A stretch of 51,524 nt of DNA, from assembly GCF_001044255.1 (NCBI RefSeq), contig NZ_JYNX01000057.1, positions 55,676 to 107,199 on the forward strand, read 5' to 3'. The notes below the pieces were generated by a model. That model was not told where the DNA came from. It saw only the letters and a program-made list of their open reading frames with translations, and did no database searches. The stretch is from Mycolicibacterium chubuense (GTDB lineage Bacteria; Actinomycetota; Actinomycetes; Mycobacteriales; Mycobacteriaceae). Of this stretch, positions 1 through 51,524 are shown piece by piece. A program made the position numbers and the translations under genes. The stretch's first letter is position 1; every line of letters starts with the position of its first letter.

Positions 1-2
1 GC

Positions 3-581
3 CAGCAGCGGGTGGTCGGCGGCGTGGTCGGGCCGGCCGCCCTGCGCGAGGCGCGACGCGGCATGGCGCTGGCCGCCGGTCTGCAGTTGCCGCTGGTTCT
101 CGTCATCGACACCGCGGGCCCGGCGCTGTCGGTCGAGGCCGAGGAGGACGGGCTGGCCGGTGAGATCGCCCGCTGCCTGGCCGATCTCGTCACGCTGGAC
201 ACCCCGACGGTGTCGGTACTGCTCGGCCAGGGCAGCGGCGGCCCCGCCCTGGCGATGGTGCCCGCCGACCGGGTGCTCGCCGCGTTGCACGGCTGGCTGG
301 CGCCGCTGCCGCCGGAGGGGGCCAGCGCGATCGTCTACCGCGACGTCGACCACGCCGCCGAACTCGCTGCCGCCCAAGGGGTTCGATCGGTCGACCTGCT
401 GGCCAACGGCATCGTCGACGTCGTCGTGCCCGAGCACCCCGACGCGGCCGACGAACCCCGGGCCTTCATCGAGCGGCTCTCGGCGACCATCGCCGCGGAA
501 TTGCACGCGCTGAGATCGGTGCCCGCCGAACAGCGGCTCACCACCCGGTTCGAGCGCTACCGCCGCATCGGCCTGCCCTGA
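3..581 (+). CDS. accD3: Acetyl-/acyl-CoA carboxylase carboxyltransferase (AccD3-like), C-terminal part
   Basis: The reading frame is open back to the window edge, so the N-terminus is missing and about 192 residues remain. It matches the C-terminal half of a biotin-dependent carboxyltransferase beta-type subunit, which moves carboxyl from carboxybiotin to an acyl-CoA in the cytoplasm. The segment LGQGSGGPALAM is the glycine-rich carboxybiotin/acyl-CoA pocket typical of the family, and the closing RYRRIGLP resembles mycobacterial AccD3 (Rv0904c) as I remember it. In M. tuberculosis accD3 lies beside prrA; here about 21.8 kb of other genes intervene. A palindromic terminator-like element follows 5 bp after the stop. 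Substrate specificity cannot be read from this fragment. Confidence 0.8.
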   Translation, partial: QQRVVGGVVGPAALREARRGMALAAGLQLPLVLVIDTAGPALSVEAEEDGLAGEIARCLADLVTLDTPTVSVLLGQGSGGPALAMVPADRVLAALHGWLAPLPPEGASAIVYRDVDHAAELAAAQGVRSVDLLANGIVDVVVPEHPDAADEPRAFIERLSATIAAELHALRSVPAEQRLTTRFERYRRIGLP

Positions 582-586
582 CACCT

Positions 587-648
587 GCCGAAACGGTATT
601 CCGCGCGGCGATGTCGTCGAAAAGTCAACGTGGAATACAGTTTCGGCG
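587..648. terminator. Palindromic element, copy 1 (bidirectional terminator candidate)
   Basis: Inverted repeat between two convergent genes. The left arm is 587-605 (GCCGAAACGGTATTCCGCG) and the right arm 629-647, whose reverse complement differs at two positions. The loop is about 23 bp. The same arms occur at 24628-24690, also between convergent genes. There is no long T-tract, so it is not a classical intrinsic terminator, but position and recurrence suggest a transcript-end or repetitive palindromic element. Confidence 0.6.
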
Positions 649-909
649 TCAGAGGAGCAGAGTGAGCGCCGCGATCACCACCTGCAGCCCGCCGCCGCCG
701 AGAGCGAACCACGCGGCCGGGCGCATGCGGGCGACCCGCCACACGCACACCGCGAGGGTGAGCATCAGCAGCGCGAACCCGCCGTAGCGCAGCACCGGGC
801 CGCCGCCGTGGGTGAGGAACATCGCGGCCCGCCACACGAAGCCCTGCAGCAGGAGCAGCACCACCGTGCCGGCGAAGTCCTTGAGCCGCCGATCGTCCGC
901 GACGCTCAC
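649..909 (-). CDS. Small two- or three-span membrane protein, unknown function
   Basis: Predicted 86 residues from a GTG at 909. An upstream in-frame ATG at 948 is less likely because a purine-rich ribosome site (AGGGAGAGG) lies just ahead of the GTG. The sequence has hydrophobic spans at the LLLLQGFVWRAAMFL, FALLMLTLAVCVW and ALGGGGLQVVIAALTLLL segments, with Arg-rich turns between. No family recognised. It lies 72 bp downstream of the YhgE/Pip gene on the same strand and may be the last gene of that unit. Its stop abuts the palindromic element shared with accD3. Confidence 0.6.
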   Translation of the reverse strand: MSVADDRRLKDFAGTVVLLLLQGFVWRAAMFLTHGGGPVLRYGGFALLMLTLAVCVWRVARMRPAAWFALGGGGLQVVIAALTLLL

Positions 910-981
910 CTCACACCACCTCTCCCTGCCCCGTGATTTGGGTGTCATTGGTCAACGTACGCGTGACCAACGGCACCGAAA

Positions 982-2991
982 TCACACCTCGATCGGCGGG
1001 TGCAGCTGTTCCATCGTGTACTGCCGGTTGCGCCGCGCCGCCCACGAACTGGCCGCCAGTGACGCCGCCAGCACCGCCGAGAGCACCGCGATGGCGGTCC
1101 ACAGGCGTGCGTCCACACCGCCGACGGTCAGCTGCCGTAACCCGTTGACGGCGTAAGTCATCGGGTCGAAGGGATGCAGGATCTGGAACGGCTTGGCGGT
1201 GGTCTCGACCGGATAGATGCCTCCGGCCGACACGAGTTGCAGCATCAGGAACGCCAGCGTCACCACCCTGCCGACCGCGACGCCGAACAGCGCGTTGAAC
1301 GCCTGGATCAGAGCGAGGAAGGCGCCGGCGACGAGCACCAGGAATGCCACGGTCGCCACCGGATACTCGGCGTGCAGCCCGACGCCGAAGTGGACGACGG
1401 CGTACATCACCACCACCTGGCAGGTCACGATCAGCAGTCCGGGCCAGTAGGAGGCCAGCACCACGCGCAGCGCACCCAGCCCGTTCACGATGGGCCGGGA
1501 CTGCAACGGCGTCAACAACATCCACACGATCAACGCGCCGATGAACAACGCCAGCGGCATGAAGAACGGGGCGAAGCCGGTGCCGAAGGTGGCCGCCGGA
1601 TGGGTGTTGCGCAGATCGAGGCCCGTCGGCGCGGCCAGCGTGCGCGCCACCGCGGTGCGCTGCTGCGGGTTCCACGACGGGATCTGGGTGGCCCCCTCGC
1701 GCAGCTTGGTGGCCAGCTCCTGGCCGCCTGCGGCGAGCTTGCCGGTGCCGTCGGCGAGTTGATGCGCGCCGGAGGACAGCTGCTCCCCGCCGGCGGCGAG
1801 CTGCACCAGCCCGGCGTCGAGGCGGTGCGCGCCGGAATCCAGTTGGTCGACACCGTCGCGCAGCGATGCGACATCGGCGCGCAACCCGCCGTTCAGTGAC
1901 CGCGTCAGGAACGTACGCAGCTTGCTGTTCGGGTCACCGAGCTCGGTTTCGAGGCGAGAAGCGCTGTCCCGCAACTTGATCAGACCATCGTCGGTCGCCG
2001 GGTCGATGCCCTGGGCGCGGAGCAGCCGCTGGGCCCCCGCCAGGGCGTTGCCCGCGTCGCGGACCGCGGGGTCGGGGTTGGACTGCAGGAACCCGACGGT
2101 CTGGTCGACGATCGCCGCGGCCTGGGCGCTGTTGACGTTGAGCGCGGCGATCCGGTCGGTCGTGGAGCGCACCGCGCCGGACAGGTGCTGCGCGGCACCG
2201 GCGACCTCGTCGGGATTCAACCCGAGACCACCCACCCGGTCCAGGAATTCGAGCAGCGGCCCGGTGGCGGTGTCGACCGCACCGGCGAGCCGCCGGGTGC
2301 CCGCGGACAGTTGCGCCGATCCCGACTGCGCGCTGCGCAACCCGGACTCCAGCGTGTCGGCGCCACCGGCGAGCTTGCGAGCACCGTCGTCGGCGGTGAC
2401 GATCCCGCCCGCCAGCTGCTGTGCGCCGTCGGCGGCCTGGTCGAGACCGCGGCCGGCGTCGCCCAGCCCGTTCACGACGGTGCCGATGCCGCGCTCGGCG
2501 ATCGTCGCGTTCACCTGGTTGAGGATCTCGCGGGAGGCGTTCTGCCCGATGACGGTGCCCAGGTAGTTGTTGGCGTCGTTGAACGTGAACCGGATCTGCG
2601 CCTGCTGCGGGTCCGGACCCGCCGGGGAGCTCACCCGCTCGGAGAAGTCCTCGGGCAATGTGATCGAGAAGTAGTAGCGGCCGCCGGCCACCCCGTCGGC
2701 GGCCTCGGCGGCCGACACCTCGGTCAGGTCGAGTTGACCGGAGTCGATCAGCGCGCGGGCGACCTCGTCGCCGGCGCGCACGGGCTGCCCCTGCGCCTGC
2801 GCGCCGCGGTCCTCGTTCACCAGGGCCACCGGCACCTTGTTGACCTCGGCGAACGGATTCCAGAACGCCCACAGATACATCGCGCCGTACAGCAGCGGCA
2901 TCAGGATGATCGTGACGAGAGCGATGCGGGGCATCAGACCGCGCGAATACCGCTTGAGGTCGGTGCCCAGCGACATACCGGCAAGCACCAC
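982..2991 (-). CDS. YhgE/Pip-family membrane protein
   Basis: 669 residues. The N-terminal span (about 20-45, LMPRIALVTIILMPLLYGAMYLWAFWNPF) followed by KVPVALVNEDRG is the hallmark of the YhgE/Pip (phage infection protein) family, related to ABC-2 type permeases. The centre (about 170-440) is a long extracytoplasmic region full of heptad-like LAGGADTLESGLRSAQ repeats. The C-terminus has a cluster of membrane spans (about 475-655) with PLQSRP and IYPVETTAKPFQILHPFDPMTYAVNGLR motifs. The GTG start overlaps the stop of the upstream ATPase by 1 bp (TAGTG), so the two are probably translated together as a transporter or envelope complex. Family members work in secretion or antimicrobial tolerance; the substrate is unknown here. 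Confidence 0.85.
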   Translation of the reverse strand: MVLAGMSLGTDLKRYSRGLMPRIALVTIILMPLLYGAMYLWAFWNPFAEVNKVPVALVNEDRGAQAQGQPVRAGDEVARALIDSGQLDLTEVSAAEAADGVAGGRYYFSITLPEDFSERVSSPAGPDPQQAQIRFTFNDANNYLGTVIGQNASREILNQVNATIAERGIGTVVNGLGDAGRGLDQAADGAQQLAGGIVTADDGARKLAGGADTLESGLRSAQSGSAQLSAGTRRLAGAVDTATGPLLEFLDRVGGLGLNPDEVAGAAQHLSGAVRSTTDRIAALNVNSAQAAAIVDQTVGFLQSNPDPAVRDAGNALAGAQRLLRAQGIDPATDDGLIKLRDSASRLETELGDPNSKLRTFLTRSLNGGLRADVASLRDGVDQLDSGAHRLDAGLVQLAAGGEQLSSGAHQLADGTGKLAAGGQELATKLREGATQIPSWNPQQRTAVARTLAAPTGLDLRNTHPAATFGTGFAPFFMPLALFIGALIVWMLLTPLQSRPIVNGLGALRVVLASYWPGLLIVTCQVVVMYAVVHFGVGLHAEYPVATVAFLVLVAGAFLALIQAFNALFGVAVGRVVTLAFLMLQLVSAGGIYPVETTAKPFQILHPFDPMTYAVNGLRQLTVGGVDARLWTAIAVLSAVLAASLAASSWAARRNRQYTMEQLHPPIEV

Positions 2992-3692
2992 TAGGCACCA
3001 CCCTTCTGCTGGCCCGCGAGCTCGGCGCGGGACACGTTGGCGACCGGGATCTGACGCACCGGATGGCCGGTGACGCCGTTGACGCTGGCGGTGAGCACCG
3101 TCTGCTCGCGGCCGAGGTCGACGAGCCGCCCGACGAGCAGGTCCCGGTTGTGATCGCTGGTCACCTGCTCGAGGTTGCCGACCACCAGCAGCGGCGGGCG
3201 GGCGGTATTGGCCAGCGCGATGCGCAGCAGCAGGCCGTCGAGTTCGGTGAGCTCCTCGACGTACTCCGAGAGCGGCGGCAGCGGCAGCTCACCGAACACC
3301 GGCCCGCACACCCGCGCCAGGTCGGCCTCGTCGGCGCGTCGAATCAGCCTGTACCACCGGGCATCCCAGCGCAGTTGCTCGGTGATCAGGTCGCAGACCG
3401 TGACGGACTCGTAGACGGTGTCGAGTTCGTCGATCCCGGCGAGAGCCGCGGCGGCGAAGATGTCCTGCACCCGGGTCCGGCCGAACACCGACAGCGTGCC
3501 CGACTTCGGGCGCATCCGGCCGGCCAGCGTCATCGACAGCGCGGTGCGCCCCGACCCCGCGGGGCACACCAGCACGGTCACCCCGCCGGCCTCCACCTCC
3601 AGGTCGACGGGGCCGTACACCGGCCCCCACGGGCCGCGCATGGTCAGTCCGCGGGCGACGATCGCGGGCTCGGGAGCTGGGGCGTCCGGCAC
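2991..3692 (-). CDS. Degenerate ABC-type ATPase-like protein paired with YhgE
   Basis: Predicted 233 residues from GTG 3692; the longer reading frame runs into the divergent gene and is unlikely. Overall shape is an ABC nucleotide-binding domain (beta-rich start, EAGGVTVLVCPAGSGRTALSM, then an ATPase core). Every catalytic motif is altered: Walker A is PAGSGRTA (residues 44-51, Lys replaced by Arg), the signature position reads LTELD instead of LSGGQ, Walker B reads LLVVGNLE (Asp and catalytic Glu replaced by Gly and Asn, about 172-173), and no switch His is visible. It may bind but probably not hydrolyse ATP, or it serves as a scaffold for the YhgE protein encoded immediately downstream with a 1-bp overlap. 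Confidence 0.75.
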   Translation of the reverse strand: MPDAPAPEPAIVARGLTMRGPWGPVYGPVDLEVEAGGVTVLVCPAGSGRTALSMTLAGRMRPKSGTLSVFGRTRVQDIFAAAALAGIDELDTVYESVTVCDLITEQLRWDARWYRLIRRADEADLARVCGPVFGELPLPPLSEYVEELTELDGLLLRIALANTARPPLLVVGNLEQVTSDHNRDLLVGRLVDLGREQTVLTASVNGVTGHPVRQIPVANVSRAELAGQQKGGA

Positions 3693-3732
3693 TCGGCAAT
3701 CCCACCACACCCGGCGGTGGCATTCTGGGCAT

Positions 3733-4425
3733 GTGGAGTCGCTCCTGCATTTCGCCGGGAACTTCTGGTGGCTGATCTTTCCGCTCAGCGGAGTGATCGG
3801 CGGCGCAGTGCGGGGTGTCTCGGCGGCCAACGAACGGCGCGCTCAGCGGCGGCTGGAGCGCTACCGGATCAAACAGGAGACCAAGGTCGCGCTGGCGCGG
3901 GAGAAGGCGGCCGGTCAGACCCGCGCGGACGGCACCCGGCGGGACATGGCCAAGGTGCTGCAGCGGCACGACGCCACCGACCAGCGCTGGCTCTCCTATG
4001 AGATCGACGTCGCCAAGCTGCTGGATTTCCCGGTGATGACCGACATGCGCGAACCGCTGACGCTGGCGTTCCACAAGGCCAAGAGCCGCGCCGACCTGCT
4101 GCGGCCCGCGCAGCTCGACGACATCCTCGGCGACCGGGCCGCCCAGGTCGAATACCGCGACGCGGTCGGCGAGTACGTCGCCGCGTTCGACGCCGCCGAG
4201 TCCGAGGCGATCCGCCGGCGCCGCAGCGACTTCTCCGCTGAGGACCAGGGCCGGCTGGCCCGCGCCCAGCACCTGCTGCGGCTGGCGGGCGACGAGGCCG
4301 CCACCCCGCAGGAACGACAGAACGCCTACGGCCGGGCCCAGAAAGAGCTGGCCGGGTTGATCGTGTTGCCGCCCGCCGCCCGCGCCGCGATCGAGAGCAA
4401 GGTGCTCGGCGAACTGGAGGCGTGA
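3733..4425 (+). CDS. Membrane-anchored protein of unknown function
   Basis: 230 residues from GTG 3733, divergent from the ATPase gene with 40 bp between starts. One membrane segment near the N-terminus (about residues 8-28, AGNFWWLIFPLSGVIGGAVRG) is followed by a strongly charged, helical cytoplasmic domain (ERRAQRRLERYRIKQETKVAL and onward) likely to form coiled coils. No enzyme motif is recognised. Similar proteins are annotated as hypothetical in mycobacteria. Possible roles are structural or signalling at the membrane, but nothing in the sequence decides this. The crotonase gene follows 40 bp downstream with its own promoter. Confidence 0.7.
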   Translation: MESLLHFAGNFWWLIFPLSGVIGGAVRGVSAANERRAQRRLERYRIKQETKVALAREKAAGQTRADGTRRDMAKVLQRHDATDQRWLSYEIDVAKLLDFPVMTDMREPLTLAFHKAKSRADLLRPAQLDDILGDRAAQVEYRDAVGEYVAAFDAAESEAIRRRRSDFSAEDQGRLARAQHLLRLAGDEAATPQERQNAYGRAQKELAGLIVLPPAARAAIESKVLGELEA

Positions 4426-4452
4426 CGCTCAGGTCGGCGCCGGTGCGGTGGG

Positions 4453-4458
4453 TAGCCT
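4453..4458 (+). promoter_or_regulatory. -10 box of leaderless crotonase transcript
   Basis: TAGCCT is followed by exactly 7 nt and then the GTG at 4466. This is the spacing of mycobacterial leaderless promoters and is the reason for choosing 4466 over the GTG at 4448. Confidence 0.6.
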
Positions 4459-4465
4459 CGCCGAC

Positions 4466-5344
4466 GTGGATTACGAAACCCTGCACTGCACCGTGGACGC
4501 CGACGGCGTGGCGCTGCTGACCCTGTCCCGGCCGGAGCAGCTCAACGCCTTCAGCGTGACGATGGCCCGCGAACTGGAGCAGTTCTTCACCGTCGACGCC
4601 CGCGACGACGCGATCCGCGCCGTCGTGGTCACCGGCGCCGGACGGGCGTTCTGCGCGGGGATGGACCTGTCCGCGCCGGGCAACGTGTTCGGTTTGGACG
4701 AGAGCCTGGCCCCGACGCCGGAGCAGATGCGCGCCGACTACGCGAGCGAGCCCCTGCACAGCGGGATCCGCGACACCGGTGGCCGGGTCACCCTCGCGAT
4801 CCACGCCTTACCCAAGCCCGTCATCGCGGCGATCAACGGCGCCGCGGTGGGCATCGGCGCCACCATGACGCTGGCCATGGACATCCGGGTGGCGTCCGAG
4901 GCCGCCCGCATCGGTTTCGTGTTCGGCCGGCTCGGGATCGTGCCCGAGGCGTGCTCGTCGTGGTTCCTGCCCCGGCTCGTCGGCATCCAGCAGGCCTTGG
5001 ACTGGGTCTACTCGGCCGACATCATCTCGGCCGAGGACGCGCTGCGCGGCGGGCTGCTGCGCTCGGTGCACAGTCCGGACACCCTGGTGTCCGAGGCGCT
5101 CGAGCTGGCACGCAGCTACGTCGCGGGGCGTTCGCCAGTGGCGCTGGCCCTGGCCAAGCGGCTCATCTACCGCAACGGTGCCGCCGACTCGCCGCTGCAG
5201 GCCCATCTCAGCGACTCGCTGGCGATGTTCTACACCTCCATCGGCGACGGCAAGGAAGGCGTCGCGGCGTTCCGCGAGAAGCGGCAACCGGAGTTCTCCG
5301 GCAGTGCCAACGCGTTGCCGCGGCTCTTCCCCGAGGACGATTGA
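4466..5344 (+). CDS. Crotonase-superfamily protein, enoyl-CoA isomerase-like
   Basis: 292 residues. Crotonase fold: oxyanion-hole segments AFCAGMDL (about 61-68) and INGAAVGIGATMTLAMDIR (about 123-141). By eye, both hydratase glutamates are absent (Thr133 and Phe153 at the equivalent places), but Glu161 in VPEACSSW sits where delta3,delta2-enoyl-CoA isomerases of the ECI2 type have their catalytic Glu (PEGCSSY). It therefore more likely shifts double bonds of unsaturated acyl-CoAs than hydrates them. A roughly 30-residue insertion after the first oxyanion motif is longer than in standard EchA proteins. It is not the ortholog of M. tuberculosis EchA6, which is shorter and different in sequence. 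The start is set by a leaderless promoter. Confidence 0.8.
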   Translation: MDYETLHCTVDADGVALLTLSRPEQLNAFSVTMARELEQFFTVDARDDAIRAVVVTGAGRAFCAGMDLSAPGNVFGLDESLAPTPEQMRADYASEPLHSGIRDTGGRVTLAIHALPKPVIAAINGAAVGIGATMTLAMDIRVASEAARIGFVFGRLGIVPEACSSWFLPRLVGIQQALDWVYSADIISAEDALRGGLLRSVHSPDTLVSEALELARSYVAGRSPVALALAKRLIYRNGAADSPLQAHLSDSLAMFYTSIGDGKEGVAAFREKRQPEFSGSANALPRLFPEDD

Positions 5345-5348
5345 GCTC

Positions 5349-5795
5349 TCAGGCCAGCGCCAGCGCGGCGAGCATCGCACACGAGGTCACCAGCAACAGG
5401 GGCACCCGCAGCAGGTTGCGCCGCGTCCACCGCACCGCGGCCGCCTCGTCGACGTCGGCCGGGTCCTTCCTCTCGAACTCGGCCGCCTGCGGGATCAGGT
5501 CGAACAGCGCCCACAGCCGCATCGCGGCGTGGCTGACCAACGCGACCAGCAGTGCCACCCCAACGCCGGGGTCGCCCCAGGTCATGATCAGCGTGACGAC
5601 GAGCAGGATCTCGAAGATCACCGGTGCGGGCAGCCAGAAGCGCACCCGGGCGATGCCGCCGTTGCGCGACTGGATGATGCCCGGCCGGCGGGGCCAGTAC
5701 GGGTCGACGACGAGCGCCTCGTAGAGGGCGCCGCCGAGCGAGATACAGGCCGCCAGCGTGGTGGCGGCGAGCAGGACGAGCGTCGGGGTCGACAC
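5349..5795 (-). CDS. Four-span membrane protein, unknown function
   Basis: 148 residues from GTG 5795. Hydrophobic spans: LVLLAATTLAACISLGGALYEAL, PAPVIFEILLVVTLIMTW, VGVALLVALVSHAAMRLWALFDL and a C-terminal LLLVTSCAMLAALALA. The motif YEALVVDPYWPRRPGIIQ between spans 1 and 2 is distinctive; similar small integral membrane proteins occur in actinobacteria without assigned function. The start follows a TAATCT -10 box by 7 nt, so the mRNA is probably leaderless. It converges on the crotonase gene (4 bp between stops) and is divergent from the epoxide hydrolase. Confidence 0.7.
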   Translation of the reverse strand: MSTPTLVLLAATTLAACISLGGALYEALVVDPYWPRRPGIIQSRNGGIARVRFWLPAPVIFEILLVVTLIMTWGDPGVGVALLVALVSHAAMRLWALFDLIPQAAEFERKDPADVDEAAAVRWTRRNLLRVPLLLVTSCAMLAALALA

Positions 5796-5802
5796 AGTTG
5801 GC

Positions 5803-5808
5803 AGATTA
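5803..5808 (-). promoter_or_regulatory. -10 box, leaderless promoter of membrane protein gene
   Basis: TAATCT on the minus strand, 7 nt before GTG 5795. It lies in the 33-bp gap shared with the divergent epoxide hydrolase gene. Confidence 0.6.
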
Positions 5809-5828
5809 GCGAAGTGCCAGGATGAGCC

Positions 5829-6932
5829 ATGGCCGAGATCACGCCGTTCCGCATCGCCGTGCCCGATACCGACCTCGACGATCTCGCCGACCGGCTGCGC
5901 CGCACCCGGTGGCCGGAGCCCGAATGCGTCGACGACTGGAGCCAGGGCATCCCGCTGGCCTACACTCGTGAGCTGGCCGACTATTGGCGCGACGAATACG
6001 ACTGGCGCGCAACCGAAGCCGAGCTCAACGGATTCGACCAGTTCGTCACCGAGCTCGACGGGCTGCCCATCCACTTCCTGCACGTCCGCAGCGGCCGCAC
6101 CGACGCGTTCCCACTGCTGATCACCCACGGTTGGCCCGGCTCGGTGCTCGAATTCCACAAGGTGATCGGACCGCTCACCGACGCCGGGTACGACGTCGTC
6201 TGCCCGTCACTGCCCGGGTACGGCTTCTCGGGGAAGCCGTCCGCGACCGGCTGGGGGGTCGAGCGGATCGCCTCGGCGTGGAACGAGCTGATGACCCGCC
6301 TGGGCTACGAGCGCTACGGCGCGCAGGGCGGCGACTGGGGTGGGGCGGTGACGACGCAGATCGGCCGCCATCGAGGCGGCTGCGTGGCCATCCACCTGAA
6401 CATGCCGACGGCGGGTCCGCCCCGGAACCTCGCGGACCCCACCCCCGAGGAGGCAGCCGCGCTGCAACGCCGCGATGAGCATCGCCGCTGGGGCACAGGC
6501 TATTCCGGTCAGCAGTCCACGCGGCCGCAGACCCTCGGCTACGGGTTGGCGGACTCCCCCGTGGGACAGATGGCGTGGATCGTCGAGAAGTTCTGGGCCT
6601 GGACCGACAGCAACGGCCACCCCGAGAACGTCCTCACCCGCGACGAAATGCTCGGCAACGTGATGCTCTACTGGCTCACCAACTCGGCGGCCTCGTCGGC
6701 GCGCTTGTACTGGGAGAGCTTCGGCAGCTTCCGCGACGGTGCGCCGGTGACGCTGCCCACGGGCATCGCGGCGTTCCCCAAGGAGATCGTGCCGCCCCGG
6801 CGCACCTGGTGCGAACCGCACTACAACATCACCCGGTGGACGGACATGCCGCGCGGCGGGCACTTCGCGGCCTTCGAGCAGCCCGAGTTGTTCGTCGATG
6901 ACGTCGTCGCGTTCTTCGACGAGTTCCGCTGA
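5829..6932 (+). CDS. Epoxide hydrolase (alpha/beta hydrolase, EHN type)
   Basis: 367 residues. The N-terminal EHN domain (about 1-110, including FRIAVPDTDLDDLADRLRR and TRWPEP) is characteristic of microsomal-type epoxide hydrolases. The alpha/beta-hydrolase core has the oxyanion motif HGWPGS (100-105), nucleophile Asp169 in GGDWGG, and the catalytic His345 in GGHFAAFEQPEL. The enzyme opens an epoxide to a diol through an Asp ester intermediate in the cytoplasm. Its stop lies 1 bp from the stop of the convergent acyl-CoA ligase gene. Physiological substrate unknown; mycobacteria use such enzymes for lipid-derived or xenobiotic epoxides. Confidence 0.9.
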   Translation: MAEITPFRIAVPDTDLDDLADRLRRTRWPEPECVDDWSQGIPLAYTRELADYWRDEYDWRATEAELNGFDQFVTELDGLPIHFLHVRSGRTDAFPLLITHGWPGSVLEFHKVIGPLTDAGYDVVCPSLPGYGFSGKPSATGWGVERIASAWNELMTRLGYERYGAQGGDWGGAVTTQIGRHRGGCVAIHLNMPTAGPPRNLADPTPEEAAALQRRDEHRRWGTGYSGQQSTRPQTLGYGLADSPVGQMAWIVEKFWAWTDSNGHPENVLTRDEMLGNVMLYWLTNSAASSARLYWESFGSFRDGAPVTLPTGIAAFPKEIVPPRRTWCEPHYNITRWTDMPRGGHFAAFEQPELFVDDVVAFFDEFR

Positions 6933-6933
6933 G

Positions 6934-8562
6934 TCACAGTCCGAGCAGGCGCACGCTGTCTTCGCGCATGTCGACCTTGCGCACCTTGCCGGTCACGGTC
7001 ATCGGGAACTCGTCGACGACGTGCACGTAGCGGGGAATCTTGTAGTGCGCCAGCCTGTTCGACGCGAACTCGCGCAGCGCGGCCGCGTCGAGTGCCGGCC
7101 TGCCCGGCTTCATCCGGATCCAGGCGCAGATCTCCTCGCCGTACGTCGCGTCCGGCACCCCGATCACCTGGGCGTCCTCGACGTCGGGATGGGTGTGCAG
7201 GAACTCCTCGATCTCCCGCGGGTAGATGTTCTCCCCGCCGCGGATCACCATGTCCTTGATGCGGCCGACGACGTTGCAGTAGCCGTCCTCCCGCATGATC
7301 GCCAGGTCACCGGTGTGCATCCAACCGTCGGGATCGATGGCCTCTCTGGTCTTCTCGTCGTCGCGCCAGTAGCCGAGCATGAGTGAATAACCGCGGGTGC
7401 AGAATTCGCCCGGTTCCCCGCGCGGCACCGTCTCCCCGGTGTCGGGGTCGACGATCTTGATCTCGACGTGCGGGTGGGCCCGACCGATGGACGACGTGCG
7501 CCGGTCGAGGTCGTCGTCGATGAGGGTCTGACACGACACCGGTGACGTCTCGGTCATCCCGTAGGCGATGGCGACCTCGGACATGTTCATGTCCTCGACG
7601 CAGCGCTTCATCACCTCGACGGGGCAGACGGCGCCTGCCATGATGCCCGTGCGCAGCGACGACAGATCCGTCGTGGCGAAGTCGGCATGGTGCTGCATCG
7701 CGATGAACATGGTCGGCACCCCGTACACGCCGGTGCAGCGCTCGGAGGCGATCGCGCGCAGGGTGGCCGCCGGATCGAAACCGGCGGCGGGGATCACGAT
7801 GGTGGCGCCGTGCGTGGTGCAGCCGAGGTTTCCCATCACCATGCCGAAGCAGTGGTAGAAGGGCACCGGGATGCACAGTCGGTCACCGGCGCCGAGCCGG
7901 ATCAGCTCGGTGACGAAGTAGCCGTTGTTGAGGATATTGCGGTGCGACAACGTCGCACCCTTCGGGAAACCCGTTGTCCCCGAGGTGTACTGGATGTTGA
8001 TCGGATCGTGGTGGGACAACCCGGCGAGCCTGTGCGCCAGCTGGTCGGCGCCCACCGAGTCGGCGTCCTCGCGCAGGCGGACCCAGTCCTCGGTGCCGAA
8101 GAAGATCACATCCTCGACGGTCGGCATCTGCGGGCGGACCTCGGCGACCATCGCGACGTAATCCGAGGACCGGAACGACGTCGCGGCGAACAGCGTGCGC
8201 AGCCCGGACTGCTCGAGCACATAGGCCAGCTCGTGGGTGCGATACGCCGGGTTGACGTTGACCAGGATGGCGCCGATCTTCGCGGTGGCGAACTGCACGA
8301 TCACCCACTCGGCACTGTTGGGCGCCCAGATCCCGACCCGGTCCCCCGGTTTGATGCCGCGGGCCATCAAACCCCTTGCCACGACGTTGATCTCGGCGTC
8401 GAGTTCGGCGTAGGTCCAGGACCGTCCGGTGGGGACGTCGACGAGGGCGTCGGTGTCGGCGAAGGTGGCGGCGATGCGTTCGAAGTTCGCGCCGATCGTC
8501 TCCTCCAGGATCGGCGCGTCGGTGGGTCCGGCGTCGTACGACAACTCGGTCACGTTGCTCAC
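6934..8562 (-). CDS. Fatty acyl-CoA ligase (AMP-forming, FadD35-like)
   Basis: 542 residues, an adenylate-forming enzyme that activates a carboxylic acid to acyl-AMP and then acyl-CoA. P-loop YTSGTTGFPKGAT (about 192-204), adenine motif YGMTETSP, hinge-region GWMHTGDLA and GRIKDMVIRGGENIYPREIEE, and C-terminal TVTGKVRK bearing the catalytic Lys are all intact. Length and motif spacing match medium-chain acyl-CoA synthetases of the FadD35 (Rv2505c) type. Its GTG start overlaps the stop of the upstream ligase gene by 4 bp (GTGA), so the two ligases are co-translated. Confidence 0.88.
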   Translation of the reverse strand: MSNVTELSYDAGPTDAPILEETIGANFERIAATFADTDALVDVPTGRSWTYAELDAEINVVARGLMARGIKPGDRVGIWAPNSAEWVIVQFATAKIGAILVNVNPAYRTHELAYVLEQSGLRTLFAATSFRSSDYVAMVAEVRPQMPTVEDVIFFGTEDWVRLREDADSVGADQLAHRLAGLSHHDPINIQYTSGTTGFPKGATLSHRNILNNGYFVTELIRLGAGDRLCIPVPFYHCFGMVMGNLGCTTHGATIVIPAAGFDPAATLRAIASERCTGVYGVPTMFIAMQHHADFATTDLSSLRTGIMAGAVCPVEVMKRCVEDMNMSEVAIAYGMTETSPVSCQTLIDDDLDRRTSSIGRAHPHVEIKIVDPDTGETVPRGEPGEFCTRGYSLMLGYWRDDEKTREAIDPDGWMHTGDLAIMREDGYCNVVGRIKDMVIRGGENIYPREIEEFLHTHPDVEDAQVIGVPDATYGEEICAWIRMKPGRPALDAAALREFASNRLAHYKIPRYVHVVDEFPMTVTGKVRKVDMREDSVRLLGL

Positions 8563-10253
8563 CTCACCAGGTCCTCGTAGCGGAACTCCGTGTCGATCGG
8601 CGTGCCGGCGCTGTGCGCGTCCTGCTCGCGGCGGCGCAGGTCGACCCGGCGGATCTTGCCCGAGATCGTCTTGGGCAGGTCGGCGAATTCGACACGGCGG
8701 ACTTTCAGGTACGGCGCCAAATGGTCGCGGCTGTACTGCAGGATCTGCTTTGCTGTTTCGGCGTCGGGGGTCCAGCCGTCGGCGAGGGCGATGTAGGCCT
8801 TCGGGACGGCCAACCGGGTGTCGTCGGGGGCGGGCACCACCGCGGCCTCGACGACGGCCGGGTGTTCGATCAGCACGCTCTCCAGCTCGAACGGCGACAC
8901 CTTGTAGTCGGAGGACTTGAACACGTCATCGGTGCGCCCGACGTAGGTGATGTAGCCGTCGTCGTCGCGGGTGGCGACGTCCCCGGTGTGATACAGGCCG
9001 TCCCGCATCACCATGGCGTTGCGCTTCTCGTCGTCGAGGTAGCCGGTCATCAGGTTCAGCGGACTCGCGTTCAGGTCCAGGCAGATCTCGCCCTCCTCGG
9101 CCCGTTCGCCGGTGAGCGGGTCGACGAGTACGACCGGAACGCCGGGCATCGGCCGGCCCATCGACCCGGACTTGACGGGCTGACCCGGGGTGTTGCCGAC
9201 AGCCAGCGTCGTCTCGGTCTGCCCGAACCCGTCGCGGATCGTCAGCCCCCAGGCGCGCTCGACCTGCGCGATGACGTCCGGATTCAGCGGCTCACCGGCG
9301 CCCAGGACCTCCCTCAGATGCGGTGGCCGTTCGCCGAGGTCGGCCTGAATCAGCATGCGCCACACCGTCGGTGGCGCACAGAAGGTGCTGACCTCACCGC
9401 GGTGCAGTTGCTCGAGCAGGGCGGCCGCGTCGAAGCGGGCGTAGTTGTAGACGAAGATCGTCGCCTCGGCGATCCACGGCGCGAAGAAGCAACTCCACGC
9501 GTGCTTGGCCCAGCCCGGCGAACTGATCGCCAGGTGTACGTCACCCGGTCGCACTCCCAGCCACGCCATCGTCGACAGGTGGCCCACCGGATAGCTGACC
9601 TGCGAGTGCTCCACGAGCTTGGGCTTGCTGGTGGTACCGGAGGTGAAGTAGATCAACAGCGGGTCCGTGGGTGCGTTGCCCGGATCGAACGGCCCTGCCG
9701 GCGCGACGTCTCCCGCGTCGGCGTAGGCGTGCCAGCCCGGCGCCGTGCCGCCGACGGCGACCCCGGCGAAGGTCTCGTCGACACCGGTGAACTTCGCCGC
9801 GTCCGACGCGTTGGCGATGACGAACCCGGCGCGTCCGCGCCGCAGCCGGTCGGCGACGTCGTCGGGACCCAGGGCCGCAGTCGTCGGCATGATCACCGCA
9901 CCGAGCTTGGCCACGGCGAGCATCGACTCCCACAGCTCGACCTGGTTGCCGAGCATCAGGATGACCCGGTCACCCTTCCCGACGCCGAGGCCGCGCAACC
10001 AGGTCGCGACCTGATCCGATCGGGCCGCCATCTGTCCGAAGGTCACCTTCACCTCACGGCCGTCCTGCTCGACGATCCACAGCGCGACGTCGTCGGGCCG
10101 GTTCGCGGCGACCACGTCGAACCAGTCGGTCGCCCAGTTGAACCCTCCGGTCAGCCGCGGCCACTCGAACGTCTCGACGGCCTTGTCGTAGTCGCCGATC
10201 ACCTCGACCAGGTGGTCCCGCGCCGCGCGGTAGCGCTCCGTGTTCGTCGTCAT
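8559..10253 (-). CDS. AMP-dependent acyl/aryl-CoA synthetase (ACSM-like)
   Basis: 564 residues from ATG 10253; the frame stays open upstream but that part is a shadow of the divergent regulator and permease. Adenylate-forming core with YFTSGTTSKPKLVEHS, FGQTETT, YHTGDVATRDDDGYITYVGRTDDVFKSSDYKVSPFELE split motifs, and C-terminal KTISGKIRR carrying the catalytic Lys. The P-loop is slightly unusual (TSKPK rather than TGxPK). Resembles medium-chain or benzoate-type acyl-CoA synthetases. It is co-translated with the FadD35-like gene and diverges from a GAF-LuxR regulator, which suggests regulated use of a particular acid or aromatic acid. Confidence 0.88.
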   Translation of the reverse strand: MTTNTERYRAARDHLVEVIGDYDKAVETFEWPRLTGGFNWATDWFDVVAANRPDDVALWIVEQDGREVKVTFGQMAARSDQVATWLRGLGVGKGDRVILMLGNQVELWESMLAVAKLGAVIMPTTAALGPDDVADRLRRGRAGFVIANASDAAKFTGVDETFAGVAVGGTAPGWHAYADAGDVAPAGPFDPGNAPTDPLLIYFTSGTTSKPKLVEHSQVSYPVGHLSTMAWLGVRPGDVHLAISSPGWAKHAWSCFFAPWIAEATIFVYNYARFDAAALLEQLHRGEVSTFCAPPTVWRMLIQADLGERPPHLREVLGAGEPLNPDVIAQVERAWGLTIRDGFGQTETTLAVGNTPGQPVKSGSMGRPMPGVPVVLVDPLTGERAEEGEICLDLNASPLNLMTGYLDDEKRNAMVMRDGLYHTGDVATRDDDGYITYVGRTDDVFKSSDYKVSPFELESVLIEHPAVVEAAVVPAPDDTRLAVPKAYIALADGWTPDAETAKQILQYSRDHLAPYLKVRRVEFADLPKTISGKIRRVDLRRREQDAHSAGTPIDTEFRYEDLVR

Positions 10254-10313
10254 GACCAATAGGATCCAGGTCACACCTGCCCGTCCGCCACCCCCGAAAG
10301 AGGGTACGACCCG

Positions 10314-11156
10314 ATGCCCGATCCGTCGGCGCTGCTGCGCCCTCGCGACACCGACGCACTGCGCGCCACGCTGCGCCGGATGGCGGCCGAAGGTGCAGCG
10401 CCGGTGCTGTTCGCCGGGGAGGTGCACCGCGAGACGCTGGTGCTCAGCGAGTTCGTCGGCACCAGGACCGGGAATCTGCGGGGTCTTGCCGTGCAATCGA
10501 AGTCCGGGCTGGGCGGGGCCAGCATGGTGGCAGGCCGTCCGATGTCGGTGGCCGACTACCGCAACGCCGCGACGATCACGCACGACTACGACGCACCAGT
10601 GCTCTCGGAGGGCATCAGATCGGTGCTCGCGGTGCCGGTGTTGGTCGACGGGCAGACCAGGGCGATGCTCTATGCCGCGCACCGATCCGGTTCGCCATTC
10701 GGCAGCAGAGCCGCCGACCTGCTGGTCTCCTCGGCGCGTTCGCTGGCCGAGGAGCTGCGCATCCGCGACGAGGTGGACCGCCGGCTGCGGCTGCGCGAAA
10801 CCCAACTCGCCGGCGCGGCGGGCGCCGGCACCGAACGTATCCGCGAGGTGCACGCCGAATTGCGCGGCCTGGCCGCCTCCTCCCCGCTGCCTCTGCAGAA
10901 TCGGCTGCGCGAGCTGGCCGACCGGCTGGCCGGAGCGCTCGCCGCCACACCGCCCGGCGCCGCGCCGCTGTCGCCGCGTGAGCTCGACGTGTTGGCGCAA
11001 GTCGCCTTGGGGTGCACCAATAGCGAGGCCGCCCAACGGCTCTCGCTGAAACCCGAGACCGTGAAGAGCTACCTGCGCAGCGCCGCGGCGAAACTGGGCG
11101 CGCACACCCGGCACGAGTCGGTCTCCAAGGCGCGGCGGGCCGGGCTCATCCCCTAG
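10314..11156 (+). CDS. GAF-domain LuxR-family transcriptional regulator
   Basis: 280 residues. Residues about 1-160 look like a GAF sensory domain (SEGIRSVLAVPVLVDGQTRAMLY is the typical core). A helical linker at about 160-205 follows, and the C-terminus is a LuxR/FixJ helix-turn-helix (about 215-275: LSPRELDVLAQVALGCTNSEAAQRLSLKPETVKSYLRSAAAKLGAH). It diverges from the two-ligase operon with 60 bp between starts and is the obvious candidate to control it, perhaps sensing the acid or acyl-CoA. The pairing of such regulators with AMP-dependent ligases is common in actinobacteria, but the ligand is not evident. Its stop overlaps the stop of the NCS1 permease gene by 4 bp. Confidence 0.85.
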   Translation: MPDPSALLRPRDTDALRATLRRMAAEGAAPVLFAGEVHRETLVLSEFVGTRTGNLRGLAVQSKSGLGGASMVAGRPMSVADYRNAATITHDYDAPVLSEGIRSVLAVPVLVDGQTRAMLYAAHRSGSPFGSRAADLLVSSARSLAEELRIRDEVDRRLRLRETQLAGAAGAGTERIREVHAELRGLAASSPLPLQNRLRELADRLAGALAATPPGAAPLSPRELDVLAQVALGCTNSEAAQRLSLKPETVKSYLRSAAAKLGAHTRHESVSKARRAGLIP

Positions 11157-12610
11157 GTTTCGATCGGCGCGACCCGGCCCGCGAACGTCACCGCCTCGAC
11201 GCCGTGCTCCCGGGCGTCCGCCTCGGCTTTGGCGTGCTCGGCAGCCAGATCCAGGGAGCGCGCCATCACGATGTAGGCCACCGCCGAGGCGGCCAGACCG
11301 ACGAACAGCGCCATGTCGACGTCGTTCATCGCCGCGGCGATCGGTCCGGTGTACCAGACGGTGACGACGAACGGAATCATCGCGAGGATGCCGATGGTGT
11401 AGGCCGCCAGTCCGCGCCAGCCCCAGGTCCCGTACACGCTGCCGCGCGGCACGAAGATCTCCCGCACCGCATACCGGCCGCGGCGGACGAAGTAGTAGTC
11501 GACCAGGTTGACCGACGTCCACGGCACCAGCAGGTAGAGCAGCACGACCAGGAAGCTGCCGAAGTTCGCGAGGAACTCGCCACTGGACAGCACCGCGCCG
11601 AGCAGGCCGCACAGCGCGATCACGGTGCAGGAGATGACGCGCAGCCGGCGGGTGGGCTGCACCGCGCGGAACGAGTCGACCACGGTGATCAGCTCGATCG
11701 ACGCGGCGTAGATGTTCACCGTGATGACGGTGATCAGCCCGGGAAGCGCGGCGGCGAGAAGCCACAGACCGGAGCCGGGCAGGATGTCGTCGGCGGTCTG
11801 GCGGACGGCTTCCAGCGGGGAGAGGTCGGCGAACAGCGCGGCGACGAACGCGCCGAGCACCATGAGCCAGGCGGCGCCGACGAACACCCCGGTGTAGGTG
11901 TGGAACAGGGCCTTTCGCGGGCTGGTCTGCGGGGGCAGATAGCGGGAGTAGTCCGACACGTAGGGCGCCCAGCCGAGGGCGTACGCGGCGGCCGCGGCGA
12001 ACTGAACCAGGAACGCCGCCCAACTGAACCCGCCGAAGCCGAACTGCCCGGCAGGCAGGTCGGAGACGGTCAGCGCTACGACGGTGAAGACCCCGAACGT
12101 CGCGAGGAACAACCACGTCAGCCAGGTCTGCACGCGGTGGATCCAGTGGTAGCCGTAGATCGCCAGCGCCAACGCAAGTGCGGTGATGCACACGAACCAC
12201 AGATCTCGGACGTCCGCACCGGTCGTCAGCGTCAGCACGTCGGCCGCGAGGATCTGGTTGAACACGTTGAAGCCGACGATGCTGAAGATGACGACCGCGC
12301 AGATCACCACCACTCCGCGATAGCCGAATTGGGCGCGCGACTGGATCATCTGCGGCAGACCCAACTGCGGCCCCTGCGCGGAATGGAACGCCGTGAAGAC
12401 GGTGCCGACGGCCGCACCCAGGATGATCGCCACCAGCGAGGTGAGGAACGACGCCCCGAGTGCTGCGCCCACCATGCCGGTGGCCAGCGTGGTGAGGTTC
12501 GCGTTGGACATGAACCAGAGCGGGAACAGGGTCGAGGGTTTTCCGCGGCGGTCCTGTAGCGGCACCCAGTCGATGGATTTGGATTCGATGGCAGACGAGT
12601 CACTGGACAT
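11153..12610 (-). CDS. NCS1-family permease (nucleobase/cation symporter-1)
   Basis: 485 residues with about 12 hydrophobic spans. The N-terminal WVPLQDRRGKPSTLFPLWFMSNANLTT and following GAALGASFLTSL segment fit the purine-cytosine permease/NCS1 family, which imports nucleobases, hydantoins, allantoin or related heterocycles with a cation. The motif SDYSRYLPPQTS in the middle is also typical. The gene starts 11 bp inside the nitrilase-family gene, so it belongs to the LysR/HisD-like/nitrilase unit. The likely role is uptake of the compound degraded by those enzymes. Substrate not determinable from sequence. Confidence 0.87.
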   Translation of the reverse strand: MSSDSSAIESKSIDWVPLQDRRGKPSTLFPLWFMSNANLTTLATGMVGAALGASFLTSLVAIILGAAVGTVFTAFHSAQGPQLGLPQMIQSRAQFGYRGVVVICAVVIFSIVGFNVFNQILAADVLTLTTGADVRDLWFVCITALALALAIYGYHWIHRVQTWLTWLFLATFGVFTVVALTVSDLPAGQFGFGGFSWAAFLVQFAAAAAYALGWAPYVSDYSRYLPPQTSPRKALFHTYTGVFVGAAWLMVLGAFVAALFADLSPLEAVRQTADDILPGSGLWLLAAALPGLITVITVNIYAASIELITVVDSFRAVQPTRRLRVISCTVIALCGLLGAVLSSGEFLANFGSFLVVLLYLLVPWTSVNLVDYYFVRRGRYAVREIFVPRGSVYGTWGWRGLAAYTIGILAMIPFVVTVWYTGPIAAAMNDVDMALFVGLAASAVAYIVMARSLDLAAEHAKAEADAREHGVEAVTFAGRVAPIET

Positions 12611-13469
12611 GGGTCCTCGCTTCGGATCGGGAGGTCGGGCGGACAGGGATCCGGGGTACCGCGATGTCCCCGTACAGTTCGGGCCGGCGATCGGCGAACA
12701 GGTCGTTGAATTCCCCGATCGATTTGTCGAGGGTCAGGTCGAGCTCGGTGGACGCCGCGGTGTTCGCGGTGGCCGGCGTGGCGCACAACCACCCGTCGGG
12801 CGAGATGACGCACGTCCCGCCGGTCCACTCCACCCCGCGTTCGCTGCCGTGCCGATCGGCGATGACGGTGGGCAGCCGTGACGACCGCGCGGCCGCCATG
12901 GCCTGGACGATCTCGGGCGCATGCTCGCCGGACGGCCGATCGACCAGCGGCCAGTTGACGGGCAGGGCCAGGATCTGCGCGCCGCTCAGCGCGAGTCGTC
13001 GTGGCAGTTCCGGGAATTCGTTGTCGTAACAGATCGCCACGCCGAGGCGGCCGATCGGGGTGTCGACGACCATGCCCGCGTGCGGCCCCGTGTCGAAGAT
13101 CCGGTGCTCGGTCCCCCACAGATGCGACTTGCGGTAGCAGCCGAGGACCCCTTCAGCGCCGAGGACGAGCGCAGAGTTGAACAGCGTGTCCCCGTCGCGT
13201 TCACAGAAGCCGAGTACCACCACCGTCTCGATGGGCAGTGCGGCCCCCAGCGACGTCAACCGCTCGTCGTCGGCGCGCAGCGCGCACGACCACGCCTCGC
13301 CCTGATCCGCGAAAACGTATCCGCTGGTGGCCAACTCGGGCAGCACAATCAGGTGCGGGCCGCTACGCGCGCTCTGCCCGAGGGCATCGCGGATCGCGCC
13401 CAGGTTGCGCTCGACGTCACCGACCGTCACGTCGACGGGTACCGCGCTCACCCGTATCCGCCCAGCCAT
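12600..13469 (-). CDS. Carbon-nitrogen hydrolase (nitrilase superfamily amidase)
   Basis: 289 residues. The Glu-Lys-Cys triad is intact: Glu45 in LPELATSGY, Lys114 in CYRKSHLW, Cys147 in AICYDNEFPE. Such enzymes hydrolyse amides, carbamoyl-amides or more rarely nitriles in the cytoplasm. It starts 8 bp after the stop of the HisD-like gene and overlaps the NCS1 permease gene, so it is the middle enzyme of a compact operon. The combination suggests breaking a C-N bond of an imported N-containing compound. The exact subfamily (N-carbamoylase, aliphatic amidase or other) cannot be set by eye. Confidence 0.88.
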   Translation of the reverse strand: MAGRIRVSAVPVDVTVGDVERNLGAIRDALGQSARSGPHLIVLPELATSGYVFADQGEAWSCALRADDERLTSLGAALPIETVVVLGFCERDGDTLFNSALVLGAEGVLGCYRKSHLWGTEHRIFDTGPHAGMVVDTPIGRLGVAICYDNEFPELPRRLALSGAQILALPVNWPLVDRPSGEHAPEIVQAMAAARSSRLPTVIADRHGSERGVEWTGGTCVISPDGWLCATPATANTAASTELDLTLDKSIGEFNDLFADRRPELYGDIAVPRIPVRPTSRSEARTHVQ

Positions 13470-13477
13470 CGGTCAGC

Positions 13478-14836
13478 TCACCGCCCGCGCTCGACCGCGG
13501 GGGTACCGTCGAAAACACCGGAGTGGCGGCCGATTTCCTCGATGCGGATGGTGGCGGTGGCTTCGTGGGCGGCGAGGCCCTCGAACGCGGAGATGCGTTC
13601 CACGGCCGGTGCCAGCTGCGCGGTGGCCTCCCGGCCGGCGCGCTGGTAGGTCAGCGGCTTGAGGAACCGCGACACCGACAGCCCGGCGTTGTACCGCGAT
13701 GTCTTCCCGGTCGGCAGCACGTGGTTGGTGCCGGCAATGCCCTTGTCGGAGTATGCGACCGTGCTCCAGGGGCCGACGAACAGCGATCCGTAGTTGCGCA
13801 GTTCCTTGTGGAAGAAGTCGTCGTCGGAGGTCTGCACCTCGAGATGTTCGGGACCGAGGACGTCGCTGATCGCTGCCGCCTGCGCGCGGTCGACGGCCAG
13901 GATGACCGAGCCGTAGTCACGCCATGCGGCGCCGGCGATCTCCCGGGTGGTCAACGTCTGCAGCTGCCGCTCGATGGCGTCGATCACGTTGCGCCCCAAA
14001 GTCTCCGATGTGGTGATCAACGCCGCCGGCGAGTTCGGCCCGTGCTCGGCCTGGCCCAGGAGATCGGCCGCGACCCACTCCGGATCGGCGGTCTCGTCGG
14101 CGAGTACCGCCACCTCCGAGGGGCCGGCCAGCAGATCGATACCCACCCGGCCGAACAGCTGCCGCTTGGCCTCGGTCACGAACGCGTTGCCCGCGCCCAC
14201 GAGCATGTCGACCGGCGCGTCGCCCAGCAGCCCGAACGCCAACGCGCCGAGGGCCTGAACGCCGCCGACGGCGAACATGCGGTCCACGCGGGACAGATAC
14301 GCGCCGTAGAGGACGGCGGGGTGCACTCCGTGTTCACCGGACGGCGGCGTGCACGCCAGCACCGTCGGCACGCCGGCGGCCTTGGCCACGCCCACCGTCA
14401 TGAAGGCGCTCGCCAACAGGGGGAAGCGGCCGGCGGGCAGGTACGCCCCCACCCGCGCGACGGGGATGTATTGCACGCCACCGGTGACACCGGGTGCCAG
14501 CTCGATCTCGAAGTCGCTGAGGTGCTGCCGTTGCGCCGCTGCGAACCGGTTCGTGCGCTCGTAGCCGAGTTCCAGCGCCTCACGGACGTCGGCCGGCAGG
14601 GCGTCGCCCGACTTGCGCAGCTCGTCGTCGCTCACTTCGAGGGCGCCGGTGTAACCGTCGAGATCGCGGGAGTACCGGCAGACCGCGTCCAGTCCGGTGC
14701 GCTCGATGTCGGCGAGCATCTGCGAGACGCGCTCGACGACCTTCGGATCGCGCTGCGCCGGTGGGCCGTCGACCGCGGGTTTCTTGAGCCAGGTGAACGG
14801 ACCCAGAGCGCGGGCCTCTTCGGTGGTGATCTGCAT
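13478..14836 (-). CDS. HisD-like zinc/NAD alcohol dehydrogenase (HpsN-type paralogue)
   Basis: 452 residues from ATG 14836, which follows a TAGCGT box by 8 nt; the ATG at 14866 is less likely. Strong similarity to histidinol dehydrogenase: GAGNAFVTEAKRQ, AGPSEVAVLAD, Gln262 and His265 (QAEH), catalytic Glu330-His331 (GPEHLEV), GTNHVLPT and His424 (LAAHEA). By eye, the zinc-ligand Asp of E. coli HisD (in GDYASGTNH) is Lys365 here (SDKGIAGTNH), as in HisD-like dehydrogenases of other alcohols such as sulfopropanediol dehydrogenase. Together with its amidase/permease neighbours this points to a catabolic alcohol dehydrogenase rather than histidine synthesis. Confidence 0.82.
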   Translation of the reverse strand: MQITTEEARALGPFTWLKKPAVDGPPAQRDPKVVERVSQMLADIERTGLDAVCRYSRDLDGYTGALEVSDDELRKSGDALPADVREALELGYERTNRFAAAQRQHLSDFEIELAPGVTGGVQYIPVARVGAYLPAGRFPLLASAFMTVGVAKAAGVPTVLACTPPSGEHGVHPAVLYGAYLSRVDRMFAVGGVQALGALAFGLLGDAPVDMLVGAGNAFVTEAKRQLFGRVGIDLLAGPSEVAVLADETADPEWVAADLLGQAEHGPNSPAALITTSETLGRNVIDAIERQLQTLTTREIAGAAWRDYGSVILAVDRAQAAAISDVLGPEHLEVQTSDDDFFHKELRNYGSLFVGPWSTVAYSDKGIAGTNHVLPTGKTSRYNAGLSVSRFLKPLTYQRAGREATAQLAPAVERISAFEGLAAHEATATIRIEEIGRHSGVFDGTPAVERGR

Positions 14837-14844
14837 GACCGATG

Positions 14845-14850
14845 ACGCTA
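14845..14850 (-). promoter_or_regulatory. -10 box upstream of HisD-like gene
   Basis: TAGCGT on the minus strand, 8 nt before ATG 14836. It lies in the 58-bp gap after the LysR gene, so the catabolic genes can be transcribed separately from the regulator, probably without a leader. Confidence 0.5.
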
Positions 14851-14894
14851 GGCCGATTTCGCCCACAGGACTAGAGGGACACTTCCTGGACTTA

Positions 14895-15860
14895 CTACAG
14901 GTTTTTCCTATGGCTCGGTCGTGAGGCGATCAGCGGCACCGACGAGTGGTCGTCCGACTCGACGACCGGCAGATCGCGGATCGTGTCCTCGGCGAGGCGC
15001 GCGAATTCGCGGGTGGCATTGGACAGCGGACGGACCCGGTGCCGGGCCAGCGCGATGATGTCGAACAACGGCTCGGCGAACGGGACGGTGTGCAGACCCG
15101 GTGGGAAGGCGTCGCTGTCGATCACGGCGCCGCTGGCGATCGTGTCCCCGATCCCGGCCGCCACGAGTCGCAGCGCCGACTCGACGTGTTCGATCTCGAT
15201 CAACGGCTCCAGGCGCAGCCCGGCCAGCTGCGCCCGCTCCGCCAGTTGGCGACGGGTGGGATCCTTCCATCCGTAGTGCGCGTCGTAGAGGACGAGATCG
15301 GCGGCGGCGAACTGCTCGATGGTCACCGGCGCGGCGGCGTGGGAGGCGTCGGCGCTGACGTAGAACACCTCGTCGCGCAGCAGCGGGCGCACCGTGAGCT
15401 CCTCGTCGTCGATCGGCAGGATGAGGATGCCCGCCTCGATCTCGCCGGCCTGGATCGCGGCCGCGGTCTCCGCCGAATTCTGGCCGACCAGGCGCACCCG
15501 TACCGCGGGATACCGCTTGTGGAAGGTCTGGACCAGGCTGGACAGCAGGTAGTAGTCCGCGTTGCGCGGCATGCCGAAGGTGGCCGTGCCGCCGCCCAGT
15601 GAACCCAGGGCGCGCACGGCGTGCACACCGCCGTCGACGGCCTGCACCACCTGCTGGGCATAGGGCAGCAGCTCCCGCCCGGCCGCGGTGAGCGTGAGCC
15701 GGCGACTCCCCCGCACGAAGAGCTGGATGTCGAGCTCGTCCTCGAGCCGGCGCACCAGCTCCGACACCGAGGCCTGAGCAATGGCCAACTCGTCGGCCGC
15801 CGCGGTGAACGAGCCGAGCCGCTCCGCCTCCAGGAAAGCCCTGAGCTGATTGAGAGTCAT
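14895..15860 (-). CDS. LysR-family transcriptional regulator
   Basis: 321 residues. Residues 1-62 form the LysR winged helix-turn-helix (LNQLRAFLEAERLGSFTAAADELAIAQASVSELVRRLEDEL and the LFVRGSRRLTLTAAG wing). The rest is a periplasmic-binding-protein-like effector domain. It is encoded directly upstream of and on the same strand as the HisD-like dehydrogenase, amidase and NCS1 permease, so it likely activates that unit in response to its substrate, an inference from position. LysR proteins are more often divergent from their targets; the same-strand layout here is less usual. The gene ends 34 bp downstream of the ABC exporter operon's last stop. Confidence 0.88.
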   Translation of the reverse strand: MTLNQLRAFLEAERLGSFTAAADELAIAQASVSELVRRLEDELDIQLFVRGSRRLTLTAAGRELLPYAQQVVQAVDGGVHAVRALGSLGGGTATFGMPRNADYYLLSSLVQTFHKRYPAVRVRLVGQNSAETAAAIQAGEIEAGILILPIDDEELTVRPLLRDEVFYVSADASHAAAPVTIEQFAAADLVLYDAHYGWKDPTRRQLAERAQLAGLRLEPLIEIEHVESALRLVAAGIGDTIASGAVIDSDAFPPGLHTVPFAEPLFDIIALARHRVRPLSNATREFARLAEDTIRDLPVVESDDHSSVPLIASRPSHRKNL

Positions 15861-15894
15861 CCCGGGACAACCCTATGGCCGGGCCGGCCTGATG

Positions 15895-17715
15895 TCAGGC
15901 CAGGGACTGAACCCACGACCGGTGCAGCGCGGCGTAATGACCGTCGGCGCGCGCCGTCAACTCCTCTGGCGAGCCGTCCTCGACGATGCGGCCGTGCTCG
16001 AGCACCAGCACCCGGTCGGCGATCTGCACCGTCGAGAGCCGGTGCGCGATCACGATCGCGGTCCGCTCGGCGAGCACCGTCTCGAGCGCCCGCTGCACCA
16101 TCCGCTCGCTCGGGATGTCGAGCGACGACGTGGCCTCGTCGAGGATCAGCACCGCGGGGTCGGCGAGGAACGCCCGGGCGAACGCGACCAGCTGCCGCTG
16201 CCCCGCCGACAGCCGGTCGCCGCGCTTGGCGACATCGGTGTCATAGCCCTCCGGCAGCGCGTCGATGAACCCGTCCGCGCCGACGGCCTGGGCGGCCGCC
16301 CGTACCTCCTCGTCGGTGGCGCCGGGCCGCCCGAAGCGGATGTTGTCGGCGACCGTGCCGCCGAACATGAAGTTCTCCTGCGTGACCATCACGACGTGAC
16401 GCCGCAGATCGGCCTGCCTGAGGTCGCGCAGGTCCACCCCGTCGAGGGAGACGCTGCCCGCGACCGGGTCGTAGAACCGGGTGACCAGTTTGGCGATCGT
16501 GGTCTTACCCGCGCCCGTCGTTCCCACCAGCGCGACGGTCTGACCCGCAGGCACCACCAGGTCTAGATCCGGCAGCACCGGCCTGTTGGGGACGTATTCG
16601 AAGCGGACGTCGCGGAAGGCGATCTCCCCACGCACCGAGTCGAGTTCGACCGGCTCGGCCGGATCGGCGATCCCCGGTTTCTCGGCGAGCACCCCGGCGA
16701 GCTTCTCCAGCGCCGACGATGCCGACTGGAAGGTGTTGAAGAACTGCGAGATCTCCTGCATCGGTTCGAAGAACATCCGCAGGTACAACAGGAACGCGGC
16801 GAGCGTGCCGATGGTCATCTGCCCGTGCAGCACCCGGTATCCGCCGTAGAGCAGCACCATGCCGGTGGTGATGTTGCCGACGAACTTCACCCCCGGCATG
16901 AAGATCGCCAGCAGTTTGAAGGTCTTCTCGTTGATCACCCGGTAGCGGTCGGCGATGTCTTCGAAGATCTGCTGGTTGCGCGGCTCGCGGCGGTAGGCCT
17001 GCACCGCCTTGATGCCCGTCATGGTCTCGACGAACTGGACGATCACCAGCGCGGAGATCTCGCGCACCTCGCGGTAGATCCGTGACGACTCGCGGTGGAA
17101 CCACGCCACCAGCGCCACCAGGACGGGGAAGGCGGCCAGACACATCAGCCCGAGTTTCGCGTCGAGCGTGATCAGCAGCACCGAGGTGCCGAACAGCGTG
17201 AGGACCGCGGTGATCAGAGAGTCGAAACCCGTCTCCAGCATGTCCTGGATCGCTTCGACGTCGTTGGTGGACCGGCTCACCACGCGGCCCGAGGTGTAGC
17301 GGTCGTGGAAGGCGATGTCGAGCCGGCCGAAATGCCGGAACACCCGCCTGCGCAGTTCGCGAAGCACCCGCTGGCCGATGCGGCCCGACCGGCGCAGGAA
17401 GAACATCCGGGCGCTGGCCTGCACGACCACCACGCCGCACAGCACCCCGACGATCACCATCAGGGTGCGCGCCGAGCCACCGTCGAGCAACGGGGGGATC
17501 CCGTTGTCGATGCCCTTCTGCACCAACAGCGGAACGGACAGCCGCGCAACGTTTTCCACCACCACGACGATCGCCAGCGCCAGCACCGTCCAGCGGTACG
17601 GGCGCAGCAGCGAGCCCAGCAGGGCCCGCGCCTCGCGGCGGCGCGGCACCGATTCGTCGATGGGCAGGTCGTCGTGTTCGTCGAACCGGCCACGCCAGTC
17701 GGGTGCCACGCTCAC
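15895..17715 (-). CDS. ABC exporter half-transporter (third gene of three)
   Basis: 606 residues: six-span type IV exporter membrane domain (about 35-330) fused to a nucleotide-binding domain (about 365-600). Walker A GTTGAGKTT, Q-loop VTQENFMF, signature LSAGQ (second Gly is Ala), Walker B VLILDEATSSLD with catalytic Glu, and switch His in IVIAHRLSTV are present. Its GTG overlaps the stop of the preceding ABC gene by 4 bp. Since the preceding gene has a degenerate catalytic site, these two likely form a heterodimer with one consensus and one weak ATP site, as in BmrCD or TM287/288. Drug or lipid export is probable; substrate unknown. Confidence 0.88.
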   Translation of the reverse strand: MSVAPDWRGRFDEHDDLPIDESVPRRREARALLGSLLRPYRWTVLALAIVVVVENVARLSVPLLVQKGIDNGIPPLLDGGSARTLMVIVGVLCGVVVVQASARMFFLRRSGRIGQRVLRELRRRVFRHFGRLDIAFHDRYTSGRVVSRSTNDVEAIQDMLETGFDSLITAVLTLFGTSVLLITLDAKLGLMCLAAFPVLVALVAWFHRESSRIYREVREISALVIVQFVETMTGIKAVQAYRREPRNQQIFEDIADRYRVINEKTFKLLAIFMPGVKFVGNITTGMVLLYGGYRVLHGQMTIGTLAAFLLYLRMFFEPMQEISQFFNTFQSASSALEKLAGVLAEKPGIADPAEPVELDSVRGEIAFRDVRFEYVPNRPVLPDLDLVVPAGQTVALVGTTGAGKTTIAKLVTRFYDPVAGSVSLDGVDLRDLRQADLRRHVVMVTQENFMFGGTVADNIRFGRPGATDEEVRAAAQAVGADGFIDALPEGYDTDVAKRGDRLSAGQRQLVAFARAFLADPAVLILDEATSSLDIPSERMVQRALETVLAERTAIVIAHRLSTVQIADRVLVLEHGRIVEDGSPEELTARADGHYAALHRSWVQSLA

Positions 17716-19607
17716 GGCCGTCGCTCCAGGATCTCGCGCTCCAGCGTCGGGCGGCGATCGTCGTCGTCGGGCAGCGCCAACGGCTCATCCGACCAGTCGG
17801 TCTCGCGCTCACAGCCGTCGTCGAGTTCGTCGTCGGCGGCCAGCAGGTAGCGGTACTCGGGCACGTCGGCCAGCAGCTCGGCGTGGGTGCCGACGTGGGT
17901 GATGGTGCCGTTCTGCAGCAGCGCGACCCGGTCGGCGAGCAGCACGGTCGACGCGCGGTGGGCGACCACGACGCCGGTGACCGCGTGCAGGACGCGGCGC
18001 AGCGCCTCCTCGACGACGGCCTCGGTGTGCACGTCGAGCGCCGACAAGGTGTCGTCGAGCACCAGGATGCGCGGGCCGGCCAGGATCGCGCGCGCCAGCG
18101 AAAGACGTTGCCGTTGACCGCCGGACAGGCTCATGCCCTGCTCGCCGATGCGGGTGTCCAGGCCGTAGGGCAGGTCGTAGACGAACTGCGCGGCGGCCAC
18201 CTCGACGGCCTGGCGCAGCTCGTCGTCGGATGCGTCCGGCTTACCGAGGCGCAGGTTCTCGGCCACCGACATCGAGAACAGCGTCGGATCCTCGAAGGCC
18301 GTCGCGACCGCCTGCCGCAGCGCGTCGAGGCTGAGTTCGCGGATGTCCTGCGCGTCGATGCGGATCTCGCCCTCGGTCACGTCGTACAACCGGGACAGCA
18401 GACCCACCAGCACCGACTTGCCGGATCCGGTCGCGCCGACCAGCGCGAGCGTCTCCCCCGGCTCGACGGTCACGGTGACGTGACGCAGCGCCCAGTCCTC
18501 GGAGTCCGGGAACCGGAAGCCGACGTCGACGAGTTCGAGGCGGCCGCCGCGCGGACTCTGCTCGCGCGGACCGTCGGTGATGTCGCGTGGCGCGTCGAAG
18601 ATCTCGGCGATGCGGTTGGCCGCCGTGAACGACTCCTGGGTCATCGACAGCAGGAAGCCCAGCGACGCGATCGGCCAGACCAGCGACAGCATCATCGTGA
18701 TGAATGCGACCAGCGTCCCCATCGTCACGGAGCCGTGCCCGGCGGCGTACGCGCCGAAGCCCAACACCAGGATCAGCGTCAGGTTCGGGATGATCTCCAG
18801 CAGCGTCCAGAATTTCGCCGACACCGTCACCCGGTTCACCTGGGTCTCGTAAAGATCGGTGAGCTGCTCGTCGAACCGGTCGTAGACGTAGTCCTCGCGG
18901 CCGAACGACTTGACCACCCGCAGCCCGAGCGCAGCCTCCTCGACGTGGGTGGCGACGTGGCCGGCCTGGTCCTGCGCCTGTCGCGACAGCCGGGTGTACT
19001 CCTGCTGGAAGTGCAGCACGGTGAGCGTGATCGGGATGATCGACACCAGCACCACCACGCCCAGCGGCCAGTACATCGCCAGCAGGATCGCGGTGACGAC
19101 GGTGATCTGAAGGACGTTGAGGATCAGGAACGTCAAACCGAACGACATGAAGCGCCGAATCGTGCTGAGATCGTTCATGATTCGCGACAGCAACTGGCCC
19201 GACTGCCAGCGGCCGTGAAACGACATCGGCAGGATCTGCAGCCGCGCGTAGAGGTCTTTGCGGATGTCGGCCTCGACACCCATGGTCGCGCGGGCCACCA
19301 GCCATCGCCGGATGAACCACAGCACGGCCTCGGCGATGCCGACCCCCGTCGCCGCCGCGCCCAGCGTCCACAGCCCCTGCTGGTCCTGATGGCGCACCGG
19401 CCCGTCGATGACGGCCTTGGTCATCAGCGGGATCGCCACAGTGGCCGCGAGGCTTGCGAAGGCGACGGTGAACATCAGGATCCACCGGCCGCGGTACGGC
19501 AGCAGGTAGGGCAGCATCCGCCACAGGTCCGAGCTCGGCCTCACCCGTCGGGGTGGCGGCGCGATCGCGGGCGCTGCGCGCAACGCGTTGTCTCCGAATT
19601 CAGCCAC
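17712..19607 (-). CDS. ABC exporter half-transporter with degenerate Walker B (second gene)
   Basis: 631 residues, same fold as its neighbours: membrane domain about 25-330 and ATPase domain about 365-600. Walker A GATGSGKSV and signature LSGGQ are normal. Walker B reads ILVLDDTLSALD, with Asp replacing the catalytic Glu, the classic change of the non-hydrolysing partner in heterodimeric ABC exporters. The switch His is kept (VVVAHRASTVLLADRV). It overlaps the first ABC gene by 8 bp and the third by 4 bp, so three polypeptides come from one message. Pairing with the third gene is the most economical reading. Confidence 0.87.
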   Translation of the reverse strand: MAEFGDNALRAAPAIAPPPRRVRPSSDLWRMLPYLLPYRGRWILMFTVAFASLAATVAIPLMTKAVIDGPVRHQDQQGLWTLGAAATGVGIAEAVLWFIRRWLVARATMGVEADIRKDLYARLQILPMSFHGRWQSGQLLSRIMNDLSTIRRFMSFGLTFLILNVLQITVVTAILLAMYWPLGVVVLVSIIPITLTVLHFQQEYTRLSRQAQDQAGHVATHVEEAALGLRVVKSFGREDYVYDRFDEQLTDLYETQVNRVTVSAKFWTLLEIIPNLTLILVLGFGAYAAGHGSVTMGTLVAFITMMLSLVWPIASLGFLLSMTQESFTAANRIAEIFDAPRDITDGPREQSPRGGRLELVDVGFRFPDSEDWALRHVTVTVEPGETLALVGATGSGKSVLVGLLSRLYDVTEGEIRIDAQDIRELSLDALRQAVATAFEDPTLFSMSVAENLRLGKPDASDDELRQAVEVAAAQFVYDLPYGLDTRIGEQGMSLSGGQRQRLSLARAILAGPRILVLDDTLSALDVHTEAVVEEALRRVLHAVTGVVVAHRASTVLLADRVALLQNGTITHVGTHAELLADVPEYRYLLAADDELDDGCERETDWSDEPLALPDDDDRRPTLEREILERRP

Positions 19608-21573
19608 TCAGAACATCTTCCCACTGCGGGCAAGTGGTTAACTCGTCTACCGAACGTGCGGTGCAGGGCAGATGTGCGTGCGGACCGGTATGACCGCAGA
19701 CGCGCCGCTCGGGGCCGAACTGGGTGCGGTACAGCTCGGCGTAGCGGCCGCCGCGGCCCAGCAGTTCGGTGTGCGTGCCGCGCTCCACGATGCGGCCGTC
19801 CTCGACGACCAGGATCAGATCGGCGGCCCGGATGGTCGAGAGCCGGTGCGCGATCACCAGCGACGTGCGGCCGGCGAGCGCTTCGGCCAGCGCCTGCTGC
19901 ACCTTGGCCTCCGACTCCGAGTCCAGCGACGCGGTGGCCTCGTCGAGCACGACGACGCGGGGCGCGGCCAGCAGCAGGCGCGCGATGGTCAGTCGCTGAC
20001 GCTGGCCCCCGGACAGCCGGTATCCACGCTCGCCGACCACGGTGTCGAGCCCGTCGGGCATGTCGGCGACGACCTCGTCGAGCCGGGCGCGACGCAGCGC
20101 CTCCCAGATCTCGGCGTCGGTCGCCTCCGGGGCGGCGAGCGCGAGGTTGGCCCGGATCGATTCGTGGAACAGGTGCCCGTCCTGGGTGACCATGCCGACG
20201 GTGTCCTTCAGCGACGCGAACGTCGCGTCGCGCACGTCGACGCCGCCCAGCCGGATCGCGCCGGAATCGACATCGTAGAGCCGCGCCAACAACGACGCCG
20301 TCGTCGACTTCCCTGCGCCTGACGACCCCACCAGCGCCACCATCTGACCGGGGTGCGCAGTGAACGAGATGCCGTGCAGCACTTCGTCGGCGCCGCGGTC
20401 GTCGAGTTCGGCGACCTCCTCCAGCGAGGCCAGCGAGACCTTGTCGGCGGCCGGGTAGGAGAAGTGGACGTCGTCGAACTCCACGGTGACCGGGCCGTCG
20501 GGGATCGCGACGGCGCCGGGCCGTTCGCGGATCAGCGGAACCAGGTCGAGCACCTCGAAGACACGCTCGAAACTGACGAGCGCCGTGGCGATCTCGACGC
20601 GGGCATTGGCGAGCGCGGTCAGCGGCGCGTACAGCCGGGTCAGCAGCAGCGCCAGCGACACGATCGCGCCGGCCTGCATCTGACCGCCCAGGGCCAGGGC
20701 GCCGCCGAGGCCGTAGACCAGCGCGAGCGCCAGCGCCGACATCAACGTCAGCGAGTTCATGAACGTCGCCTGCAGCATCGCGGTGCGCACCCCGATGTCG
20801 CGCACCCGGCCCGCCCGCACGGCGAACTCGCGGGATTCGACGTCGGTGTCCCCGAACAATTTGACCAGCGTGGCGCCGGGCGCCGAGAACCGCTCGGTCA
20901 TCTGCGTGTTCATCGTGGCGTTGTGGGCGGCGGCCTCGCGGGACAGCGTGGCCATCGCCGAGCCGATGCGCCGGGCCGGCAGGAGGAACAGCGGCATCAA
21001 CACCAGCGACACCAGGGTCACCTGCCAGGAGATGCTGATCATCACCGCGAGCGTCAGCGTCAGCGTGACGATGTTGGAGACCACCCCGGAAAGCGTGTCG
21101 GAGAACGCCCGCTGGGCGCCCATCACGTCGTTGCCCAGGCGGCTCACCAGCGCGCCGGTGCGGGTCCTGGTGAAGAACGCCACCGGCATCCGCTGCACGT
21201 GGTCGAACACCGCCGTGCGCAGATCCAGGATCAGGCCCTCGCCGATCGTCGACGACAGCCACCGCGTCAGCAAAGACATCGCCGCCTCGGCGAGCGCCAC
21301 CGCGGCGATCACCGTCGCCAACAGCGCGACCACGCCCACAGTGCCGCCACCGGTGATCTCGTCGACCACGCGGCCGGCCAGCAGTGGCGTGGCCACCGTC
21401 AGCACGGCACTCAGGACGCTGACCAGGAGGAACACCCACAGCATGCGGTGGTGCCGACCGGCGAATCGCCAGATCCGCGCCAACAGCCGACGGTCCGCCA
21501 ACGACCGCAGATCACCGCCTCGGGCATGCGTCTGCCGGTACAGCGACTGCCGGGCAACCGTTTCCAAGCTCAT
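19600..21573 (-). CDS. ABC exporter half-transporter (first gene of three)
   Basis: 657 residues from ATG 21573, chosen because a TACGGT box lies 6 nt upstream; an ATG at 21597 would precede it. MsbA-like fused transporter: membrane domain about 45-340, ATPase domain about 370-620 with GSSGAGKST, LSGGQ, VVVLDEATASLD and LVIAHRLSTI, all consensus. It can therefore act as a homodimer or pair with either partner. It opens a three-gene ABC operon and diverges from a K+ channel gene. After the ATPase domain comes a His/Cys-bearing C-terminal tail (CGHTGPHAHLPCTARS) of unknown role. Confidence 0.88.
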   Translation of the reverse strand: MSLETVARQSLYRQTHARGGDLRSLADRRLLARIWRFAGRHHRMLWVFLLVSVLSAVLTVATPLLAGRVVDEITGGGTVGVVALLATVIAAVALAEAAMSLLTRWLSSTIGEGLILDLRTAVFDHVQRMPVAFFTRTRTGALVSRLGNDVMGAQRAFSDTLSGVVSNIVTLTLTLAVMISISWQVTLVSLVLMPLFLLPARRIGSAMATLSREAAAHNATMNTQMTERFSAPGATLVKLFGDTDVESREFAVRAGRVRDIGVRTAMLQATFMNSLTLMSALALALVYGLGGALALGGQMQAGAIVSLALLLTRLYAPLTALANARVEIATALVSFERVFEVLDLVPLIRERPGAVAIPDGPVTVEFDDVHFSYPAADKVSLASLEEVAELDDRGADEVLHGISFTAHPGQMVALVGSSGAGKSTTASLLARLYDVDSGAIRLGGVDVRDATFASLKDTVGMVTQDGHLFHESIRANLALAAPEATDAEIWEALRRARLDEVVADMPDGLDTVVGERGYRLSGGQRQRLTIARLLLAAPRVVVLDEATASLDSESEAKVQQALAEALAGRTSLVIAHRLSTIRAADLILVVEDGRIVERGTHTELLGRGGRYAELYRTQFGPERRVCGHTGPHAHLPCTARSVDELTTCPQWEDVLSG

Positions 21574-21579
21574 CTCATC

Positions 21580-21585
21580 ACCGTA
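21580..21585 (-). promoter_or_regulatory. -10 box of ABC exporter operon
   Basis: TACGGT on the minus strand, 6 nt before ATG 21573. It is half of a divergent promoter region with the channel gene. Confidence 0.5.
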
Positions 21586-21631
21586 GAACCTCAACAATGG
21601 GTGAGGTCAAAGACTTCCCAGCCGGCCGGGA

Positions 21632-21637
21632 TAGGGT
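21632..21637 (+). promoter_or_regulatory. -10 box of K+ channel gene
   Basis: TAGGGT followed by 8 nt and GTG 21646. A leaderless start is likely and is used here to place the N-terminus of the channel. Confidence 0.55.
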
Positions 21638-21645
21638 TCAGACCC

Positions 21646-22431
21646 GTGTCCGAGGTGACCGTGATGACCACGCCCGTCCCGGTGGTGGAGACGAAACTGC
21701 AGGCCTGGGAGCGGCGCGCCGAGTGGCCGCTGGCGCTCGCGGCGGTGCTGTTCCTCGCCGCCTACAGCGTCGAGGTACTCGCGACGCCCGCCGGTGCGGC
21801 CGCCGTCGCGGTCCGAATCGTCAGCATCGCGTCATGGTTGATGTTCGTCGTCGACTACGCCGTCCGTCTCTGTCTCGCCGACCAGCGGTGGCGGTGGTTC
21901 TCCCGTCACCTGTTCGATCTGGCGATCGTCGCCCTGCCCGTGCTGCGGCACCTGCGGCTGCTGCGCCTGGTCACGTTGATCACGGTGCTCAACCGCGCCG
22001 TCGGGCACGCCATCCGCGGTCGCGTGGTGATGTACACGGTCGGCGGCGCGGTGCTGCTGGTCTACGTCGCGTCGCTCGCCGTCCTGCAGAACGAGCGCGG
22101 CTACCCCGGCGCCCAGATCACCCACTTCGGCGAGGCGCTGTGGTGGGCGATGACGACGATCACCACGGTCGGCTACGGCGACCTGACGCCGGTGAGTCCC
22201 ACCGGGCGGGTGATCGCCGTGCTGCTGATGATCGGCGGCATCAGCCTGCTGGGCTCGATCACCGCGACGCTCGCCTCGTGGATCGTGCAGCGCGTGGCCG
22301 ACGAGGACACCGCGGCGCGCGTCGTGACCACCGAGCACATCGACGTCCTGGTGACCGAGATCCAGGAGCTGCGGGCCGAGGTGCGGCGCCTGGGCGGCAG
22401 CTCCCGGCCCCGCGACGGGCTGGACGGGTAA
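21646..22431 (+). CDS. Voltage-gated-like potassium channel
   Basis: 261 residues. The selectivity filter TTVGYGDL lies in the pore loop [15 protein letters not shown], flanked by two strong spans. Four hydrophobic segments precede it, and the segment [18 protein letters not shown] has regularly spaced Arg like a voltage-sensor S4. A short coiled-coil-like tail ([16 protein letters not shown]) may tetramerise the channel. No RCK/TrkA-N domain is attached. It conducts K+ across the plasma membrane. It is divergent from the ABC exporter operon and lies 49 bp upstream of prrA on the same strand. Confidence 0.88.
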
Positions 22432-22480
22432 CGGGCCAGGGTCCCCCAGCTCGAGGCCCGCATCAGGCAAGATTGCGGGC

Positions 22481-23182
22481 ATGGACAGTGCAGTGGGCTC
22501 GCCCCGGGTGCTCGTGGTCGACGACGATCCCGACGTGCTCGCCTCCCTCGAGCGCGGCCTGCGGTTGTCCGGTTTCGACGTGTTCACCGCCGTGGACGGC
22601 GCCGAGGCCCTGCGCAGCGCCACCGAGACGCGCCCCGATGCGATCGTGCTCGACATCAACATGCCGGTGCTCGACGGCGTGTCCGTGGTGACCGCTCTGC
22701 GCGCGATGGACAACGACGTTCCGGTCTGTGTGCTGTCGGCGCGGTCGTCGGTCGACGACCGCGTCGCGGGGCTGGAGGCCGGCGCGGACGATTACCTGGT
22801 CAAGCCGTTCGTGCTCGCCGAGCTGGTGGCCCGGGTGAAGGCGCTGCTGCGGCGGCGCGGATCCACGGCGACGTTCTCGTCGGAGACCATCACCGTCGGC
22901 CCGCTCGAGGTCGACATCCCGGGCCGGCGCGCCCGCGTCGACGGGGTCGACGTCGACCTGACCAAGCGCGAGTTCGATCTGCTGGCGGTGCTCGCCGAAC
23001 ACAAGACCGCGGTGCTGTCCCGCGCGCAGCTGCTCGAGCTGGTCTGGGGCTACGACTTCGCCGCCGACACCAACGTCGTCGACGTCTTCATCGGCTACCT
23101 GCGGCGCAAGCTGGAGGCCAACGGCGCGCCGCGCCTGCTGCACACGGTCCGCGGCGTCGGATTCGTCCTGCGTCAGCAGTGA
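22481..23182 (+). CDS. prrA: Two-component response regulator PrrA
   Basis: 233 residues. Receiver domain 1-125 with acidic pocket VVDDD, phospho-acceptor Asp58 (IVLDINMP), Thr/Ser switch (LSARSS) and Lys108 (YLVKPF). The OmpR-type winged helix occupies about 140-230 ([31 protein letters not shown]). The sequence is nearly identical to M. tuberculosis PrrA (Rv0903c) as I recall it. PrrA is an essential mycobacterial regulator linked to early intracellular growth and energy metabolism. It is followed by three tandem micro-ORF repeats and then prrB; its TGA stop overlaps the first micro-ORF ATG (TGATG). Confidence 0.96.
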
Positions 23183-23274
23183 TGAGCGCTTGCGCGAAGA
23201 ACCGGCGGTAGTGATGAGCGCTTGCGCGAAGAACCGGCGGTAGTGATGAGCGCTTGCGCGAAGAACCGGCAGCA
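23179..23274 (+). repeat. Three tandem 32-bp repeats between prrA and prrB
   Basis: Units at 23179-23210, 23211-23242 and 23243-23274. The first two are identical and the third differs at two positions near its end. The unit begins GTGATGAGCGCTTGCGCGAA. The arrangement, with stop and start codons overlapping at the junctions, recalls MIRU elements of mycobacteria such as the one in senX3-regX3, but the unit is shorter and I do not claim it is the same family. Confidence 0.95.
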
Positions 23275-23278
23275 GTAG
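23182..23278 (+). other. Relay of three micro-ORFs linking prrA to prrB
   Basis: Each repeat unit encodes a complete tiny ORF: 23182-23211 and 23214-23243 (MSACAKNRR) and 23246-23278 ([10 protein letters not shown]). The prrA stop overlaps the first ATG by 1 nt, successive ORFs are 2 nt apart (TAG-TG-ATG), and the last stop is 1 nt from the prrB GTG. Terminating ribosomes could reinitiate stepwise and carry translation to prrB. Because each unit has its own start and stop, copy-number change would not break the chain. Translation is inferred, not shown. Confidence 0.5.
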
Positions 23279-23279
23279 C

Positions 23280-24623
23280 GTGATCGCCCTGTCCCGCATC
23301 TTCCGGCGCACACCGTCGCTGCGCACGCGGGTCGCGTTCGCCACCGCCATCGCCGCGGCGATCGTCGTCGGCATCGTCGGCACCGTCGTATGGGTCGGCA
23401 TCACCCAGGACCGCAAGGAACGCCTCGACCGCCGTCTCGACGAGGCGGCCGGCTTCGCGATCCCGTTCCTGCCGCGCGGCCTCGACGAGATCCCGCCCTC
23501 GCCCAACGACCAGGACGCCGTGATCACCGTGCGCCGCGGCGACGGCCAGGTGACGTCCAACAGCAAGGTCGTGCTGCCCGAGCTGGAGCCCGGCTACGCC
23601 GACACCTACGTCGACGGGGTGCGCTACCGGGTACGCACGGTGCTGCTGTCCACCCCGGAGCCGATGTCCGTCGCCGTCGGCGCCACCTACGACGCGACGA
23701 TCACCGACACCAACAACCTGCACCGGCGGGTGCTGATCATCTGCACGCTGGCCGTGGGTGCGGCCACGTTCGGCGGCTGGCTGCTCGCGGCGTTCGCGGT
23801 GCGCCCGTTCAAACGGCTGGCCCAGCAGACCCGGCAGATCGACGCCGGCGACGAGGCCCCCGACATCGACATCCGCGGCGCCACCGAGGCCGTCGAGATC
23901 GCCGACGCGATCAAGGGCCTCGTCGGGCGCGTCTGGGAGGAGCAGGGCCGGACCAAGGCGGCGCTGGCGTCGGCACGCGACTTCGCGTCGGTGTCGGCGC
24001 ACGAGCTGCGCACCCCGCTGACCGCGATGCGCACCAACCTCGAGGTGCTCGCGACGTTGGATCTCGGCGAGGAGCAGCGCAAGGAGGTCGTCGGCGACGT
24101 GATCCGCACCCAGACCCGCATCGAGGCGACACTCGGCGCGCTGGAGCGGCTCGCCCAAGGGGAACTGTCCACCGAGGACGACCACGTGCCCGTCGACATC
24201 ACCGAGCTGCTCGACCGGGCCGCCCACGACGCGATGCGCGTCTACCCCGACCTCGAGGTGTCCCTGGTGCCGGCGCCGACGGTGATCATCGTCGGGCTGC
24301 CCGCCGGCCTGCGCCTGGCGGTCGACAACGCGATCGCCAATGCGGTCAAACACGGCGGCGCCACCCGTGTGCAGCTCTCGGCGGTCAGCTCGCGCGCCGG
24401 GGTCGAGATCGCGATCGACGACGACGGCGTCGGGGTGCCCGAGGAGGAGCGCCGGGTCGTGTTCGAGCGGTTCTCCCGCGGCTCCACGGCGTCACACTCG
24501 GGATCGGGGTTGGGGCTGGCCCTGGTGGCGCAGCAGGCCGAATTGCACGGCGGCACCGCGTCATTGGAGGCGAGCCCACTCGGCGGGGCGCGGCTGCTGC
24601 TGCGCCTGCCCGGCCCGCACTAA
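23280..24623 (+). CDS. prrB: Two-component sensor histidine kinase PrrB
   Basis: 447 residues from GTG 23280. Two membrane spans (about 20-42 and 151-174) bracket an extracytoplasmic sensor of about 105 residues. A HAMP linker (about 175-228) and the phospho-acceptor His241 (SAHELRTPLTAM) follow. The ATPase domain carries the N-box DNAIANAVKHGG, DDDGVGVPEEE and SGSGLGLALV. It phosphorylates PrrA. The start is 1 nt after the last micro-ORF stop, and only a GTG is available, so expression may depend on reinitiation from the upstream chain. The gene ends at a strong palindrome shared with the convergent FKBP gene. Confidence 0.95.
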   Translation: MIALSRIFRRTPSLRTRVAFATAIAAAIVVGIVGTVVWVGITQDRKERLDRRLDEAAGFAIPFLPRGLDEIPPSPNDQDAVITVRRGDGQVTSNSKVVLPELEPGYADTYVDGVRYRVRTVLLSTPEPMSVAVGATYDATITDTNNLHRRVLIICTLAVGAATFGGWLLAAFAVRPFKRLAQQTRQIDAGDEAPDIDIRGATEAVEIADAIKGLVGRVWEEQGRTKAALASARDFASVSAHELRTPLTAMRTNLEVLATLDLGEEQRKEVVGDVIRTQTRIEATLGALERLAQGELSTEDDHVPVDITELLDRAAHDAMRVYPDLEVSLVPAPTVIIVGLPAGLRLAVDNAIANAVKHGGATRVQLSAVSSRAGVEIAIDDDGVGVPEEERRVVFERFSRGSTASHSGSGLGLALVAQQAELHGGTASLEASPLGGARLLLRLPGPH

Positions 24624-24627
24624 TCTC

Positions 24628-24690
24628 CGCCGAAACTGTATTCCACGCGCTGTTTCCGGCGTTCTGGCCGCGCGGAATACAGTTTCGGCG
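24628..24690. terminator. Palindromic element, copy 2 (bidirectional terminator candidate)
   Basis: Arms 24628-24649 and 24669-24690 match in 21 of 22 positions (CGCCGAAACTGTATTCC core), with a 19-bp loop. It fills the 72-bp gap between the convergent prrB and FKBP genes. The same arm sequence occurs at 587-648 in the same kind of position. Confidence 0.7.
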
Positions 24691-24695
24691 ACGGG

Positions 24696-25058
24696 TCAGC
24701 GGGTGCCCAGAAGGTCGATGACGAAGATCAGCGTCTTGCCCGACAGCCGGTGCCCACCGCCGGCGGGACCGTAGGCCTGCTCCGGTGGGATGGTGAGCTT
24801 GCGACGGCCACCGACCTTCATCCCGGGGATGCCGTCCTGCCAGCCCTGGATGAGTCCGCGCAGCGGGAACTCGATGGACTCACCGCGGTTCCAGGAGCTG
24901 TCGAACTCCTCCCCGGTGTCGAACTCCACGCCGAGGTAGTGCACCTCCACGTTGGCGCCCGGCACCGCCTCCGGACCGTCGCCCACGACGAGGTCTTCGA
25001 TCACCAGCTCGGTGGGCGGCGGGCCTTCGGGGAAGTCGATCTCGGGTTTGGTAGCCAT
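24696..25058 (-). CDS. FKBP-type peptidyl-prolyl cis-trans isomerase
   Basis: 120 residues from ATG 25058, 7 nt after a TAGGGT box, so probably leaderless. Single FKBP domain: VEVHYLGVEFDTGEEFDSSW, RGLIQGWQDGIPGMKVGGRRKLTIPPEQAYG and LIFVIDLL contain the usual active-site aromatic and hydrophobic residues (Tyr, Phe, Trp, Tyr). It speeds proline isomerisation in protein folding. No signal peptide is visible, so cytoplasmic. Convergent with prrB. Confidence 0.93.
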   Translation of the reverse strand: MATKPEIDFPEGPPPTELVIEDLVVGDGPEAVPGANVEVHYLGVEFDTGEEFDSSWNRGESIEFPLRGLIQGWQDGIPGMKVGGRRKLTIPPEQAYGPAGGGHRLSGKTLIFVIDLLGTR

Positions 25059-25065
25059 GACGGCC

Positions 25066-25071
25066 ACCCTA
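25066..25071 (-). promoter_or_regulatory. -10 box of FKBP gene overlapping the SDR stop codon
   Basis: TAGGGT on the minus strand, 7 nt before ATG 25058. Its first three bases are the TAG stop codon of the upstream SDR gene (25069-25071). Confidence 0.6.
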
Positions 25072-25821
25072 GACCGCCGACCGGACCTCCTCGGGCTGCA
25101 ACCACTCGGTCGGGCGCAGCAGCACCACCTCGGGCACGATGCAGGCCGCCGACAGCCGCGTCGTCATCCGCACCACCTCCGCCACATCGCGCGGGGTGAT
25201 CATCGTCGAGGCCGCGATCGCGTCCCGATAGGTATCGGCCATCGGGGTGTCCACCAGGCCGGGACAGATCGCGGTGGCCTTGATGCCCGACGTCGAGAGT
25301 TCGTCGTGCAGCGCCTCGGTGAACCCCACCACGGCGGCCTTGGTCGCCGAGTACGACGACAGCGTGGCCTCGCCGCGCTTACCGGCGTTCGAGGCCGTGT
25401 TGACGATCTGGGCCCGACCACGTTGTCGGACAGCCTCTTTGAGCAGCGGCTGACACTTGGCGGTCAGCAGCACGACGGCGCGGATGTTGACCGCCAGCTG
25501 AGCGTCGAGGAAGTCGGCGGTGATGTCGCCGACCAGCCGGTTGCCGGCGATACCGGCATTGTTGACCAGCAGGTCCAACGACGCGTGTTCGGCGGTGTGG
25601 AGCGCGACGACCTCGTCGAGGAACGCCTCCTCGGCCACCGACCCGGCGAGCGTGCGCACGGCGGGGCCCTTCGCCGCGACGACCGATGCCGCCGCGGCTT
25701 CGAGCTTGGCGGGGTCTCGGCCCACCATCGTCACCGCGAAGCCTTCCTCCCGCAGAGCCGCCGCGATCGCCACGCCGATGCCTCCGGACGCCCCGGTCAC
25801 CAGGGCACTACGCACAGTCAC
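25069..25821 (-). CDS. Short-chain dehydrogenase/reductase
   Basis: 250 residues from GTG 25821; a GTG two codons later is equally possible and no strong ribosome site decides. Classical SDR: cofactor motif TGASGGIG near the N-terminus, NNAG at about 84, and catalytic Ser-Tyr-Lys in NTASNAGKRGEATLSSYSATKAA. The Asn catalytic residue is probably in LAVNIRAVVLLTAK. VGRDP after beta-2 (Arg) suggests NADP(H). It reduces or oxidises an unidentified alcohol/ketone. It lies upstream of FKBP on the same strand and diverges from the DUF2630 gene. Confidence 0.88.
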   Translation of the reverse strand: MTVRSALVTGASGGIGVAIAAALREEGFAVTMVGRDPAKLEAAAASVVAAKGPAVRTLAGSVAEEAFLDEVVALHTAEHASLDLLVNNAGIAGNRLVGDITADFLDAQLAVNIRAVVLLTAKCQPLLKEAVRQRGRAQIVNTASNAGKRGEATLSSYSATKAAVVGFTEALHDELSTSGIKATAICPGLVDTPMADTYRDAIAASTMITPRDVAEVVRMTTRLSAACIVPEVVLLRPTEWLQPEEVRSAV

Positions 25822-25858
25822 CCGATCATTAGATCCCGCCGGGGGGCAGACTGTAGGC

Positions 25859-26107
25859 GTGGCCAACGACGAAGACATCCTCGCCCAGGTGAACCAGCTC
25901 GTCGCGGAGGAGAAGGAACTCCGCGACAAGCTGCAACATCACGAGATCGACGAGTCCGAAGAGCATCAGCGGCTGCGCGCCGTCGAGGTCCAACTCGACC
26001 AGTGCTGGGATCTGCTGCGCCAGCGCCGCGCGCTGCGCGAGACCGGCGGCGACCCCGGCGCCGCCCAGGTGCGGCCCGCCGACGAGGTCGAGGGCTACCT
26101 GAACTGA
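25859..26107 (+). CDS. DUF2630 family protein
   Basis: 82 residues from GTG 25859, the ortholog in content and place of M. tuberculosis Rv0898c. All-helical, charged: DEDILAQVNQLVAEEKELRDKL then EEHQRLRAVEVQLDQCWDLLRQRRALRE, likely a two-helix coiled coil. Function unknown for the family. Its TGA stop overlaps a CTG that appears to start the downstream oxidoreductase (CTGA), so the two are likely co-translated. Confidence 0.88.
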   Translation: MANDEDILAQVNQLVAEEKELRDKLQHHEIDESEEHQRLRAVEVQLDQCWDLLRQRRALRETGGDPGAAQVRPADEVEGYLN

Positions 26108-27672
26108 GCGCTCGCACCGACACCCGGGTCGACGCCGTCATCGTCGGCGGCGGACACAACGGTCTGGTGGCCGCGGGCTACCTGGCCAGAGCGGGCCGTC
26201 GGGTGCGGGTGCTGGAACGACTCGATCATGTCGGCGGTGCGGCCGTGTCGACGCACGCCTTCGAGGGGGTCGACGCCCGGCTGTCGCGGTACTCGTACCT
26301 GGTGAGCCTGCTGCCGCAGCGCATCGTCGACGATCTCGGCGCCCGGATCCGGCTGGTGCGCCGACGGTACTCGTCCTACACCCCCGACCCGGGCACCGGC
26401 GGCCGGACCGGACTGCTGGTGGGACCGGAGTCGACGTTCGGTGCGGTCGGCGCCGCGACCGACGAGGCGGGGTTCGACGAGTTCTACCGGCGCTGCCGTG
26501 CCGTCACGACGCACGTCTGGCCGACCCTGACCGAGCCGCTGCGTACCCGCTCCGAGATGCGCCACGCCGTCGTCGCCGCAGGCGGAGCCGACGCGCAAAC
26601 GGCGTGGCGGGCGATCGTCGACCGTCCGATCGGCGAGGCGATCACGTCAGCGGTGCAAAGCGACCTCGTTCGCGGGGTGATGGCCACCGATGCGTTGATC
26701 GGCACGTTCGCGGCCCTCGACGACGCGTCGCTGCGGCAGAACGTGTGCTTCCTCTACCACCTCGTCGGCGGCGGGAGCGGCGACTGGGACGTGCCGGTCG
26801 GCGGGATGGGTGCGGTGACCGGCGCGCTGGCGGCGGCCGCGGCCGGCTTCGGGGCGGATATCGTCACCGGTGCCGAGGTGGAGTCGATCACTCCCGACGG
26901 TGAGGTGCACTACCGGCACGGCGGCGCCGAGCATCGAGTGGTCGCCGACCGGGTCCTGGCCAATGTCACGCCGGCCGTGCTGGCGCGGCTGCTGGGCGAA
27001 CCCGCCCCCGACGTGGCGCCCGGGGCCCAGGTGAAGGTGAACCTGATGCTGCGTCGACTGCCGCGACTGCGGGACGCGAGCGTGGCCCCGGAGCAGGCCT
27101 TCGGCGGGACGTTCCACATCAACGAGAGCTACGCCCAACTCGACTCCGCCTACCGGCAGGCCGCCGGAGGTGCTGTGCCCGAACCTCTTCCCTGCGAGAT
27201 CTACTGCCACTCACTGGCCGACCCGACGATCCTGTCCGACGAGTTGCGTGAGGCGGGTGCGCAGACGCTCACCGTGTTCGGACTGCACACGCCGCATGGG
27301 CTGACCGCGTCGGGCGCGCCCGACCGGACGCGTGACGCACTCACCTCCGCGGTGCTGACGTCACTGAATTCGGTTCTGGCCGAACCCGTTCAGGACGTGC
27401 TCATGGAGGACGCGGCGGGCCGGCTGTGCATCGAGACGAAGACGACGGCGGATCTCGAGGACGCGCTGGGCATGACGAACGGCAACATCTTCCACGGGTC
27501 GCTGTCGTGGCCGTTCGCCGAGGACGACGAACCCCTCGCAACGCCGGCGCAGCGGTGGGGCGTCGCCACCGCCCATGACCGAATCCTGCTGTGCGGGTCG
27601 GGCTCTCGTCGCGGTGGCGCCGTGTCGGGGATCGGTGGGCACAATGCCGCGATGGCGGTGCTGGAGGCTTAG
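26104..27672 (+). CDS. FAD-dependent phytoene-desaturase-like oxidoreductase (PYROXD2 type)
   Basis: 522 residues if CTG 26104 is the start. Rossmann FAD motif VIVGGGHNGLVAAGYLARAG (about 13-32) followed by the beta2 acidic end VLERLDHVGG, mid-domain LDDASLRQNVCFLYHLVGGGSGDW, and a C-terminal FAD-contact segment LLCGSGSRRGGAVSGIGGHNAA. It matches Rv0897c in place and family. The frame has no ATG, GTG or TTG between upstream arginine-rich out-of-context sequence and the FAD motif, so a CTG start overlapping the DUF2630 stop by 4 bp is the simplest reading. It oxidises an unidentified, probably lipophilic substrate. Confidence 0.87.
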   Translation: MSARTDTRVDAVIVGGGHNGLVAAGYLARAGRRVRVLERLDHVGGAAVSTHAFEGVDARLSRYSYLVSLLPQRIVDDLGARIRLVRRRYSSYTPDPGTGGRTGLLVGPESTFGAVGAATDEAGFDEFYRRCRAVTTHVWPTLTEPLRTRSEMRHAVVAAGGADAQTAWRAIVDRPIGEAITSAVQSDLVRGVMATDALIGTFAALDDASLRQNVCFLYHLVGGGSGDWDVPVGGMGAVTGALAAAAAGFGADIVTGAEVESITPDGEVHYRHGGAEHRVVADRVLANVTPAVLARLLGEPAPDVAPGAQVKVNLMLRRLPRLRDASVAPEQAFGGTFHINESYAQLDSAYRQAAGGAVPEPLPCEIYCHSLADPTILSDELREAGAQTLTVFGLHTPHGLTASGAPDRTRDALTSAVLTSLNSVLAEPVQDVLMEDAAGRLCIETKTTADLEDALGMTNGNIFHGSLSWPFAEDDEPLATPAQRWGVATAHDRILLCGSGSRRGGAVSGIGGHNAAMAVLEA

Positions 27673-28091
27673 CCGTTGGCCAGCTTGTCGAGCAGGGCGC
27701 GCAGCGTCAGCAGGTCGGCGTCGTCCAGCGTGGTGAGCACGTCGGGAGCCGGGTCGCGGACAGCGTCGATTCTGCTCACCACCTCGCGGCCCGCGTCGGT
27801 CAGCGACACCACCTTGCAGCGACGGTTCTGCGGGTTCACCTCGCGCACCACCAGCCCGCGGTCCTCGAGGTCGTTGACCGCAACGGTCGCTGCGGGGGCG
27901 TCGATGGTGGCGGCGGCGGCGAGTTCCTTGACGGTCATCGGAGCGCGGCTGAGCCGCTTGAGGATTCGGATCCGGCTGAACGGCAACCCGGACTGCTCGA
28001 CCACCGCGCGCTTCCACCCGTCGCGGTGATCCATCACCAGCGACGACAGGTCGCGCCATACCGTGTCCGCGAGGCCGTCGTCACCGGACAT
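27669..28091 (-). CDS. MarR-family transcriptional regulator
   Basis: 140 residues. Winged helix-turn-helix at about 50-105 (LSRAPMTVKELAAAATIDAPAATVAVNDLEDRGLVVREVNPQNRR) with flanking dimerisation helices. It is encoded 11 bp inside the 3' end of the MFS exporter gene on the same strand, so it is co-transcribed as the second gene. It probably represses its own operon through the repeats at 29531-29576. Its stop overlaps that of the convergent oxidoreductase by 4 bp. M. tuberculosis has a MarR gene (Rv0880) in the wider region, but neighbours differ, so I do not equate them. Confidence 0.9.
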   Translation of the reverse strand: MSGDDGLADTVWRDLSSLVMDHRDGWKRAVVEQSGLPFSRIRILKRLSRAPMTVKELAAAATIDAPAATVAVNDLEDRGLVVREVNPQNRRCKVVSLTDAGREVVSRIDAVRDPAPDVLTTLDDADLLTLRALLDKLANG

Positions 28092-29535
28092 GGGCGTCCA
28101 CCCGGTTCGGCGTTCCGGCGATCAGCGGTGCGAGCCGCTCGGCGGAGCGCATCGCCCGCGCCGATGTGGAGAACAGTCCCAGCGCGAGGATGATCAGCCC
28201 GAGGGCGATGCACACGAACCAGAGCGGCCGGGCGGCCGCGGCGAAATCCGCGCCCGCCATCGTCATCGCGGACCCGGCGACCGAACCGCACAGCGCCACA
28301 CCGATACTGACGCCCACCTGACGGCTCGTCGACGTCACGGCCGACGCGGCCCCGGCCCGGTCGAGCGGCATGCCGCCCACCGCGGCGTTCGTGATGGGGG
28401 CGTTGACCATCGAGAACCCGATGCCGAACACCGCGAAGACCACCAGCAGCGACCACACCGGCGTCGAGGCCGTCAGGAACGTCAGCATCGTCGACGCCGC
28501 AGCGATCAGCACGCCGGCGATCACCAGCGACGGGCGGGCCCCGAAGCGGCCCACCAGCCGGCCCGAGAGCGGTGAGAACACCAGCGCGCCCACCGCGATC
28601 GGCAGGTAGATCAGGCCGGTGTGCATGGCCGAATAGCCCCGCTCGCCCTGCAGGTACAGCGACATCATGAAAAGGAAGGCTCCCCAGGCGGCGAACGCGC
28701 TGACGGCCGATACGGTCGCGGAGGTGAACGGGATGCTGCGGAAGAAGCGCAGATCGAGGAAGGGGTCGTGGCGGCGGGACTCGTAGCGCAGGAACGCCGC
28801 GAGCGCGACGACTGCGACGGCCGCGACGCCGAGGACGCGGGCGTGCGTCCAGCCGAGGACCGGGCCCTCGATCAGCGCGTAGACGACGCCGAAGAGGGTG
28901 ACCACGGCGAGCAGCTGACCGATCGGGTCGACGTTGCGCATCGTCGCGGACTTGGTCTCGGGGACGAAGATCGCGGTCAGCAGCAGCGCGGCCGCGCAGA
29001 TGGGCAGGTTGATCCAGAACACCGAGCGCCAGCCCACGGTCTGGATGAGCAGTCCGCCGACGATCGGGCCGAGCGCCATCGAGATGCCGACCACCGCACC
29101 CCACACGCCGAGAGCTCGCCCGCGCTCTTCGCGGCCGACGAAGATCTGCGAGATGATCGACAGCGCAACGGGATTGAGCATCGACCCGCCGATGCCCTGC
29201 AGCAGGCGGGCGCCGATGAGCGTGTCGATCGTCGGGGCGAGGCTGCACGCCAGCGATCCCACCGCGAACAGCGCGAGTCCGGTCTGGAACACCCGGCGGC
29301 GGCCGAAGCGGTCGCCCGTCGCGCCGGCCAGCATCAGCAGCGACGCCAGCACCAGCGTGTAGATGTCGACGACCCACTGCATCTGCGCCGGCGAGGCCGA
29401 CAGGTCGGTGCGGATGGCGGGGATCGCGACATTGACGATCGTGGCGTCCATCGACACGATGAGCAGGCTCAGACAGCAGGACACCAGCACGATCGTCTTG
29501 CGTCTCGGCGTCAGCGTGCCGACGGTTTCATTCAC
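28081..29535 (-). CDS. MFS multidrug-type exporter (DHA2, 14 spans)
   Basis: 484 residues from GTG 29535, about 14 membrane spans. Motif A at GATGDRFGRRRVFQTG, motif C-like GVWGAVVGISMALGPIVGGLL, and the early LIVSMDATIVNVAIPAI are typical of EmrB/QacA drug:H+ antiporters. It exports hydrophobic drugs or metabolites across the plasma membrane. The MarR gene is its co-transcribed downstream partner. The leader contains two direct repeats and inverted repeats fitting a MarR operator. Confidence 0.92.
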   Translation of the reverse strand: MNETVGTLTPRRKTIVLVSCCLSLLIVSMDATIVNVAIPAIRTDLSASPAQMQWVVDIYTLVLASLLMLAGATGDRFGRRRVFQTGLALFAVGSLACSLAPTIDTLIGARLLQGIGGSMLNPVALSIISQIFVGREERGRALGVWGAVVGISMALGPIVGGLLIQTVGWRSVFWINLPICAAALLLTAIFVPETKSATMRNVDPIGQLLAVVTLFGVVYALIEGPVLGWTHARVLGVAAVAVVALAAFLRYESRRHDPFLDLRFFRSIPFTSATVSAVSAFAAWGAFLFMMSLYLQGERGYSAMHTGLIYLPIAVGALVFSPLSGRLVGRFGARPSLVIAGVLIAAASTMLTFLTASTPVWSLLVVFAVFGIGFSMVNAPITNAAVGGMPLDRAGAASAVTSTSRQVGVSIGVALCGSVAGSAMTMAGADFAAAARPLWFVCIALGLIILALGLFSTSARAMRSAERLAPLIAGTPNRVDAHVR

Positions 29536-29576
29536 ACAACTATTGTGAAACTACAACTATCACGATCACAAGTGAC
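29531..29576 (-). promoter_or_regulatory. Candidate MarR operator in the MFS-marR promoter
   Basis: Two direct copies of ACAACTAT (29536-29543 and 29553-29560, 17 bp apart). The first lies inside the inverted repeat CACAACTATTGTG, itself nested in TTCAC...GTGAA (29531-29549). This A+T-rich block stands out from the G+C-rich surroundings and covers the start codon and upstream 40 bp, where a repressor would block transcription. Confidence 0.55.
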
Positions 29577-29614
29577 AGCGCTGTGACGCTCGACGCACCC
29601 CGGCGTCGGCGGGA

Positions 29615-30919
<1,305 letters not shown>

Positions 30920-30962
30920 TGGGATCCCTTCGGTCTCGGGTCTATCGGGAATCGTGGAGTCT

Positions 30963-30979
30963 GACTACAGAAGGTAGTC
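30963..30979 (-). promoter_or_regulatory. Palindrome over the gltA2 -10 region
   Basis: GACTAC-AGAAG-GTAGTC, perfect 6-bp arms. On the minus strand it covers a TACCTT hexamer (30971-30976) that fits a -10 box about 45 nt before gltA2. Candidate operator for gltA2 control; the factor is unknown. The adjacent TetR is one candidate. Confidence 0.45.
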
Positions 30980-31021
30980 CCATTCCCGTGCGCACGCCCG
31001 CGGGGGTCGCTGACAGCGGCA

Positions 31022-31672
31022 TCAGACGGGTTGCCCGAGCCCCGCCGTCTCAACCATGAAGTCGGCGTAGATCGCGTCGAAGGCCGCCACCGCGTCGTCG
31101 ACGTCGAATTCGGCCGCCGTCGCGGAGTTGCCGGCGAGCTCGAGCATCGCGGTCATCAGCAGCGCGCTGGACACGGCGGACACCAATTTGACCCGCCGAT
31201 CATCGACGGTGGTGCCCATCCGCTCGGCCAGCACGGCGTCCACGCGGTGTGCACGGTACTCGACCGCGGCGTGCTGCAGCGTGCCCGACGAGATCAAGAT
31301 CCGCATGATCAGCAGCAACCGATCCGAGGACAGGCCCCCCGGCGCCGCGCGCTTGCTGTTCTCGGCCATCGCGAGATAGGCCCGGCGCACAGCGTCGAGG
31401 TGGCACATGTCCCGCGGTTGCCGCGCCAGTTCCCGGGCCACGGTCTCGAGAATCTCGTCGACCAGGGCGAGCACGATGGCGTCCTTGGTGGTGAAGTACC
31501 GGCTGAAGGTGCGCGGCGACACGTCGGCGATCGCGGCGATCTGTTCGACGGTCGTGCTGTCGTAGCCCTGGCGGGCGCACAGGTCGACCGCGGCGTCCAT
31601 CAGGGTGGCGCGGGTGCGGCGTTTCTTGCGCTCCCGCAGCCCGAGGATGGGCTCCGCCCCGACGTCATCCAC
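31022..31672 (-). CDS. TetR-family transcriptional regulator
   Basis: 216 residues. N-terminal TetR helix-turn-helix (about 17-65: RTRATLMDAAVDLCARQGYDSTTVEQIAAIADVSPRTFSRYFTTKDAIV). The C-terminal ligand domain is helical without obvious family. The GTG start follows TAGCAT by 8 nt, so the transcript is probably leaderless. It lies directly upstream of gltA2 on the same strand and downstream of an MFS exporter also on that strand, so its target could be either or neither. Confidence 0.88.
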   Translation of the reverse strand: MDDVGAEPILGLRERKKRRTRATLMDAAVDLCARQGYDSTTVEQIAAIADVSPRTFSRYFTTKDAIVLALVDEILETVARELARQPRDMCHLDAVRRAYLAMAENSKRAAPGGLSSDRLLLIMRILISSGTLQHAAVEYRAHRVDAVLAERMGTTVDDRRVKLVSAVSSALLMTAMLELAGNSATAAEFDVDDAVAAFDAIYADFMVETAGLGQPV

Positions 31673-31680
31673 GCTGGTGG

Positions 31681-31686
31681 ATGCTA
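31681..31686 (-). promoter_or_regulatory. -10 box of TetR gene
   Basis: TAGCAT on the minus strand, 8 nt before GTG 31672; lies between the TetR gene and the MFS stop. Confidence 0.5.
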
Positions 31687-31714
31687 GTCCGTCGGGCTGT
31701 GCGGTGAGGGCGGA

Positions 31715-32986
31715 TCAGGGCACCCGAGCAACCCGGTAGCGGACGAACGCGGGCACCGCGAGGACGGCGAGCACCACACCCACGACCACGAGCACGCCCC
31801 CGCCCGCCGCGGCGACCGTCGTGCCGACCGCGGCCGCCACCGCGCCGTGCGCCGCATCGGCCAACCGGGGGCCGCCGGCGACGACCACCGTGAACACGCC
31901 CTGCAGCCGGCCGCGCAGCTCGTCGGACGCGGCCTCCTGCAGGATCGTCGACCGGAACGCCGCCGACACCATGTCCGCCGCGCCACCGAAGGCCAAGCAC
32001 GCCAACGCGATCCACAGCATGGTGCCCGCCGCTCCGTGCGCCGCGCCGCTGGCGACCCCGAAGCCGACCATCGCGAGACCCCACGCCACGATGGCGACCA
32101 CCACCGCCAGCCCCTGCCGCTGCACGCGGGGCAGCCATCCGCTGAAGATGCCGCCGGCCACCGCTCCCGCCGACATCGCGGCGGCGAGCAACGCCATCGT
32201 CGTACCGCCCTCGACGGGACCGCCGAAGCTCTCGTGCGCCATCTGAGGGAACAGCGCGCGCGGCATGCCGAAGATCATCGCGATCAGATCGACGACGAAG
32301 GACATCAGCACCACCCGGTTGCCCGCCAGGTAGCGGAACCCGTCGAGCACCGCGGTCAGCCCGTAGCCGGGGGCGTCGTCACCGGTGACCGTGGGTGGCA
32401 TCGGGGTCATCCGGACCGTGGCCCAGATGGCCGCGAGGCAGGTGATCGCGTCGATCAGATACAGCGCGGACAGGTCCACCCAGTGCAGCATGACGCCGGC
32501 CAACAGCGGGCCGGCGATCGCGCCGAACTGCATCACCGTCATGTTCAGGGTGTTCGCGGCGGGGAGCTGTCCCCCGGGCAGCATGCGCGGAATGGCCGCG
32601 GAGCGGGTCGGCGAGTTCACCGCGTAGAAGGCCTGCTGGAGCGAGAGCAGGCTGAGCACCACCCACACGTTGTTCAAGCCGAGCGCCGACTGCAGCCACA
32701 GCAGTACCGACGACAGCGCCAGCCCGCAGGAGGTGATGACCAGCAGCAGACGCCGATCCATCGCATCGGCCCACGCGCCGCCCCACAGCCCGAACACCAC
32801 CAGCGGCACCAGCGCGAAGAGTCCGGCCAACCCGACGTAGAGCGAATTCTGGGTGAGCGCGTACAGCTGCACGGGCACCGCGAAGATCGTCAGGTTCGCG
32901 CCGATGACGGTGACGATCCCGGCCAGCCACAGCCGGCGGAAGTCGGGGGCCTGCAGAGGTGTGGTGTCGGCGAAGAGCCGGCCCAC
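31715..32986 (-). CDS. MFS transporter (EntS/Tap-like)
   Basis: 423 residues with about 12 membrane spans. It begins LFADTTPLQAPDFRRLWLAGIVTVIGANLTIFAVPVQLYALT, as in the enterobactin-exporter/macrolide-efflux (MFS_3) group. Motif A-like GGAWADAMDRR and the mid-protein NSPTRSAAIPRMLPGGQLPAANTLN segment also fit. Exports small molecules; substrate unknown. The GTG start shares one base with the pdxH stop (TAGTG), so the two genes are co-translated although the functions look unrelated. Confidence 0.88.
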   Translation of the reverse strand: MGRLFADTTPLQAPDFRRLWLAGIVTVIGANLTIFAVPVQLYALTQNSLYVGLAGLFALVPLVVFGLWGGAWADAMDRRLLLVITSCGLALSSVLLWLQSALGLNNVWVVLSLLSLQQAFYAVNSPTRSAAIPRMLPGGQLPAANTLNMTVMQFGAIAGPLLAGVMLHWVDLSALYLIDAITCLAAIWATVRMTPMPPTVTGDDAPGYGLTAVLDGFRYLAGNRVVLMSFVVDLIAMIFGMPRALFPQMAHESFGGPVEGGTTMALLAAAMSAGAVAGGIFSGWLPRVQRQGLAVVVAIVAWGLAMVGFGVASGAAHGAAGTMLWIALACLAFGGAADMVSAAFRSTILQEAASDELRGRLQGVFTVVVAGGPRLADAAHGAVAAAVGTTVAAAGGGVLVVVGVVLAVLAVPAFVRYRVARVP

Positions 32987-33642
32987 TACGGCTGAAGGCG
33001 TTCGACGAACCCGTCCCGAACCCGAATCCTGTTGTGCAGCCGGTTCTCCCGGCCCTGCCAGAACTCGACCTCGTCGGGTGCGATCAGGTAGCCGCCCCAG
33101 TGCGGCGGTACCGGGACGGTCTCACTGCCGGCGAACCGTTCGGTGACCTCGGCGAGTTGGGCGCGCAGCGCCTCCCGCGAGGCGATGGGCCGGCTCTGCG
33201 CCGACGCCCACGCCCCCAGCTGCGAGCCGCGCGGCCGCTTGGCCCAGTAGTCGGCGGTCTCCGCGGCGGGAACCTTGGTCACCGGGCCGCGCAGGTGGAC
33301 CTGCCGGCCCAGGGCGTACCACGGGAACGTCGCCGACGCGTACGGCTGCGCGGCCAGGTGCTCGCCCTTGGCGGATTCGTAGTTGGTGTAGAACGTGATG
33401 CCCGATTCGGTCACGCTCTTGCACAACACGGTGCGGGTGACAGGTCTTCCCGCGGCGTCGACGGTGCCGACCACCATCGCGTTGGGCTCGGCCACCCCGG
33501 CCTGACCGGCGTCGGCCAACCAGCTGTTCAGCAGCGCCACCCATCCGACGTCGAGCCAGTCCGCGTCCAGATCGGAGCTGCCGTCTTTCTCCACCGAGCC
33601 GTATTCCACCCGCATCCGGGCGAGGTCGTCAGATGTGCCCAC
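32986..33642 (-). CDS. pdxH: Pyridoxamine 5'-phosphate oxidase
   Basis: 218 residues. FMN enzyme converting pyridoxamine/pyridoxine phosphate to pyridoxal phosphate. The family pattern is complete: [66 protein letters not shown], and the C-terminal signature [17 protein letters not shown]. The start GTG follows TAGCGT (33649-33654) by 6 nt, so likely leaderless. It diverges from citA across a 93-bp region containing two 18-bp repeats. Confidence 0.95.
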
Positions 33643-33648
33643 GCGATC

Positions 33649-33654
33649 ACGCTA
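33649..33654 (-). promoter_or_regulatory. -10 box of pdxH
   Basis: TAGCGT on the minus strand, 6 nt before GTG 33642. Confidence 0.5.
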
Positions 33655-33667
33655 CGCGGAACCCCGT

Positions 33668-33712
33668 CTGTCGGCTGCGCCGACGGAAGCCCGACTGTCA
33701 GCTGCGCCGACG
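33668..33712. repeat. Two 18-bp direct repeats in the pdxH-citA divergent region
   Basis: Copies at 33668-33685 (CTGTCGGCTGCGCCGACG) and 33695-33712 (one change), with a 27-bp period. The first copy contains a perfect hairpin GTCGG-CTGCG-CCGAC. The placement between divergent promoters suggests a paired regulator site. Confidence 0.6.
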
Positions 33713-33735
33713 AGGCGTGATGCGACAATCACCGC

Positions 33736-34854
33736 ATGACTGCGGTGCCGAAGGATTTCGCTCCCGGACTGGCGGGCGTGGTGGCGTTCGAGACCGAGAT
33801 CGCCGAGCCGGACAAGGACGGCGGCGCGCTGCGCTATCGCGGCGTGGACATCGAAGATCTGGTCGCCGACCGGGTCACCTTCGGGGACGTGTGGGCGCTG
33901 CTGGTCGACGGCCGCTTCGGGCACGGCCTGCCGCCCGCCGAGCCGTTCCCGCTGCCGATCCACAGCGGCGACGTCCGCGTCGACGTCCAGGCCGGGCTGG
34001 CGATGCTCGCCCCGATCTGGGGCTACTCGCCGCTGCTGGACATCGACGACCAGACCGCGCGCGACCAGCTGGCCCGGGCGTCGGTGATGGCGCTGTCCTA
34101 CGTCGCCCAGTCCGCCCGCGGCATCTATCAGCCCGCCGTTCCGCAGCGCAAGGTCGACGAATGTGACACGGTCACAGCGCGTTTCATGACCCGCTGGCAG
34201 GGCGACCCCGATCCGCGGCACATCGAGGCCATCGACGCGTACTGGGTCAGCGCCGCCGAGCACGGCATGAACGCCTCGACGTTCACCGCGCGGGTGATCG
34301 CGTCGACGGGCGCCGACGTCGCCGCCGCGCTGTCGGGCGCGATCGGTGCGATGAGCGGCCCGCTGCACGGCGGTGCGCCGGCGCGGGTGATCCCGATGAT
34401 CGAGGAGGCCGAGCGGACCGGGGACGCGCGCGCGGTGGTCCGCGGCATCCTCGACCGCAACGAGAAGCTGATGGGCTTCGGGCACCGGGTCTACCGGGCC
34501 GAGGATCCGCGGGCCCGGGTGCTGCGCGCGACGGCCGAGCGGCTCGAAGCTCCGCGCTTCGAGGTCGCCGCGGCGCTCGAGCAGGCCGCCCTGGCCGAAC
34601 TGCGGGAGCGCCGACCCGACCGGGCGATCGAGACCAACGTCGAGTTCTGGGCCGCCGTCATCCTCGACTTCGCCCAGGTGCCGCCGACGATGATGCCCGC
34701 GATGTTCACCTGTGGCCGCACGGCCGGCTGGTGCGCGCACATCCTCGAGCAGAAGCGGCTGGGCAAGCTGGTTCGGCCGTCGGCGATCTACGTCGGGCCC
34801 GCTCCGCGCAGTCCCGAGGCGGTCGAGGGCTGGGACCAGCTGAACCGGCAATGA
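33736..34854 (+). CDS. citA: Citrate synthase 2 (CitA)
   Basis: 372 residues, matching M. tuberculosis Rv0889c in place and sequence character; shorter than GltA2 because the N-terminal domain is reduced. Active-site segments AAEHGMNAS, MSGPLHGGAPA and GFGHRVYRAEDPRA are present. The Asp that deprotonates acetyl-CoA is Glu here (ETNVEFWAAV versus NVDYYTGV in GltA2). The window thus carries two citrate synthases about 3 kb apart. The ATG start comes 6 nt after GACAAT. The stop overlaps the next gene by 4 bp (ATGA). Confidence 0.93.
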   Translation: MTAVPKDFAPGLAGVVAFETEIAEPDKDGGALRYRGVDIEDLVADRVTFGDVWALLVDGRFGHGLPPAEPFPLPIHSGDVRVDVQAGLAMLAPIWGYSPLLDIDDQTARDQLARASVMALSYVAQSARGIYQPAVPQRKVDECDTVTARFMTRWQGDPDPRHIEAIDAYWVSAAEHGMNASTFTARVIASTGADVAAALSGAIGAMSGPLHGGAPARVIPMIEEAERTGDARAVVRGILDRNEKLMGFGHRVYRAEDPRARVLRATAERLEAPRFEVAAALEQAALAELRERRPDRAIETNVEFWAAVILDFAQVPPTMMPAMFTCGRTAGWCAHILEQKRLGKLVRPSAIYVGPAPRSPEAVEGWDQLNRQ

Positions 34855-35465
34855 CCGACCCGCGGGCCGTCTTCGCCTCGGCGGCAAGGTATTTCGCATC
34901 GCTGGCGCGCGACGTGCCCGGTGACCGGTGGAACGGTCCGGGGCTCGGCGAGTGGTCGGTCCGCGATCTGGTCGGGCACACGTCTCGGTCGCTGATCACG
35001 GTGAGCACCTATCTGCAGGCCCCCGCGCAGCACGAGGACGTCACCGAGCCCGCCGACTACTACGTCCGCATCAACGACTATGCCGCCGGAATGGGCGCGG
35101 CCGCGATCGTCGAACGCGGCCGCCAGGCGGGTCGGGACCTCGGTCCTGATCCCGTCGCGACGATCGACGGGCTCGTCGAGCGCGTGCTGACGGACATCGA
35201 CACCGCCGGGGATCCGCTCATCGAGGTGATCGCCGGGCTGGGTCTGCGCCTGAGCACCTATCTGCCGACGCGGACCTTCGAGATCGCGGTGCACGGTCTG
35301 GACATCGCGTCGGCGATCGGGACGGACCGCACACCGCCCCGTGAGGTGCTGGCGGAGGCCGCGGCGCTGGCCGCGCGCATCGGGGTGCACCTGGGTAGTG
35401 GGCCGGCGCTGCTGATGGCGCTCACCGGACGGACCGGCCTGCCCGCGGGGTTCTCGGTGGTCTGA
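34851..35465 (+). CDS. Maleylpyruvate isomerase/DinB-like mycothiol-dependent protein family
   Basis: 204 residues. The N-terminal four-helix-bundle pattern (VPGDRWNGPGLGEWSVRDLVGHTSRSL, His in the VGHT helix) fits the maleylpyruvate isomerase N-terminal/DinB-like superfamily, whose members often use mycothiol and a metal. The later motif RTFEIAVHGLDIASAIG is also characteristic (second His). Exact reaction unknown. Start ATG overlaps the citA stop, so the two are co-translated. Confidence 0.8.
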   Translation: MTDPRAVFASAARYFASLARDVPGDRWNGPGLGEWSVRDLVGHTSRSLITVSTYLQAPAQHEDVTEPADYYVRINDYAAGMGAAAIVERGRQAGRDLGPDPVATIDGLVERVLTDIDTAGDPLIEVIAGLGLRLSTYLPTRTFEIAVHGLDIASAIGTDRTPPREVLAEAAALAARIGVHLGSGPALLMALTGRTGLPAGFSVV

Positions 35466-35540
35466 CGCGCCGATGAGTTTCCGGTGGCGGCCCGGTCAGC
35501 ATCGACAGCCACCCGGCCGTCACGCAGCGAAGGAGACCCC

Positions 35541-35993
35541 ATGGCCATCGACAACACCCCGATGCTGGTTCCGCACCTCGTCGTCGACGACGCGGCCGCC
35601 GCACTGGACTTCTACACCCGGGCGTTCGACGCCGAGGAGATGGTGCGCCTGCCCGGTCCTGACGGCAAGCTGATGCACGCGTGCATGCGGATCAACGGCT
35701 CGATGGTGTTCGTCAACGACGACTTCCCCGAATACAACGACGGGAAATCGTCCACCCCGAATGCGCTCGGCGGCACGCCGGTCACGCTGCACCTGCACGG
35801 GGCCGACGTCGACGGCCGCTTCCAGCGCGCTCTCGACGCGGGCGCCGTCGTGGTCAACCCGCTCGAGGACCAGTTCTGGGGAGACCGCTACGGCGTGGTG
35901 CGCGATCCGTTCGGGCACCACTGGGCGCTCGCCGAATCGGTGCGCGACGTCGACGTCAACGACATCGCCGCGCAGATGAGCAGCGGCAGTTAG
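35541..35993 (+). CDS. VOC-superfamily (glyoxalase/PhnB-like) protein
   Basis: 150 residues from ATG 35541, selected over an upstream in-frame ATG because AAGGAGA lies 5-10 nt before it. Two beta-alpha-beta-beta-beta modules: VPHLVVDDAAAALDFYTRAFDAEEMVRL, and ALDAGAVVVNPLEDQFWGDRYGVVRDPFGHHWALAE. Resembles Rv0887c. PhnB-like VOC proteins often lack a known reaction; possible metal ligands are not complete by eye. Same strand as citA and its neighbour; 75 bp separate it from the preceding gene. Confidence 0.87.
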   Translation: MAIDNTPMLVPHLVVDDAAAALDFYTRAFDAEEMVRLPGPDGKLMHACMRINGSMVFVNDDFPEYNDGKSSTPNALGGTPVTLHLHGADVDGRFQRALDAGAVVVNPLEDQFWGDRYGVVRDPFGHHWALAESVRDVDVNDIAAQMSSGS

Positions 35994-36048
35994 CCCGCCC
36001 GCCGGTGTGTTTGCCGGGCGGGGCCGACACGCGCGGTGATACTGGGCT

Positions 36049-36825
36049 GTGCTCTGGCTGCTGCAGTTCCCCCCGGTCGTCCTGGGGCTGATCTGGATTG
36101 CTGTCGTCGTCGGGATCTCCGTCGGCGGGCTCGTGCTGTTCCGCAAGGTGGTGTCCCACACCCGGCTGGAATCGGCGAATCCGGTGTCGTCGGCGGTGTT
36201 TCAGGTCGCCGGGGTGCTGTACGCGGTGCTCGTCGCGTTCGTCGTCGTGGTGGTGTGGGAGCAGTTCGGCAACGCGGAGGACGCCAGCAGTATGGAGGCC
36301 TCGGCGGTCGCCGACCTGCTGCGGGACTCCGACGCGCTGCCCGCCGCATACCGCACCGAGGTGCAGCAGAACCTCGTCGCCTACTCCCGCGACGTCATCG
36401 ACCATGAGTTCCCGCGGATGCGGCACGGCGAGACGATCACCGAGCAGTCCGACGCGCTCAACAACGTCTGGCAGGCCTACCTGAAGGTCCAGCCCGAGAC
36501 CCGCAACGAGATCGCGTTCTTCGACCACGCGATCGTGCGACTCAACGATCTGAGCGCCAACCGCAAGCTGCGGGTGTCGACCGGCGACGCCTCGGTGCCC
36601 GGGGAGTTGTGGGTGCTGCTCATCGGCGGCGGCGCCGTACTGATGGTGTTCACCTACCTGTTCGGCACCCGGGACCTGCTGGTGCACGGGCTGGCGGTGG
36701 GGTTGACGGCGTCGTTGCTGGCGTTCGTCATGTACCTGATCTTCGCGCTCGAACATCCCTACGTGGGCGCGTTGTCGGTGCAGCCCACGCCGTTCGTGAA
36801 CGTGCTGACCGACTGGTCCGACTAG
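36049..36825 (+). CDS. DUF4239-type membrane protein
   Basis: 258 residues from GTG 36049. Two N-terminal spans (about 7-30 and 48-70) and two C-terminal spans (about 185-208 and 214-235) bracket a roughly 110-residue soluble, largely helical domain with conserved-looking WEQFGNAEDASSMEASAVADLLRD. This layout matches DUF4239 proteins; function unknown. The gene converges on fprB, 6 bp between stops. Confidence 0.8.
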   Translation: MLWLLQFPPVVLGLIWIAVVVGISVGGLVLFRKVVSHTRLESANPVSSAVFQVAGVLYAVLVAFVVVVVWEQFGNAEDASSMEASAVADLLRDSDALPAAYRTEVQQNLVAYSRDVIDHEFPRMRHGETITEQSDALNNVWQAYLKVQPETRNEIAFFDHAIVRLNDLSANRKLRVSTGDASVPGELWVLLIGGGAVLMVFTYLFGTRDLLVHGLAVGLTASLLAFVMYLIFALEHPYVGALSVQPTPFVNVLTDWSD

Positions 36826-36831
36826 GTCGTC

Positions 36832-38505
36832 TCAGCGCAACAGGCCGGACAGCAGCCGGCGGTGCGCGGGCTCGGCCGGCGCCTCGGCCGCGGCGCGCAC
36901 CATCTCGTCCACCGAGGTGAACTTGGCGCGCGGGCGGGTGCCGTGACCGCGCGCCACCTCGGCGCGGTCGATCGCCTTCCAGCCCTTCTCGTCGACCACC
37001 GCGGGTCGCCTACCGCGCACGAACCGGGGCAGCGCCGAGGGTTTGTGCACCGGATCGGTGAGCAACCCTGCGTTGTAGTCGTCGACGAGCGTGTGCACCG
37101 TCTGCGCCGCGCAGGACTTGTTGGTGCCGATGAAGCCCGTCGGCCCGCGCTTGATCCAGCCGGCGACGTAGCTGCCGGGCACCGCGGTGCCCGCGTCGGT
37201 GACCCGGCCGCGGTCGTTGGGCACCACGGCGGCGGTCTCGTCGAACGGGAGTCCGCGGATCGGCATGCCGCGGTAGCCGATCGACGTCAGCACCAACCCC
37301 GCGGGGATCTGCTGCACCTGATCGGAGCCGGTCACCTCGAACTCGATGCCCGTCACCCGCGTCGGCCCCAGCACCCGGCGCGGCGTGAGCTGGTAGGCCA
37401 GCCGGATCCGGGGCCGGGTGACCGGCGCGGTGGCGTCACCGAGCTTGGCCAGGATCTCCAGTTTGTTGCGGGTCAGCGCATCGGTGGCGGCGGCGAGATC
37501 CTCACGCACGCGCTGGTGGTCAGCCGGGTCGAGCACGACGTCGCAGCGCGCGGTCAGGCCGATCAGCTCGGGCAGGGTGAACGCCGAGGCGGCGGGCCCC
37601 CGCCGGGCGGCGATCACCACCTCCCGAACCTGGGAGGCGCGCAGCGCCTCCAGAGCGTGATCGGCGATGTCGGTGCGCGCCAACGCATCCGGATCGGTGG
37701 TCAGGATGCGGGCGACATCGAGGGCGACGTTGCCGTTGCCGACGACGACCACCCGCTCGCCGTTCAGATCGACCGACAGATCCGCGAACTCGGGGTGGCC
37801 GTTGTACCAGGCCACGATCTCGGTGGCCGTCGCGGTGCCGGGCAGATCCATGCCGTCGATGTCGAGGCGCTTGTCGGTGGGCGCGCCGACGGCGTACAGC
37901 ACCGCGTGGTGGTGCTCGAGCAGCTCGTCGTGCGTGAGGTCCGATCCCACCTCGACGTTGAGGTAGAACCGGAAGTCCCGGCGGGCGGCGATCGTGTCGA
38001 ACAACGTCGTCACCCGCTTGGTCGCCTGATGATCAGGCGCGACACCGGCCCGCGCGAGCCCGTAGGGCGTGGGCAACTTCTCGAAGACGTTGACCTGCAC
38101 GCCGCGCTGGGTGAGCAGTTCGTCGGCGGCGTACATCGCCGCGGGCCCGGAGCCGACGATCGCCACCCGCAGCGGTCCGCCGCCGCGGGCTGCCACGACG
38201 GGCGCGTCCGGCACCGGCGCCAGCTTCGACGTCGGCGGCAGCTTGCCCTCCCGCTCGGGGTAGAAGCCGGCGTTGATCTCGAGGAACGGCAGCTGCTCGT
38301 CGGTCAACCGGGTGTCCGGGGCGATCGCCCCGACGGGGCAGGCCGACACGCACGCGCCGCAGTCGACGCAGGCCACCGGGTCGATGTAGAGCATCTCGGC
38401 CGTGGCGAAGCCCGGCTCATCCGGCGAAGGATGAATGCAGTTGACCGGACACGCGAAGACACAGGACCCGTCGCTGCAACACGACTGGGTGATCACATGG
38501 GGCAT
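36832..38505 (-). CDS. fprB: Ferredoxin/ferredoxin-NADP+ reductase fusion FprB
   Basis: 557 residues. The N-terminal ferredoxin module carries cysteines at 9, 10, 15, 19, 23 and 46, 49, 52, 56, enough for two Fe-S clusters. It is fused to an adrenodoxin-reductase-like domain with FAD motif VAIVGSGPAAMYAADEL and NADPH motif VVVVGNGNVALDVARIL. It passes electrons from NADPH to an Fe-S centre and on to an oxygenase. It starts 4 bp downstream of the AurF-type oxygenase, which is its likely client. Matches Rv0886. Confidence 0.95.
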   Translation of the reverse strand: MPHVITQSCCSDGSCVFACPVNCIHPSPDEPGFATAEMLYIDPVACVDCGACVSACPVGAIAPDTRLTDEQLPFLEINAGFYPEREGKLPPTSKLAPVPDAPVVAARGGGPLRVAIVGSGPAAMYAADELLTQRGVQVNVFEKLPTPYGLARAGVAPDHQATKRVTTLFDTIAARRDFRFYLNVEVGSDLTHDELLEHHHAVLYAVGAPTDKRLDIDGMDLPGTATATEIVAWYNGHPEFADLSVDLNGERVVVVGNGNVALDVARILTTDPDALARTDIADHALEALRASQVREVVIAARRGPAASAFTLPELIGLTARCDVVLDPADHQRVREDLAAATDALTRNKLEILAKLGDATAPVTRPRIRLAYQLTPRRVLGPTRVTGIEFEVTGSDQVQQIPAGLVLTSIGYRGMPIRGLPFDETAAVVPNDRGRVTDAGTAVPGSYVAGWIKRGPTGFIGTNKSCAAQTVHTLVDDYNAGLLTDPVHKPSALPRFVRGRRPAVVDEKGWKAIDRAEVARGHGTRPRAKFTSVDEMVRAAAEAPAEPAHRRLLSGLLR

Positions 38506-38509
38506 GCGC

Positions 38510-39538
38510 CTACGCGACCGAGGCCAGGTGCTCGCGCTGGGGCTCGCTGCGGTACCGGCTGGGGCGGCCGCCGATCCGGCACATCCGCCACACCAGCTTG
38601 GCCACCGGGTTCATCAGGCCGGTGTCGTGGGCAAGCATCCGCACGTCGCCGAACATGTCGCGCAGCATCTGGCGGGATTCCGGTGACTTGAAGAAGATCT
38701 CCTTGCGCACCGAGCGCGGGATGTCGAATTCCTTCCAGAACGCCCGCGGCGGAACGATGATCGCCGAGCACAGCACCCGCATCACGACGGGAACGTAGAG
38801 CGAGAGCCAGAAACGCTTGCGGCGCGGCAGATTCGGGACGCGCTTGCGCAGGTACTCGTGCGCGAACGAGATGTGCCGCGCCTCCTCGGCGACGTGGATC
38901 GCCATCACGCGCTCCATGATCGGGTGCAGCGCCTTGCCCTCGCGCAGCACGTTCTTCTGCGTGTGGTCGATGGGCTCCTCGCCGGCGAGGATGCCGAACC
39001 AGAACGGGATCGGTAGCGGTCCGGCGACCAACGGGATGGCGGGCTGGACCCACTTGAGCAACTTCGGCATGCCGGGCACATCGGCGCCGATGCGGTTCAC
39101 CATCTCCTGGAACATCAGGGTGTGGTTGCACTCCTCGACCGCCTCGTGCAGGCAGTAGCGGTATTCCGGTGATCCGTTGGGCGTCCAGAACGCGTACTCC
39201 ATCAGGCCACGGATGAGGATCGACTCGAAGTGCAGACCGACCTTCGCGACATTGGCCTGACGCCACATCCCGATCTGGATCTGCCGTTCCTTCGACTGCG
39301 ACCGATACCACTCGTGCTTACCGATCGGATCGGTCGCCGGCAGGATCCAGCGCTCGTCGTTCGGGGTCACCGCGAACTCGGGCGAGTCCCAGTCGATGTC
39401 GGTGTAGGGATTGAAATTGCGCCGCACCGATCCCTCGGACAGGGTCTGCAGCGTGTTGACGTACTCCGCGTCGTCGAAGACGTCCATGTTCCTGCGCCAG
39501 CGCCGGACGATCTTGGTGCGCGCTTCCTTGACAGCCAT
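38510..39538 (-). CDS. AurF-like di-iron oxygenase (Rv0885 family)
   Basis: 342 residues. Ferritin-like carboxylate-bridged di-iron pattern: Glu104 (HFESILIRG), Glu136-X-X-His139 (EECNHTLMF), His215 and Glu219-X-X-His222 (AEEARHISFAHEY), with His227 as possible extra ligand. AurF-type enzymes oxidise arylamines or other organic substrates with O2. A strong GGAGG site precedes the ATG. fprB follows after 4 bp, giving a self-contained oxygenase plus reductase operon. The natural substrate is unknown. The promoter region holds a near-perfect 22-bp palindrome. Confidence 0.88.
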   Translation of the reverse strand: MAVKEARTKIVRRWRRNMDVFDDAEYVNTLQTLSEGSVRRNFNPYTDIDWDSPEFAVTPNDERWILPATDPIGKHEWYRSQSKERQIQIGMWRQANVAKVGLHFESILIRGLMEYAFWTPNGSPEYRYCLHEAVEECNHTLMFQEMVNRIGADVPGMPKLLKWVQPAIPLVAGPLPIPFWFGILAGEEPIDHTQKNVLREGKALHPIMERVMAIHVAEEARHISFAHEYLRKRVPNLPRRKRFWLSLYVPVVMRVLCSAIIVPPRAFWKEFDIPRSVRKEIFFKSPESRQMLRDMFGDVRMLAHDTGLMNPVAKLVWRMCRIGGRPSRYRSEPQREHLASVA

Positions 39539-39582
39539 TGTGAGCCTCCATGCCTCGAGTGAGGTTTACATTCATATGCTCG

Positions 39583-39596
39583 CTGTCCAGTGACAG
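39583..39596. promoter_or_regulatory. Short inverted repeat upstream of aurF-like gene
   Basis: CTGTC-CAGT-GACAG, perfect 5-bp arms, 45 bp upstream of the oxygenase start. Weak on its own, but it adjoins the larger palindrome at 39611. Confidence 0.35.
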
Positions 39597-39610
39597 TACC
39601 CGCGGTCCCA

Positions 39611-39632
39611 GGAATTAACCAGGGTCAATTCC
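39611..39632. promoter_or_regulatory. 22-bp palindrome between aurF-like gene and serC
   Basis: GGAATTAACC-AG-GGTCAATTCC: 9 of 10 arm positions pair. The genes on both sides point away, so it cannot be a terminator for them; a dimeric regulator site is the natural reading. It is flanked on both sides by CGCGG. Confidence 0.6.
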
Positions 39633-39731
39633 GCGGTGTGCGGCAACCACGTTACCCGCGTCACATGTGAGCCAGATCACCGTCGGACGGCCCTCCGGCG
39701 GCCGGATTCGGTCCATCCCGCGGCCCGGTTC

Positions 39732-40859
<1,128 letters not shown>

Positions 40860-40900
40860 CGACTGCCGCGTGTCACCGCGGTAACGGGAAGATAACGCAG

Positions 40901-40906
40901 TAGGGT
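40901..40906 (+). promoter_or_regulatory. -10 box upstream of sepH
   Basis: TAGGGT; a start about 7 nt later gives a leader of roughly 33 nt that includes GGAGGAGG just before ATG 40947. Confidence 0.55.
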
Positions 40907-40946
40907 GACCGCGTATCGGGCTCAGCGCAGCCCGGAGGAGGTCGCC

Positions 40947-41753
40947 ATGCGGGAACTGAAGGTCGTCGGACTCGACGTCGACGGCAAGCGGATCATCTGC
41001 GAATCCGACGACTCCGCGGAGAAGTTCGTCCTGCGCTCAGACGAGCGACTCAAGGCCGCGGTACGCGGCGACCGGGTCGCCTCGAACCAGACCACGATCG
41101 ATGTCGAGGTGCCGAACATGCTGCGCCCCAAAGATATTCAAGCCAAGATCCGCGCAGGAGCCTCGGTCGAGCAGGTAGCCGCCGCCGCGGGCGCGGATAT
41201 CGCGCGGGTCGAACGCTTCGCCCATCCCGTGTTGCTGGAGCGCTCCCGGGCGGCCGAGCTGGCCACCGCGGCGCATCCCGTGCTGGCCGACGGACCGTCG
41301 GTGCTCACGCTGCTCGAGACGGTGACCGCCGTGCTCATCGCGCGCGGACTCGATCCGGAGGCGACGAACTGGGACGCCTGGCGCAACGAGGACGGCCGCT
41401 GGACCGTGCAGATGGCGTGGAAGGCGGGACTGTCCGACAACGTCGCGCACTTCCGGTACGCGCCGGGCGCGCACGGCGGCACCGTGACGGCGTTCGACGA
41501 CGCCGCCTGCCAGCTGATCGACCCGAACTACGCGCGGCCCTTGCGGCCCCTGGCACCGGTGGCGCAACTGGCTCTCGAGGAGCCGGAACCCGCTCCGGCA
41601 CCCGAACCCGAAGCCGAAGCCGAAGCCGAAGCGGTGGAGGTCGATCAGCCTGTGCCGGCGGCCAAGCCGGCCCGTCCCCGCAAGCAGCGGCCGACGGTGC
41701 CGGCCTGGGAGGACGTGCTGCTAGGCGTGCGCTCCAGCGGCGGCCAGCGCTAG
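40947..41753 (+). CDS. sepH: Septation protein SepH (DUF3071)
   Basis: 268 residues from ATG 40947, preceded by GGAGGAGG; the GTG at 40905 is inside the promoter. The N-terminal domain (MRELKVVGLDVDGKRIIC through about 180) with RPKDIQAKIRAGASVEQVAAAAGADIARVERFAHPVLLER contains the helix-turn-helix typical of SepH, an actinobacterial FtsZ-binding protein that helps assemble the division ring. The C-terminus is a low-complexity Pro/Glu-Ala stretch ending in a conserved VPAWEDVLLGVRSSG segment. Matches Rv0883c. Its last 33 bp overlap the convergent DUF2537 gene. Confidence 0.92.
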   Translation: MRELKVVGLDVDGKRIICESDDSAEKFVLRSDERLKAAVRGDRVASNQTTIDVEVPNMLRPKDIQAKIRAGASVEQVAAAAGADIARVERFAHPVLLERSRAAELATAAHPVLADGPSVLTLLETVTAVLIARGLDPEATNWDAWRNEDGRWTVQMAWKAGLSDNVAHFRYAPGAHGGTVTAFDDAACQLIDPNYARPLRPLAPVAQLALEEPEPAPAPEPEAEAEAEAVEVDQPVPAAKPARPRKQRPTVPAWEDVLLGVRSSGGQR

Positions 41754-42005
41754 CAGCCCGATCCACGCGCCGGCCACGCCGACGCCGGCACCGAGCACGA
41801 ACCACCGCCACACCGGAACCCGGCGCCACCCCCACACCGTGGGCGCGAGCCCACCGACGGCGACGAGATTGAGCCCGACCGCCAGCAGCGGGTGCACCCG
41901 CGCCAACCCGATGCTCAGCACGACGATGGCGGCGCCGAGCACGGCGGCGACGAACGCCGCGACCGTCAGGCCGGTGCCCCACGGCATCGGCTCGCCCGTA
42001 CTCAC
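41721..42005 (-). CDS. DUF2537 three-span membrane protein
   Basis: 94 residues, matching Rv0882 in place and family. Hydrophobic spans LTVAAFVAAVLGAAIVVLSIGLA, PLLAVGLNLVAVGGLAPTVW and WFVLGAGVGVAGAWIGLLALAAA. Function unknown. The GTG start overlaps the stop of the upstream methyltransferase by 4 bp. Its 3' end runs 33 bp into the sepH coding sequence on the opposite strand, an unusually deep tail-to-tail overlap. Confidence 0.85.
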   Translation of the reverse strand: MSTGEPMPWGTGLTVAAFVAAVLGAAIVVLSIGLARVHPLLAVGLNLVAVGGLAPTVWGWRRVPVWRWFVLGAGVGVAGAWIGLLALAAAGAHA

Positions 42006-42829
42006 GGCGCGAGCCTATCCCGCTCGTAGAACGCCAAAGCCGCAGCCGTGGCGACGTTGAGCGAATCCGTGCCGCGCGACATCGGGATGCGGGCCCGGAC
42101 ATCACACGCCCGCATCGTGTGCTCGGCCAGACCGGGGCCCTCGGCGCCCACCAGGATCGCGACCCGGCGGCCTGCCGACTCACCGATCACCTGGGCGAGC
42201 GTCTGCGCGCCGGGGTCGGGCGTCATCGCAACCAGCTGAAAACCGTTGTCCCGCATGAGTGTCAACTCCCCCGGCCACTGCGCGGCCCGGGCGAAGGGCA
42301 CCAGCAGCGCATGCCCCATCGAGACCCGCACGGCCCGCCGGTAGAGCGGGTCGGCGCAGCCGCTGCCGAAGACCACCGCCCCTACCCCCAGCCCGGCGGC
42401 GTTGCGGAAGATGGAGCCGAGGTTCTCGTGATCGTTGACGCCCTCGAGCACCGCGATCGTCGCGGCGTTCTCGATCACCTGCGGCACCGTCAGCTCGGCG
42501 GCCCGCGACGCCGACGCGAGCACGCCGCGGTTGAGGTGGAAGCCGACCACGTCGGCCATCACCTCGGCGCTGACGCGGTAGTACGGCGCGCCGAGGCCCT
42601 CCAGATCCGCGCGCAGTTCGCCGAGCCGCCGGTCGGTGCCCAGCAGCGCCCGCGGTCGGAACCGGGAGGCCAGCATGCGCTGCACCACCAGCACCCCCTC
42701 GGCGATGACCAGTCCTTTGCCGGTGGGCAGGTCGGGCCTGCGGTCGACGCTGTTGAGATCGCGGAAGTCGTCGAGGCGCTCATCGGCGGGATCGTCGATG
42801 TCGACGACGTCGACCGGTCCGGTTTCCAC
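42002..42829 (-). CDS. TrmH/SpoU-family RNA methyltransferase
   Basis: 275 residues from GTG 42829; GTG 42841 is rejected because it lies within the TAGTGT -10 box. Substrate-binding N-terminal domain then the trefoil-knot SPOUT domain with motif 1 NDHENLGSIFRNAAGLGVGAVVFG, motif 2 VAILVGAEGPGLAEHTMRACD and motif 3 IPMSRGTDSLNVATAAALAFYE. Uses AdoMet to methylate a ribose 2'-OH, in rRNA or tRNA. Matches Rv0881. Divergent from DUF2530, with overlapping leaderless promoters. Confidence 0.93.
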   Translation of the reverse strand: METGPVDVVDIDDPADERLDDFRDLNSVDRRPDLPTGKGLVIAEGVLVVQRMLASRFRPRALLGTDRRLGELRADLEGLGAPYYRVSAEVMADVVGFHLNRGVLASASRAAELTVPQVIENAATIAVLEGVNDHENLGSIFRNAAGLGVGAVVFGSGCADPLYRRAVRVSMGHALLVPFARAAQWPGELTLMRDNGFQLVAMTPDPGAQTLAQVIGESAGRRVAILVGAEGPGLAEHTMRACDVRARIPMSRGTDSLNVATAAALAFYERDRLAP

Positions 42830-42837
42830 GGCGCTCG

Positions 42838-42843
42838 ACACTA
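42838..42843 (-). promoter_or_regulatory. -10 box of TrmH-type gene
   Basis: TAGTGT on the minus strand, 8 nt before GTG 42829. Confidence 0.5.
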
Positions 42844-42866
42844 CCGACGCCCGGTGGGCGATCGAC

Positions 42867-42872
42867 TACGTT
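42867..42872 (+). promoter_or_regulatory. -10 box of DUF2530 gene
   Basis: TACGTT, 7 nt before ATG 42880; the two divergent -10 boxes here are only 23 bp apart. Confidence 0.55.
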
Positions 42873-42879
42873 GGGTCCG

Positions 42880-43125
42880 ATGACCGCGCCGCCCGAACCG
42901 CCCCCGCTGCCGCGTGCGCTGCTCGCGCCGTGGCCGGTGATCGTGGTGATCACCTGCGGTTGGCTGATCGCCACATTGCTCGCCTTCACCGTCGACGCGC
43001 TCCAGGGGTGGCGGCCGGTGACGATCGCGGGCCTGGGCGTCGGCGTCCTTGGCACGTCGATCTTTCTGTGGCAACGTCACGCCGTGCGCCGCGGCTCCCG
43101 CGGCGCGCAGAGTGGCTTGGACTGA
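42880..43125 (+). CDS. DUF2530 two-span membrane protein
   Basis: 81 residues from ATG 42880. A proline-rich N-terminus (PPEPPPLPRALLAPWP) then two membrane spans (VIVVITCGWLIATLLAFTV; VTIAGLGVGVLGTSIFLWQ) and a basic tail. Matches Rv0879c. Function unknown. Confidence 0.85.
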   Translation: MTAPPEPPPLPRALLAPWPVIVVITCGWLIATLLAFTVDALQGWRPVTIAGLGVGVLGTSIFLWQRHAVRRGSRGAQSGLD

Positions 43126-43154
43126 CCCGACACCCACGAGAAGGGGACGACGTC

Positions 43155-43607
43155 ATGGCGGCGCCGATTTTGCAAGCGCAGATCGACATCAACGCACCGG
43201 TTTCCACGGTGTGGAAACTGGTCTCGGACCTGGACCGGATGCCGCAGTGGAGTCCGCAGTGCCGGTTCATGAAGGCTCTCGGCGAGCTGCGCCCGGGGGC
43301 GCGCACCATCAACATGAACCGCCGCGGGCGGCTGTTCTGGCCGACGACCTGCCGCATCACCGAACTGGTGCCCGAGCAGAAGCTCGCCTTCCGGGTCAAC
43401 GAGAACAACACCGTGTGGAGCTATGAACTCGAGCCCACCGAGGCCGGCACCCGGCTGATCGAGACCCGCAACGCCGAGAACGGCACGAAGGCGATGTCGA
43501 CGTTCCTGGTGGGCAAGTTCATGGGCGGCGTGCCGAGCTTCGAGCAGGAGCTCGTCGACGGCATGAACGCATCGCTGGCCCGGATCAAGGCCGCCGCCGA
43601 GAACTAA
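43155..43607 (+). CDS. SRPBCC-family (polyketide cyclase/START-like) protein
   Basis: 150 residues from ATG 43155. The pattern QAQIDINAPVSTVWKLVSDLDRMPQWSPQC followed by curved beta strands and a long C-terminal helix is the SRPBCC helix-grip fold, which encloses a hydrophobic ligand. No catalytic motif is evident, so it could bind or carry a lipid or aromatic ligand. It follows DUF2530 by 29 bp, with AGAAGGGGA before the ATG. Its stop overlaps the stop of the convergent DUF3027 gene by 4 bp. Confidence 0.85.
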   Translation: MAAPILQAQIDINAPVSTVWKLVSDLDRMPQWSPQCRFMKALGELRPGARTINMNRRGRLFWPTTCRITELVPEQKLAFRVNENNTVWSYELEPTEAGTRLIETRNAENGTKAMSTFLVGKFMGGVPSFEQELVDGMNASLARIKAAAEN

Positions 43608-44575
43608 GCCTGGTCGGTGCGTTCCACCAGGTCCAGCACGCCGTCGTCGAACGGGTCGTAGAGGGGCGAACCGGCCCCTTGCGGCGCCGGGGTGTCGGAG
43701 TGCGCGCCGCATCCGTATTCGGCGTCGACGACGTGTCCGTCGGCGGCGTATTCGTTGGCGCACACACCGAACATCACGCCCAGCGCTCCGCCGAGCGGCA
43801 GGTAGAAGCCGCAGTCGCGGCACATCCGGCGCGTCGCGCGCGCCATCGCCGAACCCGGCCCGTGGTCACCGTCGTGCCAGCGTTGCGCGGCGTCGTTGCG
43901 GCCCCACAGGCTCAGCACCCGGCGCCGGCCCAACCCGACCTCGACCGCCACCTCGTCGATCTGCGGATCGCCGGTGGCCATGAAGCCGGGCACGAGCCGC
44001 GGATCGTCGGCCGGGGGCGCCAGCAGGTCGCCGGGACTCAGATCGCCGGCCCGGACGCGCTCCTCCCAGGGCACCCACTTGGGCGCCAGCAGCGCGGTAG
44101 GTCCGGGAACCAGCACCACCTCGCTGATCGTGGCGTGTGTCGCGCCCGGCGATGCCGCCACCACGACCGCCCATTGCCATCCGCGGTAGCCGGGCATCTG
44201 CGCGAGGAACCGGTGGGTGGCCGATGCGGGGCCTTCGAATCCGGCGCCCAGGTACTCGCCGACGGTCTCCTCGCCGCTGAACTCCGCGATCGCCGCGCGG
44301 GCGACGTCGACCGCGCCGCGCAGGATCTCCTCCACCTCGGCGGACATCGGCTCGGGCTCGATCACCTCGGGCTCGGTCACCTCGGGTTCGGTCACCTCGG
44401 GTTCGGTCACCTCGGGTTCGGTCGGCGCAGCCTCGGAATCCGTCGCCTCCGGCTCAGGCTCGGACGTCGGCTCGGCCTCGGGCGCCGCCGCCTCGGCGTC
44501 AGGCGCCGTCGGCTCGGGCACGAGCCCGGCCTCGGGTTCGGCCTCGTGCGGAGGGGGTTCGGTCACGCTGTCCAT
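43604..44575 (-). CDS. DUF3027 family protein
   Basis: 323 residues. The first 80 residues are an acidic, low-complexity Pro-Glu-Ala region with four or more tandem EPEVT pentapeptides; the folded part (about 82-323) is DUF3027, as in Rv0877. A C-X2-C-like pair (MCRDCGFYLPLGG) and the later CGAHSDT may bind metal. Function unknown. Longer than the M. tuberculosis version because of the acidic N-terminal extension. Divergent from the MFS-like gene (Rv0876c-type), the same arrangement as in M. tuberculosis. Confidence 0.87.
   Translation of the reverse strand: MDSVTEPPPHEAEPEAGLVPEPTAPDAEAAAPEAEPTSEPEPEATDSEAAPTEPEVTEPEVTEPEVTEPEVIEPEPMSAEVEEILRGAVDVARAAIAEFSGEETVGEYLGAGFEGPASATHRFLAQMPGYRGWQWAVVVAASPGATHATISEVVLVPGPTALLAPKWVPWEERVRAGDLSPGDLLAPPADDPRLVPGFMATGDPQIDEVAVEVGLGRRRVLSLWGRNDAAQRWHDGDHGPGSAMARATRRMCRDCGFYLPLGGALGVMFGVCANEYAADGHVVDAEYGCGAHSDTPAPQGAGSPLYDPFDDGVLDLVERTDQA
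44356..44425. repeat. 15-bp tandem repeats in the DUF3027 gene
   Basis: About four and a half units starting at 44356, 44371, 44386, 44401 and 44416 (consensus GTTCGGTCACCTCGG); two are identical. The period of 15 preserves the reading frame and encodes the EPEVT repeats. A replication-slippage hotspot likely to vary between strains. Confidence 0.85.
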
Positions 44576-44663
44576 CGGTGTTCATCTTGCCCGACAGGGA
44601 CCGGAGCTAGCCACACCGGTTGCCTGCACGCCCGGTGTCGCCGCCATGGGGGAGAATCGACTC

Positions 44664-46340
44664 GTGACAGGAGCGCGGCGCGACCACCCGGACCCCGAGG
44701 GTCCGCCCGGCGGACGCTACTACCCTCCGCGCCCACCCGCCGGGGAGCATCCCGGGATGGCCAACTACCCGAGTGATCCGGTGGCCGCGCCCGGCCGGCG
44801 CCGGTCTTCGACGGCCAACGAGAGCGCCAACCGGTGGCTTCCCCCACTCGACGATCACGCCCGTCGCCGCGACTATGACCGCTTCGACGCGGACAGGTCG
44901 GGGGCGACCGGAGGCGAGAAGGTGACCGTCACGCGCGCGGCCGCGCAGCGCAGCCGTGAGATGGGCTCGAAGATGTACGGGCTGGTGCACCGGGCGGCCA
45001 CCGCCGACGGCGCCGACAAGTCCGGTCTGACCGCGCTGACCTGGCCGGTGGTGGCGAACTTCGCCGTCGACGCCGCGATGGCGGTCGCCCTGGCCAACAC
45101 GTTGTTCTTCGCCGCCGCGACCGGGGAGAGCAAGAGCCGCGTCGCGCTCTACCTGCTGATCACCATCGCCCCGTTCGCGGTGATCGCCCCGCTGATCGGG
45201 CCCGCACTGGATCGCCTGCAGCACGGCAGACGGGTGGCGCTGGCCGCATCGTTCGCCCTGCGCACCGCGCTCGCCGTCATCCTCATCGCCAACTTCGACA
45301 GCGCGACCGGCAGCTTCCCGTCCTGGGTGCTGTATCCCTGCGCCCTGGGGATGATGGTGCTGTCGAAATCGTTCTCGGTGCTGCGCAGCGCGGTGACGCC
45401 GCGGGTGCTGCCCCCGACGATCGACCTCGTCCGGGTGAACTCGCGGTTGACGATGTTCGGCCTGCTCGGCGGCACCATGATCGGCGGCGGCATCGCGGCC
45501 GCGGCGGAGTGGGGTTTCCAGCTGTTCCGGATGCCCGGCGCGCTCTACGTGGTGGTGGCGGTCTCGATCGCGGGCGCGGTACTGGCCATGCGCATCCCGA
45601 AGTGGGTCGAGGTCACCGAGGGCGAGGTGCCGGCGACCCTGAGCTACCACGGTCAGACGGCCGGACTGCGTCGCGGGCCCGCGCCCAGCGCGAAGGCGCG
45701 ACAACCATTGGGCCGCAACATCATCACCGCGCTGTGGGGCAACTGCACCGTCAAGGTGATGGTCGGCTTCCTGTTCCTGTATCCGGCGTTCGTCGCCAAG
45801 GCGCACGACGCGAGCGGCTGGGAGCAGTTGCGCATCCTCGGGCTCATCGGTGCGGCGGCGGCCATCGGCAACTTCACCGGGAACTTCACCGCCGCGCGGC
45901 TCAAGCTGGGCCATCCCGCCCAGTTGGTGGTGCGCTGCGCCGTCGCGGTGACGGCGATGTCGCTGGCCACCGCGCTGACGGGCAATCTGCTGGTGGCCGC
46001 GGCGACGACCCTGATCACCTCGGGTGCGAGCGCGATCGCCAAGGCGTCGCTGGACGCCTCACTGCAGGACGATCTGCCCGAGGAGTCACGGGCGTCGGCG
46101 TTCGGGCGGTCGGAATCGCTGCTCCAGCTCGCGTGGGTGGTGGGCGGCGCGACGGGCGTGCTGATCTACACCGAGTTGTACGCCGGCTTCACCACCATCA
46201 CCGCGCTGCTCATCCTCGGGCTGGCCCAGACGGTGTTCAGCTACCGCGGTGAGTCGCTGGTGCCGGGGCTGGGCGGCAACCGCCCGGTGATCGCCGCCGC
46301 CGAGGGTGTCCGCGCCGAACCGGCGGTGACCCGCGAGTGA
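44664..46340 (+). CDS. MFS-like integral membrane protein (Rv0876c type)
   Basis: 558 residues from GTG 44664, which has GGGGGAG 9 nt upstream; the ATG at 44646 lies at that ribosome site. Residues 1-95 are a hydrophilic, Pro/Arg-rich cytoplasmic tail, followed by about 12 spans of an MFS-type fold (WPVVANFAVDAAMAVALANTLFF, IAPFAVIAPLIGPALDRLQHGRR with motif-A-like loop). Substrate unknown. The DUF2771 gene overlaps its stop by 4 bp. The conserved pairing with DUF2771 and divergent DUF3027 suggests an envelope role. Confidence 0.88.
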   Translation: MTGARRDHPDPEGPPGGRYYPPRPPAGEHPGMANYPSDPVAAPGRRRSSTANESANRWLPPLDDHARRRDYDRFDADRSGATGGEKVTVTRAAAQRSREMGSKMYGLVHRAATADGADKSGLTALTWPVVANFAVDAAMAVALANTLFFAAATGESKSRVALYLLITIAPFAVIAPLIGPALDRLQHGRRVALAASFALRTALAVILIANFDSATGSFPSWVLYPCALGMMVLSKSFSVLRSAVTPRVLPPTIDLVRVNSRLTMFGLLGGTMIGGGIAAAAEWGFQLFRMPGALYVVVAVSIAGAVLAMRIPKWVEVTEGEVPATLSYHGQTAGLRRGPAPSAKARQPLGRNIITALWGNCTVKVMVGFLFLYPAFVAKAHDASGWEQLRILGLIGAAAAIGNFTGNFTAARLKLGHPAQLVVRCAVAVTAMSLATALTGNLLVAAATTLITSGASAIAKASLDASLQDDLPEESRASAFGRSESLLQLAWVVGGATGVLIYTELYAGFTTITALLILGLAQTVFSYRGESLVPGLGGNRPVIAAAEGVRAEPAVTRE

Positions 46341-46819
46341 AACGCATTGTCGCCGTTCTCGCGGCAGTCGCCCTGATCGCCTCGATCGGCTCCGGCGTGC
46401 TGGTGTGGCGGCTCACCCGCGATCGTGCACCGGACCTGCCCGAGATCTCCGCCTACTCCTCCGGACACCTCGCCCGTGTCGGCCCGTATCGGTTCTGCCA
46501 GGTGCTCAACCCCACTGACTGCGTGGTGCCCGGGGACCAGGGTGAGGTGCCGGTGACGGGCCGCCGCCCCGTGCAACTGTCGCTGCCCCCCGCGATCGCG
46601 AAGGCGCCGTGGGTGCTGCTGCGCGCCTACGAGGACGGCGATGTCGTCGAGGAGTTCCGCCCCGATTCCCGTCTCGCGGTGACCATTCCCACCGTCGATC
46701 CCCAGCGCGGGCGGCTCAACGGTTTCGCGGTGCAGCTGCCCACCCTGGTGCGCGACGAGGAGGGCAACGAGTTTCCGGTGCCGCACGCCGAATGGTCGGT
46801 ACGCACGGTCTGGAGCTGA
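46337..46819 (+). CDS. DUF2771 exported or membrane-anchored protein
   Basis: 160 residues. N-terminal KRIVAVLAAVALIASIGSGVLVW is a signal anchor; no lipobox Cys follows. The rest is a beta-rich extracytoplasmic domain with two Cys (RFCQVLNPTDCVV) that probably form a disulfide. Matches Rv0875c in place and family. GTG start overlaps the stop of the MFS-like gene (GTGA), so both are made together. Its stop abuts that of the convergent reductase gene. Confidence 0.85.
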   Translation: MKRIVAVLAAVALIASIGSGVLVWRLTRDRAPDLPEISAYSSGHLARVGPYRFCQVLNPTDCVVPGDQGEVPVTGRRPVQLSLPPAIAKAPWVLLRAYEDGDVVEEFRPDSRLAVTIPTVDPQRGRLNGFAVQLPTLVRDEEGNEFPVPHAEWSVRTVWS

Positions 46820-47836
46820 TCAGCCGGCGCCGTGGTCGGCGGGCACCTGCTCGCCCTCGCGGGTCGGACCCGGCGGGGTGCCATCCCCGAATGGCCTGCC
46901 GCCCAATGCTTCTCGGCCGTGCGGGGTGAGCCAGTTCGACAGGTCGGGCCCCTTGGGCACGACGCCGGTGGGGTTGATATCGCTGTGCACGATGTAGTAG
47001 TGCTGCTTGATCTGGACGAAGTCGGTGGTATCCCCGAAGCCCGGCGTCTGGAACAAGTCGCGCGCATAGGCCCACAGCACGGGCATCTCGGAGAGCTTGC
47101 TGCGGTTGGTCTTGAAGTGTCCGTGGTAGACGGGGTCGAAGCGCGCCAGCGTGGTGAACAACCGCACATCGGCTTCGGTGATGGTGTCCCCCACCAGATA
47201 TCGCTGATCGGCGAGCCGGTCGGAGAGCCAGTCGAGCGCGGTGAACAGCCGGTCATAGGCCTTCTCGTAGGCGCGCTGCGAACCGGCGAAGCCGCACCGG
47301 TACACGCCGTTGTTGACCTCGGTGTAGATGCGCTGGGCCACCTCGTCGATCTCCGCCCGCAGCGGCTCGGGATAGAGCAGCGGCGCGCCGTCGCGGTGAT
47401 GGGCCGTCCACTCGGTGGAGAAGTCGAGGGTGATCTGCGCGAAGTCGTTGGTCACCACCTCACCGGTCGGCACGTCGACGACCGCGGGCACGGTGATGCC
47501 CTTCGGGTAGTCGGCGATGCGCTTGTTGTAGGCGTCGCGCAGGTAGTGGATGCCCAGCACCGGGTCGACGCCGTCGGGGTCCAGGTCGAACGTCCAGCTG
47601 CGCTCGTCGTGGGTGGGTCCGCAGAACCCAATGGAGAGAACGTCTTCCAATCCCAGGAGCCGGCGGACGATGATCGTGCGGTTCGCCCACGGACACGCGC
47701 GTGCGACGACGAGGCGGTAGCGACCCGGTTCGACGGGGTAACCGTCGCGGCCGTCGGCGGTGATGCGGGTCGTGATGTAGTCGGTGTCACGCTGGAAATC
47801 GCCGTCGGAGGACGACGGGTCGGCGACGTAGCTCAT
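46820..47836 (-). CDS. Glutathionyl-hydroquinone reductase-like (Xi-class GST/ECM4 family)
   Basis: 338 residues. Thioredoxin-fold N-terminal domain with catalytic Cys48 in ARACPWANR, then FCGPTHDERSWTF, and the all-alpha GST domain with NNGVYRCGFAGSQRAYEKAY. This is the pattern of S-glutathionyl-hydroquinone reductases. Mycobacteria make mycothiol rather than glutathione, so the natural thiol partner is probably mycothiol. It lies 28 bp after the cold-shock gene on the same strand. Confidence 0.9.
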   Translation of the reverse strand: MSYVADPSSSDGDFQRDTDYITTRITADGRDGYPVEPGRYRLVVARACPWANRTIIVRRLLGLEDVLSIGFCGPTHDERSWTFDLDPDGVDPVLGIHYLRDAYNKRIADYPKGITVPAVVDVPTGEVVTNDFAQITLDFSTEWTAHHRDGAPLLYPEPLRAEIDEVAQRIYTEVNNGVYRCGFAGSQRAYEKAYDRLFTALDWLSDRLADQRYLVGDTITEADVRLFTTLARFDPVYHGHFKTNRSKLSEMPVLWAYARDLFQTPGFGDTTDFVQIKQHYYIVHSDINPTGVVPKGPDLSNWLTPHGREALGGRPFGDGTPPGPTREGEQVPADHGAG

Positions 47837-47864
47837 GACACAGTCATACCCGCCGGGCCGGCCC

Positions 47865-48275
47865 TCAGGCGTCGAGTTCGCGCGCGACGGCCTTGACGAC
47901 CTCCGACACGCGGCGGGCCACCTTGCGATCCGGGTAGCGCCCCTTGCGCAGCTCGGGCTGCACCGCGCCCTCGAGCAGCGTGATCATGTCCTCGACCATG
48001 CCGTGCAGTTCGTCAGGGGTGTGCTTGTGCTCGGCGGCCGTGGCCTCGCGGCGCGTCCGGGTCAGGCTCGGCGGCGGGTCGATCAGCTTGAGGCTCAGGG
48101 CCTGCGGGCCGCGGCGTCCGGCGGCGACACCGAACTCGACGCGCTGGCCCGCCTTGAGACCCTCGACACCGGCGGGCAACGCCGAGGAACGCACGTACAC
48201 GTCCTCACCGTCTTCCTGCGAGAGGAACCCGAAGCCCTTCTCCGCGTCGTACCACTTCACCCGGCCGGTCGGCAC
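47865..48275 (-). CDS. cspB: Cold-shock domain protein (CspB-like)
   Basis: 136 residues from GTG 48275. The N-terminal cold-shock OB-fold ([32 protein letters not shown], about 1-67) has RNP-1 (KGFGFL) and RNP-2 (VYVRSS) motifs that bind single-stranded RNA or DNA. A helical C-terminal extension (about 85-136, [29 protein letters not shown]) is specific to the mycobacterial Rv0871 type. The longer frame to 48341 is leader sequence. GTG alternatives at 48284 and 48275; the latter matches the usual M/V-PTG start. Confidence 0.92.
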
Positions 48276-48426
48276 TGGTCTCACCTGCTTGTCTGTCTGA
48301 GCCGATATGTCTGCCGCCCATAGTGGGTACAGACTCTTCACATAGAGGAAGCGCCCCGCCTGCGTCGGGACGCGTCGTGGGAGATCCTACTCGGACGTCG
48401 CCGCAGCCAGCACCCCCTTATGTCGG

Positions 48427-48432
48427 TAGGCT
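48427..48432 (+). promoter_or_regulatory. -10 box of YccF gene
   Basis: TAGGCT; a start about 7 nt downstream would leave a leader of about 15 nt containing GGAGGA before ATG 48455. Confidence 0.5.
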
Positions 48433-48454
48433 GCAATCACCGCTGGAGGAAGAG

Positions 48455-48871
48455 ATGCGCCTGATCCTGAACGTCATCTGGTTGATCTTCGGTGGCCTGT
48501 GGCTGGCGCTGGGCTATGTGCTCGCCGCGCTGATCTGCTTCGTGCTCATCATCACCATCCCCTTCGGTTTCGCGGCGCTGCGCATCGCGCTCTACGCGCT
48601 GTGGCCGTTCGGCCGCACGATCGTCGACAAGCCCGGGGTGCGCCCCGGCGCCCTGGTCGGCAACATCATCTGGCTGATCGTCGCGGGAGTGTGGCTGGCG
48701 ATCGGGCACATCATCACCGCCGTCGCGATGGCGATCACGATCGTGGGCATCCCCCTGGCGCTCGCCAACCTGAAGCTGATTCCGGTGTCGCTGATGCCGC
48801 TGGGCAAGGAGATCGTGCCCGTCAACGGCGGCCGCGACGCCGCCCAACCTGCGTTCGGCGTGACCCGGTGA
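48455..48871 (+). CDS. YccF-domain membrane protein
   Basis: 138 residues from ATG 48455 with GGAGGAAGAG directly upstream. Two copies of the YccF hydrophobic repeat: NVIWLIFGGLWLALGYVLAA...ITIPFGFAALRIALYALWPFGR and NIIWLIVAGVWLAIGHIITA...ITIVGIPLALANLKLIPVSLMPLGK. Function unknown. Matches Rv0870c. The moaA2 GTG overlaps its stop by 4 bp. Confidence 0.9.
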   Translation: MRLILNVIWLIFGGLWLALGYVLAALICFVLIITIPFGFAALRIALYALWPFGRTIVDKPGVRPGALVGNIIWLIVAGVWLAIGHIITAVAMAITIVGIPLALANLKLIPVSLMPLGKEIVPVNGGRDAAQPAFGVTR

Positions 48872-49941
48872 GCGTTGTCGCCCTCGGGGTGCCGTCCGTG
48901 CGCGGGCCGGTGTCGGGCGCACCCGCCGACGGACCCCTGGTCGACACGTTCGGCCGCGTCGCGACCGATCTGCGGGTGTCGCTGACCGACCTGTGCAACC
49001 TGCGCTGCACCTACTGCATGCCCGCCGAGGGCCTCGACTGGATGCCGGCCGAGCAGAAGCTGCGGGTCGACGAGCTGATCCGGTTGCTGGGCATCGCAGT
49101 CACCCGGCTCGGGATCACCAGTGTGCGGTTCACCGGCGGCGAACCGCTGGTGGTCCCCCACCTCGAGGACGTCGTCGCGGCGACGGCGGCGCTGCGGCCG
49201 CGTCCGGAGATCACGCTGACGACCAACGGGATCGGGCTCGCCGGGCGCGCGGACGCGCTGAAGAGCGCCGGCCTGAACCGCATCAACGTCTCGCTCGACA
49301 CCGTCGATCCGCAGCGGTTCGCGGCGATCACGCGCCGCGACCGCCTGGACGCGGTGCTGGCCGGCCTGCGCGCCGCCCGGGCCGCCGGGCTGTCGCCGGT
49401 GAAGGTCAACGCGGTCCTCGACCCGGTCACCGGGCTCGACGACGCGGTCGCCTTGCTGCGGTTCTGTCTGGCACACGGCTACCAACTGCGCATCATCGAG
49501 CAGATGCCGCTGGACGCGGGCCATTCTTGGCAGCGCGAGCGCACCCTGAGCGCGGACGACATCCTTGCCGCGCTGCGACGGGACTTCACGCTGACCCCGC
49601 ATCCGGGACCGCGCGGCTCCGCCCCCGCCGAGTTGTGGCAGGTGCGGTCGGGCACCGGCGCCGACGCGGCCGTGCTCGGCGATGTCGGGATCATCGCGTC
49701 GGTCTCGCACGCGTTCTGCGCCAGCTGTGACCGGTCCCGGCTCACCGCCGACGGCCAGGTCCGCAACTGCCTGTTCGCCCGCGACGAGACGGACCTGCGG
49801 GCTCTGCTGCGCAGCGGCGCCGATGACGACGCGCTCGAGGCGGCCTGGCGGGCCGCGATGTGGGCCAAGGCGGCCGGGCACGGCATCAACGATCCCGGTT
49901 TCGTCCAGCCGGACCGTCCGATGAGCGCGATCGGCGGCTGA
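48868..49941 (+). CDS. moaA2: GTP 3',8-cyclase MoaA2 (molybdenum cofactor)
   Basis: 357 residues from GTG 48868. Radical-SAM enzyme that turns GTP into the cyclic intermediate of molybdopterin. N-terminal 4Fe-4S ligands Cys43, Cys47, Cys50 (CNLRCTYC), SAM motif FTGGEPLV, C-terminal 4Fe-4S ligands in CASCDRSRLTADGQVRNC, and the C-terminal Gly-Gly needed for activity (SAIGG). Overlaps the YccF stop (GTGA) and is followed by moaD2 after 3 bp. Matches Rv0869c. Confidence 0.95.
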   Translation: MSVVALGVPSVRGPVSGAPADGPLVDTFGRVATDLRVSLTDLCNLRCTYCMPAEGLDWMPAEQKLRVDELIRLLGIAVTRLGITSVRFTGGEPLVVPHLEDVVAATAALRPRPEITLTTNGIGLAGRADALKSAGLNRINVSLDTVDPQRFAAITRRDRLDAVLAGLRAARAAGLSPVKVNAVLDPVTGLDDAVALLRFCLAHGYQLRIIEQMPLDAGHSWQRERTLSADDILAALRRDFTLTPHPGPRGSAPAELWQVRSGTGADAAVLGDVGIIASVSHAFCASCDRSRLTADGQVRNCLFARDETDLRALLRSGADDDALEAAWRAAMWAKAAGHGINDPGFVQPDRPMSAIGG

Positions 49942-49944
49942 GGG

Positions 49945-50193
49945 GTGGGCGTGACTGTGCGGTACTTCGCCGCGGCGCGCGCCGCTGCGGGCGTCGAGCA
50001 CGAGACCGTCGAGTTGCACCCGGGCGCGACGGTCGCCGACCTGGTCGACACCCTCCGTTCGCGCGGTTCGGCGCTGTCGGCGGTGCTCGCCCGGTGTTCC
50101 TATCTCCGTGACGGAGTCGCGGTGCGCGACACGCGCACTCCGCTCGGCGACGGGCAGACGGTGGACGTCTTACCACCGTTCGCCGGGGGGTAG
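49945..50193 (+). CDS. moaD2: Molybdopterin synthase small subunit MoaD2
   Basis: 82 residues. Ubiquitin-like fold, ends FAGG, the double Gly that is activated as a thiocarboxylate and donates sulfur to precursor Z in molybdopterin synthase. GTG start at 49945; a GTG two codons later is possible. Matches Rv0868c. The catalytic large subunit (MoaE) is not in this window. Confidence 0.93.
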   Translation: MGVTVRYFAAARAAAGVEHETVELHPGATVADLVDTLRSRGSALSAVLARCSYLRDGVAVRDTRTPLGDGQTVDVLPPFAGG

Positions 50194-50214
50194 ACGACCG
50201 TTCGCGCCAGGAGT

Positions 50215-50243
50215 ATTCCGTGATTTACGTCACATCACGGAAT
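50215..50243. repeat. Perfect 10-bp inverted repeat containing the CRP-like site
   Basis: ATTCCGTGAT (50215-50224) and ATCACGGAAT (50234-50243), 9-bp spacer. It may fold at the end of the moaD2 message, or simply mark a double protein-binding site. Confidence 0.7.
50219..50234 (+). promoter_or_regulatory. CRP/Rv3676-type binding site upstream of rpfA
   Basis: CGTGATTTACGTCACA matches the mycobacterial CRP pattern GTGA-N6-TCAC exactly in both half-sites. Rv3676 is known to control rpfA in M. tuberculosis. Distance to the best visible -10 (50325) is about 100 bp, so an activating promoter nearer by may exist. Confidence 0.65.
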
Positions 50244-50282
50244 GGTCACGAGATGGCTACGGCGAGGTAGAGACGCGCCGCA

Positions 50283-50327
50283 CCTGCAGGAACAACGCTC
50301 CCTGCAGGGATTTTAGAGATTTTTTAG
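50283..50327 (+). terminator. Hairpin plus T-rich tail after moaD2
   Basis: CCTGCAGG at 50283-50290 and 50301-50308 can pair across a 10-nt loop and is followed by GATTTTAGAGATTTTTT. This is the closest thing to an intrinsic terminator in the window and would end moa transcription, or attenuate any rpfA message started farther upstream. Confidence 0.5.
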
Positions 50328-50330
50328 TAT
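50325..50330 (+). promoter_or_regulatory. Candidate -10 box of rpfA
   Basis: TAGTAT in an A+T-rich block directly after the hairpin. A start about 7 nt later would give a leader of about 320 nt that contains the whole riboswitch. Confidence 0.45.
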
Positions 50331-50443
50331 TTGCCGTGGCCAACGACACGACGGTGGACACGAGGTGACGGGACCTTGGCGAGCCGTTACGGTCTTGAAC
50401 CAGGCCGATCGCCCCCACTTTGACCGGCCCGCCGCGTGCCAAC

Positions 50444-51492
<1,049 letters not shown>

Positions 51493-51524
51493 TCAAAATG
51501 GGTCTCCGCGGCGGGCGGGACTCA

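Follow-up and report, generated by a model that had tools for sequence, protein, structure and literature searches.

What is known about short repeats that lie between bacterial genes? The REP/RAYT elements of gammaproteobacteria are short hairpin repeats at gene boundaries, and in IS200/IS605 elements guide recognition proceeds by pairing between flank and element. Leader-peptide attenuators and upstream-ORF couplers place a short ORF directly 5′ of a gene start; in cysteine-responsive leader peptides the Cys codons are conserved. The mycobacterial repeats called MIRUs have been described in slow growers. According to PMC12548453, MIRUs, or mycobacterial interspersed repetitive units (Supply et al. 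1997, as cited there), are apparently mobile, insert at start codons and contain an internal ORF that is coupled. PMC4213456 confines the senX3-regX3 MIRUs to M. leprae and the M. tuberculosis complex and gives MIRU lengths of 77 and 53 bp, and PMC2734929 gives a unit length of 40–100 bp.

The prrA-prrB junction examined here lies in a 51,524-nucleotide stretch of the Mycolicibacterium chubuense genome (the window), and a three-unit array, 23181–23276, occupies the whole interval from the prrA stop to the prrB start (Table 1). Tandem Repeats Finder, run on the window, reports a period of 32, 2.9 copies and a 100% match at 23178–23270. The sequence-only reading had described three 32-bp repeats between prrA and prrB, each with a micro-ORF, a prrA stop that overlaps the first ATG, gaps of 2 nt between the ORFs and a last TAG 1 nt 5′ of the prrB GTG. 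Each of these details is borne out: the prrA stop TGA (23180–23182) shares its final A, at 23182, with the first ATG, the 2-nt gaps can be read directly, and a single base separates the TAG at 23276–23278 from the GTG at 23280. Micro-ORF 2 has the same sequence as micro-ORF 1. In unit 3 the core is unchanged and the tail is ACCGGCAGCAGT in place of ACCGGCGGTAGT; these two substitutions remove the in-unit TAG, so the third ORF runs on to the TAG before prrB. The core, GATGAGCGCTTGCGCGAAGA, has three exact occurrences in the window. With up to three mismatches there are four matches, a number reached in 0 of 100 shuffles (mean 0.27), and the fourth (50193, three mismatches) looks like chance. 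A consensus scan of 23100–23350 found no promoter or terminator. Just 3′ of prrB, at 24628–24690, lies a 22-nt inverted repeat (95% complementary, 19-nt spacer) that is either terminator-like or a palindromic repeat, and a separate 15-bp tandem repeat of 4.9 copies lies at 44351–44423.

Table 1. Features of the prrA-prrB junction (window coordinates)
Feature	Coordinates	Strand	Description
prrA, response regulator	22481..23182	+	best PDB match 1ys6 PrrA, E 4e-136
Unit 1, 32 bp	23181..23212	+	hairpin core 23181-23200; micro-ORF 23182-23211, MSACAKNRR then stop
Unit 2, 32 bp, same sequence as unit 1	23213..23244	+	micro-ORF 23214-23243
Unit 3, 32 bp, core identical	23245..23276	+	micro-ORF 23246-23278, 10 residues
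prrB, sensor kinase	23280..24623	+	best PDB match 1ys3 PrrB, E 1e-80

We consider it likely that the array is made of a dispersed, MIRU-like mobile repeat of 32 bp that forms a hairpin, here called U32, and that this repeat was amplified at the prrA/prrB junction to three tandem copies. The unit is widely scattered. The M. chubuense genome contains 26 matches to a 21-nt core pattern at up to three mismatches, with none for the reversed-pattern control, and 18 arrays were read there, four of them tandem. Within the genus the core is found at up to one mismatch in 102 of 148 genomes, in as many as 82 copies, and every reversed control gave zero. Other genera of the family lack it in all 20 genomes sampled; in a sample of the order it occurs in 51 of 298 genomes, which belong to the same genus and to a few other families, and in a sample of the phylum in 5 of 296, three from the same genus and two with a single one-mismatch match. 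Merging of near-identical arrays left 144 of 151, of which 49 have at least two copies. The array at L177 (G189:C82) has 19 units spaced at exactly 32 bp, and eight loci from another family of the order (L163, L165–L170 and L172) have units of 75–93 bp in which the U32 core is joined to a second, mostly GAGCG-rich stretch. Literature searches, whose coverage of subscription papers was thin, turned up no published description of the unit.

What is conserved in the unit? The consensus of the 144 non-redundant arrays is N2N1-GAYGA-GCG-CUNG-CGC-GARGA-N1′N2′ followed by a tail, and the bases that flank the core covary. Positions −1 and +21 form a Watson-Crick pair in 132 of 144 arrays and a T-G pair in 10 more (shuffle mean 68.3; largest value in 5000 shuffles, 86), and positions −2 and +22 form a Watson-Crick pair in 105 of 144 (mean 75.5; largest 91). 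These counts are of copies rather than of independent events and are inflated by subfamilies. A third pair further out is avoided, with 9 observed against 27.2. Neither covarying pair is part of the 20-nt core, and +21 was included only in the 21-nt pattern used on the M. chubuense genome, where mismatches were allowed. In unit 1 of the window the flanking pairs are T23180-A23201 and G23179-C23202. Among 252 unique copies the inner Y-R pair is T-A in 228, C-G in 17 and T-C in 7; 250 copies have a GCG stem and the other 2 GCC/GGC, with a variable loop; since the loci were found by core matching, this invariance is partly built in. When a pattern that permits all four Y/R combinations was searched in two genomes, only T..A and C..G were seen by eye among the places listed. 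What is established about tandem GA motifs suggests that GAYGA and GARGA may pair through sheared G·A pairs.

The encoded peptide varies instead. The loop is CTTG in 172 of the 252 copies, which makes the fourth codon of the micro-ORF TGC, and CTCG in 65, which makes it CGC; GGC and AGC also occur. A further 17 copies have the form GACGA..GAGGA, in which the ATG is lost. The micro-peptide is thus not conserved, and a function of the peptide itself is rejected in view of the variable fourth codon and the copies without ATG; a cysteine-responsive leader peptide is rejected on the same codon counts. The paired flanks of the hairpin, which the sequence-only reading did not mention, are more sharply conserved than the micro-peptide. 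Shuffled sequences fold with similar energies, so the hairpin rests on covariation: z values for RNA are +0.75 for the window unit, −1.40 for the second unit, +0.69 for MIRU and +0.64 for the long form of the unit, and for DNA +0.33 for the window unit, −0.63 for the second unit, −0.27 for MIRU and −0.31 for the window unit reversed. The proposed pairs are nonetheless present in the minimum-energy fold of the window unit as RNA. We also considered CUGAUGA...GAA, which we take to be a hammerhead-like motif, and rejected the resemblance on three counts: C precedes UGAUGA in only 17 of 49 T-class arrays, the C-class arrays lack that U, and no Rfam match was found in the searches described below.

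At tight junctions the base before the first copy is part of the upstream gene, and the outer pair (Watson-Crick or T-G) forms in 142 of 144 first copies as against 41 of 55 inner copies (p 3e-7). For example, all four separate arrays at the L131 junction fit the pairing, two after GC that carry GC and two after GGT that carry AC. At L150 the filled arrays are mixed; that of L353 fits, that of L366 obeys the first pair but not the second, and that of L364 sets C with C. The simplest reading is that the pairing is chosen, or created, as the unit inserts, and the difference between first and inner copies fits pairing set at insertion better than it fits continuing selection. This contrast bears on the strongest competing account, in which the unit is a cis-acting RNA hairpin, active in processing, stability or protein binding, that is kept at gene boundaries for its effect on expression, with mobility secondary. 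The covarying base pairs speak for it, and 124 of the 144 arrays do lie on the same strand as both neighboring genes; we nevertheless judge this account unlikely, given the loss of the outer pair in inner copies, the sporadic occupancy of orthologous sites described below, and Rfam 15, which returned no match at the gathering score for window positions 22000–24500 and only two unrelated sub-threshold matches for six loci searched at E up to 5.

Because the unit starts with GATGA, the upstream gene stops at a TGA that overlaps the unit's ATG; because its length is 2 modulo 3, the short ORF runs to the next ATGA and stops there, or, in the case of prrB, stops at the TAG that closely precedes the start. 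With this layout and length, the chain of stops and starts continues to the downstream gene whatever the number of units. Gene frames were placed by a codon-position GC heuristic rather than by annotation. The upstream stop lies at −1 in 39 of the 124 co-oriented arrays and at +2, which is the same phase, in another 39; in all, 94 of 124 share that phase (p 6e-22). At 60 of 75 tight junctions the last micro-ORF ends within −12..+4 of the next start, as compared with 11 and 9 for the other frames (75 of 78 had a placeable downstream start), and in 38 of the 75 it ends exactly as ATGA or GTGA at that start. The relay architecture proposed from the prrA-prrB sequence is accordingly a statistical property of the whole family and not a coincidence of one site. 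Similarly, the periods of junction arrays are 32 in 28 cases, 33 in 4 and 30 in 1, while those of other arrays are 33 in 7, 30 in 6, 32 in 4, and 29 and 35 in one each, an array with two periods being counted under both; the division between 2-modulo-3 and 0-modulo-3 periods differs by context (p 2e-4). Frame-breaking spacings of 31 bp occur twice in G142:C39 and once in G027:C3, and arrays of the ATG-less GACGA form lie at tight junctions in 2 of 9 cases, a small sample. Periods of 30 or 33 bp are seen at L185, L204, L246 and other arrays away from tight junctions; if those arrays lie inside genes, such periods would be in-frame additions. We infer from this architecture that ribosomes may translate the relay of micro-ORFs.

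Is the array a property of prrA-prrB? The sequence-only reading had suggested comparing copy number at this junction across relatives, and the comparison gave 0 to 4 units: 78 of 80 prrB loci were readable (L106 and L108 lack the prrA end), and the unit is present in 14 and absent from 64. The filled junctions include degenerate units and a rarer form lengthened by an additional GGGGG-rich hairpin, about 56 nt as counted by eye at L055. On a gene tree of 54 rows, comprising the window and 53 of the 78 relatives (25, including the filled L042, were left out for a missing anchor), the 14 filled rows require 12 occupancy changes, 11 of them forced by well-supported branches. Units have thus been gained or lost many times at this junction. 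Shuffled labels on the same tree need 12.5 changes on average, and the filled junctions are not clustered. The nearest relative, M. chlorophenolicum DSM 43826 (L033), is 97.6–98.5% identical and has one unit where the window has three, a difference that rests on one pair of draft genomes. In G082 (L135) a unit sits, by eye, at a different base of apparently the same gap.

Other sites behave likewise. For the L131 junction 30 loci were fetched, of which 16 aligned close to the end of the query; among the 12 counted, which share the downstream gene, 4 are filled, the query among them, and 5 of the 8 unfilled show, by eye, plain GATGA or GGTGA. Of 30 loci fetched for L150, 28 were available and 27 aligned; 3 of these 27 are filled, including the query's own array, and 22 of 24 unfilled loci show DTGA at the site by eye. 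The overlaps so read in unfilled orthologues of the two sites are GATGA, GGTGA, GTTGA or AGTGA. A target-site duplication was considered as well and set aside; a 7-mer signal at unit length 32 (z 4.5), with exact 7-mers in 3 of 78 as against 0.2 expected, argues for one weakly.

The same comparison speaks to the idea, raised in the sequence-only reading, that the copy number of the relay tunes the PrrB:PrrA ratio and was selected for that. Copy number does vary among relatives, and PMC2734929 reports that at another mycobacterial locus repeat length 5′ of fpg1 goes with expression. We regard a regulator specific to prrAB as very unlikely all the same, for most relatives do without the unit, the filled junctions are scattered over the tree as labels shuffled at random would be, and the same genome holds the unit in 18 arrays. 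A tuning device peculiar to prrAB was rejected in view of the mostly empty orthologous junctions and the dispersal of the unit, and tuning of PrrA:PrrB by the array is unsupported. Tandem repeats between two-component genes, we caution, need not be tuning devices.

What, then, could move the unit? We see only a slight chance that a Y1 transposase (RAYT/IS200-type) mobilizes it in the manner of a REP element: the short hairpin, the gene-boundary site and a pairing of flank with element reminiscent of IS200/IS605 would suit such an enzyme, but Y1_Tnp (PF01797) is found in 26 of 148 genus genomes as compared with 102 for the unit, and the M. chubuense genome (G000) has no PF01797 match, which speaks against a Y1 transposase as the mobilizer there; a mobilizing gene did not come to light. 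Carriage by phage or plasmid was likewise rejected, as the exact core was not found in viral contigs and PLSDB plasmids and INPHARED phages gave no core match. Scarcely credible, finally, is an ordinary minisatellite born of replication slippage at this single site; although the tandem copies are perfect and inner copies have lost target pairing, as slippage copies would, slippage can explain amplification but not dispersal, and the unit's spread through its own genome and most of the genus refutes it as a full account.

We propose instead that the array goes back to a single insertion of the mobile unit where prrA stops and prrB starts, followed by tandem amplification. The hairpin may be the form acted on by a putative mobilizing enzyme, and the micro-ORF would make insertions tolerable rather than regulate prrB. 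What comparison of genomes contributes to this proposal is dispersal, recurrent change of occupancy, a difference in copy number, covarying flanks, pairing with target bases, and the bias of frame and period. The mycobacteria that host U32 are probably fast growers, in which it would be the counterpart of MIRU.

How does U32 compare with the known systems? Like REP/RAYT elements, it is a short hairpin repeat at gene boundaries; unlike them, it overlaps coding ends and has a start and a stop codon, in a genome with no Y1 match. As in leader-peptide attenuators and upstream-ORF couplers, its micro-ORF lies directly 5′ of a gene start, but U32 is dispersed, occurs in tandem, encodes a non-conserved peptide and sits between genes of an operon.

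The likeness to MIRU is closer. Both are dispersed and tandem, lie at stop-start overlaps within operons and have an internal ORF coupled to the next gene, which for U32 is a matter of architecture only. The resemblance to MIRUs drawn in the sequence-only reading thus holds, with insertion at DTGA overlaps, tandem copies, changes of copy number and an internal ORF all found; so does its remark that the unit is much shorter, at 32 bp as compared with 53 or 77, and below the range of 40–100 bp given in PMC2734929. The core sequences differ too. The MIRU core used as query has no match at up to one mismatch in the M. chubuense genome and is found in 68 of 148 genus genomes. Of these 148, 24 have both cores, 78 only U32, 44 only MIRU and 2 neither, a near-complementarity (Fisher p 1e-17, Spearman −0.75) that is uncorrected for the relatedness of the genomes and that probably follows the divide between slow and fast growers. 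In both elements a GGGGG-rich module, GGGGGYACCNCCCGCTTGCGGGGGACG, can stand in for an internal AGCG; it does so in U32 at L042, L055, L302 and L314 and in MIRU at L288, L301, L307 and L311. The module also occurs alone and is found at up to one mismatch in 84 of 148 genus genomes. That it is common to U32 and MIRU hints at common descent, and its net length, counted by eye, is 24, which may account for the difference between MIRU forms of 77 and 53 bp. Some MIRU copies show, by eye, paired outer changes of their own (GCGCC/GGCGC, ACGCC/GGCGT and GCACC/GGTGC). The fetched MIRU arrays have periods of 46–55, which do not keep to 2 modulo 3 as U32 does; the frame rule can thus be claimed for U32 alone.

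U32 is therefore not a MIRU by sequence or length, and it works like one. We raise, tentatively and with more doubt than belief, the possibility that U32 and MIRU belong, as two branches, to a single superfamily of mobile hairpins. In these the two bases that follow the hairpin would pair with the two target bases that precede it, and a built-in start-stop ORF would confine insertion to stop-start overlaps. If true, this would be a guided, self-coupling insertion system in bacteria. MIRU-like elements would be more widely spread than has been described: mycobacterial genomes without the MIRU core would have a near-complementary element of their own, which also reaches into a few other families of the order. 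The search for whatever moves MIRUs would gain a new handle, namely a sharply defined hairpin, a rule for its pairing with the target, and many genomes to compare, some that have the unit and some that lack it.
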